Assembly: GCF_007120195.1 (NCBI RefSeq)
Contig: NZ_SKOG01000211.1
Coordinates: 1-45,722, forward strand
Source of the DNA: Aquisalimonas sp.
GTDB taxonomy: Bacteria; Pseudomonadota; Gammaproteobacteria; Nitrococcales; Aquisalimonadaceae
Direction of reading: 5' to 3'
DNA: 45,722 nucleotides
The notes under the pieces are model-generated. The model saw only the letters and a program-made list of their open reading frames with translations, had not been told where the DNA came from and searched no databases. How positions within the stretch are numbered: the stretch's first letter is position 1; each line of letters begins with the position of its first letter. Below, one piece after another: positions 1 to 45,722 of the stretch. The position numbers were made by a program, and so were the translations under genes.

Positions 1-2
1 CA

Positions 3-83
3 GCCACAGAGGCCGAACGGATGCACCAGGAGTTCAGGGCGTGGGACTACGAGGGATTCAACGAGCATTCAGGCCCGCGGTGA
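3..83 (+). CDS. possible 3' end of an unidentified gene (partial)
   Basis: Reading frame 3 is open from the window edge to a TGA at 81-83 and gives 26 residues ending in EFRAWDYEGFNEHSGPR. The composition (aromatic and acidic, no long basic runs) looks more like protein than the other two frames. It would be the C-terminus of a plus-strand gene converging on the response regulator. The product cannot be named, and the call may be chance given the short length. No T-tailed terminator hairpin was seen in the roughly 200 bases that follow. Confidence 0.25.
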   Translation, partial: ATEAERMHQEFRAWDYEGFNEHSGPR

Positions 84-281
84 GGCGTTGGGCGTCAGCC
101 GCAAATCGATGGGGGGCGCTTGCAGCGGTTTGCCAGTCGCACGCCCGATAAGGCGGGACGCCGCTCGGGTGGGTGGGGCCTCCGGCTGAGCCGAAGTCGG
201 CGTCACACCGGCGTGTCGGGTTCAACGGGATTGACGACGCGCGCGTAGGCCCGTTCAGCCGCGGCCCGGCCGCGCAGACAG

Positions 282-752
282 TCAGCGCCTGCCGGTGTAA
301 TCCGCGTTCGCAGGGGAAGGAGGCAAAACGACGACCTCGAGCCAAAAATTCTCGAAGGCTTTGACCACCGCGTCGAACTGAACAAGGCCGACCGGCTTGT
401 TGATGTAACAGTTGGCGTGCAATTGATAGCTGGCGAGCACGTCCGCTTCCGCTTCCGAGGATGTAAGGACCACTACGGGGATATGTTTCAGGCCCGGGTC
501 GGATTTAACCTCCCCCAGGACCTCACGTCCGTCCAGGCCGGGCAGGTTGAGGTCCAGCAGAATCACATCCGGCGTGATCGCGTCCGCGTACTCTCCTTTG
601 CGATGCAAAAACCTCAGAGCCATCTCGCCGTCGGTTACGCTATGCAGCCGGGTGGCGATTCCCGCCTCGGCAAAGCTCTCGAGCGTCAAGTCGACGTCGG
701 CGGGATTGTCCTCCACCAGAAGAATGTCGACGGGGCGTGGTCGCCTGCTCAT
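282..752 (-). CDS. Rcp1-like single-domain response regulator
   Basis: This is a 156-residue stand-alone CheY-like receiver with no output domain. The acidic pocket Glu14-Asp15 lies in ILLVEDN, the likely phospho-acceptor is Asp67 in ILLDLNLPG, and the conserved Thr (VVLTSS) and Lys (INKPVG) follow. The long loop ([11 protein letters not shown]) and the C-terminal VVKAFENFW helix resemble Rcp1-type regulators that pair with phytochrome-like histidine kinases. Its ATG overlaps the stop of the upstream kinase gene by 4 bp (ATGA), so the two are co-transcribed and translationally coupled. It most likely receives phosphate from that kinase. The input signal and output partner are not visible. Family assignment is firm; function is inferred. 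Confidence 0.9.
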
Positions 753-2305
753 GCATCGACCCCCTTGCCGGGTTTCGGATTCTTGGAGAGGGTGAAGTAG
801 AACGTGCTGCCATGCCCTGGCTCGGATTGAAACCAGATGCGGCCGCCGTGGCGCTCCACGATGCGCTTCGACACGGCAAGCCCGATACCCGTACCCGGGA
901 AACGCGCTCGTTCGTGAAGCCGCTGGAACACCAGAAATACACGGTCGGCGTACTTCTGGTCAATCCCGATGCCGTTGTCCTGTACCGAGAAGCGCCAGAA
1001 CCCTTTTTCTCCGACACAGGAGACATGCACCCTGGGCGGCTCATCACCATGGAATTTGAGACCGTTGCCGATGAGGTTCTGAAACAGCTGCACCAGCATT
1101 GATTCGGTGGTGTAGACGGTCGGCAACCTGTCCCAGGTCACCTCCGCCCCGGGGTGCGCCGCCACCGCCACACTCAACAGGTTAGCCACGTGGGCGACGA
1201 CACGGTTGGCGTCCACGCCCTGCGTGTCCAACTCACCGCGGGCGACACGGGAGTACATCAGCAGATCGCTGATCAGGCGCTGCATCCGCTCCGCGCCGTC
1301 GATGACATACTGCATGTATTTTTGCGTCTTGTCGTCCAGATGCGGCTCGAGCTTTCGTTCCATGAGTTCCGTGTAGCTTCTGACCATGCGCAGTGGCTCC
1401 TGTAGATCGTGGGAGGCGACATAGGCGAACTGCTCGAGCTCGGTGTTGGACCGGCGTAACTCTTCGGCCTGTTGGGCAAGGGCCTCCTGTGCCCGCTTGC
1501 GATGCGTCAGGTCAACAATGGCGCTCAGCACATGGATGCCATCCGGCATCTCGATGGGCGTCAACCCCACCTCGATGGGGATCTTCACCCCGTGCTTGCT
1601 CATCCCATACAGATCCCGGCCCTGACCCATCACCCGGGGCTCCGGCTGCTCGAAAAAGGCCGTGCGGTAGGAGGCGTGCTGGTTCCGTAGTCGGGGCGGT
1701 ATGAGCGTCTCCACCGATTGCCCGAGGAGCTCCCCATGGCCGTAGCCAAACAACCGCTCCGCGGCCTCATTTGTCAGGGTGATTCGTCCCTGCCCATCGA
1801 TCATGACCAGCGCGGAGGGGGAGGCATCCACCACTGCATGGTACCGGCGCTCGGCCGCCTGGATCTCGGCCGTTTTCCCCGCCAGTTGCTGTTCCGCCTC
1901 CTTCCGGCGCGTGAGGTCGACGATGGCGCTTAGCACATACGTGCCGCCCGGCATTTTGATGGGCGTCAACCCCACCTCGATGGGAATTTCGTTGCCGCCC
2001 TTGTGCCTTCCGTGCAAGTCCCGTCCCTGCCCCATCATCCGGGGTTCGGGACTCGTGAAATACCGATTCCGATACGCGTCATGATTGCCCCGCACCGACT
2101 CGGGGACCAGTATTTCCACAGGGTGATCCAGCAACTCCTCGCGGGTGTATCCGAAGAGTTGTTCCGCCGCACGGTTCACCAGGGCGATGCGGCCCTGGGG
2201 GTCGACCATGACCAAGGCGGAAGGGGACGCGTCGATCACATCCCGGTACTGCTTCTCCGTCGCCTTCAGTTCGTTGGTCCTGTCCCTACCGGAGCGGCTT
2301 GTCAC
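749..2305 (-). CDS. double-PAS sensor histidine kinase
   Basis: This 518-residue soluble kinase has no membrane segments. Two PAS domains come in tandem ([14 protein letters not shown] near residue 27 and [14 protein letters not shown] about 135 residues later). A HisKA dimerisation helix follows with the phospho-acceptor His in [12 protein letters not shown]. The HATPase domain has an N box (NLIGNGLKF), G1 (DNGIGI) and G2 (GTGIGLAV). The HisKA/HATPase type is the phytochrome-like class that usually partners Rcp1 regulators, matching the next gene. The start is GTG at 2305 with a G-rich Shine-Dalgarno (GCGGGGG). The two PAS units are so alike in DNA that a 27-base run is identical at 1553-1579 and 1958-1984, which points to tandem duplication. 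The ligand is unknown. Confidence 0.9.
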
Positions 2306-2354
2306 CAGTCCCCCGCTTTATCATCGACGGGAATCGCCCTGCCATCCCCGATCA

Positions 2355-4448
2355 TCACGAGCCGCGCGAACCACTGCCACACAGCCAGTCGGTAATGCGT
2401 TGTTGCGTATCAGGGCGGCAGACGTAGTATCCCTGCAGGCAATCGCAGCCGGCACCGACCAGAAAATCCCACTGCTCGGCCGTCTCCACGCCCTCGGCCA
2501 CGACATTGAGGCCGAGGGCGCGGGCAAGATGGACCTGGCTGTGCAAGATGGCTTCTGTTTCGGGATTGCGGCCGATTTCCGCGACGAAACTGCGATCGAT
2601 CTTGAGCACATCAACGGGCAGACGGCGCAAATAATTCATCGACGAGTAGCCGGTGCCAAAATCATCAATGGCCACGGATACGCCCAGGGTCCTGATCGCC
2701 GCCAGCGTGCGCTGAGCGCGTACCGGATCGCCCATGACCGAGCTTTCGGTGAGTTCCACTTCGAGCCGGTCCGGCGGCAATCCCGTTGCATTCAGAACCG
2801 TTTCAATCTCGCTATAAAGATGCTCCGCGTAAAGCTGGCGCATGGACACGTTGACTGCAACCCGTAACGGCAGACCAAGCAGCCGGCCGGTTTGTGCCGC
2901 CATGGTGGCGGCGGAATGCAGCACGTTGCGTCCTATCCCATTGATCAGACCGATGTCTTCGGCAACAGGTATGAATTCCGCCGGCGTGAACACGGGTGGC
3001 GCGTGATCCGGCCAGCGCAGCAACGCCTCCACGCCTACCGGCATACCATCCCTGGCACGCACCTGGGGCTGGTAGGCGAGCCAGAACGCGTCGTCCGCCG
3101 CCACTCGCCTGACGGCCTGCTCGATTCGGATCCGCTCCTCGACCCGGTGCTGCATGTGGTCGGCAAAAAACTGGAACTGATTCTTGCCTTGTTCCTTGGC
3201 GCGATACATAGCCGTATCGGCGGCGCGGTAGATGTCCTGTACATTGTTTCCGCACTGGGGATAAGTGGCGATGCCAATGCTCATGCCAACGCTGACCTTC
3301 GATCCATGAACCGCCAACGGCTTCTCGAGATTCTGAAGCAGCTTCTGGGCGACGTGCGCAGCCTGCTCCGGTCCCGCGATGTGGTTCAGGATCAGTGCGA
3401 ATTCGTCTCCGCCCAGACGAGCGAGTAAGTCGCCTTGTCGAACGCTATTGCTGAGTCGCTTCCCCACCTGTCGCAGCAGCTCATCGCCGGCGTCGTGTCC
3501 CATGGTGTCATTGATGTACTTGAAGCGGTCCAGATCCATGAACAGCATGGCGAGCATACCGCCTTCCCGGCGGATGCCGCCCACAAGCCGGCCCAAACAG
3601 TCGAAGAAAAAATTCCGGTTCGCCAGACCGGTCAGCTCGTCATACTGGACCATCTGCTGTAGCCGCGATTCCGCCTGCTTGCGCGCGGTAATGTCCCGGT
3701 ATGAATACAGCATCGACGGGCTCTTATTCCAGTCGACGGGGACCGATCTGATTTCCGCCACCTGTCGATTCGGCAATACGATTTCGTCCGATTTCGGTGC
3801 GGCAAACTCCATTGGCAAGGTGGTGCCGACACACCTCAGAGGGTTCAGACCCAGCATCTCGCAGGCGGTCTGATTCGCGAACAACGTCTTGTTGTCTTGA
3901 TCCAGCACCACGATGCCGTCGGGGCTGGACTCAAGCAGCCGGGCATACTGGGTCTGGAGGCGGTGCCGCTCGATGGCATGGCGAATGGACTGAGTAAGTA
4001 GAGCGGGGTTGAGGTCCTGCTTGGCGCAATAGTCCTGGGCGTGCTCCTGGATGACCTGCACTCCCAGTTGCGCATCACGGTTCCCCGTGAGCACGACGAT
4101 GGGCACATCCGCCGCCATACGCCGCACGGCGACGACGGACTGCACACCCATTGAATCCGGCAGGCCCAGATCCAGCAACACAACATCCATATCGTGTTGA
4201 TCCAGTGCCTCCTGAACATCCCGTAACCGGGTCACACGGACGATTTTGGCCCGGCTGCCGAAGCCCTCTTCCAAATAGGCACGACACAAGTCCGCGTCAC
4301 CATCGCTGTCCTCGACCAGGAGTATCCGCAACCCCTGCGAGGGAGCGCCACGGCGCAATGCGTTGACGGCCTTCGAATGGCTGCCAGCGCGATCGTGTCC
4401 AACGCCATCTCGCTTGCCACTGCTGCCCGGGCTGGCGGCTACTGGCAT
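2355..4448 (-). CDS. receiver-PAS-GGDEF-EAL c-di-GMP signalling protein
   Basis: Domains in order are a receiver (LRILLVEDSDGD; acceptor Asp in VVLLDLGLPDS), a PAS domain (LLESSPDGIVVLDQDN), a GGDEF domain with intact GGDEF, and an EAL domain with intact EALLRW, TESSVMGD, DDFGTGYS and KIDRSF. An inhibitory I-site (RQGD) sits five residues before GGDEF, so product feedback is expected. Both cyclase and phosphodiesterase motifs look catalytically competent. The ORF track extends to a GTG at 4676, but the extra 76 residues are Ser/Gly/Pro-rich and look non-coding. ATG 4448 has AAGG eight bases upstream and is preferred (697 residues). It precedes the PAS kinase on the same strand by 49 bp, probably one operon. 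The start is uncertain; domain calls are firm. Confidence 0.88.
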   Translation of the reverse strand: MPVAASPGSSGKRDGVGHDRAGSHSKAVNALRRGAPSQGLRILLVEDSDGDADLCRAYLEEGFGSRAKIVRVTRLRDVQEALDQHDMDVVLLDLGLPDSMGVQSVVAVRRMAADVPIVVLTGNRDAQLGVQVIQEHAQDYCAKQDLNPALLTQSIRHAIERHRLQTQYARLLESSPDGIVVLDQDNKTLFANQTACEMLGLNPLRCVGTTLPMEFAAPKSDEIVLPNRQVAEIRSVPVDWNKSPSMLYSYRDITARKQAESRLQQMVQYDELTGLANRNFFFDCLGRLVGGIRREGGMLAMLFMDLDRFKYINDTMGHDAGDELLRQVGKRLSNSVRQGDLLARLGGDEFALILNHIAGPEQAAHVAQKLLQNLEKPLAVHGSKVSVGMSIGIATYPQCGNNVQDIYRAADTAMYRAKEQGKNQFQFFADHMQHRVEERIRIEQAVRRVAADDAFWLAYQPQVRARDGMPVGVEALLRWPDHAPPVFTPAEFIPVAEDIGLINGIGRNVLHSAATMAAQTGRLLGLPLRVAVNVSMRQLYAEHLYSEIETVLNATGLPPDRLEVELTESSVMGDPVRAQRTLAAIRTLGVSVAIDDFGTGYSSMNYLRRLPVDVLKIDRSFVAEIGRNPETEAILHSQVHLARALGLNVVAEGVETAEQWDFLVGAGCDCLQGYYVCRPDTQQRITDWLCGSGSRGS

Positions 4449-5219
4449 GACGGGAACCTTCCCCGCTCTGGGTGATTTCTGCGCGGACTTTCCGGCGCCC
4501 AATACGCCTGTTCGCTCAAAGTTGCCGCTAGCACCACCATGCAGCGGATGCCTGAATTCTCCAGACACTCGGACACTCCTAAACGCTGGATGCAGTCGTG
4601 CCCCACTGCTGTCCCCCGCGTTTTCTATCGCGCAGCTGTCGGGTTTTGGCAACGACCGGGGCTGGCTGGACATCACCCTCGTTCAGTCCTAGCCGGTTTC
4701 TTTCCCACATTCTGTGCTCGGGCTCACAATTCCCAAGGTCATGAGGCCCAAGCCCTCCTTCACCCCTGCCGTTCAACCCGGTTCCGGCATTCTTCTACGC
4801 GCGGTGCACGGACTCGTCGGAGCAGGGAAACCGACACTCGATTATATCGCGGGACTGGGACGTGGTGACCCCGAAACCCACAATGGAGCATTCGACCATC
4901 AAACACGTCTGACCCGACGAGAGCTTGACGCAGGCACTTGCTCAGAAACCGCCCTATCCGGGGAGTGTGCCGGCTTATCGTTGGCCCGCATGCCGTAAAG
5001 GTCTTGAAGCCCGCTGACGATCAGGGTGCGCGCGGGCGGTGAGTCTCTGCAGAGATGGTCACTTCGTTGAAGAAGGCGTGTGCGCCGCTGCTCAGCGCCC
5101 GGTCACCCAGTCCGACGGCGACTTCGTGTCCCAGGCAGGATAACCCCTGTGGCCAACCTGTCCCGGCCAGGATGGCTCGTCAACATGCTGACCATCATTG
5201 TTTTTTTTACATTCCAGCC
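4449..5219. other. long intergenic region with no convincing gene
   Basis: This is the divergent gap between the c-di-GMP gene (minus) and the Hsp20 pair (plus). ORFs listed here (for example 4714-4998 and 5055-5345 plus) lack a Shine-Dalgarno and have Arg/Pro/Ser-rich shadow-like translations. A run of eight T (about 5201-5208) lies just upstream of the heat-shock promoter and could act as an UP-like AT-rich element. If the c-di-GMP gene really starts at 4673 or 4676, the gap shrinks by about 225 bp. No repeat or RNA gene was recognised. Confidence 0.5.
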
Positions 5220-5247
5220 CTTGAAAACCACGCCTGTGACCCTATTT
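5220..5247 (+). promoter_or_regulatory. sigma-32 (RpoH) type heat-shock promoter
   Basis: CTTGAAA (5220-5226), a 13-base spacer, then CCCTATTT (5240-5247) matches the RpoH consensus CTTGAA-N13-15-CCCCATNT with one -10 mismatch. It points at the first Hsp20 gene and predicts a start near 5254-5258 and a leader of about 95 nt. Heat-inducible transcription is the natural inference. Confidence 0.8.
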
Positions 5248-5269
5248 TGGATAGTGCCCGGGAACGGCC

Positions 5270-5345
5270 CGGCGGCCTCAAAGGCCGCTGCCGGCCGGCC
5301 CGGTGGAGAGGGCTTCACAATCGGGTCGGTTACTCACGGAGGTGA
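5270..5345 (+). promoter_or_regulatory. structured 5' leader of hsp20, possible RNA thermometer
   Basis: The leader contains a GC-rich 8-bp hairpin (5270-5277 with 5283-5290, loop TCAAA). A second, weak 4-bp hairpin at the ribosome binding site (TCAC 5334-5337 with GTGA 5342-5345) places the Shine-Dalgarno GGAG in its loop or stem edge. Leaders of this length upstream of hsp20 genes often act as thermosensors (ROSE type). The ROSE signature U(U/C)GCU was not seen, so this is only a candidate. Confidence 0.35.
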
Positions 5346-5351
5346 TGGGTT

Positions 5352-5801
5352 ATGTTCGGTGATCTGGCACGTTTCGATGTTCCGGTGTTTAACGAGCTGA
5401 GCCGTGCGTTGCGGCTAATGGATGAGACATTCGGCGACTTCGGGACCACCGATCTGCGTTCTGCTCCGCGGGGTGCGTTCCCCTACGTCAATGTCGGCGA
5501 GACGGAAGACGCAGTGAACGTCTATGTGTTTGCCCCCGGGTTGCGCAAGGACGACCTGGATCTGGGTATCGAGAACAATACGCTATTCATTAACGGCACA
5601 CGCAAGGCGGAGAGTGGGAGCGAGGAGCGCACGTACTACCGCAGGGAACGTTTCGCCGGTGATTTCAGCCGCGCCGTTCGGCTGCCGGAGCGCATTGACG
5701 CGGACAAGGTGCAGGCGCAGATGCAGGACGGAGTGCTCAGCATCCGGCTGGAGAAATCGACCGAGCAGCGTCCGCGCAAGATCGAGATTCAGGCGGCGTA
5801 A
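5352..5801 (+). CDS. Hsp20 / alpha-crystallin small heat shock protein (first copy)
   Basis: This is a 149-residue ATP-independent holdase. The N-terminal arm (about 1-42) is followed by the alpha-crystallin domain from PYVNVGETEDAVNVYVFAPG to DGVLSIRLEKS. The C-terminal IEI anchor (RKIEIQAA) is the IXI motif needed for oligomer assembly. GGAGGTGA lies seven bases before the ATG. It is the first gene downstream of a near-consensus sigma-32 promoter, with the second Hsp20 gene 21 bp further on, so the two form a heat-shock operon. It is expected in the cytoplasm, bound to unfolding proteins. The two copies differ strongly outside the core, suggesting hetero-oligomers or division of labour as in IbpA/IbpB. 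Confidence 0.93.
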   Translation: MFGDLARFDVPVFNELSRALRLMDETFGDFGTTDLRSAPRGAFPYVNVGETEDAVNVYVFAPGLRKDDLDLGIENNTLFINGTRKAESGSEERTYYRRERFAGDFSRAVRLPERIDADKVQAQMQDGVLSIRLEKSTEQRPRKIEIQAA

Positions 5802-5822
5802 TGACAAAGGAGGTGATTGGCC

Positions 5823-6239
5823 ATGACCGAGATGGAAAAGGCACAGGGCACGGCGATGGAGCAGCAGCGCGATCACCTGCTGCAGCAGGATGACCGCCGG
5901 CGTGACGAGCGCAGTCTGGTGCCGCCGGTGGAAATCTACGAGGAAGGCGATGCGCTCTACCTGGTGGCGGATATGCCAGGCGTGACCAAGGACACGCTGA
6001 ACCTCGAGATCGGCAACAAAGTCCTCGAAGTCGAGGGCCGGATCACGGTGGACATGCCAGAAAACGTGACGCCCATGTTCGCCGAGATTCGCGCCAGCCG
6101 GTATGCCCGTCGCTTCACCCTGGGTGACGACATCGATACCGGCAATGTCGAGGCGTCCATGAAGGACGGCGTGCTGACGGTTCGACTGCCGAAGCACGAG
6201 AGCCACCGCCGGCGGCGCATCGAGATCCAGACGGCGTAA
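5823..6239 (+). CDS. Hsp20 / alpha-crystallin small heat shock protein (second copy)
   Basis: This 138-residue Hsp20 has a Gln/Asp-rich N-terminal arm, an alpha-crystallin domain (PPVEIYEEGDALYLVADMPG to DGVLTVRLPKHES) and a C-terminal IEI anchor (RRIEIQTA). The ORF track starts at TTG 5817, but AAGGAGG ends three bases before that codon and nine before ATG 5823, so ATG 5823 is chosen. It lies 21 bp after the first hsp20 gene and ends just before a strong intrinsic terminator, so it is the last gene of the heat-shock operon. It is another holdase, closer to the class with an EIYE(E/D)GDALY core than to its neighbour. Confidence 0.93.
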   Translation: MTEMEKAQGTAMEQQRDHLLQQDDRRRDERSLVPPVEIYEEGDALYLVADMPGVTKDTLNLEIGNKVLEVEGRITVDMPENVTPMFAEIRASRYARRFTLGDDIDTGNVEASMKDGVLTVRLPKHESHRRRRIEIQTA

Positions 6240-6259
6240 GCGCAGCTGCTGGAGCGCGT

Positions 6260-6300
6260 TAGGGCCGCGCCGCTGGGCGTGGCCCTAGATTGTTTCATTG
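6260..6300 (+). terminator. intrinsic terminator of the hsp20 operon
   Basis: TAGGGCC(G)CGCC and GGCG(T)GGCCCTA form a 12-bp stem with one G-U pair and a GCTG loop (6260-6287). A T-rich stretch (GATTGTTTCATTG) follows. It sits between convergent hsp20 and prpD; only the plus-strand side has the T-rich tail. Confidence 0.75.
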
Positions 6301-6315
6301 TGTGCGCCGGCGACT

Positions 6316-7761
6316 TTACAGCGCCCAAAGATCCATGAACTCGTTGACCGGCAGCTTTTCCAGCTTGATCTGGTCCTCACAGGCCTTGCGAATGGACTCA
6401 GCCTGGCGTGGTGCGAAACGTGTGGTGAGGGCGCTCTCGAATTTCTGCACCAGGACCGGAATGCCCTCGTCGCGGCGCCGGCGATGGCCGATGGGATATT
6501 CCACGGCCACGCGATCGGTTTTGGAGCCGTCCTTGAAGAACACCTGCACGGCGTTGCCGATGGAGCGCTTATCCGGGTCGAAGTAATCCTTGGAGAAGTC
6601 CTTGTTTTCGGTGACCTCCATCTTCTCCCGCAGGGCATCAATGCGCGGGTCCCTGGCAACGGCGTCCTCGTAATCGTCTGCTGTGAGGCGGCCGAAGATC
6701 AGTGGGATGGCGGTCATATACTGAATGCAGTGGTCACGGTCGGCCGGGTTGTCCAGCGGACCGGTCTTGTCGATGATGCGCACCCCGGCTTCCTGGGTCT
6801 CGATCACCACCTTGTCGATCTCATTGAGGCGGTCCCTCACCTGCTCATGCAGAGACATCGCGGCTTCCACCGCGGTCTGGGCATGGAATTCCGCCGGGAA
6901 GGAGATCTTGAACAGCACGTTCTCCATGACGTAGCTGCCATAGCCCTGGGTGAATTTCAGGCCATTGCCCTTGAACAGCACATCGTTGAACCCCCAGCCC
7001 TTGGCGGACAGCGCTGACGGGTAGCCCATTTCGCCGGTGCGGGTGATCAGCGCCAAGCGCACGCCGCGCGCCGATGCATCCCCCGCCGCCCAGCTCTTGC
7101 GCGAACCGGTGTTCGGCGCATGGCGGTAGGTGCGCAGGCTGCAGCCGTCGATCCAGGCGTGAGAGAGGGCGTTGATGACGTCGCCCTTGTCGCCACCGAG
7201 CAGATGGGTGGCGACAGCCGCGGTCGCAATGCGGCAGAGCATGACATGGTCCAGCCCCACGCGGTTGAAGCTGTTCTCCAGTGCGATCACTCCCTGGATC
7301 TCGTGGCACTTGATGGCCGCGGTGAGCACGTCGCGCATGGTCAGCGGCGCCTTGCCGTTGGCGACGTTGCGGCGGCTGATGTAGTCGGCCACGGCCAGGA
7401 CACCGCCCAGGTTGTCGGACGGATGGCCCCATTCGGCGGCGAGCCAGGTGTCGTTGAAATCCAGCCAGCGGATCATGGCGCCGATGTTGAAAGCGCCCTG
7501 GACCGGATCGAGCTGGTAGCTGGTGCCGGGCACCTTGACGCCGTTGCTGATCTGGCCTTCCGGCACCACGGGCCCGAGCAGCTTGGTGCAGGCCGGATAC
7601 TGCAGGGCGAGCATGGCACAGGCCAAGCTGTCCATGAGCATATGGCGGGCGGTGTCATAGGCCTCGTCACTGGTGATGGCCTGGTTGGCGACGTACTCGG
7701 CCATATCGACGAGTTCCTGATCGGGATCCGGTCGCTTGGCGCTGCGGATATCGGCGCACAT
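6316..7761 (-). CDS. prpD: 2-methylcitrate dehydratase PrpD
   Basis: PrpD dehydrates 2-methylcitrate to 2-methyl-cis-aconitate in the methylcitrate cycle without an Fe-S cluster. The protein is 481 residues, close to the usual 483, and shows MmgE/PrpD family landmarks: [44 protein letters not shown], and SAGDAS-like [14 protein letters not shown]. The ORF track begins at 8265, but the first 168 residues are an out-of-frame reading of prpC; ATG 7761 with AGGAGA nine bases upstream is the true start. It is last in the acuI-prpB-prpC-prpD operon. No acnD or prpF is present, so rehydration would need an aconitase encoded elsewhere. Confidence 0.95.
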
Positions 7762-7838
7762 GGATTGGTTCTCCTGGTGGTTCCGTTGTTCCGACGCATT
7801 CGCCCCGTGGCGGGTGCGCGCCTCCGAGTGGCTGAACC

Positions 7839-8966
7839 TCAGCCCCGCTGGTCGATGGGCGGGACCTCGCGCAGATCCGGTCCCACGTAATCGGCACTTG
7901 GCCGGATGATGCGGTTGTTCTCCCGCTGCTCCATGACGTGCGCTGTCCAGCCGGTGACCCGGGACATCACGAAGATGGGCGTGAACAGCTTTGTGGGAAT
8001 GCCCATGAAGTGATAGGCGGAGGCGTGGTAGAAGTCGGCGTTGGCGAAGAGCTTCTTTTTGTCCCACATGAACGCTTCCACCGCCTCGCTCACCGGATAG
8101 AGCGTGGTGTCGCCGACATCCGCGGCCAGTTTCTTTGCCCAGGCCTTGATCACGGCGTTGCGCGGATCGGAGTGGCGGTAGATGGCATGGCCGAAACCCA
8201 TGATCTTCTCCTTGCGCTCCAGCATGGCCGTGAGCCCGCGCTCGGCTTCCTCCGGGGTGGACCACTGCTCGAGCATGGCCATGGCCGCCTCGTTGGCGCC
8301 ACCGTGCAGCCGGCCACGCAGGGAGCCGATGGCACCGGTGACGCAGGAGTGCATGTCGGACAGCGTGGACGCGCAGACCCGGGCGGTAAACGTCGAGGCG
8401 TTGAACTCATGCTCGGCGTAGAGAATCAGCGAGACATTCATCACGTTCGCGTGCAACTGGCTCGCCGGCTTGCCATGGAGCAGCTTCAAGAAATGCCCGC
8501 CCATGGAGGCGTCGTCGGTCACCGTATCGATGCGTACGCCGTCGTGGGAGTAGCGGTACCAGTAGGTGATGATCGACGGCAGAGCGGCGAGCAGCCGGTC
8601 GGCCACTGCCTGCTGCTGGGAAAAATCCGTCTCCGTCTCCAGGTTGCCGAGCATGGAGGCCCCGGTGCGCATCACATCCATGGGATGGGCATTGGCGGGG
8701 ATGCGCTCGAGGACTTCGCGCAGGGGCTGCGGCACCTCGCGTAGCCCCTTGAGACGCTCCACGTAGGCATCGAGCTGGCTGCGGGTGGGCAACTCGCCGT
8801 AGAGGAGAAGGTAGGCCACCTCCTCGAAGCTGGCTCTGTCAGCGAGGTCGTGCACGTCATAGCCACGGTAGGTCAGCCCGGTCCCCTTCGCTCCGACGGT
8901 GCTCAATGCAGTGGCGCCGGCGCTTTGCCCGCGCAAGCCGGTGCCGCCAATTTTCTCGTCCGCCAT
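7839..8966 (-). CDS. prpC: 2-methylcitrate synthase PrpC
   Basis: PrpC condenses propionyl-CoA with oxaloacetate to give 2-methylcitrate. It is a 375-residue citrate-synthase-fold protein of the short 2-methylcitrate/citrate synthase type, with [14 protein letters not shown] near the N-terminus, catalytic His regions in [11 protein letters not shown] and [14 protein letters not shown], and a C-terminal [25 protein letters not shown]. Its place between prpB and prpD settles the substrate. The track start (9032) would add 22 residues and give an ATGA overlap with prpB; ATG 8966 has GAGAGG upstream and an N-terminus typical of the family, so it is preferred. Confidence 0.95.
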
Positions 8967-9028
8967 GGTCTGCCTCTCTCTAACTGGTAAAGGTGAGCCG
9001 ACGCGCCCCTGGGCACGCGCGTTTTGCG

Positions 9029-9913
9029 TCACGGGTCCTTGCGAAATAGCGCGTCAAGCTTTTGCTCATACTCATGGTAGCCAAGCACGTCGTAGAGCTC
9101 TGCCCGCGTTTGCATGGCGTCCACCACTGTGGCCTGGGTACCGTGTTCGCGAATGCCCGCGTACACCTGCTCCGCCGCCCGGCTCATGGCGCGGAAGGCC
9201 GAGAGCGGGTAGAGCACCATGCGCGCACCGGCATCCCGCAAGTCATGTGTTGTGAACAGCGGCGTCTGGCCAAATTCGGTGATGTTCGCCAGTACCGGAG
9301 CGGGGACGCGCTCGGCGAACGCCCGGAACTCCTCCAGGCTGTGCAGCGCCTCGGCGAAGATCATGTCCGCGCCAGCTTCCACGTAAGCATTCGCCCGATC
9401 CAGGGCAGCCTCCATCCCGTCTGAGGCATAGGCGTCGGTACGGGCCATGAACACAAACTGTTCATCCAGGCGGGCATCCACAGCGGCCTTGACCCGGTCA
9501 ACCATCTCGTCGCGTGAGACAAGCTCCTTGTTCGGGCGGTGGCCGCAGCGCTTGGCGGCGACCTGGTCTTCCAGGTGAATAGCGGCCACACCGGCCCGCT
9601 CCATCTCGCGCATCGTCCGCGCGATGTTGAACGCACTACCCCAGCCCGTATCGACATCGACCAGTAACGGCGTGTCCGTAATGGCGGTGATGCGCTGGGC
9701 GTCTTCCACCACATCCGCCAGCTGGGTAATACCCAGATCAGGCAGGCCATAGGATGCATTGGCGACACCAGCACCGGACAGGTAGATGGCACGGAAACCT
9801 GCGCGTTGCGCCAGTAGCGCGGAATAGGCGTTAATGGTGCCTGCAATCTGGAGTGGGCGTTCGGCCTCCAGGGCGGCCCGGAAACGGGCGCCGGCGGTCT
9901 GCATCGCGCTCAT
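9029..9913 (-). CDS. prpB: 2-methylisocitrate lyase PrpB
   Basis: PrpB cleaves 2-methylisocitrate into pyruvate and succinate, the last step of the methylcitrate cycle. The 294-residue protein has the isocitrate-lyase superfamily TIM-barrel signatures: the metal-binding DVDTGWG, the HLEDQV segment, and the catalytic-cysteine loop KRCGHRPNK (KKCGH in most relatives). It starts one base after the acuI-like gene stop and runs towards prpC, indicating one transcript. Mg2+ dependence is known for the family. Confidence 0.96.
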
Positions 9914-9914
9914 G

Positions 9915-10913
9915 TCAATGTTCTCCGCTCAAGCGCACCAACATGCGCCCTCGGACCTTACGGTCCATGAGGTCAGCGCACGCCTGGGGCACGTCGTCCA
10001 ATGTGAGTTCGCTGTGGCAGATGGCGTTGAAATCCTCCTCACGCAGCAGTTGCGCCGCCCGCTCCCAAATCTGAAGCCGGAGGCTCGGCGGACAGTAGAC
10101 GGAGTCGATGCCGACCAGGCTGACGCCGCGCAGGATGAACGGCAGGACGCTGGTGTTGAGCTCGATTCCCTGGGCGTTGCCGATAGCGGCAATCGTGCCG
10201 AAGGGCTGGACCGTGCGCGTCAGCCAAGTCAGCGTTTCACTGCCCAGCGCATCCACGGCACCGGCCCACTGCGCCTTCTCAAGCGGCCGCTTACCGTAGT
10301 CCACATCGGCGGGGTCCAGGATGGCGCTGGCGCCAAGACCCTTGAGATACTCCGCAGCATCCGCCTTGCCCGTGACGGCGGTGACATTGTAGCCGGCACG
10401 ACTGAACAACCGTGTGGCGAAACTGCCGACCCCGCCGCTGGCGCCGGTCATCACCACCGGTCCCTGATCCGGGCGTTGCCCGTTCTGCTCCATACGCACC
10501 AAGGCCATCGCGGCAGTAAAGCCGGCCGTGCCCACGAGCATGGCGCGACGCAGGTCCAGTTCGTCGGGCAACGGGACCACCCAGTCACCGCGCACCCGCG
10601 CCCGCTCGGCGAACCCCCCGTCATGGGTCTCACCAAGCCCCCAACCCGTTACCAGCACTTTCTGCCCCGGCTTGTAACGCGGATCCTCGGAAGCTTCGAC
10701 CGTGCCGGAGACATCGATACCGGCCACCAGAGGAAACTTACGCGCGATCTTGCCCTTGCCGGTGATGCCCAGGGCGTCCTTGAAATTGATGCCGGACCAC
10801 GCACACCGGAGTTCCACCGAGCCCTCGGCGAGGTCGTCCAGCGTGATGTCCTCGAGGCGCGGGTCAACACCCTTGTCCGCCTGGTGAATGCGCAAAGCCT
10901 TGAACGAACTCAT
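9915..10913 (-). CDS. acuI: AcuI/YhdH-family acryloyl-CoA reductase (NADPH)
   Basis: This 332-residue zinc-independent MDR (quinone-oxidoreductase-like) protein has an N-terminal GroES-like domain ([32 protein letters not shown]). The Rossmann domain carries a nucleotide-binding loop ([14 protein letters not shown]) and a [16 protein letters not shown] segment typical of NADP(H) users. YhdH/AcuI enzymes reduce acryloyl-CoA to propionyl-CoA. Its position as first gene of the prpBCD operon supports that reaction, since the product is PrpC's substrate. The exact substrate is inferred. A TTGACA promoter lies 54 bp upstream. Confidence 0.82.
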
Positions 10914-10942
10914 AATAACCCCCTAAACGGTAGCCTAACGCG

Positions 10943-10972
10943 GTACAAGAGCCGCTCTCGAAACGGTGTCAA
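10943..10972 (-). promoter_or_regulatory. candidate promoter of the acuI-prpBCD operon
   Basis: On the minus strand, an exact -35 TTGACA (10972-10967) is followed after 18 bases by a weak -10 TTGTAC (10948-10943), about 30 bp before the acuI start. The poor -10 suggests an activator might be needed. No prpR-like regulator gene is present in the window. Confidence 0.45.
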
Positions 10973-11095
10973 ATCAAAAGGATAGTACAGAAAACCCACG
11001 CTCGAGCGGCTTACAAGGGGGAGCGGGGCCGTTTTACCGGCACTCTTAACCCTTTCTTGTTTCAATACTAGCCAGGAGGTTGGATTGGTCACATC

Positions 11096-11121
11096 GGGCG
11101 CCGCCGCAGCGGGCGGCGCCC
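11096..11121 (-). terminator. strong hairpin after lpdA, probable transcript end
   Basis: GGGCGCCGCC and GGCGGCGCCC form a perfect 10-bp stem with a 6-base loop just downstream of lpdA. No T-tract follows on the minus strand (GATGTGACC), so it is not a classical intrinsic terminator. It may protect the 3' end or act with Rho. Confidence 0.45.
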
Positions 11122-11136
11122 CACCCCGAGCAAGCC

Positions 11137-13924
<2,788 letters not shown>

Positions 13925-14025
13925 CCAGTGCCTCGCTTGTTTTTAGTTCCGGTTGATCCGGATAGGGCGGAGCCGGGCCGCGCGGGCCCGGCCTCGATGC
14001 ATGGGTGCAGTCGCAACCCTAAAGG

Positions 14026-16872
14026 TTAGATCGACAGGGCCTCCTCGACCAGTTTGCGCTGCTGTTCATGGTGAATCTTGGGGTAGCCCACGGCCGGCGA
14101 TGCCGAAGCGGCGCGGCCCGCATAGTGGAGCTCCTGTCCTTCCTTCATGCAATGCCGGAAATGATGCTGGCTGGAATACCACGCCCCTTGGTTCTTGGGC
14201 TCTTCCTGGCACCAGACGATAGTCTTGGCCTTGCCGTAGCGGCGCCGCAGCAGTGCCGAGAGATCGTTCTCCGGGAATGGGTAGAGCTGCTCCAGCCGCA
14301 CAATGGCCGTGTCCTTGATTTCGCGGTTCCGACGTTCCGTAAGGACATCATAGTAGACCTTACCGCTGCATAGGATCACCCTGCGAACATCTTTGGCCTT
14401 GATATCGTCGATCTCGTCGATGACGTTGTGCCAGTGGCCTTCCGTCAAGTTCTCCAGCGCCGAGGTGGAGAGCTTATGGCGCAGGAGACTCTTGGGTGTC
14501 ATTACGATTAGTGGCTTGCGATAGCTTCGCAACTGCTGCCGCCGGATCATGTGGAAAAACTGCGCCGGCGTCGTCGGCACACACACTTGAATGTTGTGGT
14601 CGGCGCACAGCTGCAGGAAGCGCTCCAGCCGCGCCGAGGAGTGCTCCGGGCCCTGGCCCTCGTAGCCATGCGGGAGATACATGGTCAGGCCGGAGAGCCG
14701 CCCCCACTTGGTCTCGCCAGAGGTGATGAACTGGTCGATGACAACCTGGGCGCCGTTGACGAAATCACCGAACTGTGCCTCCCAGATCACCAGCGTGCGG
14801 GGGTCATTGGTGGCGTAGCCATACTCGAACCCAAGCACCGCCTCCTCCGAGAGCAGCGAGTCGATAATGACGAAATCCTCGTGCTCGGTGGTGATGTTCT
14901 TCAGCGGCACATAGGTGCTGCCGTCCTGCTGGTTGTGCAGCACGGCGTGTCGGTGGGAGAACGTGCCGCGGCCGCTGTCCTGGCCGGTCAAACGGATGTT
15001 GTAGCCTTCGCGCAGCAGCCCCGCGTACGCCATGGTTTCGGCGAAGCCCCAGTCCATGGCCAGGGCGCCCGCGCCCATCTTGCGCCGGCTCTCCATAATG
15101 CCACTGACCCGAGGGTTGAGCTCGAAGCGATCCGGCAGCTGCTGCAGGACGTCGCTCAGCTCCCTCAACACCTTGGGCGAGAGGTTCGTGTCCACCGGGT
15201 CATCCCAGTTGCCCTGGAAGTAGGTTCCCCAGTCCACGGCGTAGTCGTTGCGCACCCCGGTGAGCATATGTGGCGCGACCACCTCGGCATTATCCAGCGC
15301 GTCGCGGTAGTCCCGGCTGATGGTCTCCATGTCCTCCGGGGCGATCACGCCGTGCTCGGCCAACTTCTTAGCATACAGCTTGCGTACGGACGGATGTTTC
15401 TTGATCTTGCTGTACATCATCGGCTGCGTGGCTGCCGGCTCGTCGGCCTCATTGTGGCCGTGGCGGCGGTAGCAGATGACGTCGATCACCACGTCCTTCT
15501 TGAAGCGTTGGCGGAAGTCCAGCGCCAGCTGCGTCACAAACAGCGTGGCTTCCGGATCGTCCCCATTCACGTGGAAGATCGGCGCCTGCACCATCTTCGC
15601 CACTTCCGTGCAGTAGAGCGTCGAGCGCGTGTCCAGGGGGTTGGAGGTGGTGAAGCCGATCTGGTTGTTGACGATAACGTGGACAGTGCCACCCGTGTAA
15701 AACCCGCGCGCCTGCGAGAGCTGGAACGTCTCCATGACCACCCCCTGGCCGGCGAACGCGGCATCGCCGTGTATCAGGAGGGGCAGGACTTCTTCGCCCA
15801 TACGATCGTGCCGGCGCTGCATGCGCGCCCGGACCGAGCCCACTACGACGGGATTTACAATCTCCAGGTGGGAGGGGTTGAACGCGAGCGCCAGGTGCAA
15901 GGGCCCCTCGGGCGTCTGGATGTCCGAGGAATAACCCAGGTGGTACTTGACGTCTCCGGAGCCGGCGTTCTCCAGGTTGAAGTTGCCCTCGAATTCCTGG
16001 AAGAGCTCCGCCGGCGACTTGCCGAGAATGTTGATCAGGACGTTGAGGCGGCCCCGGTGCGCCATCCCCATGACCAGTTCCTTGACACCCTGGCGACCAC
16101 TGCGCTGGATGGCTTCGTCGAGCAACGGTATGAGCACTTCGCTGCCCTCGAGAGAGAACCGCTTCTGCCCGACGTACTTGGAATGCAGGTATTTTTCGAT
16201 GCCTTCCGCGGCCGAGAGCCGTTCGAGAATCGTCCGGCGCTGATCAGTATCCAACGTCGGGCGCCCCTGCACCCGCTCCAAATGTTCCTGGATCCAGCGC
16301 TTCTCGCTCGTATCCGTGATATGCATGTACTCGGAGCCGATGGTCCCGCCGTAGGTCGCCTTGAGGAAGGCAATGATGTCGCGCAGCTTCATCCGGTCTG
16401 CCGTAAACAGCGAGCCGGTGTTGAACGTCCCTTCCATGTCCGCTTCCGTGAGGTTGTGGAAGGCGGGATCCAGGTCCGGAATCCGGTGCGTATCACGCAG
16501 GTTGAGCGGGTCCAGATCTGCTGCCTGATGACCGCGAACACGCCAGGCATTGATCAGCCGCAGCACCGCGGCCTGCTTTTCCAGCGCGTCCGGCGCCACA
16601 GGAATCACGCCTGCGCCGTCGCCGCTGGCGGCGACCGTGCCGGCGCCACCATTGCGCCGGGCAAGCCGGACGAATTCCTCGCGCACCTGGCTGTGTGAAA
16701 CGTCCCGGGCCTGGCGTGGCCCCGCGTCCTCGAGACCCTGAAAATAGACCCGCCACTCCTTGGGTACCTGGGAAGCATCACTGAGGTACTGCTCGTAGAG
16801 GTCTTCAATGAACGACGCGTTGCCACCGGCAAGGTAGGAGTTGCTCTGGAGCTGCTGGAACGAAGCTTTCAT
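14026..16872 (-). CDS. sucA: 2-oxoglutarate dehydrogenase E1 component
   Basis: This thiamine-diphosphate enzyme decarboxylates 2-oxoglutarate and reductively succinylates E2 in the TCA cycle. The length of 948 residues fits the family. Landmarks are an N-terminal E2-binding segment (SNSYLAGGNASFIEDLYEQY), MAHRGRLNVL, HGDAAFAGQGVVMETFQLS, the ThDP-binding part (GDDPEATLF to RRHGHNEADEP), the transketolase-like central domain (FSHRHAVLHNQ, EYGYA) and a C-terminal domain starting near MTPKSLLRHK. AAGGTGG lies upstream of the ATG. It is first in sucA-sucB-lpdA and is preceded by a 578-bp gene-free region that should carry its promoter. sdh genes are not adjacent here. Confidence 0.97.
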   Translation of the reverse strand: MKASFQQLQSNSYLAGGNASFIEDLYEQYLSDASQVPKEWRVYFQGLEDAGPRQARDVSHSQVREEFVRLARRNGGAGTVAASGDGAGVIPVAPDALEKQAAVLRLINAWRVRGHQAADLDPLNLRDTHRIPDLDPAFHNLTEADMEGTFNTGSLFTADRMKLRDIIAFLKATYGGTIGSEYMHITDTSEKRWIQEHLERVQGRPTLDTDQRRTILERLSAAEGIEKYLHSKYVGQKRFSLEGSEVLIPLLDEAIQRSGRQGVKELVMGMAHRGRLNVLINILGKSPAELFQEFEGNFNLENAGSGDVKYHLGYSSDIQTPEGPLHLALAFNPSHLEIVNPVVVGSVRARMQRRHDRMGEEVLPLLIHGDAAFAGQGVVMETFQLSQARGFYTGGTVHVIVNNQIGFTTSNPLDTRSTLYCTEVAKMVQAPIFHVNGDDPEATLFVTQLALDFRQRFKKDVVIDVICYRRHGHNEADEPAATQPMMYSKIKKHPSVRKLYAKKLAEHGVIAPEDMETISRDYRDALDNAEVVAPHMLTGVRNDYAVDWGTYFQGNWDDPVDTNLSPKVLRELSDVLQQLPDRFELNPRVSGIMESRRKMGAGALAMDWGFAETMAYAGLLREGYNIRLTGQDSGRGTFSHRHAVLHNQQDGSTYVPLKNITTEHEDFVIIDSLLSEEAVLGFEYGYATNDPRTLVIWEAQFGDFVNGAQVVIDQFITSGETKWGRLSGLTMYLPHGYEGQGPEHSSARLERFLQLCADHNIQVCVPTTPAQFFHMIRRQQLRSYRKPLIVMTPKSLLRHKLSTSALENLTEGHWHNVIDEIDDIKAKDVRRVILCSGKVYYDVLTERRNREIKDTAIVRLEQLYPFPENDLSALLRRRYGKAKTIVWCQEEPKNQGAWYSSQHHFRHCMKEGQELHYAGRAASASPAVGYPKIHHEQQRKLVEEALSI

Positions 16873-17450
16873 GTCATACCACCTTCGTCGTCATGACGCT
16901 TGGGAAAGCGTAGCAAATAGGGCCGCAAGGGAAGAGACCGGCCGGGATGCCGGGAAATGGCGGGGATGCTGCACGGCGGGAGCTTTCGAGCGCGCCGCAG
17001 GCGCCAGGATCCATGGAAGACGGCGCGGCTGGACCGGCGCCACCCCGACGCCGTGCTCCGTGCCGGAGCATTCGCTGAGATGGGGTATTCCCCATGATTG
17101 TCAGCCACCTCCCGAGAGGATGCCATATTGCGTTGATCGCGATGCGCATTGGCAGCGACGGCGTGCGACCTGGGAAACTTACTAACTAGTCAATTTCTTA
17201 ATTGGATCTCTCCTCGCATGGTAAAGTACCTCGGTAAGCCGCTCGGAGGCAACCGCCATCCTCGCGCGATCACAGCCACTAGGCCAAATGAGGGCTCCGC
17301 AGCGTCGCGTGTTATCGCTGCCGTCAACCGGGCGGCTGGGCAAGTACGCGCGCGGGTTCACTGCGGTTCAACAGGCGTTCCCGCTTACGGCCTCTGGCGA
17401 CCGGTTCGCGCCCCCAGCGGTCGCGTGAGGCCGCGCATGGCCGGCCGACC
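16873..17450. promoter_or_regulatory. gene-free region between tatC and sucA
   Basis: Both flanking genes are on the minus strand, so this stretch should hold the tatC transcript end and the sucA promoter. An AT-rich island (about 17178-17230) stands out from the GC-rich surroundings. A weak minus-strand pair, TTTACC with TTAAGA about 18 bp later, lies there and would give a leader of roughly 300 nt. A 7-bp inverted repeat (GCGACCG/CGGTCGC, 17397-17424) near tatC has no T-tail. The listed ORF 17149-17640 overlaps tatC antisense and looks spurious. Confidence 0.4.
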
Positions 17451-18227
17451 TCATTCGCCACCGGCACGGGAGTCGTCAACGCCTTCGGCTTCCTCTTCAG
17501 GCGCGCGCACGCCATACCACCGGGACAGCCACAGGCCGAGCTCAAACAAAAGCCAAACCGGGATCGCAAGCATGACCTGGGAGATAATATCCGGCGGCGT
17601 CAGCAGCATGCCCCCCGCAAATGCCGCAACGATCACATAGGGACGTTTTGCCGCCAGTGCGGCGCGCGTGGTCGCGCCCGTTCGGATCATCAGCATGGTG
17701 GCGATCGGCACCTCAAACGCCAGCCCAAAGACCACCAGCATGGTGAGGACAAAGCTTAAGTACTCGCTGATGTCCGGCTGGTAGCTCACACCGAGCGGCG
17801 CGACGCCTGCAAAGAACGGGAAAACCAGAGGCAGCACGACGAAGTAGGCAAACAGGGCGCCGAAGTAGAACAACAGCGTGCTCGAAATCAATAATGGCCA
17901 GACCAGATTGCGTTCATGGCGATACAACCCGGGTGCGACGAACGCCCAAAGCTGATAGAGCAGGTACGGCATGGCGACAAACAGCGCCGCCACCAAGGAC
18001 AACTTCATCGGGATGAGAAACGGGGACGCGACCTGGATGGCCAGCAGTTCGCCGTCGGGAAGCACACGCCGCAGCGGCGAAGCCACAAATGTGAACAGGT
18101 GGCTGTAGAACGGGTAGATGACCAGGAACGCCACCAGCGTCACCCCCAGAGCGCGCATCAAGCGGGTGCGCAGCTCCAGTAGATGACTCAGGAACGGGCG
18201 ATCCTCGTCGAACTCAGGTATTGCCAT
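17451..18227 (-). CDS. tatC: Sec-independent (Tat) protein translocase TatC
   Basis: TatC is the polytopic membrane core that, with TatB, binds twin-arginine signal peptides of folded proteins. The 258 residues have six predicted membrane segments and family landmarks: HLLELRTRLMRAL at the cytoplasmic N-terminus, VFGLAFEVPI, and PDIISQVMLAIPVWLLFELGL near the end. The start is taken as ATG 18227 (GAGG ten bases upstream) inside the end of tatB; the track's 18260 has no Shine-Dalgarno. It is last in hisE-tatA-tatB-tatC. A twin-arginine HiPIP is encoded at 43303. Confidence 0.95.
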   Translation of the reverse strand: MAIPEFDEDRPFLSHLLELRTRLMRALGVTLVAFLVIYPFYSHLFTFVASPLRRVLPDGELLAIQVASPFLIPMKLSLVAALFVAMPYLLYQLWAFVAPGLYRHERNLVWPLLISSTLLFYFGALFAYFVVLPLVFPFFAGVAPLGVSYQPDISEYLSFVLTMLVVFGLAFEVPIATMLMIRTGATTRAALAAKRPYVIVAAFAGGMLLTPPDIISQVMLAIPVWLLFELGLWLSRWYGVRAPEEEAEGVDDSRAGGE

Positions 18228-18654
18228 CGTCGCCTCGTCCACGCTTGCGGGCATCATCATCGGACTCGGCGGCCCCGGCGCCTGAGGCCTGACTGTCCGG
18301 AGCCGTGGTATCCGACGCCGGCGGATCGTCGTCCGCGATGGACCTCCCGGCCCGAGGACGCGTCGGCTTGCGCTTGCGTGCCCCGGGCTTCGCCTTCTTC
18401 GGGCCGCTGTCGTCCTTCATGACATCTTCATTGAGCCCGAGATCCAAATCCTTGCGGAATTCGCGCTCGGCCTTGCGCAGTTCGTCCAGCTTGGCTTCGC
18501 GCTCAATGTCACGCCGCACAGAATTGAACACGGATCGGGCACGCCCGACCCACAGGCCCATGGTCCGCGCAACGCGCGGCAGCCGCTCCGGCCCAATGAC
18601 CAGGAGCGCCACCACGAGGATTATCAGAAGTTCCGGGAAGCTGATATCAAACAT
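18214..18654 (-). CDS. tatB: Sec-independent protein translocase TatB
   Basis: This 146-residue protein has one N-terminal membrane helix (MFDISFPELLIILVVALLVIG), the conserved PERLPRVARTMG amphipathic helix and a long charged tail with Lys/Arg-rich then Asp/Ser-rich parts. The track start at 18723 adds 23 residues before the canonical MFDI(S/G)FPE N-terminus, so ATG 18654 is used. With TatC it forms the signal-peptide receptor. It overlaps tatC by 14 bp and follows tatA by 125 bp. Confidence 0.95.
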   Translation of the reverse strand: MFDISFPELLIILVVALLVIGPERLPRVARTMGLWVGRARSVFNSVRRDIEREAKLDELRKAEREFRKDLDLGLNEDVMKDDSGPKKAKPGARKRKPTRPRAGRSIADDDPPASDTTAPDSQASGAGAAESDDDARKRGRGDDGNT

Positions 18655-18779
18655 GCTGGCTGGCGGGTGTCCTGCGGTCAGCGGGCATAGGATGGCTGCC
18701 GCCACTTCAAAGCGGCGGGCCATCGTCTGGCCAGGCCGGGGGCCCTCACCCGAGGCGACCGAAAGCTAGCCAGGCACAC

Positions 18780-19061
18780 CTAGGAGGAATGCTCCCGGGA
18801 GCGCGCATGCTCCCGCGCATCGGCGGCCTTTCCGGCGTCATTCTCGGCCGACTGGCTCAGCTGGGCGGGGTCGCCCTCGGGCTTGTCGGTCTCCGATTCC
18901 TCCGTCCCGCTCTGCTCGCCGTCTTTCATGGCCGAGCGGAAGCCCTTGATCGCACCACCGAGGTCGGTGCCAACGTTGCGAAGCTTCTTGGTGCCAAAAA
19001 GCAGCAACACGATAAGCAGAATAACAAGCAACGAACCAACACTGATTCCACCGATACCCAT
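18780..19061 (-). CDS. tatA: Sec-independent protein translocase TatA
   Basis: TatA oligomerises to form the passage for folded Tat substrates. This 93-residue protein has a single N-terminal membrane helix ([17 protein letters not shown]), the [20 protein letters not shown] amphipathic helix with the conserved FG hinge, and an unusually acidic/Gln-rich tail ([16 protein letters not shown]), in keeping with a salt-adapted organism. It begins 36 bp after hisE and starts the tatABC part of a his-tat transcript. Confidence 0.95.
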
Positions 19062-19097
19062 TAACGTATCACTCCTGCACGGCCAACCGTGCGTTAT

Positions 19098-19430
19098 TCA
19101 AGACGGGCGGGACGCTTTTTCGTCCACCCCGGAGAGCCCGAAGCGGCGCTCCAGCTCGGCCAAGACGTCGGCGGGGCCGAGATCCACGGCCGCGAGCATT
19201 ACCAGAGTATGGAACCACAGATCGGCGGTTTCATAAACTATCTGCGCATGATCACCGCCTTTGGCCGCAATGACTGTCTCCGTGGCCTCTTCACCGACTT
19301 TCTTGAGGATGGCGTCGAGCCCCTTGTCGTACAGCGAGGCCACGTAAGAATTGCCCGGCGCTTCATGCTTGCGGGCTTCGAGCACCTGGTGGAGGGTGAT
19401 CAGCACTGTGTCACTGGCCTGCTCATTCAC
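19098..19430 (-). CDS. hisE: phosphoribosyl-ATP pyrophosphatase HisE
   Basis: HisE hydrolyses PRATP to PRAMP in histidine synthesis. It is 110 residues of the MazG-like all-alpha fold, with the metal-binding [12 protein letters not shown] and [13 protein letters not shown] segments. The start is read as GTG 19430, within the last codons of hisI, because AAGGAG lies eight bases upstream; the track's 19451 start lacks a ribosome site. Here hisI and hisE are separate genes overlapping by 8 bp, unlike the fused hisIE of enterics. TatA follows on the same strand. Confidence 0.94.
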
Positions 19431-19815
19431 GATAGATCTCCTTCGGATCACGCACTACCGGCTCCACAGACTCCCAGTGCCCATTGTGCAGGCGGCGGTA
19501 AAAACAGCTCCGCCGCCCAGTGTGGCAGGCGATGCCACCGTGCTGGACGACTTTCAGCAAGATGACGTCACGATCGCAGTCAAGGCGGATCTCGCGTACG
19601 GTCTGGGTATGGCCCGACTCCTCGCCCTTGCGCCAGAGGCGGCCGCGCGAGCGCGACCAGTAGACGGCTTCGCCCTGGTCCGCGGTGGCGGCGAGAGCGT
19701 CCCGGTTCATCCACGCGACCATGAGCACCTCCCCGGTATCCGCATCCTGCGCCACCGCCGGGAGCAGGCCGTCATCACTCCAGGCCAGCTCGCCGAGCCA
19801 GCGCGTCTCGCTCAT
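19423..19815 (-). CDS. hisI: phosphoribosyl-AMP cyclohydrolase HisI
   Basis: HisI opens the adenine ring of PRAMP to give ProFAR. The 130-residue protein has [25 protein letters not shown] near the N-terminus, the Mg/Zn-binding [12 protein letters not shown] and the zinc-ligand Cys segment [13 protein letters not shown]. It overlaps hisF by 4 bp (ATGA) and hisE by 8 bp, so the three are translationally coupled. Confidence 0.96.
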
Positions 19816-20597
19816 GGGTCCTCCGCCAGGCGCACAACCACCCCCTGGGCGGCCATGTAAGCCTTGGCTTCGGCGATGGTGTGCTCGCCAAAGTGGAAGA
19901 TGCTCGCCGCCAGCACCGCATCAGCACCCCCGCCAACGACGCCCTCGACCAGATGCTGGAGACAACCGACCCCGCCGGAGGCAATCACGGGAACGGGGAC
20001 GGCATCACTGACCGCGCGGGTCAGGGAGATGTCGAACCCCTCGCGCGTGCCGTCGCGATCCATGCTGGTGAGCAGGATCTCACCGGCACCGCTTGCCGCC
20101 ATGCGCTGCGCCCAGCTCACCGCGTCGATCCCGGTGGGTCGCCGGCCACCGTGGGTGAACACCTCCCAGCGCGAGGGCTCATCCGCGCCACTGACCCGCT
20201 TGGCGTCAATGGCGACCACGATGCACTGTGAGCCAAAGCGCTGCGCGGCCTGGTGCACGAAGTCCGGGTTATCAATGGCAGCGGTATTGATGCCGACCTT
20301 GTCGGCGCCGGCATTGAGCATGCGCCGAATATCGGCCGGCGTGCGGATGCCGCCGCCGACGGTCAGCGGCATGAAGACTTCCGAGGCCACGGCCTCGACC
20401 ACCTGCACCAGGGTCTCGCGCCCGTCGGAGCTGGCGGTGATGTCCAGGAACGTGATCTCGTCGGCTCCAGCGCGATCGTAGCGCTGTGCGATCTCCACCG
20501 GATTACCCGCATCGCGGATGTCGACGAATTTGACACCCTTGACCACGCGCCCCTGATCGACATCCAGGCAGGGGACAATGCGCTTGGCCAGCGTCAT
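19812..20597 (-). CDS. hisF: imidazole glycerol phosphate synthase subunit HisF
   Basis: HisF is the cyclase half of IGP synthase. It uses ammonia delivered from HisH to convert PRFAR into IGP and AICAR. The 261-residue beta/alpha barrel has the catalytic Asp in [14 protein letters not shown] and the second in AIDAKRVSG, plus phosphate-binding [14 protein letters not shown] and [11 protein letters not shown]. It overlaps hisA upstream and hisI downstream by 4 bp each. AICAR output links it to purine synthesis. Confidence 0.97.
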
Positions 20598-21346
20598 GAA
20601 ACGCCTCTGGAGGCGTCGTGACCGTTGACCACCTTCTGCGCCTCACGCAGGTCGAGCTTGCCCTCATACAGCGCGCGGCCGATGATCGCACCCCAGACAC
20701 CGTCCCGACCGGCGTCGCAGAGGTCACGCACATCCTCCAACGTGGTGACACCACCCGAGGCGATGACCGGGATATCGACGCTGCGCGCGAGTTCGCGCGT
20801 CGCACCCGTATTCACACCCCGCATCATGCCATCGCGGCCAATATCCGTGAAAACCAGCGCCTCCACCCCGGCCTGTTCGAAGCGTTGGGCCATCTCCACG
20901 ACATCCTGACCGGAGTTCCTGGACCAGCCCTCTATCGCGACCTTGCCGTCGCGCGCGTCCAGACCAACGATAATATGTCCAGGGAACTTCAGGCAGGCCT
21001 CGTCGGCGAAATGAGGGGTACGCACGGCCTGAGTGCCAATAATGACGTAATCGACCCCGACATCCAGATAGGTTTGAATGGTGGTGAAATCCCGGATGCC
21101 GCCACCGATCTGGATCTCCACGTCCGGAAACGTCTCCGCGACGCGACCGATGATGTCGGCGTTGACCGGAAACCCCCGCACAGCCCCGTTGAGGTCGACG
21201 ATATGGATACGCCGCGAACCGGCGGCAATCCACCGCTCAGCCATCGCAAGGGCATCATCGGAGAAAATGGTCTCGTCATCCATATTGCCTTGGCGCAGGC
21301 GGACACATCTTCCGTCTTTCAGGTCAATGGCGGGTATGAGCAACAT
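20594..21346 (-). CDS. hisA: ProFAR isomerase HisA
   Basis: HisA isomerises ProFAR to PRFAR by an Amadori rearrangement. It is a 250-residue beta/alpha barrel with the catalytic Asp in [14 protein letters not shown] and the second in [12 protein letters not shown], and phosphate sites QIGGGIRD and [11 protein letters not shown]. The track start (21484) adds 46 residues read from the hisH coding region; ATG 21346, giving [12 protein letters not shown], is the family start. It lies 10 bp after hisH and overlaps hisF by 4 bp. Confidence 0.97.
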
Positions 21347-21356
21347 AATCTCCAGC

Positions 21357-22004
21357 CTATGCGGTCCCGTCCCAGCGGGTAAAATTGGCAAGCAACGCGA
21401 GCCCGGCCGTTTGGCTCTTCTCCGGGTGGAATTGCGTCGCGATGATGTTCTCGCGCGCGATGACTGCGGTAAACTCCAATCCATAGGTCGTCATCCCCGC
21501 CGTCCATGCATCATCGAGAAGCGGCACGAAATAACTGTGCACGAAATAAAACCAGCTGCCATCGGGAATGCCGCGCCACAAGGGGTGCGCTCGCGTCTGA
21601 CGGACCTGATTCCAGCCCATATGCGGCACCTTGCCCGGCGTCGGCACGCCGGCCTCGGCGAAACAGGCGGTAAAGTGGCGAACTTCGCCCGGGAACATAC
21701 CCAGAGCCTCCATGCCGCCGTTTTCCTCGCTGGTGGTCAGCAGGGCCTGCATACCCAGACACACCCCCAGAAACGGCTTATTTGACCCCACTTCACGGAT
21801 GACTGCGTCGAGTTCCAGCCGGCGCAGTTGTGCCATGCATTCGCGGATGGCCCCCACCCCGGGCAGCACCACGCGATCGGCGCGGCGGATGGTTGCCGGG
21901 TCATCGGTCACCAGGATGCGGGAACGCGCGTCCACATGCTCCAGGGCCTTGCCCACAGAACGCAGATTGCCCATGCCGTAATCTATGACCGCGATGGTCG
22001 CCAT
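21357..22004 (-). CDS. hisH: imidazole glycerol phosphate synthase glutamine amidotransferase HisH
   Basis: HisH releases ammonia from glutamine for HisF. The 215-residue class I amidotransferase has the oxyanion region LPGVGAIRECM, the nucleophile Cys in FLGVCLGMQALL, and His/Glu of the triad in ATQFHPEKSQ. AGAGGA sits nine bases before ATG 22004. The palindromic element at 22032-22087 separates it from hisB, so its leader includes or follows that hairpin, a possible point for modulating expression within the his operon. Confidence 0.96.
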   Translation of the reverse strand: MATIAVIDYGMGNLRSVGKALEHVDARSRILVTDDPATIRRADRVVLPGVGAIRECMAQLRRLELDAVIREVGSNKPFLGVCLGMQALLTTSEENGGMEALGMFPGEVRHFTACFAEAGVPTPGKVPHMGWNQVRQTRAHPLWRGIPDGSWFYFVHSYFVPLLDDAWTAGMTTYGLEFTAVIARENIIATQFHPEKSQTAGLALLANFTRWDGTA

Positions 22005-22031
22005 CGCTGCGAATCCTCTGGCTAAGGCGAA

Positions 22032-22087
22032 CTAGTGTCCTGTAATTGAAATTCGTCAGACAACGCATTTCGGTTACAGGACACTAG
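22032..22087. repeat. palindromic MITE/REP-like element, copy 1
   Basis: The arms CTAGTGTCCTGTAA (22032-22045) and TTACAGGACACTAG (22074-22087) are perfect inverse complements. The palindrome continues inward imperfectly (GAAATTCGT/ACGCATTTC), leaving a loop of a few bases. The same arm sequence recurs at 25507-25556. In this copy CTA 22084-22086 is the complement of the hisB TAG stop. No transposase gene is present, so it would be non-autonomous. A strong hairpin would form in the his mRNA between hisB and hisH. Confidence 0.8.
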
Positions 22088-22677
22088 AGGGTTCCCTTCG
22101 TCGAGGGGGTCGTGTCGGTCATGCGTGCATCGGGCTCTATGGCCATCCGCAGTGCCCGCCCGGTCGCCTTGAATACCGTCTCAATGACATGATGCGTGTT
22201 CACGCCCCGAATCGAGTCCACGTGCAGGGTGACAAAGGCGTGATTGACAAACCCCTGAAAGAACTCCCGCACGAGCTCCACATCGAAACCGCCGACGGTA
22301 TCCCGCGGATAGCGCACGTGGAACGTCAGCCCGGGCCGCCCTGAAAGGTCGATCACCACCCGCGACAGCGCTTCATCCAGCGGACAATACGCATGGCCGA
22401 AGCGGCGAATCCCCTTCTTGTCGCCGACGGCATGACGCAGCGCCTGACCCAGCGCAATACCGACGTCTTCCACCGTGTGGTGGTCGTCGATATGGGTGTC
22501 ACCATTGGCCTTGATACGCAGATCCAACAATCCGTGCCGAGCCACCTGATCCAGCATATGCTCCAGGAACGGGACGCCAATGTCGATTTCGGCCTGGCCC
22601 TGGCCCTCGAGATCCAAGCTCACATGAACCTGGGTCTCCAGGGTCTTGCGCTCGACAGTGGCTTTACGCTCAGCCAT
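22084..22677 (-). CDS. hisB: imidazoleglycerol-phosphate dehydratase HisB
   Basis: HisB dehydrates IGP to imidazole-acetol phosphate at a di-manganese site. This 197-residue monofunctional form lacks the N-terminal histidinol-phosphatase domain of enterics. The duplicated metal motifs are [14 protein letters not shown] and [14 protein letters not shown], with FLEHMLDQ and a C-terminal PSTKGTL close to the usual PSTKG(V/A)L. Its TAG stop is contributed by the CTAG edge of the palindromic element. It is the first his gene seen here; hisG, hisD and hisC are elsewhere. Confidence 0.96.
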
Positions 22678-22737
22678 AGGTAAGGCGCCTGTTCGCGGTG
22701 TGCCGGGGACGGCTGGGCATCATAGCACACGGGATCA

Positions 22738-23187
22738 TCAGCGCGAGGGAGAGGTCTCCAGCCAGAAGGTCACGGGACCGTCGTTGATCAACCAGACTTG
22801 CATATGCGCACCGAAACGCCCGGTGGCCACCGGCGCATGCGCCGCCCGCGCGGCCTCCACCAGACTCTCAAACCAATACCGGCCCTCCTCCGGTGCCGCC
22901 GCCGGGCCAAACCCGGCACGCGTGCCCTTGCGCGTATCCGCAGCCAGCGTGAACTGGGGCACTAGCAACAAACCGCCGCCGACAGCCTGCACGGAGCGGT
23001 TCATGCGACCGTCGGCATCCGGAAATACGCGGTAACCCAACACGCGCTCAAGCAGCCGATCCCGCTCCCGCGCGCCGTCCCCCCGCTGCACCCCAACCAG
23101 CACAGCCAGCCCGGTATCTATACGCCCGAGAGTCTCCCCCGCGACCATAACGGACGCTTGCGAGACCCGCTGCAACAGACCGATCAC
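22738..23187 (-). CDS. dtd: D-aminoacyl-tRNA deacylase Dtd
   Basis: Dtd hydrolyses D-amino acids (and glycine) mis-attached to tRNA. The 149-residue protein starts at GTG 23187 (VIGLLQRVSQASV), with AGGAGG six bases upstream; the track's 23214 adds nine unlikely residues. The Gly-cisPro motif is NDGPVTFWLE near the C-terminus. The other active-site motif reads VPQFTLAADT, with Pro where SQFTL is more common. It lies upstream of hisB on the same strand and is divergent from the small-RNA locus. Confidence 0.93.
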   Translation of the reverse strand: MIGLLQRVSQASVMVAGETLGRIDTGLAVLVGVQRGDGARERDRLLERVLGYRVFPDADGRMNRSVQAVGGGLLLVPQFTLAADTRKGTRAGFGPAAAPEEGRYWFESLVEAARAAHAPVATGRFGAHMQVWLINDGPVTFWLETSPSR

Positions 23188-23260
23188 CACAGGCCTCCTG
23201 TTCGCTTGGCCCAACGGGCCCCGGGCAGAAGCCCGGGGGAAGCGGGCTCAATGCACGCCG

Positions 23261-23280
23261 TTGTAAGAAAATGCTTACAA
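23261..23280 (+). promoter_or_regulatory. GacA/UvrY/VarA-type upstream activating sequence
   Basis: TTGTAAG-AAAATG-CTTACAA is a perfect 7-bp inverted repeat with a 6-base spacer. It contains exactly TGTAAG-N6-CTTACA, the consensus bound by GacA upstream of rsmX/rsmY/rsmZ in pseudomonads and related csr sRNA genes. It lies 60-70 bp upstream of the predicted 5' end of the GGA-rich small RNA. It is 74 bp from the dtd start on the other strand. Confidence 0.85.
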
Positions 23281-23329
23281 GACGTGTCGGGTTTTGCCGA
23301 CTTCACCCGGGCCACGGCTGTGGCAAGCT

Positions 23330-23518
23330 GGACCTGTCAGCTGAACGGCAGGATGCCCGACACACCACGGATGGTAAGGAGATAAAAGCAACAACATGGA
23401 TTGCGCCAACTGCGACTCAGGGATGAGCGCGGGTTAACGGACTAACCGCGCAGGGCGCCTCAACAAAAATAAGTAGACCTGACAACCGGCACACGGACGG
23501 TGCCGGTTGTACTTTTTT
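23330..23518 (+). ncRNA. CsrB/RsmX/Y/Z-family CsrA-sequestering small RNA (candidate)
   Basis: This non-coding stretch carries six ANGGA motifs in about 130 bases (ACGGA 23367, AAGGA 23376, ATGGA 23396, AGGGA 23419, ACGGA 23437, ACGGA 23493) plus an AGGA at 23350. Most sit in loops: ACC-ACGGAT-GGT, CAA-CATGGA-TTG, CTC-AGGGAT-GAG, GGTTA-ACGGAC-TAACC and the terminator loop ACGGACG. Hairpins presenting GGA are the hallmark of RNAs that titrate CsrA/RsmA. A perfect GacA box lies upstream and an intrinsic terminator ends the unit. The 5' end is estimated from the UAS distance; the -10 is weak. A 13-codon ORF from ATG 23396 is probably incidental. The exact Rfam family was not tested. Confidence 0.8.
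23482..23518 (+). terminator. intrinsic terminator of the GGA-rich small RNA
   Basis: ACAACCGGCAC and GTGCCGGTTGT form a perfect 11-bp stem with loop ACGGACG, followed by AC and six T (23513-23518). Orientation is plus strand. It lies 22 bp from the end of the convergent phasin-like gene and may also limit transcription from that side, though its minus-strand tail is weaker. The loop itself displays a CsrA-type ACGGA. Confidence 0.9.
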
Positions 23519-23539
23519 CAAGGCGTCATGGCCTGCGGG

Positions 23540-24058
23540 CTACTTGGCACTGCCTGACCCTTTCCCCCCCGGCTTTCCTGACCCCGTTTGTTGCCCGCCA
23601 ACACGGGCCAACTCCACCATGGTTTCTTGCGCCCGTTGCGCGGCCTGCTGCCAGGCTTCCATGACCTGCCGGCTCTCCTTCTCCCACTGGCTGGACATTT
23701 CGCTCATGTCCATTTTGCGCATACTGCTCAACCATGCATCCCACAACTGCTGCTGGGACTCGGTCCAGCCTTTCATCATCTCCTGCACCTGCTTGCTCCA
23801 TTGCTCCATGCTTTCCGGGCTTTGCTGCCCGGCCTGCGTGGAGAAGCGCTTCGCCCATTCGTTCTGCGCCTCCAGGGCCTGGCGGACCGCCTTTTCCCAT
23901 GCCTCCAGATTGGCCTTGTAGCTGGCCCCTGCCCCGCCGGCACCTTCTGGCAGGTTCTCGCTGAACTGCTTGACTGTGGCCAACCAGCTATCCCACATCT
24001 TGCGCTGGGTTTCAGTCCAGCTGCTCACCAACTGTTCCATCTGCTTGTTCCAGTCCAT
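23540..24058 (-). CDS. phasin/PhaE-like amphipathic helical protein
   Basis: This 172-residue, Trp-, Gln- and Met-rich protein is predicted all-helical, without signal peptide or membrane span. Two related segments (WTETQRKMWDSWLATVKQF near residue 14 and WTESQQQLWDAWLSSMRKM near residue 98) look like an internal repeat. A flexible Gly/Ser/Lys tail ends it. The MDWNKQMEQL...MWDSW pattern recalls PhaE, the non-catalytic subunit of class III PHA synthase, and phasins that coat polyhydroxyalkanoate granules. No phaC is adjacent, so function is inferred only. GGAGG precedes the ATG by five bases and overlaps an ACGGA motif, a possible CsrA site next to the Csr-type sRNA. Confidence 0.6.
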   Translation of the reverse strand: MDWNKQMEQLVSSWTETQRKMWDSWLATVKQFSENLPEGAGGAGASYKANLEAWEKAVRQALEAQNEWAKRFSTQAGQQSPESMEQWSKQVQEMMKGWTESQQQLWDAWLSSMRKMDMSEMSSQWEKESRQVMEAWQQAAQRAQETMVELARVGGQQTGSGKPGGKGSGSAK

Positions 24059-24081
24059 TTTGTCCTCCGTTCATTGGTTTA

Positions 24082-24114
24082 TCGGCTCCGCAGCCCCAAG
24101 GGCAGCGGAGCCGA
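24082..24114. promoter_or_regulatory. long hairpin in the leader of the phasin-like gene
   Basis: TCGGCTCCGC and GCGGAGCCGA form a 10-bp stem, extended past an A-A mismatch by GCCC/GGGC with a CAA loop. It lies about 24 bp upstream of the phasin-like start codon, so it would be in that gene's 5' UTR. There is no T-tail in either direction. It could be a regulatory or stabilising structure. Confidence 0.5.
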
Positions 24115-24130
24115 GGATAGATGCCCGGCC

Positions 24131-24192
24131 TTCCGGACACGACAGAGCCGATATACTGGCGTCCATAATTGTAGCAGGGCACTTGAGCCCTG
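24131..24192 (+). promoter_or_regulatory. divergent promoter region with palindromic operator-like site
   Basis: A good plus-strand -10, TATACT (24152-24157), is preceded by TTCCGG at a short 15-base spacing and serves the acyltransferase gene. Just downstream is CAGGGC-N6-GCCCTG (24175-24192), a perfect 6-bp inverted repeat that could be an operator or a leader hairpin. The regulator is not identifiable. Confidence 0.4.
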
Positions 24193-24214
24193 ATTCACAA
24201 ACTCGGGGAGGCCT

Positions 24215-25102
24215 GTGCAAAGGATCCACCTTATTCGCGGATTACTGCGTCTCGTCAGCTTGCTGCCCCTGCCGGTCGCGCAAGCCATCGGCGCATTGCT
24301 CGGCGCGGTTGCCGGCAGCGTTCCGAGCCGGCACCGGCATATTACCGAGGTCAATCTGCGCTTGTGCTTTCCCGCCATGGACGTCCGCGCACGCAGGCGG
24401 CTGCTGCGGGCGAGCTTCCGTGAACTGGGTAAACAGGTCATGGAGACCGGGATCGTCTGGTACGCCGGCGACCACCGCCTGCAACGCCTGGTGGTTAATC
24501 CCGAGGCCCTGGAAACCATAGCGGCCCGCTGGCCCAGCGACACGGGCCTGCTTCTGGCCGGACCCCATCTGGGCAACTGGGAGCTGGTCAACGTGTTTGT
24601 CAGCCGCCGTTTCCGCGTGCACGTGCTATACCGGCCGCCGCGGACAGCTGATCTGGAGCCGCTGCTGGTGGAAGTACGGCAACGCCACGGCTCGCGGGCA
24701 CTGCCCGCCACCGCGGCAGGGATCCGGCAGTTGTACAAGGCCCTGCGTCAGGGTGAGTTGGTGGGCATCCTGCCCGATCAGACACCACGGGACAGTGGTG
24801 ACTTCGCGCCGTTTTTCGCCGTGCCGGCCCAAACCATGGGGCTACTCGCGCAAATGGCCCGCAAGACCGGCGCACCGGTTCTGTTTGCATTCATGGAGCG
24901 GCTGCCCTGGGGGCGTGGGTTCCGCTTTCATGTCATGCCGGCCCCACCAGGCGTTGACGATCCGGACCCGGTGACGGCAGCCACCGCGGTGAATGCCGGC
25001 GTGGAGGCCTGTGTGCGCATGGCGCCGGCGCAATACCAATGGACCTACCGCCGCTTCCGGCCGGCGCCCAACGGTCAACCCAACCCGTACGGGCGGGCGT
25101 AG
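24215..25102 (+). CDS. LpxL/HtrB-family lipid A acyltransferase
   Basis: This 295-residue inner-membrane protein of the lysophospholipid acyltransferase superfamily adds a secondary acyl chain to lipid A. It has an N-terminal membrane anchor (LVSLLPLPVAQAIGALLGAVAG), the catalytic HX4E in GPHLGNWELVN, an acceptor-binding ILPDQTP region and a C-terminal QYQWTYRRF typical of LpxL/LpxM/LpxP. It starts at GTG 24215 with GGGGAGG directly upstream. It is a single gene convergent with the TPR gene. Which acyl chain and position it uses cannot be told from sequence alone. Confidence 0.88.
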   Translation: MQRIHLIRGLLRLVSLLPLPVAQAIGALLGAVAGSVPSRHRHITEVNLRLCFPAMDVRARRRLLRASFRELGKQVMETGIVWYAGDHRLQRLVVNPEALETIAARWPSDTGLLLAGPHLGNWELVNVFVSRRFRVHVLYRPPRTADLEPLLVEVRQRHGSRALPATAAGIRQLYKALRQGELVGILPDQTPRDSGDFAPFFAVPAQTMGLLAQMARKTGAPVLFAFMERLPWGRGFRFHVMPAPPGVDDPDPVTAATAVNAGVEACVRMAPAQYQWTYRRFRPAPNGQPNPYGRA

Positions 25103-25118
25103 GCCCTGGCGGCAGTGG

Positions 25119-25427
25119 CTACAGTTTGTCCAGCCGCTTGCGGAAGACTTCCATTTCCTTGGCGGCCTGGAGATCGCCCTTGTCGCGGGCGATGCGGATG
25201 CCATCGTCGTACGCCGCCCGCGCCCCGTCGGCGTCACCCGCTGCCGCCAGGGCCTGCCCCAGCGCCTTCCAGGCCGCCGAGTAATCCTCCTGCTGCTCCA
25301 GGGCTTGACGCAGGTGCTCGACGGCTTCCTCATGCCGACCCGCCTTGATGCAGCCCTGCCCAAGGGACAGGCGCAACACCGGTGAATCCTGGCCGGACGC
25401 CAGCAATTGTTCCAGACGTTCAAGCAT
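25119..25427 (-). CDS. small TPR-repeat protein
   Basis: This 102-residue cytoplasmic protein is made almost wholly of tetratricopeptide helices (VLRLSLGQGCIKAGRHEEAVEHLRQALEQ; YSAAWKALGQALAAAGDADGARAAYDDGI). It ends with a Lys/Glu-rich helix (KEMEVFRKRLDKL). ATG 25427 has GGAGG upstream; the track start at 25640 runs through the repeat element and is rejected. It lies downstream of trkH, separated by the palindromic element. The partner is unknown; the protein probably mediates protein-protein contacts. Confidence 0.85.
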   Translation of the reverse strand: MLERLEQLLASGQDSPVLRLSLGQGCIKAGRHEEAVEHLRQALEQQEDYSAAWKALGQALAAAGDADGARAAYDDGIRIARDKGDLQAAKEMEVFRKRLDKL

Positions 25428-25506
25428 GGCAAGCCTCCACGCCCCCCGGCGTGCTGGGTAGGGTTTCGCATAAGGGATGCGGCCGGGCCCAGCGGTTTTC
25501 AACCCG

Positions 25507-25556
25507 CTAGTGCCCTGTAACGCAAGTTCGTTGCATTTTGGGTGACAGGACACTAG
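25507..25556. repeat. palindromic MITE/REP-like element, copy 2
   Basis: CTAGTGCCCTGTAAC and GTGACAGGACACTAG form the arms, differing from copy 1 in a few bases and in the internal loop. Flanking CCG/CGG extends the palindrome three more base pairs. CTA 25553-25555 is the complement of the TAG stop of trkH, just as copy 1 forms the hisB stop. It is 50 bp against 56 bp for copy 1. Divergence between the copies argues against one recent duplication event. Confidence 0.8.
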
Positions 25557-27004
25557 CGGCGCCAGAAGGCGGGAGTGAACAACACCAGCAGCGTAAACAC
25601 CTCCAGGCGGCCCAGCAGCATGGCGAACATCAGCACCCATTTGGCCGGGGCATTGATGCCGCCGAAGTGATCGGACACCTCGCCAAGCCCGGGCCCCAGG
25701 TTGGTGATCGTCGCCGCCACGGCGGAAAACGCCGTCACCTGGTCCAGCCCGGTGCCCATGAGCACGAGCATCATGAGGCCGAACAGGGCGATATAGGCTG
25801 CGAAAAACCCCCAGACCGCGTTGATTACACGCTCATCCACAGCCCGCCTGCCCATCTTCACCAGCACTTGGGCCTGGGGGTGAATCAGGCGGATCACTTC
25901 CCGGTGTCCCTGCTTGAGCAGCAACACAAAGCGCACCACCTTGATGCCCCCGCCCGTGGACATCGCGCAGCCACCAATGAACGCCGCCATCACCAGCAAT
26001 ACCGGCAGAAACAGTGGCCAGGCGGCGAACTCGGCACTCGTAAACCCCGCGGTACTGGCAATGGAGACCGCCTGGAAAATGCCGTGGTGCAGGCTCTCAC
26101 CCCAGCCACCCTCATGCCGGGTGATCATCAACGTGGCAACGACGACAACGCCCAGTGTGGCCATAATGCCAAGAAACCAGCACACCTCCGTATCCTGCAG
26201 GTAATGCCGCAGGGATCGGGTGCGCCAGGCAACGAAATGCATGGCAAAGTTAACCCCGGCAATGAGCATGAACACCACACAGATCATGGAGATCAGCGGG
26301 CTCTCGAAATGGCCGATGCTGGCGTCATAGGTGCTATAGCCACCAATCGCCACCGTGGAGAAACTATGGCCGATGGCATCGAATGCATTCATGCCCGCCA
26401 GCCAATACGCCAGGGCACAGGCGATGGTAAACCCCAGGTAAATGTACCAGAGGGCCTTGGCGGTTCCGGCGATGCGTGGAGTCAGCTTGGCATCCTTGAC
26501 CGGGCCGGGAGTCTCGGCGCGGTAGAGCTGCATGCCACCGACACCGAGCATCGGGAGGATGGCGACGGCGAGCACGATGATGCCCATGCCCCCGAGCCAC
26601 TGAAGCTGCTGGCGATAGAAGCGAATGGAATGGGGCAGGTCATCGATACCCGTCAGCACCGTGGAGCCGGTGGTTGTCAGCCCGGAGAGGCTTTCGAAGG
26701 CCGCATCGGTCCAGCCGATGTCCGGATCCACAGACAGCAACAGGGGCAGCCCGCCGGAGGCCCCCAGAACCGTCCAGAACAACACCACCACCAGGAACCC
26801 GTCGCGCGTGCGCAGATCATAGCGAGCATGGCGGACCGGCAGCCACGCCAGGGCGCCAGCGGCCAGGATCACGGCAAAGGACGCAAGAAACGGCACCAGC
26901 CCCGGATCACCGTAGATGAGCGCCACCACTGCCGGCGGCAGCATGGTGACGCTGAACAGCATCAACAGCAGCCCGACAATTCTCTCCACCGCCGACCAGT
27001 GCAT
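25553..27004 (-). CDS. trkH: Trk potassium uptake protein TrkH/TrkG
   Basis: This is the potassium-translocating membrane subunit of the Trk system. The 483 residues have about ten membrane segments and the four degenerate selectivity loops of the SKT family, including SLTTTGSTVLTG, TVAIGGYSTYDAS, STAGFTSAEF and ITNLGPGLGEVSDHF, each with a central Gly. It couples to TrkA, encoded 11 bp upstream. High-affinity K+ import suits an osmotically stressed, salt-adapted cell. Its TAG stop falls inside the palindromic element. Confidence 0.96.
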   Translation of the reverse strand: MHWSAVERIVGLLLMLFSVTMLPPAVVALIYGDPGLVPFLASFAVILAAGALAWLPVRHARYDLRTRDGFLVVVLFWTVLGASGGLPLLLSVDPDIGWTDAAFESLSGLTTTGSTVLTGIDDLPHSIRFYRQQLQWLGGMGIIVLAVAILPMLGVGGMQLYRAETPGPVKDAKLTPRIAGTAKALWYIYLGFTIACALAYWLAGMNAFDAIGHSFSTVAIGGYSTYDASIGHFESPLISMICVVFMLIAGVNFAMHFVAWRTRSLRHYLQDTEVCWFLGIMATLGVVVVATLMITRHEGGWGESLHHGIFQAVSIASTAGFTSAEFAAWPLFLPVLLVMAAFIGGCAMSTGGGIKVVRFVLLLKQGHREVIRLIHPQAQVLVKMGRRAVDERVINAVWGFFAAYIALFGLMMLVLMGTGLDQVTAFSAVAATITNLGPGLGEVSDHFGGINAPAKWVLMFAMLLGRLEVFTLLVLFTPAFWRR

Positions 27005-27015
27005 CGCCCCAGGCC

Positions 27016-28392
27016 CTAGATAAAGGTCACGCCGACCTGGAACAGGCGCTCGACGTCCGGGATGCGTCGCTTGTCCACCAGGAAAAGGATGACGTGGTCC
27101 TCGGATTCGATCACTTTATCGTGATGTCCCATAATGACTTCGTCGCCCCGCACCAGGCAGCCGATCGTCGTGCCCTGCGGTAGGGGGATATCCTCAATAC
27201 GCCGCCCCACCACCTTGGAGGTACGCGAGTCGCCGTGGGCGACAGCCTCGATGGCTTCAGCGGCCCCGCGGCGCAGACTGTGCACCATCACGACGTCACC
27301 GCGGCGGACGTGGGCGAGCAGCGTGCCGATGGTCGCCTGCTGCGGCGAGATGGCGATGTCGATATCCTCGCTGCCCTGGACCAGATCCACGTAAGCGGGG
27401 CGGTTGATCAGGGACATGACCATGCGGGCACCGCGGCGCTTGGCCAGCATACCCGCAAGAATGTTCGCTTCATCGTCATTGGTGAGCGCACAGAAGACAT
27501 CCGTGTTCTCGATGTTCTCTTCCAGCAGTAACTCCTCGTCAGCCGCATCGCCCAGCAGCACGATGGTGCGATTGAGCTCTTCCGAGATGGCGCGGGCCCG
27601 CACGGCGGAGCGCTCGATGAGCTTGACCTGGTAGCGCGTCTCCAGGGCCTGAGCCAGGCGCTTGCCGATATTGCCGCCGCCCGCGAGCATGATGCGCTTG
27701 ACAGGCCTGTCCACCCGCCGAAGTTCGCTCATCACCGCGCGGATGTTCTTGCGGGCGGCAAGGAAGAAGACTTCGTCGCCCGCCTCGATCACGGTATCCC
27801 CCTCCGGGATAATAGGCTGACCTCGCCGGAAGAGCGCCGCCACCCGGGTTTGCACGTGGGGCATGTGCTCGCGCAACGTGCGCAAGGCCTGGCCCACCAA
27901 CGGGCCGCCATAGTAGGCCCGGACCGCCACCATGCGCACCTTGCCACCGGCAAAATCCAGGACCTGCAGCGCCCCGGGATGCTCGATCAAGCGCTTGACG
28001 TACTGCGTCACCAGCTGCTCGGGGCTGATGAGCACGTCGATGGGCAGGGCATCCGGTGAGAACAGTTGGGGGTAGGCGAGGTACTCCGGCGCCCGCACCC
28101 GGGCAATGCGGGTAGGCGTGTGGAACAACGTGTAGCCCACCTGGCAGGCAATCATGTTCACCTCGTCACTGTTGGTCACGGCGATCATGAGGTCGGCATC
28201 GTCGGCACCGGCGCGCATGAGCACAGGCGGATGGGTGGCCCTGCCGACCACCGTGCGCAGGTCGAGACGGTCCTGGAGATCCTGCAGGTGCTGACTGTCA
28301 GTATCCACCAGCGTGACATCATTGGCCTCGCTGGCGAGATTCTGGGCGAGGGTGCTTCCCACCTGGCCAGCGCCGAGAATGATGATTTTCAT
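27016..28392 (-). CDS. trkA: Trk system potassium uptake regulator TrkA
   Basis: TrkA is the cytosolic nucleotide-gating subunit of the Trk channel. The 458 residues are two tandem RCK units: RCK_N ([27 protein letters not shown]), RCK_C, then RCK_N ([26 protein letters not shown]) and RCK_C ([15 protein letters not shown] to [13 protein letters not shown]). Both nucleotide-binding Gly motifs look intact. It follows ntrX by 149 bp and precedes trkH by 11 bp. This ntrYX-trkAH order is common in gammaproteobacteria. Confidence 0.96.
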
Positions 28393-28541
28393 GGGTGCTG
28401 CCTGCCCGGGACGACGGTTGCGTCACCGTAAGGCAACGGGCACCGGATTTGAAGGGCGCGTGCGCCTGGGCGCACCCCGGGCAAGTCATCGCGGGTGCGA
28501 GGGACTTGGGACTTGGGGTGCCGGACGCTCGCGGCGTGCAC

Positions 28542-29903
28542 TCAGAAATCGTGGGGATTGATCCCCAACGCCTTGAGCTTTCGATAGAGGTGCGTACGCT
28601 CCATGCCGGCGAGCTTGGCCAGCTCCCCGACGCTGCCACCGACCTCGCGCAGCTGATGCCGGAGATACATGCGCTCGAAGTTTTCGCGCGCTTCACGCAA
28701 CGGCTGGTCGAAGGGCGTAGCCGGGGCCTCCACGCCAGCGCCGGCGCCACTGCCCAGCGCGGCATTGACTTCCTCGGCCGTGATCTCCTCACCCTCCCCG
28801 AGAATCAGCAACCGCTGGACCAGATTCTTCAGTTCGCGGACGTTGCCCGACCAAGAATGGTCCCGCAATCGGTTCTGTGCCGCGTCCGAAAACCGCCGCC
28901 GGGGCAGTTTTTCGCGGTTGACAAAGCGCTCCAAGTAGAATGCCAGCAACTCCGGGATGTCTTCGGGGTGTTCGCGCAAGGGCGGGATGTGCAGCGGCAC
29001 CACGTTGAGATGGTAGTAGAGATCCTCGCGGAAGTGCCCGGCCCGCACCTGCGCCTCCAGGTTCGTCCGTGTGGCCGCGAGCACACGCACGTCCACCGCA
29101 ACCGGCTCTGCGCCACCAACGCGATGGAACTTCTGGCCGGTAAGCGCGCTCAGCAGTCGCACCTGCGCCCCCATATCCAGGTCTGCAACCTCGTCAATGA
29201 ACAGCGTGCCGTTATTGGCCTGTTCCAGGCGCCCGTAACTCACCCGCCCGTCGCGTTCGCTTCCGAACAGCTCCTGCGCTGCGCTGCTGCCACCGGCGAG
29301 CGACCCGGCCGCGACTTCCACGAACGGCCGCCCACTTCGCGGGCTGTTCTGGTGCAGGTAGCGGGCAAAGTTGCGCTTGCCGCAGCCGGCCTCACCCGTG
29401 ATCAGCACCCAAGTGTTGTGGCCGGCAATCCGGCGGGCCTGGGCGCGCAGCTCCTGCATCACGCGACTTTGGCCCAACGGCTGATCAACGCCGTCGCTCT
29501 CCGCGCGCAGGCCGCGAAGCTCCCGCGCCAAGCGATCAGCTTCCAGGGCACGCTCCACCACCACCAGCAGCCTGGCCAACGACAGCGGCTTTTCCAGGAA
29601 ATCGTAGGCGCCAAGGCGCGTTGCCTCCACGGCCGACTCGACACTGCCGTGGCCGGAGATCATCACCACGGGACAGGGCGGTCCACCGCCCTCCGACCAC
29701 TCCTTAAGCAATGCGATGCCGTCGGTATCGGGCATCCAAATATCAAGGAGGATCAGGTCCGGACGGCGATGCCGCAGCGCCTGACGGGTGCCGGCCGCAT
29801 CGGCCGCAACCCGCACCTGATAACCCTCGTCTTCCAGTATCTCCTGGACCAGGCTGCGGATGTCCGGCTCGTCGTCGACAACGAGAATACTTGACGCGAT
29901 CAT
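28542..29903 (-). CDS. ntrX: NtrX-family response regulator (AAA+, Fis-type HTH)
   Basis: The 453 residues comprise a receiver (VVDDEPDIRSLVQEIL; acceptor Asp in LILLDIWMPDTDG), an AAA+ domain with a Walker A-like GEAGCGKRNFARYL and Walker B GTLFIDEVAD, and a Fis-type helix-turn-helix (VGELAKLAGMERTHLYRKLKALGI). The sigma-54 contact loop GAFTGA is missing: the segment reads ELFGSERDGRVSYGRLEQAN. It probably does not activate sigma-54 in the classical way. The start is ATG 29903, overlapping the ntrY stop by 4 bp; the track's 29969 start is within ntrY. NtrY is the cognate kinase. Confidence 0.93.
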   Translation of the reverse strand: MIASSILVVDDEPDIRSLVQEILEDEGYQVRVAADAAGTRQALRHRRPDLILLDIWMPDTDGIALLKEWSEGGGPPCPVVMISGHGSVESAVEATRLGAYDFLEKPLSLARLLVVVERALEADRLARELRGLRAESDGVDQPLGQSRVMQELRAQARRIAGHNTWVLITGEAGCGKRNFARYLHQNSPRSGRPFVEVAAGSLAGGSSAAQELFGSERDGRVSYGRLEQANNGTLFIDEVADLDMGAQVRLLSALTGQKFHRVGGAEPVAVDVRVLAATRTNLEAQVRAGHFREDLYYHLNVVPLHIPPLREHPEDIPELLAFYLERFVNREKLPRRRFSDAAQNRLRDHSWSGNVRELKNLVQRLLILGEGEEITAEEVNAALGSGAGAGVEAPATPFDQPLREARENFERMYLRHQLREVGGSVGELAKLAGMERTHLYRKLKALGINPHDF

Positions 29904-32092
29904 TGGCCCCCCTCGGCACTGCGCTCGACGGCAACCAGCTCCGGCATTGGCAGGCGGACGGTGACGCACGCCCCGTCGGCGAGATTCTCTGCCGTGATAC
30001 TGCCGTTATGCTCCTCGACGATTTTCTTGACAATGGGCATCCCCAGCCCGGTTCCTTTGACCTTGGTCGTCACGTACGGCTCGAAGAGGTGTTCCGCCAC
30101 GTCGTCACTGAAACCAGGGCCGCGATCCCTGACCTGGATCTCGATCCCATTGAACCGCTCATCCTGCCGATGCACCGTGCTCAGCCGCAGCCGGCAGCGC
30201 TCGCCGGCAGACGTCGCCTCGAGGGCATTCTTGATCAGATTATGCAACAACTGACGGATCCGGCCCGCATCCACGAGAATACCCGGTAGCGCTCCATCCA
30301 AATCCAGCTCGATGCGGGGGCCGTCGTCGCCGCCGCGGTAAAGATCCGCCACTTGCTGAACGATACCGTTGATATCCCCCATGGCCAGGTCCAGGCGTGG
30401 CGGACGGGCGTACTCATTGAACGCATTCACCATGGCCTTCATGGCGTCGACCTGCTGAATAATTGTCTGGGTGGAGCGTTCCAGCACCTCGGCATCCCGC
30501 CCCTGCAGGTCAGGCTCGAGTTTGCGACGCAGCCGCTCGGCCGCCAGCTGGATGGGGGTCAAGGGGTTCTTGATCTCGTGGGCCAGGCGCCGTGCCACCT
30601 CGCCCCAGGCCGCATCCCGCTGGGCCTGAATGAGCGTGGTCACATCGTCGAAAACTATGACATGGCCGCCGCCACCGTGCGCGGCCGGCAATGTCGCGCC
30701 GCTGCAGGTGAGCATCTGCCGGCCCTGCGGCCCAAACAGACTGATCTGTTCACGCCATTCCGCCTCCTGTCCATGCATGCGTCGCGCCACAAGCGCCGCG
30801 AAGGGCTCCAGGTGGGGATTCCGTTTAACGACCATGACCAACGGCTTGCCATCATGGGAGCCCAAATTCATTCCGAGAATTTGGTCAGCCGCGCGGTTGC
30901 AGGTGCGAATGTTGCCCGCCCTGTCCAGTGCCAGAACCCCGGATGACAAACGCGCCAGCACCGTCTCCAGATAGGCGCGCTGATCTTCCACCTGGGCCTG
31001 ACTGCGCGTGGCCTCGTCCCGCGCCTGCGCCACGCGCCGGCTCATGTCGTTAAATGAGCGCACCAGAAAACCCAGCTCGTCGTTCCCTGCAGGCGGCAGC
31101 TGCCGGCCGTAATCGCCGGCCGCGACGGCAGCCGTGCCTTCGGCCAGGGAGCGAACGGGCTCGACCAGCCGGCGGGCGGCATAGAACGCGGACCACACGG
31201 CAAACAGCAGACTGAGCAGGAGCACCAGCGACAGAGTGATGGTGAACGTATTCTTGAGCGGGCGGCTTAGGTAACCCACTTCCTGGTACCGCGCATAGGC
31301 GGCTTGCACGCGCTCGGCGAGGTCGTTCACACGCGGCGAAACCGGATACAGCACTTGCAGAATGCGTTGATCGGGCGTGCCGAGCGCGCCCGGAGCAGGG
31401 ACGAGCACGCGGATATGTAGGCCTTCGTCGTCAATCGGATCAAGACCGACGTAGGGCCGACCCATGCGAACCTGGAGCAGCACGTCATCCTCGGGACGGT
31501 GGGGCAGAATAACGGCATCCGGCGCTCTGGCGCTGGTGGCAATGATCCGGCCACTAGACCGCATGGCGGTAATCTCCGCCGCCCCATCCTGGTTGCGCAG
31601 GCGCTCCAGCGTGAGCGGCAATAGGCCGTCGGGCACATCTGCGAGGTCCAGCGCCGAGCGTTGGGTGCGGTCGAGGAGTTCCCGCTTGCGCATGTCGAAC
31701 GACGCCTGGGATAGCCTCAGCGCCTCTTCTACCGCCTGCTGTTCGGTACGCTCGTCAAACCAGGAGTCGATCCCGCGATCGAGGAACTGAACGGAGAAGT
31801 AATACACGACCGTCACCGGCACGACGGCCAGCACAACAAACATGGTGACCAGGCGGACGGTCAGGCGGCTACCGGCCTGGCCGCGCCGCCGCTGCGCAAT
31901 GAGCCGCCAGAGGTTGTAGGCGATGAGAACGACCAGCGCCACAAGGGCCGCGCTGTTGACCATAAGCAGCCAGGGATGGAGGCGGCCGAACAGGTCTGAA
32001 TGCTGGGTTGCCATGCTGAGCAGATACAGCGAGGCCAGCAGCAGCAGGCACAGCACCACCCGAAAGACCGAACCCGCACGCGGGTGTCTCAT
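29900..32092 (-). CDS. ntrY: NtrY-family sensor histidine kinase
   Basis: The protein has an N-terminal membrane region (about three or four spans), an extracytoplasmic stretch, a further span near residue 290, a HAMP domain (RRLVEPVRSLAEGTAAVAAGDY), a PAS domain (LSSGVLALDRAGNIRTCN), HisKA with the phospho-acceptor His in RRLAHEIKNPLTPIQLAAERL, and HATPase motifs (NLIKNALEAT, DRGPGF, GTGLGMPI). NtrY/NtrX systems have been tied to nitrogen and redox or envelope control in other proteobacteria. ATG 32092 overlaps the DUF4390 stop (730 residues); starts at 32107 and 32116 are also possible. Confidence 0.92.
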   Translation of the reverse strand: MRHPRAGSVFRVVLCLLLLASLYLLSMATQHSDLFGRLHPWLLMVNSAALVALVVLIAYNLWRLIAQRRRGQAGSRLTVRLVTMFVVLAVVPVTVVYYFSVQFLDRGIDSWFDERTEQQAVEEALRLSQASFDMRKRELLDRTQRSALDLADVPDGLLPLTLERLRNQDGAAEITAMRSSGRIIATSARAPDAVILPHRPEDDVLLQVRMGRPYVGLDPIDDEGLHIRVLVPAPGALGTPDQRILQVLYPVSPRVNDLAERVQAAYARYQEVGYLSRPLKNTFTITLSLVLLLSLLFAVWSAFYAARRLVEPVRSLAEGTAAVAAGDYGRQLPPAGNDELGFLVRSFNDMSRRVAQARDEATRSQAQVEDQRAYLETVLARLSSGVLALDRAGNIRTCNRAADQILGMNLGSHDGKPLVMVVKRNPHLEPFAALVARRMHGQEAEWREQISLFGPQGRQMLTCSGATLPAAHGGGGHVIVFDDVTTLIQAQRDAAWGEVARRLAHEIKNPLTPIQLAAERLRRKLEPDLQGRDAEVLERSTQTIIQQVDAMKAMVNAFNEYARPPRLDLAMGDINGIVQQVADLYRGGDDGPRIELDLDGALPGILVDAGRIRQLLHNLIKNALEATSAGERCRLRLSTVHRQDERFNGIEIQVRDRGPGFSDDVAEHLFEPYVTTKVKGTGLGMPIVKKIVEEHNGSITAENLADGACVTVRLPMPELVAVERSAEGGQ

Positions 32093-32682
32093 CCATCCAA
32101 CGGCCATGTGTACCACTCACTCGCCAAACGCCATTCCGGAGACACCAGCGCCACAGTTCTCAGGGGGTGTGGCAGGACGTCGGGATTCAGGCGGGCACGC
32201 AACTCGAGCTCATACTGCTCCCCGGACTCCAGCTGACCGCCGCCGATCACGCGCTCTCCCACGGTGCTGGCCCAGGCGTCGATCGCAGCATCGCGGCGGA
32301 AAAATGTACGACGCTCCCCCGTGTCGTTGTTTAACACCACGTAACGACGACTCAGCGCGTGAAAGCGAAGTTCCCGCTGCATACGGAGATCGGCCAACTC
32401 CGCATCCCACCACCACCACCGGGGACGGATGACGCGCACCTGTAGATCCAGCCCCAACGGCACCCCACTCTCCAAGGCGACTTCGGCTTCATCACTGAGA
32501 CGCACCTGGAAGCGCGCACTCAGGTAAACGCCGGAGTCGTCGTTGCGGATATCAGACTCCGCCAGCACAAATCCTGGCCGCTCGGCCGCGGCCAGGGATG
32601 GCGCGAAGCCGGCAAGCGCCATCATGGCGATTAGCAGCAATCGGCCAGCGAAGGCACTGGCTTCCGGCGTGCGTGTGTTCAT
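32089..32682 (-). CDS. DUF4390 exported protein
   Basis: This 197-residue protein has a Sec signal peptide (FAGRLLLIAMMALAGFAPSLAAAE) and a mature beta-rich domain with SARFQVRLSDEAEVALESGVPL, a Trp-rich RPRWWWWDAELADL segment and a C-terminal RTVALVSPEWRLASEWYTWPLDG. That pattern is the DUF4390 family, regularly found between rsmB and ntrY in gammaproteobacteria. It overlaps rsmB and ntrY by 4 bp each. The track start at 33225 runs through rsmB and is not real. Periplasmic; function unknown, perhaps linked to NtrY sensing. Confidence 0.85.
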   Translation of the reverse strand: MNTRTPEASAFAGRLLLIAMMALAGFAPSLAAAERPGFVLAESDIRNDDSGVYLSARFQVRLSDEAEVALESGVPLGLDLQVRVIRPRWWWWDAELADLRMQRELRFHALSRRYVVLNNDTGERRTFFRRDAAIDAWASTVGERVIGGGQLESGEQYELELRARLNPDVLPHPLRTVALVSPEWRLASEWYTWPLDG

Positions 32683-34001
32683 TGCTTGACGAGGCACGCG
32701 TAGTAAAAGCCATCCATCCCGGACTCGCCACTGAGGATCTGGCGGCCGTGATCCGTTGCCTGCCCCCAGGCCGCATCGATCATGCGTACTACTACATCCT
32801 CGCGCTCCGCGGCGAAAGGCCGAACCACCTGCTCGTTTTCCATGGGCAGCACGGAACACGTCACGTAAAGCAGCATACCCCCCGGTGCCAATAGGGGCCA
32901 GGCCGCCGCAAGCAGGCGCTTCTGCAGGGCTTGCAGGCCATCGAGGTCCGCGGCTTGGCGCAAGAGCTTGATATCGGGGTGGCGTCGGATCACACCGCTC
33001 GCCGAGCAAGGGGCGTCCAGCAGGATGCGGTCGTAGGCAACGCCATCCCACCAGTGCCCGGGCTCGGCCGCATCGCCCTGAATCACGCGTGCCGACAGGC
33101 CCAGGCGGCGCAGATTCTCGTGCAGGCGCTCGAGGCGCACGGACTCCAGGTCGACGGCGACCAACTCCGCCAGGGCCGGCTGGCACTCCAGGACGTGGGA
33201 GCTCTTGCCGCCGGGCGCTGCGCACAGGTCCAGGACGCGCTCACCGGGCTCCGGGGCCAACAGTACCGCGGCCTGCTGGGCGGCGGCGTCCTGCACAGAG
33301 ACGGCGCCCCCCGCGAAGCCCGGCAGTCGTTCGACGCCAACCGGTTCATCCAGCACGATGGCGTCGGGCGCCAACGGATGGGCATTCGCCCCCACGCCGA
33401 TACACTGCAGCTCGCCCAGGTACGCCTCCCGAGCGCGTTGCCGTCGATTGACCCGAAGTGTCATCGGTGGGCGCGCGTTATTCGCCTCGATCAACGCCTC
33501 CCAGTTCGCCGGCCAAGCCTCACGAAAGCGCGCAAGCAACCAGTCCGGATGCGCATACCGGGCGCTCGGCAGTGCTTGCCACCCGGCTTGCAGCGACGTT
33601 CGCTCCCTTAGGCAGCGGCGCAGCACGGCGTTGACAAGGCCTGAAGCCCGTCGGCGCCCCAGAGCCCGGGCCGCGGCAACAGTCTCTGAGACGGCGGCAT
33701 GCTCGGGAATGCGGGTGTCAAGGCACTGATACAGCCCCACGATGAGCACCGCATGGACATCGCGATCACGGCGCCGCAAGGGTCGCTCCAGCAGCTGGTC
33801 GAGCACCCAGCACAGGCGCGGATACCAGCGCAGGGCGCCGTAGGCCAATTCCTGCGCCAGCGCGCGCTCGCCAGGGGCGACCTGCCCGAGCACCGCCGGC
33901 AGCGCCGCTGTCAGGGAACGCCCCGTGGCCACGCGCGCCAGCGCCTCGGCGGCCGCCAGCCGGGCCGAGATCGCCTGGACCTGACGCCTGCCACGCGCCA
34001 T
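32679..34001 (-). CDS. rsmB: 16S rRNA m5C967 methyltransferase RsmB
   Basis: RsmB uses S-adenosylmethionine to methylate C967 of 16S rRNA. The 440 residues comprise an N-terminal NusB-like domain (AEALARVATGRSLTAALP to RRRASGLVNAVLRRCLRE) and a Rossmann methyltransferase with VLDLCAAPGGKSSHVLE, the motif IV Cys in LDAPCSASGVIRRHPDIK and the catalytic motif VI Cys in LLYVTCSVLPMENEQVV. Start ATG 34001 shares one base with the fmt stop (TGATG). The track's 34244 start lies inside fmt. It is third in def-fmt-rsmB. Confidence 0.96.
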   Translation of the reverse strand: MARGRRQVQAISARLAAAEALARVATGRSLTAALPAVLGQVAPGERALAQELAYGALRWYPRLCWVLDQLLERPLRRRDRDVHAVLIVGLYQCLDTRIPEHAAVSETVAAARALGRRRASGLVNAVLRRCLRERTSLQAGWQALPSARYAHPDWLLARFREAWPANWEALIEANNARPPMTLRVNRRQRAREAYLGELQCIGVGANAHPLAPDAIVLDEPVGVERLPGFAGGAVSVQDAAAQQAAVLLAPEPGERVLDLCAAPGGKSSHVLECQPALAELVAVDLESVRLERLHENLRRLGLSARVIQGDAAEPGHWWDGVAYDRILLDAPCSASGVIRRHPDIKLLRQAADLDGLQALQKRLLAAAWPLLAPGGMLLYVTCSVLPMENEQVVRPFAAEREDVVVRMIDAAWGQATDHGRQILSGESGMDGFYYACLVKQ

Positions 34002-34942
34002 CACTGAAACCGCGTACCCACAGGGATCTGTCGTCCGTTGACGAAGCTGGCAACGGTCAGGGGCCGGCCCCCAGGGGCCTGCAGCTCCAGGATCCTCAAC
34101 ATGCCGTCGCCGCTGGCGACATCGATTCCCGCCGGGTCGACATGCATCACCGTTCCCGGCACCGCATCCACCCGCCCCGGCAAGGCGCGGGCGCGCCAGA
34201 TGCGCAGGCGTGAACCGTCCCAGCGCGTCTCCGCGACGGGCCACGGATTAAACGCTGCCACCTGGCGCGCCAGGACGGCCGCCCCATGACTCCAGTCCAG
34301 GCGCGCCTCGGCCTTGTCCAGTTTCGGCGCATAGGTCACACCGCTAGCGGGTTGCGGCACGGCTGTCAGGCGCCCTTGCAAGAGGGGATCCAGGGACGCC
34401 CTCAACAGCTCGGCGCCGAGATCGGCGAGACGGTCATGGAGGGAGCCGCCGGTGTCGTCGGCCACGACAGGGGTCGTGCGGCAGTCGTACACAGGCCCGG
34501 TATCAAGACCGGCCTCCATGCGCATCAAGCACACGCCCGTCATTTCATCGCCGGCGAGCAACGCACGCTGAATGGGTGCCGCACCTCGCCACCGGGGGAG
34601 CAGTGAGGCATGCAGATTGACGCAACCCCGAGCGGGCAGCTCGAGAATTGGCCGCGGCAGCAACAAGCCGTAGGCGACCACCACCAGTAGATCCGGCGCT
34701 GCCTCAACCATCGCCTGCCGATCATCCTCCGAGCGCAACGACTGGGGCTGATGCACCGGGATGCCAGAATCGGTCGCCAGCCGCTTGACCGGCGACTGCC
34801 GTGGCTGCCGGCCCCTGCCTGCAGGGCGGTCCGGCTGTGTCCATACCCCCACGACAGCATGCTGGCAATCCAGCAGGGTACGTAGTGCGGGCACAGCGAA
34901 ATCAGGGGTACCCGCGAAAGCGATTCGGGCCTGTTGCGACAT
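34001..34942 (-). CDS. fmt: methionyl-tRNA formyltransferase Fmt
   Basis: Fmt formylates the initiator Met-tRNA using 10-formyl-THF. It is 313 residues: RIAFAGTPDFAVPALRTLL, the catalytic core with Asn, His and Asp in NLHASLLPRWRGAAPIQRA and EAGLDTGPV, and a C-terminal OB-fold tRNA-binding domain (FNPWPVAETRWDGSRLRIWRA). It lies 109 bp after def and couples to rsmB. The paired formylase and deformylase genes form the usual initiation/processing unit. Confidence 0.97.
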   Translation of the reverse strand: MSQQARIAFAGTPDFAVPALRTLLDCQHAVVGVWTQPDRPAGRGRQPRQSPVKRLATDSGIPVHQPQSLRSEDDRQAMVEAAPDLLVVVAYGLLLPRPILELPARGCVNLHASLLPRWRGAAPIQRALLAGDEMTGVCLMRMEAGLDTGPVYDCRTTPVVADDTGGSLHDRLADLGAELLRASLDPLLQGRLTAVPQPASGVTYAPKLDKAEARLDWSHGAAVLARQVAAFNPWPVAETRWDGSRLRIWRARALPGRVDAVPGTVMHVDPAGIDVASGDGMLRILELQAPGGRPLTVASFVNGRQIPVGTRFQ

Positions 34943-35051
34943 GGAGCGAACTCATGATCGGGCCGGGGCCGCAATGACAAGCCCAGGCGGGGGCGGTGGC
35001 GGCGAGACAAATCTGGAGCCGGACAAGGCTGGCGGCTGCGACGGGTACCGG

Positions 35052-35555
35052 TTACGCAGTCAGCCGCGACTGCTTCGTCAGCTTGCGGTGCGCGCGTTTG
35101 CGCTTGAGTTCCGACAGGTGATCCAAGAACAGCTTGCCGTTGAGATGGTCCACCTCGTGCTGTACGCAGATCGCGAGCAAGCCATGGGCTTCGAACTCAA
35201 AGGAGGCTCCGTGACGATCCAGTGCACGCACGTGCAGCCACTCGGCCCGTTCCACAGTATCCTGATAGCCCGGCACAGACAGACAGCCCTCCTGGCTGCG
35301 TTCAGTACCCTCAGCCTTGAGGATCTCCGGGTTGATCAGCACACGCGGTTCGTTGCGCTCGTCGGAGACATCAATGACGACCACGCGTTCATGGACGTCC
35401 ACCTGCGTCGCCGCCAGCCCGATGCCCGGCGCGTCGTACATGGTCTCAAGCATGTCGTCGGCCAAAGCGCGGATGCGATCGTCCACGACCTTGACAGGTT
35501 GAGCCACAGTTCGCAGCCGCGAGTCCGGATATTGGAGAATATTGAGTTTGGACAT
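35052..35555 (-). CDS. def: peptide deformylase Def
   Basis: Def removes the formyl group from nascent N-formylmethionine. It is 167 residues with all three motifs: [17 protein letters not shown] (metal-binding Cys) and HEVDHLNG (two metal His and the catalytic Glu). The start [11 protein letters not shown] is ATG 35555; the track's TTG 35570 adds five residues. It is the first gene of the def-fmt-rsmB-DUF4390-ntrYX-trkAH group and divergent from the LysM gene, with the promoter expected in the 131-bp gap. Confidence 0.97.
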
Positions 35556-35686
35556 GGTTCCGTTGCGCAACGCGAATATTCGGGTTAGCGTTTAAGTCTA
35601 GAACCATAAGGGACCCGCAGGCAATCTCGAAACTGACGTTTCGCGCGTGTCTGCGTCTTCGCCGGTCATTGGACAAGGATTACCTC

Positions 35687-36709
35687 ATGCGTATCAGGAT
35701 GCTCATCGCTCTGTTCTGCGGGCTGTGGCTTGCAGCACCAGTGGTTTTTGCCGACGACGCGTTCCGGGATGACCACCCGCAACGCTACATCGTTCAAACG
35801 AATGACACCCTCTGGGACATCTCGGAGCGTTTCCTTGAGAGTCCCTGGTTATGGCCGGAGATCTGGCACGTCAACCCGGACATCGAAAACCCCCACCTGA
35901 TATACCCTGGCGACGAGATCCGCCTGGTGTACGTCGACGGCGAGCCGCGACTGACCGTTGACCGTGGCATGCGTACCGTGCGCCTGTCTCCAAAGGTGCG
36001 GGAGGAAGTGCTGGAGCCGGCGATCAGCACCATTCCGATGGAAGCCATTCGGCCATTCCTCAATCGCAGCCGCGTCCTGGACGACGCTGTTTTTGATTCC
36101 GCACCCTACATTCTCGCCGGCGAGGATGAGCGGGTCATGGCGTCGCGGGGCGACTCCATCTACGTGCGCCGACTCCCCAACAACGGTCAGAGGGCATTCG
36201 CCATCGTCCGCAAGGCGGATCCGTACACCGACCCGGACACCGGCGAGGTGCTGGGCTATGAGGCGACCTATGTGGGCGATGCACGCATCGTCCAGCATGG
36301 TGACCCCGGCACCGCGCGGGTGACGTCCAGTAACCGGGAAATCCTGCCGCGCGACCGCCTGGTGCAAACGCCATCGGACCCCATACGCACCACGTTTCAA
36401 CCCCGAGCCCCGGACGAGGCAGTGGAGGGGGTGATTATCAACGTCATGGAGGGCGTAACGCAGATCGGCCAGTATGATGTGGTGGTGTTAAACCGTGGCA
36501 AACACCACGGCCTTGAGGACGGCCACGTACTGAGCGTCTTTCAGGCAGGCCGCGAGATCCGCGATGACATCGCCGAAGAGACGGTGACGCTGCCGCAAGA
36601 GCGCGCCGGCGAACTGATCATCTTCCAGGTCTTCGATAAACTCAGCTTTGGCCTCGTCATGCGCGCCGAACGCGCCATGAATACCCTGGACATGGTGCGC
36701 AGTCCCTGA
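35687..36709 (+). CDS. exported LysM-domain protein
   Basis: This 340-residue protein has a Sec signal peptide (MRIRMLIALFCGLWLAAPVVFA) and one N-terminal LysM peptidoglycan-binding module (RYIVQTNDTLWDISERFLESPWLWPEIWHVNPDIENPHLIYPGDEIRLVY). About 250 residues of unknown beta-rich region follow. The gene is typically found next to dprA and divergent from def in gammaproteobacteria. The ORF track starts at TTG 35669, but AAGGA lies seven bases before ATG 35687. Likely periplasmic or cell-wall associated. Its TGA overlaps the only plausible dprA start (CTGA). Confidence 0.88.
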   Translation: MRIRMLIALFCGLWLAAPVVFADDAFRDDHPQRYIVQTNDTLWDISERFLESPWLWPEIWHVNPDIENPHLIYPGDEIRLVYVDGEPRLTVDRGMRTVRLSPKVREEVLEPAISTIPMEAIRPFLNRSRVLDDAVFDSAPYILAGEDERVMASRGDSIYVRRLPNNGQRAFAIVRKADPYTDPDTGEVLGYEATYVGDARIVQHGDPGTARVTSSNREILPRDRLVQTPSDPIRTTFQPRAPDEAVEGVIINVMEGVTQIGQYDVVVLNRGKHHGLEDGHVLSVFQAGREIRDDIAEETVTLPQERAGELIIFQVFDKLSFGLVMRAERAMNTLDMVRSP

Positions 36710-37833
36710 ACCCGACGAGTGACACGCAAGCGTGGCTTGCCCTGGCCCGGGTAACCGGCCTGCCGTTTCGCGTCAGCGAGAGGCTCCTGCACACCCACGG
36801 CAGCCCTGGTGCGATCCTGGCGGCCGGACCCGGGGCGGTCCGTGCCGCCGGCGGCGGGGCCGCGAGTTCCCAGGCCCTGTCGGCGCCGGACTGGGCCGGT
36901 GTCGAACGCGATCTCGCCTGGCTCGAGGCGAGCTGCGATCACCACCTGCTTACCTGGACCGACACCCGTTATCCTGCGCTGTTGCGGGAAATGGACAGCC
37001 CACCGCTGTGCCTCTACGTCAACGGCGACCCGGACGTCCTCAACGTGCCGCAGCTCGCCATCGTGGGCAGCCGCAATGCGACGGCCGGAGGCCGGTCCAC
37101 GGCACGGGAGTTTGCCGAGCACCTGGCCAGCCGCGGGCTGACCATTACCAGCGGGCTGGCCGTGGGGGTGGACGCCGCCGCGCACCAGGGCGCGCTCGAT
37201 GGCGGCGGCTTCACCGTCGCGGTGACGGCCACGGGCCCGGACCGCGTGTATCCGCCACGCCATCGCTCCCTGGCCCACGCCATCGCCGCCGACGGTGCGG
37301 TGGTCACCGAGTTCCCCTGCGGCACTCCGCCCCGCGCCGGGCATTTCCCGCGGCGCAACCGCATCATCAGCGGATTGGCGGCGGGGACCCTGGTGGTGGA
37401 GGCCAGCCCGCGGTCTGGGTCGTTGATTACCGCCCGCCTCGCCCTGGAGCAGGGCCGGGAGGTATTTGCCATCCCCGGGTCGATACACAACCCGCTGGCA
37501 CGCGGCTGCCACCGCTTGATCCGCGACGGAAGCGCCAAACTGGTCGAGCAGGCCGACGAGATCCTCGAGGAGCTCACGGGGCGGCTGCAGCTGCCCCGTG
37601 AGCCAGCAACCGGCACAGGCAACGGCACGGAGCCACAACAGTTGCAGCTTGATCCGGAGCATGAAGCCGTGCTGAATGCACTGGGCTACGATCCGGTGCC
37701 GCTGGAAACCGTGCTACAGCGCACCGGATTGACGCCCGATGTGGTTTCCTCCATCCTCCTGCTACTGGAATTGTCTGGTCGAATTACGGCGATGCCCGGT
37801 GGTCGCTATGCCCGGGCGGGAAGAGATCGATGA
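36706..37833 (+). CDS. dprA: DNA-processing protein DprA (non-canonical start)
   Basis: DprA binds incoming single-stranded DNA and loads RecA during natural transformation. The reading frame gives about 375 residues: an N-terminal SAM-like region (AWLALARVTGLPFRVSERLL), the Rossmann core (VGSRNATAGGRSTAREFAEHL, TSGLAVGVDAAAHQGAL, FPRRNRIISGLA, RSGSLITARLALEQGR, PGSIHNPLARGCHRLIRDGA-like) and a C-terminal winged helix (VLNALGYDPVPLETVLQRTGL). From the in-frame stop at 36637 to TTG 36982 there is no ATG, GTG or TTG. CTG 36706, overlapping the LysM stop, is the best guess. The ORF track's 36982 start loses the N-terminal domain. Confidence 0.85.
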   Translation: MNPTSDTQAWLALARVTGLPFRVSERLLHTHGSPGAILAAGPGAVRAAGGGAASSQALSAPDWAGVERDLAWLEASCDHHLLTWTDTRYPALLREMDSPPLCLYVNGDPDVLNVPQLAIVGSRNATAGGRSTAREFAEHLASRGLTITSGLAVGVDAAAHQGALDGGGFTVAVTATGPDRVYPPRHRSLAHAIAADGAVVTEFPCGTPPRAGHFPRRNRIISGLAAGTLVVEASPRSGSLITARLALEQGREVFAIPGSIHNPLARGCHRLIRDGSAKLVEQADEILEELTGRLQLPREPATGTGNGTEPQQLQLDPEHEAVLNALGYDPVPLETVLQRTGLTPDVVSSILLLLELSGRITAMPGGRYARAGRDR

Positions 37834-38306
37834 AAGAAAACGTGTTCGACGTCCTGATGTACCTGTTCGAGAACTACTTTTACGACGACGAACCGCAACC
37901 GGATCGCGACTGTCTCGAAGGCGAGCTCTTCGAAGCAGGCTTTCACCCGGGGGAGGTGCGCCGCGCGTTTGCCTGGCTGGAAGACCTTGCGAACTCCCGG
38001 GACATGGCCGGCGGCACCGCGCTGAATGGAAGCCGCTCCGTGCGTTTGTTTACCGAACGGGAGAGCACCAAGCTCGACCAGGAATGCCGGGGATTTATGC
38101 TCTTCCTGGAACAAATCGGTGTCCTCACACCGGTGAGCCGGGAAGTGATGATTGATCGCCTCATGGCGCTGGACGACGAGGACGTGGACCTGGATCAGGT
38201 CAAGTGGGTCACCCTGATGGTTCTGTTCAACCAACCTGGCCAGGAAGAAGCTTACGCGTGGATGGAGAACTACCTGTTTGATAACCCCATGCACCTGATT
38301 CACTAG
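37830..38306 (+). CDS. smg: Smg family protein (DUF494)
   Basis: This 158-residue acidic cytoplasmic protein of the Smg/DUF494 family starts MKENVFDVLMYLFENYF and has the GELFEAGFHPGEVRRAFAWLEDL and C-terminal FNQPGQEEAYAWMENYLFDN blocks. Its ATG overlaps the dprA stop by 4 bp. The dprA-smg-topA order is conserved in gammaproteobacteria. The function is not established; proximity suggests a DNA-related role, but that is only context. Confidence 0.92.
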   Translation: MKENVFDVLMYLFENYFYDDEPQPDRDCLEGELFEAGFHPGEVRRAFAWLEDLANSRDMAGGTALNGSRSVRLFTERESTKLDQECRGFMLFLEQIGVLTPVSREVMIDRLMALDDEDVDLDQVKWVTLMVLFNQPGQEEAYAWMENYLFDNPMHLIH

Positions 38307-38402
38307 AGTCGGTTGCCGGGGGCGTTGAGGGGGCTCGGGTACGCAACGTTCACGCGAGCCACCCTGGATCGCGGGATCCAACGACCATCCTGACATCGAG
38401 CA

Positions 38403-38426
38403 CCCTGCACCGCGGGGTTTTATTTT
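38403..38426 (+). terminator. intrinsic terminator/attenuator abutting the topA start
   Basis: CCCTGC-ACC-GCGGGG forms a 6-bp stem with one G-U pair and a 3-base loop, followed at once by TTTTATTTT (38418-38426) and then, three bases later, the topA ATG. It would end dprA-smg transcripts and lies exactly where a topA Shine-Dalgarno should be. A second perfect hairpin, TGGATC-GCGG-GATCCA (38365-38380), lies upstream. Confidence 0.6.
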
Positions 38427-38429
38427 GCC

Positions 38430-40826
38430 ATGAGCATGTATCTAGTCATCGTCGAATCACCGGCGAAAGCGAAGACGATCAAGAAGTACCTGGGCAAGGA
38501 ATTCCGGGTCATGGCCTCATATGGCCATGTTCGGGACTTGGTGCCCAAGGAGGGCGCCGTGGATCCTGCCCGGGACTTCGCCATGCAGTATTCGGTGATC
38601 GACCGGAACAAGAAGCATGTTGACGCCATCGCCAAGGCACTGAAAGACGCCGACGCCCTCTATCTGGCGACGGATCCGGACCGCGAAGGCGAAGCCATCT
38701 CCTGGCATTTGTATGAGCTGCTGCGCGAAAAGGGGCTGCTCAAGGACAAGCCCGTGCGTCGGGTGGTGTTCCACGAGATCACCGAGCGCGCCATCCAGGA
38801 GGCGATCGAACACTCCCGCGATCTGTCCATGGATCTGGTAAACGCCCAGCAGGCCCGCCGCGCGCTGGATTACCTCGTGGGCTTCAACCTCTCGCCCCTA
38901 TTGTGGCGCAAGATCCACAGCGGGCTGTCCGCAGGTCGGGTACAGTCTCCAGCGCTGCGGATGATCGTCGAGCGCGAGGAAGAAATCGAGGCCTTCGAGC
39001 CCCGGGAATACTGGACCATTGAGTCGGACCTGAAACAGGCGGAACAGCCGTTCCAGGCCAAGCTGACCCACTTCCAGGGCGAGAAGCTCGAGCAGTTCAC
39101 CATCAATAACGAGGACCGGGCCACCGAGGTCGAGCAGGCCCTGAACGAAGCGGCCCGGACCCTTCTCTCTGCCGAGGACGGGAGCGTGTTGGACCCTGCG
39201 AGCCAGGGCGGGCTCCAGGTCAGGAAGGTGGAACGCAAGCAGCGCCGGCGTAACCCGGCCGCGCCATTCACCACCTCCACGCTGCAGCAGGAAGCCTCGC
39301 GCAAGCTGGGATTCGGCGCTCAGCGCACGATGCGCGTCGCCCAGCAGCTCTACGAGGGCATCGATACCGGCAGCGGCGCCATTGGTCTGATCACCTACAT
39401 GCGTACGGACTCCGTCGCCCTCGCCCAGGAAGCGGTTCAGGAGATGCGCGGCGTGATCGCGGAGCGCTTCGGCAAGGACAAGGTCCCTGCGAGCCCGCAG
39501 GTTTACCGGACCAAAGCGAAGAACGCGCAGGAGGCGCACGAGGCGGTTCGCCCCACATCGGCCACTCGACATCCCGATGAGCTGAAAGGCCAGTTGACAG
39601 ATGACCAGCAGCGCCTCTACGAGCTGATCTGGAAACGCGCCCTGGCCTCCCAGATGATTCACGCCACCATCAACACCGTGGCAGTGGACCTGGACTGCGG
39701 CGAAGGCAACATCTTCCGCGCCACGGGCTCCACCGTTGCGGACCCCGGCTTCATGGCCGTCTATCAGGAGGGCGTCGACGACGCTCAGGCGGAGAGCGGT
39801 GACCGCCTGCTGCCCGCCATGAAAGAAGGCGATATCGTCGATCTGGTCAAGATTCGCCCGGAGCAGCATTTCACCGAACCGCCGCCGCGCTACAGCGAAG
39901 CCAGCCTGGTGCGCACGCTGGAGGAGTACGGCATCGGACGGCCATCCACCTATGCCAATATTATCTCCACGCTGCTGAACCGCGAGTACGTGGAGCTGGA
40001 GAACCGCCGCTTCCAGCCCACGGCCATCGGCCGGGTGGTGAACAAATTCCTGACGGAGCATTTCACCCAGTACGTGGATTACGATTTCACCGCGCGGCTG
40101 GAGGACGACCTGGACGAAATCTCCCTGGGTCACAAGGAATGGGTGCCACTGCTGCGGGATTTTTGGGAGCCCTTCAGCGCCCGCGTGGAAGAGAAAAAGG
40201 ACATCTCCCGCGAACAGGTGGTCCAGGCGCGGGAACTGGGAATGGACCCGGAGACCGGCAAACCCGTCCAGGTGCGGGTCGGCCGTTACGGTCCATTCGT
40301 CCAGATGGGGACAAAGGACGACGAGGAAAAGCCCCGTTTCGCCGGCCTGCGGCCCGGCCAGAAGATGGACAGCTTGACCCTTGACGAAGCGCTCGCCCTG
40401 TTCCAGCTGCCCCGAAACCTGGGCGAGACCGAGGAAGGCGAGGACATCCAGGCCAACATCGGGCGCTTCGGCCCCTATGTGCGGTACGGCAACAAGTTTG
40501 TCTCCCTGCGCGACGACGACCCATACACCATCACGCCGGAGCGCGCGCGCGAGGTGATTGCCGAAAAGAAACGCGAGGACGCCAACCGCACCATCAACGA
40601 GTTTGAAGGCGGCGTCCGTGTGCTGCATGGCCGCTACGGCCCGTATGTCACGGATGGCAAAAAGAACGCCAAAATTCCCAAGGATGTCGAACCGGAGACG
40701 CTGGATCTGGCAGCGTGCCAAGAGCTGCTTGCCAAGGCTCCGGAGCGCAAGGCGCGGCGCAAGGGGGCATCCAGCAAGACGTCCTCCACCAAAGGATCGT
40801 CCCGGAAGCGCACAGCGAAGAACTGA
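38430..40826 (+). CDS. topA: DNA topoisomerase I (type IA)
   Basis: TopA relaxes negative supercoils through a 5'-phosphotyrosine intermediate. The 798 residues comprise a Toprim domain (YLVIVESPAKAKTIKKYLG, LATDPDREGEAISWHL), the four-domain clamp with the active Tyr in GLITYMRTDSVAL, and the RPSTYANIISTLLNREY helix. The C-terminal part has three repeats (GRYGPFVQMG, GRFGPYVRYG, GRYGPYVTDG) and a Lys/Arg/Ser-rich tail in place of Cys4 zinc ribbons, unlike E. coli TopA. No clear Shine-Dalgarno precedes ATG 38430; ATG 38436 is an alternative. One base separates it from the TsaC-like gene. Confidence 0.97.
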   Translation: MSMYLVIVESPAKAKTIKKYLGKEFRVMASYGHVRDLVPKEGAVDPARDFAMQYSVIDRNKKHVDAIAKALKDADALYLATDPDREGEAISWHLYELLREKGLLKDKPVRRVVFHEITERAIQEAIEHSRDLSMDLVNAQQARRALDYLVGFNLSPLLWRKIHSGLSAGRVQSPALRMIVEREEEIEAFEPREYWTIESDLKQAEQPFQAKLTHFQGEKLEQFTINNEDRATEVEQALNEAARTLLSAEDGSVLDPASQGGLQVRKVERKQRRRNPAAPFTTSTLQQEASRKLGFGAQRTMRVAQQLYEGIDTGSGAIGLITYMRTDSVALAQEAVQEMRGVIAERFGKDKVPASPQVYRTKAKNAQEAHEAVRPTSATRHPDELKGQLTDDQQRLYELIWKRALASQMIHATINTVAVDLDCGEGNIFRATGSTVADPGFMAVYQEGVDDAQAESGDRLLPAMKEGDIVDLVKIRPEQHFTEPPPRYSEASLVRTLEEYGIGRPSTYANIISTLLNREYVELENRRFQPTAIGRVVNKFLTEHFTQYVDYDFTARLEDDLDEISLGHKEWVPLLRDFWEPFSARVEEKKDISREQVVQARELGMDPETGKPVQVRVGRYGPFVQMGTKDDEEKPRFAGLRPGQKMDSLTLDEALALFQLPRNLGETEEGEDIQANIGRFGPYVRYGNKFVSLRDDDPYTITPERAREVIAEKKREDANRTINEFEGGVRVLHGRYGPYVTDGKKNAKIPKDVEPETLDLAACQELLAKAPERKARRKGASSKTSSTKGSSRKRTAKN

Positions 40827-40827
40827 C

Positions 40828-41376
40828 ATGGATTTACGCCTGCTGTCTGCCGTGCGCGCTCTCAAGGGCGGGGGCATCATCGCCTACCCCACCGAGGCCG
40901 TCTATGGCCTGGGCTGCGATCCGCTGGACCGGCGGGCCGTGAATCGTTTACGCCGGGTCAAGGGGCGAGCGCAGGGCAAGGGGCTGATCCTGCTGGCGGG
41001 CTGCATCGACACCGTGTTGCCCTATCTCGCCGCATCGCCGGCCCAACTGGATCGGGCACTGGCCACCTGGCCGGGCCCGATCACCTGGGTGCTACCCTGC
41101 CGCGCGGACGTCCCCGTCTGGCTCACCGGGGGGCGTCGCACCCTGGCCGTGCGTGTCACCGCGCACGCCCTGGCCGCGCGTTTGAGCCAAGCCTTCGGTG
41201 ATGCGCTGGTGTCCACCAGCGCCAACCGCCGGGGCGCGCCGCCCGCGCGCACGGCGAGCCAGGCGCGCTGGCGCCTGGGCGGCTCGATTGATCTGGTGGT
41301 GCCCGGAAGCACGGGAGGTCAGGAGCGGCCCACAGAAATCCGTGATGGCGCCAGTGGCGGGATACTGCGCCCTTAG
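40828..41376 (+). CDS. tsaC: TsaC/YrdC-family threonylcarbamoyl-AMP synthase
   Basis: TsaC makes threonylcarbamoyl-AMP from Thr, bicarbonate and ATP for the t6A37 tRNA modification. The 182-residue protein is the short, single-domain form, with GGIIAYPTEAVYGLGCDP, the KGLILLAGC strand, PGPITWVLPC and STSANRRGAPPA. The track start (40558) lies inside topA; ATG 40828, one base after the topA stop, is chosen. topA-tsaC-hemF order recalls the tsaC-aroE-hemF neighbourhood of other gammaproteobacteria. Confidence 0.93.
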   Translation: MDLRLLSAVRALKGGGIIAYPTEAVYGLGCDPLDRRAVNRLRRVKGRAQGKGLILLAGCIDTVLPYLAASPAQLDRALATWPGPITWVLPCRADVPVWLTGGRRTLAVRVTAHALAARLSQAFGDALVSTSANRRGAPPARTASQARWRLGGSIDLVVPGSTGGQERPTEIRDGASGGILRP

Positions 41377-41419
41377 CCGCCTCCTGTCTGACGGGCCGCG
41401 ATAGCATCGGAATCCACCT

Positions 41420-42337
41420 ATGACCAAGCCCGATCCGGAAGCCGTTAAGACCTACCTACTGGGGCGCCAGGAGGCCCTGTGCCGGCTGCTGGAAACAGAG
41501 GACGGCGACGGGCGCTTTCATGAAGACGCGTGGGAGCGCGCTGAGGGAGGCGCGGGCCGCTCGCGCGTCCTGCGCGGGGGCGCCGTCTTCGAGCAGGCCG
41601 GCATCAATTTCTCCCATGTCCACGGTGACAGCCTGCCCGAGGCCGCCTCCGAGCGCCGGCCGGAACTCGCCGGCCGGCGCTTCCAGGCGATGGGCGTCTC
41701 CCTGGTGGTCCACCCCCACAATCCTTATGTACCCACAGCCCACGCCAATGTCCGCTTCTTCATAGCCGAGCGTGCTGATGCACCGCCGGTATGGTGGTTT
41801 GGCGGCGGCTTCGACCTCACCCCCTATTACGGGTTCGACGACGATTGCCGCCACTGGCACGCGGTCGCGCGCCAAGCCTGCGCGCCGTTCGGCGACGACA
41901 TCTATCGCCGCTACAAGCGCTGGTGCGACGACTATTTCCACCTGCCGCACCGCGGCGAGCAGCGCGGCATCGGTGGCCTGTTCTTCGACGACCTGAACGA
42001 CTGGGGGTTTGAGCAGTGCTTCGCCTTCATGCGTTCGGTGGCCGACCACTTCCACTGTGCCTATGTGCCCATTGTGCAGCGCCGGCGGGCCATGCCATGG
42101 GGCGCCCGGGAACGGCAGTTCCAGCTATATCGGCGCGGTCGCTATGTGGAATTCAACCTGCTGTTCGACCGCGGAACCAAGTTCGGCGTCCAGTCAGGCG
42201 GCCGCACCGAGTCCATCCTCATGTCCCTGCCACCGCTGGCCCGATGGCAGTATGGGTATACACCGGAACCGGGATCAGCGGAAGAGCGCCTCACCAGCCG
42301 TTATCTGACGCCGGTAGACTGGTTGAGCGACGCTTAA
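41420..42337 (+). CDS. hemF: oxygen-dependent coproporphyrinogen III oxidase HemF
   Basis: HemF converts coproporphyrinogen III to protoporphyrinogen IX with O2, in haem synthesis. The 305-residue length is typical. Conserved blocks include GGGRSRVL-like [70 protein letters not shown] and [13 protein letters not shown]-terminal [33 protein letters not shown] completes it. It sits 43 bp after tsaC. It implies an aerobic or facultative life style. Confidence 0.97.
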
Positions 42338-42411
42338 GGAAAAGCCCCGCGCCACCGCATCGAGCACACTTGCCCCTCAAGGCAGGTGACTACAGGCTCG
42401 AGAGGTGCGTC

Positions 42412-43155
42412 ATGGTGGGCCCTGAAAAGGTGACAGCGCTGCACGTCGTGGAACCAACCCTGGTGATCCGGCACCTGATGGGCAGCGCTGAATCGGCCCA
42501 GGACCGCATCGGCGCGCGCCATCGCCGGATCGTTCAGTTGTACTGCACGGGCTGGTGCAACGGCAAACCTTTCGCCTGCCTGATCCGCGACCCGGAACAC
42601 GACCCAGTCACGACTCCATTCGGCAACGACACGGCTGCGCTGTCAGCAACGGAGCTGCGCATCATCCGCCTGAAAGCCATGCGCCAGGCGCCCACGGCCA
42701 TTTGGCATCATCCCTATCCGCTCGAAACCCGCGATGACTACGCGACCCAGGAGACAACCCTGGTGCGCCATCTCGCCAACCACGCCGACGAGGCGGGATG
42801 GACCAGAGCACGCCCCGACGAACAGGCCCGCCCCCCGCGGGCGTCAGCCAACGCACCCGTACGTGGGCCGCTGCGCCAGACGGATTTCTGCCCTCGCCCG
42901 CCGGTGCTTGATGACACGGCGGCACAACCGGTCTGGGCACCCGACCCCGATGCCCCGCCCAACCATATCCGCGTCTTCCCAGGGTGGATCGACTACCGCG
43001 GTCAACGCTATATGGTCACGGGCCGTGAAGGCCAGGACCATCCGGGCGAGCGTTTGACCATGGAATACCGAACCGCAGCGGGCACGGCTGCACGCACCTT
43101 GTGGCTGAACGACACGGGGCGGATCGTCACCCGCGCGACGTCTGGCCGCCAGTAG
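42412..43155 (+). CDS. hypothetical protein, unrecognised
   Basis: This 247-residue ORF begins MVGPEKVTALHVVEPTLVI and ends with a beta-like segment (IRVFPGWIDYRGQRYMVTGREG) and RTLWLNDTGRIVTRA. The middle has a helical part (LSATELRIIRLKAMRQAP) and a Pro/Ala/Asp-rich linker. There is no signal peptide or membrane span. The track starts at 42016 inside hemF; ATG 42412 has GAGAGG upstream. Codon and amino-acid composition fit the neighbours, so it is probably real, but no family is recognised. Between hemF and HiPIP it may be a lineage-specific gene. Confidence 0.6.
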   Translation: MVGPEKVTALHVVEPTLVIRHLMGSAESAQDRIGARHRRIVQLYCTGWCNGKPFACLIRDPEHDPVTTPFGNDTAALSATELRIIRLKAMRQAPTAIWHHPYPLETRDDYATQETTLVRHLANHADEAGWTRARPDEQARPPRASANAPVRGPLRQTDFCPRPPVLDDTAAQPVWAPDPDAPPNHIRVFPGWIDYRGQRYMVTGREGQDHPGERLTMEYRTAAGTAARTLWLNDTGRIVTRATSGRQ

Positions 43156-43226
43156 ACTGACACCCTGGTAATCCCCGCGCGAGTCGCAGCCGTCAAACAG
43201 GAACTCCCAGGCGCGCATTGAGTCTG

Positions 43227-43257
43227 TTGTGAGGGTATGCTCAATTTGGTCTACCCT
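43227..43257 (+). promoter_or_regulatory. HiPIP promoter with overlapping inverted repeat
   Basis: TTGTGA (43227-43232), a 17-base spacer and TCTACC (43250-43255) make a moderate core promoter 48 bp before the HiPIP ATG. A perfect inverted repeat AGGGTA-N14-TACCCT (43232-43257) covers the spacer and -10, as expected for a repressor or redox-regulator operator. The regulator is unknown. Confidence 0.45.
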
Positions 43258-43302
43258 TAGAGAAGCAACAACCAACCTTGGAGCAACCTAAAAGGAGTCA
43301 CC

Positions 43303-43620
43303 ATGACCAAGCCAACCGATACCGGTCGCCGCAGATTCCTCAAGACCGGGGCGATGGCCGTGGCGGCACTGCCGCTCAGCACGCTGATCCATCAGCGCAG
43401 TGTCAAGGCGATGCCCCAGGCCGAGGATGGCCACGCCCTCGATTACGTCAACGATGCGGCTGACGCTGCTGATCACCCCGAGTACGAGGAAGGGCAGTAC
43501 TGCCATAACTGCGCTTTTTGGGCCGGCGCGGAGGATAACGGCTGGGGACAATGCCATCACCCCGAGTTCGCCGACGTGCTCGTGAATGAAGACGGCTGGT
43601 GCAGCGTCTGGGCCGGATAG
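43303..43620 (+). CDS. high-potential iron-sulfur protein (HiPIP), Tat-exported
   Basis: This 105-residue precursor has a twin-arginine signal ([18 protein letters not shown], cut probably after the Ala of VKA). A small acidic mature domain of about 68 residues follows. Four Cys in the pattern C-x2-C-x14-16-C-x15-C ([23 protein letters not shown]) bind a [4Fe-4S]3+/2+ cluster. HiPIPs carry electrons in the periplasm between bc1 and a reaction centre or oxidase. AAAAGGAG lies seven bases before the ATG. It has its own promoter and terminator. The strongly acidic surface resembles halophilic Ectothiorhodospiraceae HiPIPs. Its translocase tatABC is encoded in the same window. Confidence 0.94.
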
Positions 43621-43652
43621 CCGGATTGTCGGCCTGCCCGAAGGCAGAATGC

Positions 43653-43680
43653 CAGCCCTCCGCAGGAGGGCTGATTTGTT
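43653..43680 (+). terminator. intrinsic terminator of the HiPIP gene
   Basis: CAGCCCTCC and GGAGGGCTG form a perfect 9-bp stem with a GCA loop, followed by ATTTGTT. It lies 32 bp past the HiPIP stop and isolates this gene as a single-gene transcript. A smaller hairpin (CTGCC-CGAA-GGCAG) comes just before it. Confidence 0.75.
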
Positions 43681-43809
43681 CCAGCCCGGCCAACCCCTCT
43701 TCACCGCCGTGAGCTGCCACACGTTGGGCCAACTCCCGCAGATCCTTGTGCTCGCTGGCAGGTTATACGTGCCGGGGGGCCCTTTATTTTGTACATCCAG
43801 GAGCACCCC

Positions 43810-44538
43810 ATGCGTCGACAACTGTTCGCGATTCTTCTCGTCACGCTACTGGCATCGGGCTGCGCCGGCGCGGACTTCACGATACCGGGGTCCGAACAAG
43901 ACGGCAGCGTCGAACAGGTCGACAGCGCCGAACAGGACGAAGGGCGTGTTGCAGGCGCGCTTCGCGAGGCCTTGCGGGTGGGCACCGAACGCACCGTCGA
44001 GCGCACGGCGCGCGAGGACGGGTACCTGGGCAATGCCCGTATCCGCATCGAGCTGCCGGACGAGTTACAGTCCGCCGCGACCCGACTGCGCGCAGCCGGA
44101 TTGGGCTCGCAGGTGGACGAGTTGGAGCGGACGATGAACCGGGCTGCAGAGTCTGCGGCGCAGGAGGCGGCCTCGGTGTTCGCCGATGCGATCCGTAATA
44201 TGCGACCGGCCGACGTGTACGCGGTTCTCAACGGGGAAGACGCCGCCGCAACCGCCTATCTTCGCGAGCACTCAGAGTCGGAGCTGCGGCAACGCTACCA
44301 ACCGGTAATCCAGGGCCACATGGAGCAAACCGGCGTTTACCGCGTCTATCAACCGCTGCGTAACACGTACAACCAGCTGCCGCTGCTCGGCGAACTCGAC
44401 CTCGATCTGGAACGCTACGTCACGGACAGGGCCCTGGACGGGCTGTTCACGGTGCTTGCCGAGGAGGAGGCGCGCATCCGTGAGGATCCGCGGGCAAGGA
44501 CCAGCGAGTTACTGCGCGATGTCTTCGGGGGCCAATAG
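43810..44538 (+). CDS. DUF4197 lipoprotein
   Basis: This 242-residue protein has a lipoprotein signal (MRRQLFAILLVTLLASGC; lipobox LASGC). An Asp/Glu/Gln-rich linker is followed by a helical domain ending in RYVTDRALDGLFTVLAEEEARIREDPRARTSELLRDVFGG, the DUF4197 signature. The start is ATG 43810 with AGGAG seven bases upstream; the track adds seven residues. The Cys would be lipidated and the protein anchored in the inner or outer membrane. DUF4197 has no known function. It lies 30 bp before the DUF502 gene, probably in one transcript. Confidence 0.88.
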   Translation: MRRQLFAILLVTLLASGCAGADFTIPGSEQDGSVEQVDSAEQDEGRVAGALREALRVGTERTVERTAREDGYLGNARIRIELPDELQSAATRLRAAGLGSQVDELERTMNRAAESAAQEAASVFADAIRNMRPADVYAVLNGEDAAATAYLREHSESELRQRYQPVIQGHMEQTGVYRVYQPLRNTYNQLPLLGELDLDLERYVTDRALDGLFTVLAEEEARIREDPRARTSELLRDVFGGQ

Positions 44539-44568
44539 CCCGCCAGTGACACGACAAGGAGGGCTTTC

Positions 44569-45216
44569 ATGCGCCATCTGAGCGGCATTTTTCTCAAGGG
44601 ACTTGCTGCCGTCCTGCCGGTATTCGTTACCATCTATCTGATCATCTGGATTGCCCGCACAGCGGAAAACGTCCTGGGCGGCATCATCGGCTTTCTCCTG
44701 CCGCAGAGCTGGTATATGCCGGGGCTGGGCGTCCTGCTCGGCATAGGCCTCGTTTTCGCAGTCGGTGTGCTGCTGCAGGCGTACCTGATCCGCCGGCTAT
44801 TCCAGATCGCCGAGACCATTGTGCACCGCATCCCACTCATCAAGACGGTGTATTCCGCCGTCCAGGACCTGATGGCGTTCATCTCCCGCGGCAATCAGCA
44901 ACAGGCGTCTCAGGTGGTCATGGTCCGCCTGCCCTTCGGCGAGACCTCCGCGCGGCTGCTGGGTTTTGTGACACGGCAAGACTGGGCGGGCCTGCCGGAG
45001 AACATGGGGGGTTCGGATCAAGTTGCGGTGTACATGCCCATGAGCTACCAGGTTGGCGGCTACACGCTCATTCTGCCAAGAGCTCAACTGGAGCCGGTTG
45101 AGCTGGGGATCGACGAGGCGATGCGGTTCGCCCTCACCGCCGGCATGTCCACCCAGGCGACGCGTGGCGCATCGCAACACAAGGCGACAGAGTCAGTGCG
45201 TGCCCCCACGGCGTAA
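44569..45216 (+). CDS. DUF502 family membrane protein
   Basis: This 215-residue inner-membrane protein has two N-terminal spans (GLAAVLPVFVTIYLIIWIAR and MPGLGVLLGIGLVFAVGVLLQAYL) and a cytoplasmic domain with the family block HRIPLIKTVYSAVQDLMAFI. It continues with VMVRLPFGETSARLLGFVT and GGYTLILPRAQLEPVELGIDEAMRFALTAG. AAGGAGG precedes the ATG. DUF502 proteins are widespread with no settled function. It pairs with the DUF4197 lipoprotein. Confidence 0.92.
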   Translation: MRHLSGIFLKGLAAVLPVFVTIYLIIWIARTAENVLGGIIGFLLPQSWYMPGLGVLLGIGLVFAVGVLLQAYLIRRLFQIAETIVHRIPLIKTVYSAVQDLMAFISRGNQQQASQVVMVRLPFGETSARLLGFVTRQDWAGLPENMGGSDQVAVYMPMSYQVGGYTLILPRAQLEPVELGIDEAMRFALTAGMSTQATRGASQHKATESVRAPTA

Positions 45217-45386
45217 AATGCTGCCTGGTTAGGCGCCCGCCGGGCTTCTATGCTGAAACGTGTATCGAGATACCACTGACTTGCGCTGCGATCACGCGCG
45301 GGACAACCCTCGGCTCTGCGCGTTCGCGAGAATAGCCGCGCCCAATCCGCCTCGACGGCTCCATTGCTCGCATGGCGATGGACACG

Positions 45387-45413
45387 GTGCGGCCCCCTCG
45401 GCGAGGGCCGCAC
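45387..45413 (+). promoter_or_regulatory. hairpin in the aceE leader
   Basis: GTGCGG-cc-CCCTC and GAGGG-CCGCAC form an 11-bp stem with a two-base bulge and a GGC loop, 39 bp before the aceE ATG. There is no T-tail. It may be a leader structure of aceE or the end of the DUF502 transcript. Confidence 0.4.
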
Positions 45414-45452
45414 TGGCCGCGGGCCGCAGGGCATAACCAATAAGGTAGATCC

Positions 45453-45722
45453 ATGGCTGAGAAACCCGACGATATCGATCCCCAGGAGACAGGTGAATGG
45501 CTCGAGGCCTTGGAGGCGGTCATTGAGCTGGAGGGCCCGGAGCGGGCGCATTTTTTGCTGGAGACGCTGGTGGACAAGGCGCGCCGGCGGGGTGGTTACA
45601 TTCCGTTCAAGGCGACGACGGCGTATTTGAACACCATCCCGGCGCAGATGCAGGCGCGCTCGCCGGGGGATCACGCGCTGGAGTGGCGGCTTCGCTCGAT
45701 CATTCGCTGGAACGCGATGGCG
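45453..45722 (+). CDS. aceE: pyruvate dehydrogenase E1 component AceE (partial)
   Basis: The first 90 codons of the homodimeric pyruvate dehydrogenase E1 reach the window edge. The N-terminus (DIDPQETGEWLEALEAVIELEGPERAHFLLETLVDKA) and YLNTIPAQMQA...WRLRSIIRWNAM match the AceE family N-terminal block. This E2-binding region precedes the ThDP domain, which lies outside the window. AAGGT is seven bases before ATG 45453. The ORF track missed it because the frame runs off the end. The 236-bp upstream gap should hold its promoter. Confidence 0.93.
   Translation, partial: MAEKPDDIDPQETGEWLEALEAVIELEGPERAHFLLETLVDKARRRGGYIPFKATTAYLNTIPAQMQARSPGDHALEWRLRSIIRWNAMA

Follow-up and report, generated by a model that had tools for sequence, protein, structure and literature searches.

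We propose that the intergenic region between dtd and a phasin-like gene of the salt-loving Aquisalimonas, within a 45.7-kb stretch of DNA that was analysed as a whole (the window), very probably harbors an independent small RNA gene that GacA activates and that belongs to the Csr/Rsm kind; its RNA would sequester CsrA. The gene is placed at about 23336..23518 on the plus strand (approximately 183 nt), where a conserved block without a conserved open reading frame precedes a terminator; its 5´ end is estimated at 7 nt after the -10 element and its 3´ end is set at the T run. Upstream lies dtd, encoding D-aminoacyl-tRNA deacylase (22738..23214, minus strand; TIGR00256 with 161 bits, PF02580). 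The convergent downstream neighbour, at 23540..24058 on the minus strand, encodes a phasin-like protein, whose match to PF09361 (E 2.7e-4, 21.5 bits) falls below the cut-off of 24.9 bits. The first matches in a search with this protein came from metagenome-assembled genomes (MAGs) of Aquisalimonas and from A. lutea; NCBI taxonomy files the genus under Ectothiorhodospiraceae, Chromatiales.

The first-pass annotation had already read positions 23282-23518 as a CsrA-titrating sRNA. This reading is supported by the persistence of GGA motifs, by the lack of a conserved reading frame and by the dtd-sRNA-phasin arrangement found elsewhere in the family. The 3´ end given there stands; the 5´ part does not, since 23282-23335 is better regarded as promoter. 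Further support, unseen at that stage, comes from a GacA box, a second dyad, the presence of CsrA, GacA and BarA-like proteins in the genome, and the way in which relatives have lost the sRNA and GacA in parallel.

The GacA box, which the first-pass annotation missed, is in our view the strongest evidence. A perfect GacA/UvrY box (UAS1, TGTAAG-AAAATG-CTTACA) occupies 23262..23279 on the plus strand, just upstream of the previously annotated span, and it belongs to the sRNA gene. It is the sole match without mismatches in the window. TGTAAG-N6-CTTACA is the published consensus for both UvrY (PMC4682653) and GacA (PMC4950607), and homologues carry a GacA-like box with 0-4 mismatches at the matching place. 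Some 66 bp separate the box from the estimated transcript start. Downstream of UAS1 by 23 bp there is a second, degenerate dyad, TGTCGG-GTTTTG-CCGACT (23285..23302, plus strand). Over 21 loci, the palindrome score reaches 4.81/6 at the box and 4.29/6 at offset +23, and the remaining offsets between 1 and 69 all stay at or below 2.52. Because the score is high at exactly +23 bp, the second dyad looks functional, and we suggest that it is probably a second GacA contact or a linker element. In csrB of E. coli, a partial second site follows 5 bp downstream of the 18-bp dyad (PMC4682653), which amounts to the same spacing of 23 bp. Such a tandem dyad at fixed distance offers a testable model of GacA activation at promoters of this type.

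About 20 bp beyond the second dyad, the aligned loci share an invariant TGGCANNNT, represented in the window by TGG-CAAGCT (23321..23329, plus strand); T70, G71, G72, C73, A74 and T78 do not vary among the eight aligned sequences. A scan with the sigma-70 consensus found no promoter, and the -10 element was assigned from conservation instead. We infer that TGGCANNNT serves as a weak extended -10, with transcription starting near 23336 and yielding an RNA of approximately 183 nt. A sigma-54 promoter was considered because of the invariant TGGCA and rejected, as no GC follows at the -12 spacing in those sequences that were inspected by eye.

The position of the box also invites another explanation, namely that it serves the divergent dtd and that the GGA-rich stretch, with its terminator stem, is merely the terminator region of the phasin gene. 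The box indeed lies roughly 50-75 bp upstream of dtd (whose start codon may be located a little inside the annotated 22738..23214), and the convergent phasin transcript, too, could terminate at this stem. Nevertheless, the second dyad, the extended -10, the GGA sites and the T run are all on the plus strand and downstream of the box. Moreover, a covariance model of the 3´ tail, R1, finds the unit together with a GacA box in other families of the order. In L030 (~1614-1800), a natural empty site where dtd adjoins the phasin-like gene with no sRNA in between, the gap is short and contains no such block. Thus we consider this explanation very improbable.

The RNA itself is marked by its GGA motifs. 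All six ANGGA motifs previously noted in about 130 bases are present, starting at 23367, 23376, 23396, 23419, 23437 and 23493 and spanning 131 nt, and a seventh GGA at 23351, within GGCAGGATGCC, is kept in relatives too. Six ANGGA per 183 nt is the maximum in the window, where the mean is 0.62, and occurs once when both strands are considered; among dinucleotide shuffles of the sRNA stretch, 0.02% reach this number. Plain GGA density is ordinary, with at least seven GGA in 5.5% of the segments counted, so it is the ANGGA context that matters. The commonness of plain GGA trinucleotides in this GC-rich DNA, together with a modest folding z-score, might suggest a chance GGA-rich intergenic sequence devoid of function. 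Given that nowhere else in the window is the ANGGA count reached and that the unit and its regulator-binding site are conserved across several families of the order, we assign next to no probability to this view.

The motifs were thought to reside mostly in loops of small hairpins. This holds for four of the six, which occupy clean loops, and fails for those at 23376 and 23396, where no convincing hairpin was found. In plus-strand order, the putative CsrA sites begin with site 0 at 23348..23358, a hairpin of GGCAGGATGCC that is not an ANGGA and whose GCAGG..GC columns are invariant. It is followed by the hairpin ACCA(CGGA)TGGT at 23364..23375, identified from the ANGGA count, the alignment and the folding ensemble; by AAGGA at 23376..23380, which lacks a clear hairpin and whose aligned GGA is conserved; and by ATGGA at 23396..23400, with a weak hairpin at best (CAA/TTG) and a GGA that is invariant in the eight-sequence alignment. 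The hairpin CTCA(GGGA)TGAG at 23416..23427 has position-matched counterparts in relatives, namely TCA(CGGA)TGA, GTC(AGGGAG)GAC and GTC(ACGGAC)GAC. The last internal hairpin, GGTTA(ACGGAC)TAACC at 23432..23447, keeps its shape with differing stems in five species. Its counterparts have stems GGGTTGA/TTAACCC, CGGGT/GCCCG, CGATTA/TGATCG and CGATCA/TGATCG, i.e. the changes compensate each other; the pairs were compared by hand, as the hairpin of one species is one base out of register in the MAFFT alignment. RNAalifold on four members of the genus gives little covariation; the support for hairpins comes from these position-matched structures and from the terminator.

In the folding ensemble of the window's sRNA, the GGAs are mostly unpaired (mean P(unpaired) 0.80 vs 0.23 for other G), and forbidding them to pair costs only about 3 kcal/mol. 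For relatives L062 and L063, the predicted accessibility is low, with mean P(unpaired) of 0.42-0.43. The global folding energy of the region is unremarkable, slightly better than that of shuffles (z -1.6). Judged from motif context and predicted structure, these GGA sites would be bound by CsrA.

The terminator is as originally described: an 11-bp stem, an ACGGACG loop and six T at 23482..23518 on the plus strand. The loop is itself an ANGGA site, and the stem covaries among 20 sequences. Between the last internal hairpin and the terminator, tail alignment delimits a 3´ linker (23449..23481, plus strand), the counterpart of a conserved element GCGCAGATCACCTYCAGCYAAGTG. This element, or a near variant of it, precedes the terminator in most homologues; L058, L061, L065-L070 and L072-L074 carry it. 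In several homologues it matches the 3´ end of 16S rRNA (anti-Shine-Dalgarno) over approximately 10 nt, and GATCACCTCC equals that anti-Shine-Dalgarno sequence. The linker has diverged in the window's genome, where the element is lost and the copy reads GCGCCTCAACAAAAATAAG; it is likewise absent from L075 and L076 among the homologous loci compared. Some minimum free energy (MFE) folds suggest that the element might pair with the RNA's own GGA sites; pairing with mRNAs may be its alternative role.

This tail gives rise to a different account of the gene, in which a Gac-activated sRNA acts by base-pairing of GATCACCTYCAGC, similar to this 16S rRNA end and carried by most members of the family, with ribosome-binding sites of mRNAs, the GGA motifs being secondary or part of a dual function. 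Such an account draws on the tail element CACCTNCAGC, which, the window's own species apart, most homologues conserve and which CsrA binding does not explain. It is at odds with the window's copy and with L075 and L076, where the GacA box and GGA motifs persist without the element, and with several MFE folds in which the tail pairs inside the RNA; we regard it as unlikely. We are similarly doubtful about a two-headed Rsm RNA, which would combine CsrA sequestration through GGA hairpins with pairing of GATCACCTYCAGC either to ribosome-binding sites or, as an internal switch, to the RNA's own GGA sites. In that event the Aquisalimonas copy would represent a derived form from which the GATCACCTYCAGC element was lost.

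Conservation of the gene was followed within the genus and beyond. A homologue is carried by A. lutea CECT 8326. DNA search located the sRNA unit in three additional genomes from the genus, and comparison of dtd-phasin intergenic regions revealed the same arrangement with box, GGA sites and terminator in L024, L026, L027, L028, L029 and L031. L023 shows it in part, as the contig ends before dtd. Two observations could have spoken against the original reading, loss of the GGA motifs in relatives and a protein-coding frame through the region. The motifs persist despite strong sequence divergence, and insertions, deletions and stops leave no conserved reading frame.

R1 was built from eight sequences including the window and covers the last 71 nt only. 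It has matches in 20 of the 54 genomes of the order, the window's own being a match by construction, and it finds a single copy of the sRNA in the window's genome. The inspected matches have a GacA-like box upstream, and nearly all have several ANGGA; neither the box nor the ANGGA cluster is part of R1, apart from the GGA in the terminator loop. Even the weakest of these matches, L076 (E 4.9e-4), is accompanied by a perfect GacA box and five ANGGA. Outside the order, R1 gave only two weak matches among 369 genomes of the class. Both (L078 and L079) were rejected, as they lack a GacA box and show at most a few ANGGA around the terminator-like match. In the window's genome, other GacA boxes with one mismatch (C202:6936 and C253:10233) have no adjoining GGA cluster, so that a second copy was not found. 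A phage collection contained no similar sequence.

Two further loci deserve mention in their own right. At L015 (G034:C1 near 112938, minus strand), 13 ANGGA in approximately 330 nt lie behind a perfect GacA box. This is a candidate for a second sRNA, similar to CsrB, since the genome already bears the one recognized by the tail model. L006 (G015:C2:69838), from a genome without an R1 match, combines a GacA box, a second dyad, GGA sites and a terminator. It is probably a diverged member of the same sRNA family whose terminator loop has no GGA.

The presumed protein partners are encoded in the window's genome. There is one CsrA (118.1 bits, cut-off 73) and one UvrY/SirA/GacA equivalog (293.2 bits, cut-off 280). 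The latter identification rests on the NCBIfam result and not on the search with a UvrY query. The gacA gene lies directly beside uvrC, a neighbourhood also known from other Gammaproteobacteria. On the same contig, at a distance of about 7 kb, a BarA-like kinase is encoded (628.8 bits, below the cut-off of 890 for the E. coli-type equivalog).

Throughout the order, the presence of the sRNA tracks that of close GacA orthologues, and CsrA is usually kept. CsrA was found in 50 of 54 genomes and a close GacA orthologue (E at most 1e-80) in 22. The sRNA is present in 19 of these 22 vs 1 of the 32 remaining genomes, the exception being G002, an 82% complete MAG; G015, G020 and G045 possess close GacA and give no R1 match. 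With a looser threshold of 1e-45, by which more distant GacA-like proteins from family f5 are brought in, the association weakens (19/32 vs 1/22). The Fisher value for joint presence, 1.5e-10, ignores phylogeny; repeated losses are the better argument. In one genus, G013 has both sRNA and GacA, and G007, G010 and G012 have neither; in another, G036, G040 and G042 have both, and G049 and G053 neither. Genus g9 (14 genomes of a small size, 1.2-2.2 Mb) contains neither close GacA nor the sRNA, and 13 of its 14 genomes encode CsrA. In this genus, CsrA thus occurs naturally with its usual antagonist missing. Taken as a group, the several lineages that lost GacA and sRNA jointly and kept CsrA amount to a natural experiment on what CsrA does when that antagonist is gone. 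Separately, divergent second CsrA homologues were noticed in G003 (G003:C1:477215, L040), G025, G027, G031, G033 (which also has a third), G034 and G038.

The probable course of events is as follows. A kinase of the GacS/BarA type would phosphorylate GacA, which in this form would bind the 18-bp dyad (23262-23279) and, probably, the weaker one at offset +23 as well. Transcription would then start at about 23336 from the poor extended -10, and the RNA of approximately 183 nt would end with the intrinsic terminator, at 23518. CsrA dimers would bind the seven GGA sites of this RNA, several of which lie in hairpin loops including that of the terminator. CsrA would be kept off its mRNA targets in this way, and its regulation relieved or reversed. 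Transcription, GacA binding, CsrA binding and titration are all deduced here from sequence.

The first-pass annotation spoke of the CsrB/RsmX/Y/Z type, which is apt for the mechanism and does not apply to the sequence family. When Rfam models, including CsrB, CsrC, RsmX, RsmY, RsmZ and PrrB, were run on the window, no match reached the gathering cut-off and none of the Csr/Rsm families appeared up to E 10. Among relatives, the best Csr/Rsm score was 20.2 bits for RsmY, vs a gathering score of 57. With scores below threshold, the locus falls outside those sequence families. In keeping with the earlier suspicion that the RNA may be undescribed, Rfam lists no such RNA in the group, and no paper describing it was found in the literature searched at the level of main texts.

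RsmX, RsmY and RsmZ of Pseudomonas, and PrrB, are 110-200 nt long, a range that covers the Aquisalimonas sRNA, which is shorter than CsrB and CsrC and has fewer GGA sites than these. The former group shares with it the upstream TGTAAG-N6-CTTACA (PMC4950607), ANGGA in hairpin loops and an intrinsic terminator; the Aquisalimonas sRNA differs in the ANGGA of its terminator loop, its order-specific 3´ element, its single copy and the lack of Rfam-level similarity. CsrB and CsrC of enterobacteria, controlled by BarA-UvrY, resemble it in the upstream GacA/UvrY dyad, multiple GGA and intrinsic terminator, and csrB also in its extra half site (PMC4682653). In their case, however, the dyad lies approximately 182 bp from the start (PMC4682653), compared to approximately 66 bp from the estimated start here, and again there is no Rfam match. 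InvenireSRNA and its predecessor recognize CsrA-regulating sRNAs by at least two ANGGA, a poly-U stretch no more than 60 bp from the last of them and a Rho-independent terminator (PMC5568370). The Aquisalimonas sRNA satisfies this rule; none of the Ectothiorhodospiraceae-related genera we searched for is named in the main text of that work.

Taken together, the locus combines several GGA sites, a good share of them in loops, with an upstream 18-bp dyad and an intergenic, non-coding setting closed by a terminator, in a genome that encodes CsrA and GacA. On these sequence features it adds a new member to a known functional class, the Gac-activated CsrA-sequestering sRNAs, for which Rfam holds no corresponding family. 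It would supply the RNA component so far missing from the Gac/Csr cascade in a gammaproteobacterial order, mostly halophilic and alkaliphilic, that is blank in Rfam-based annotation, and the alignment is ready to found a new Rfam family.
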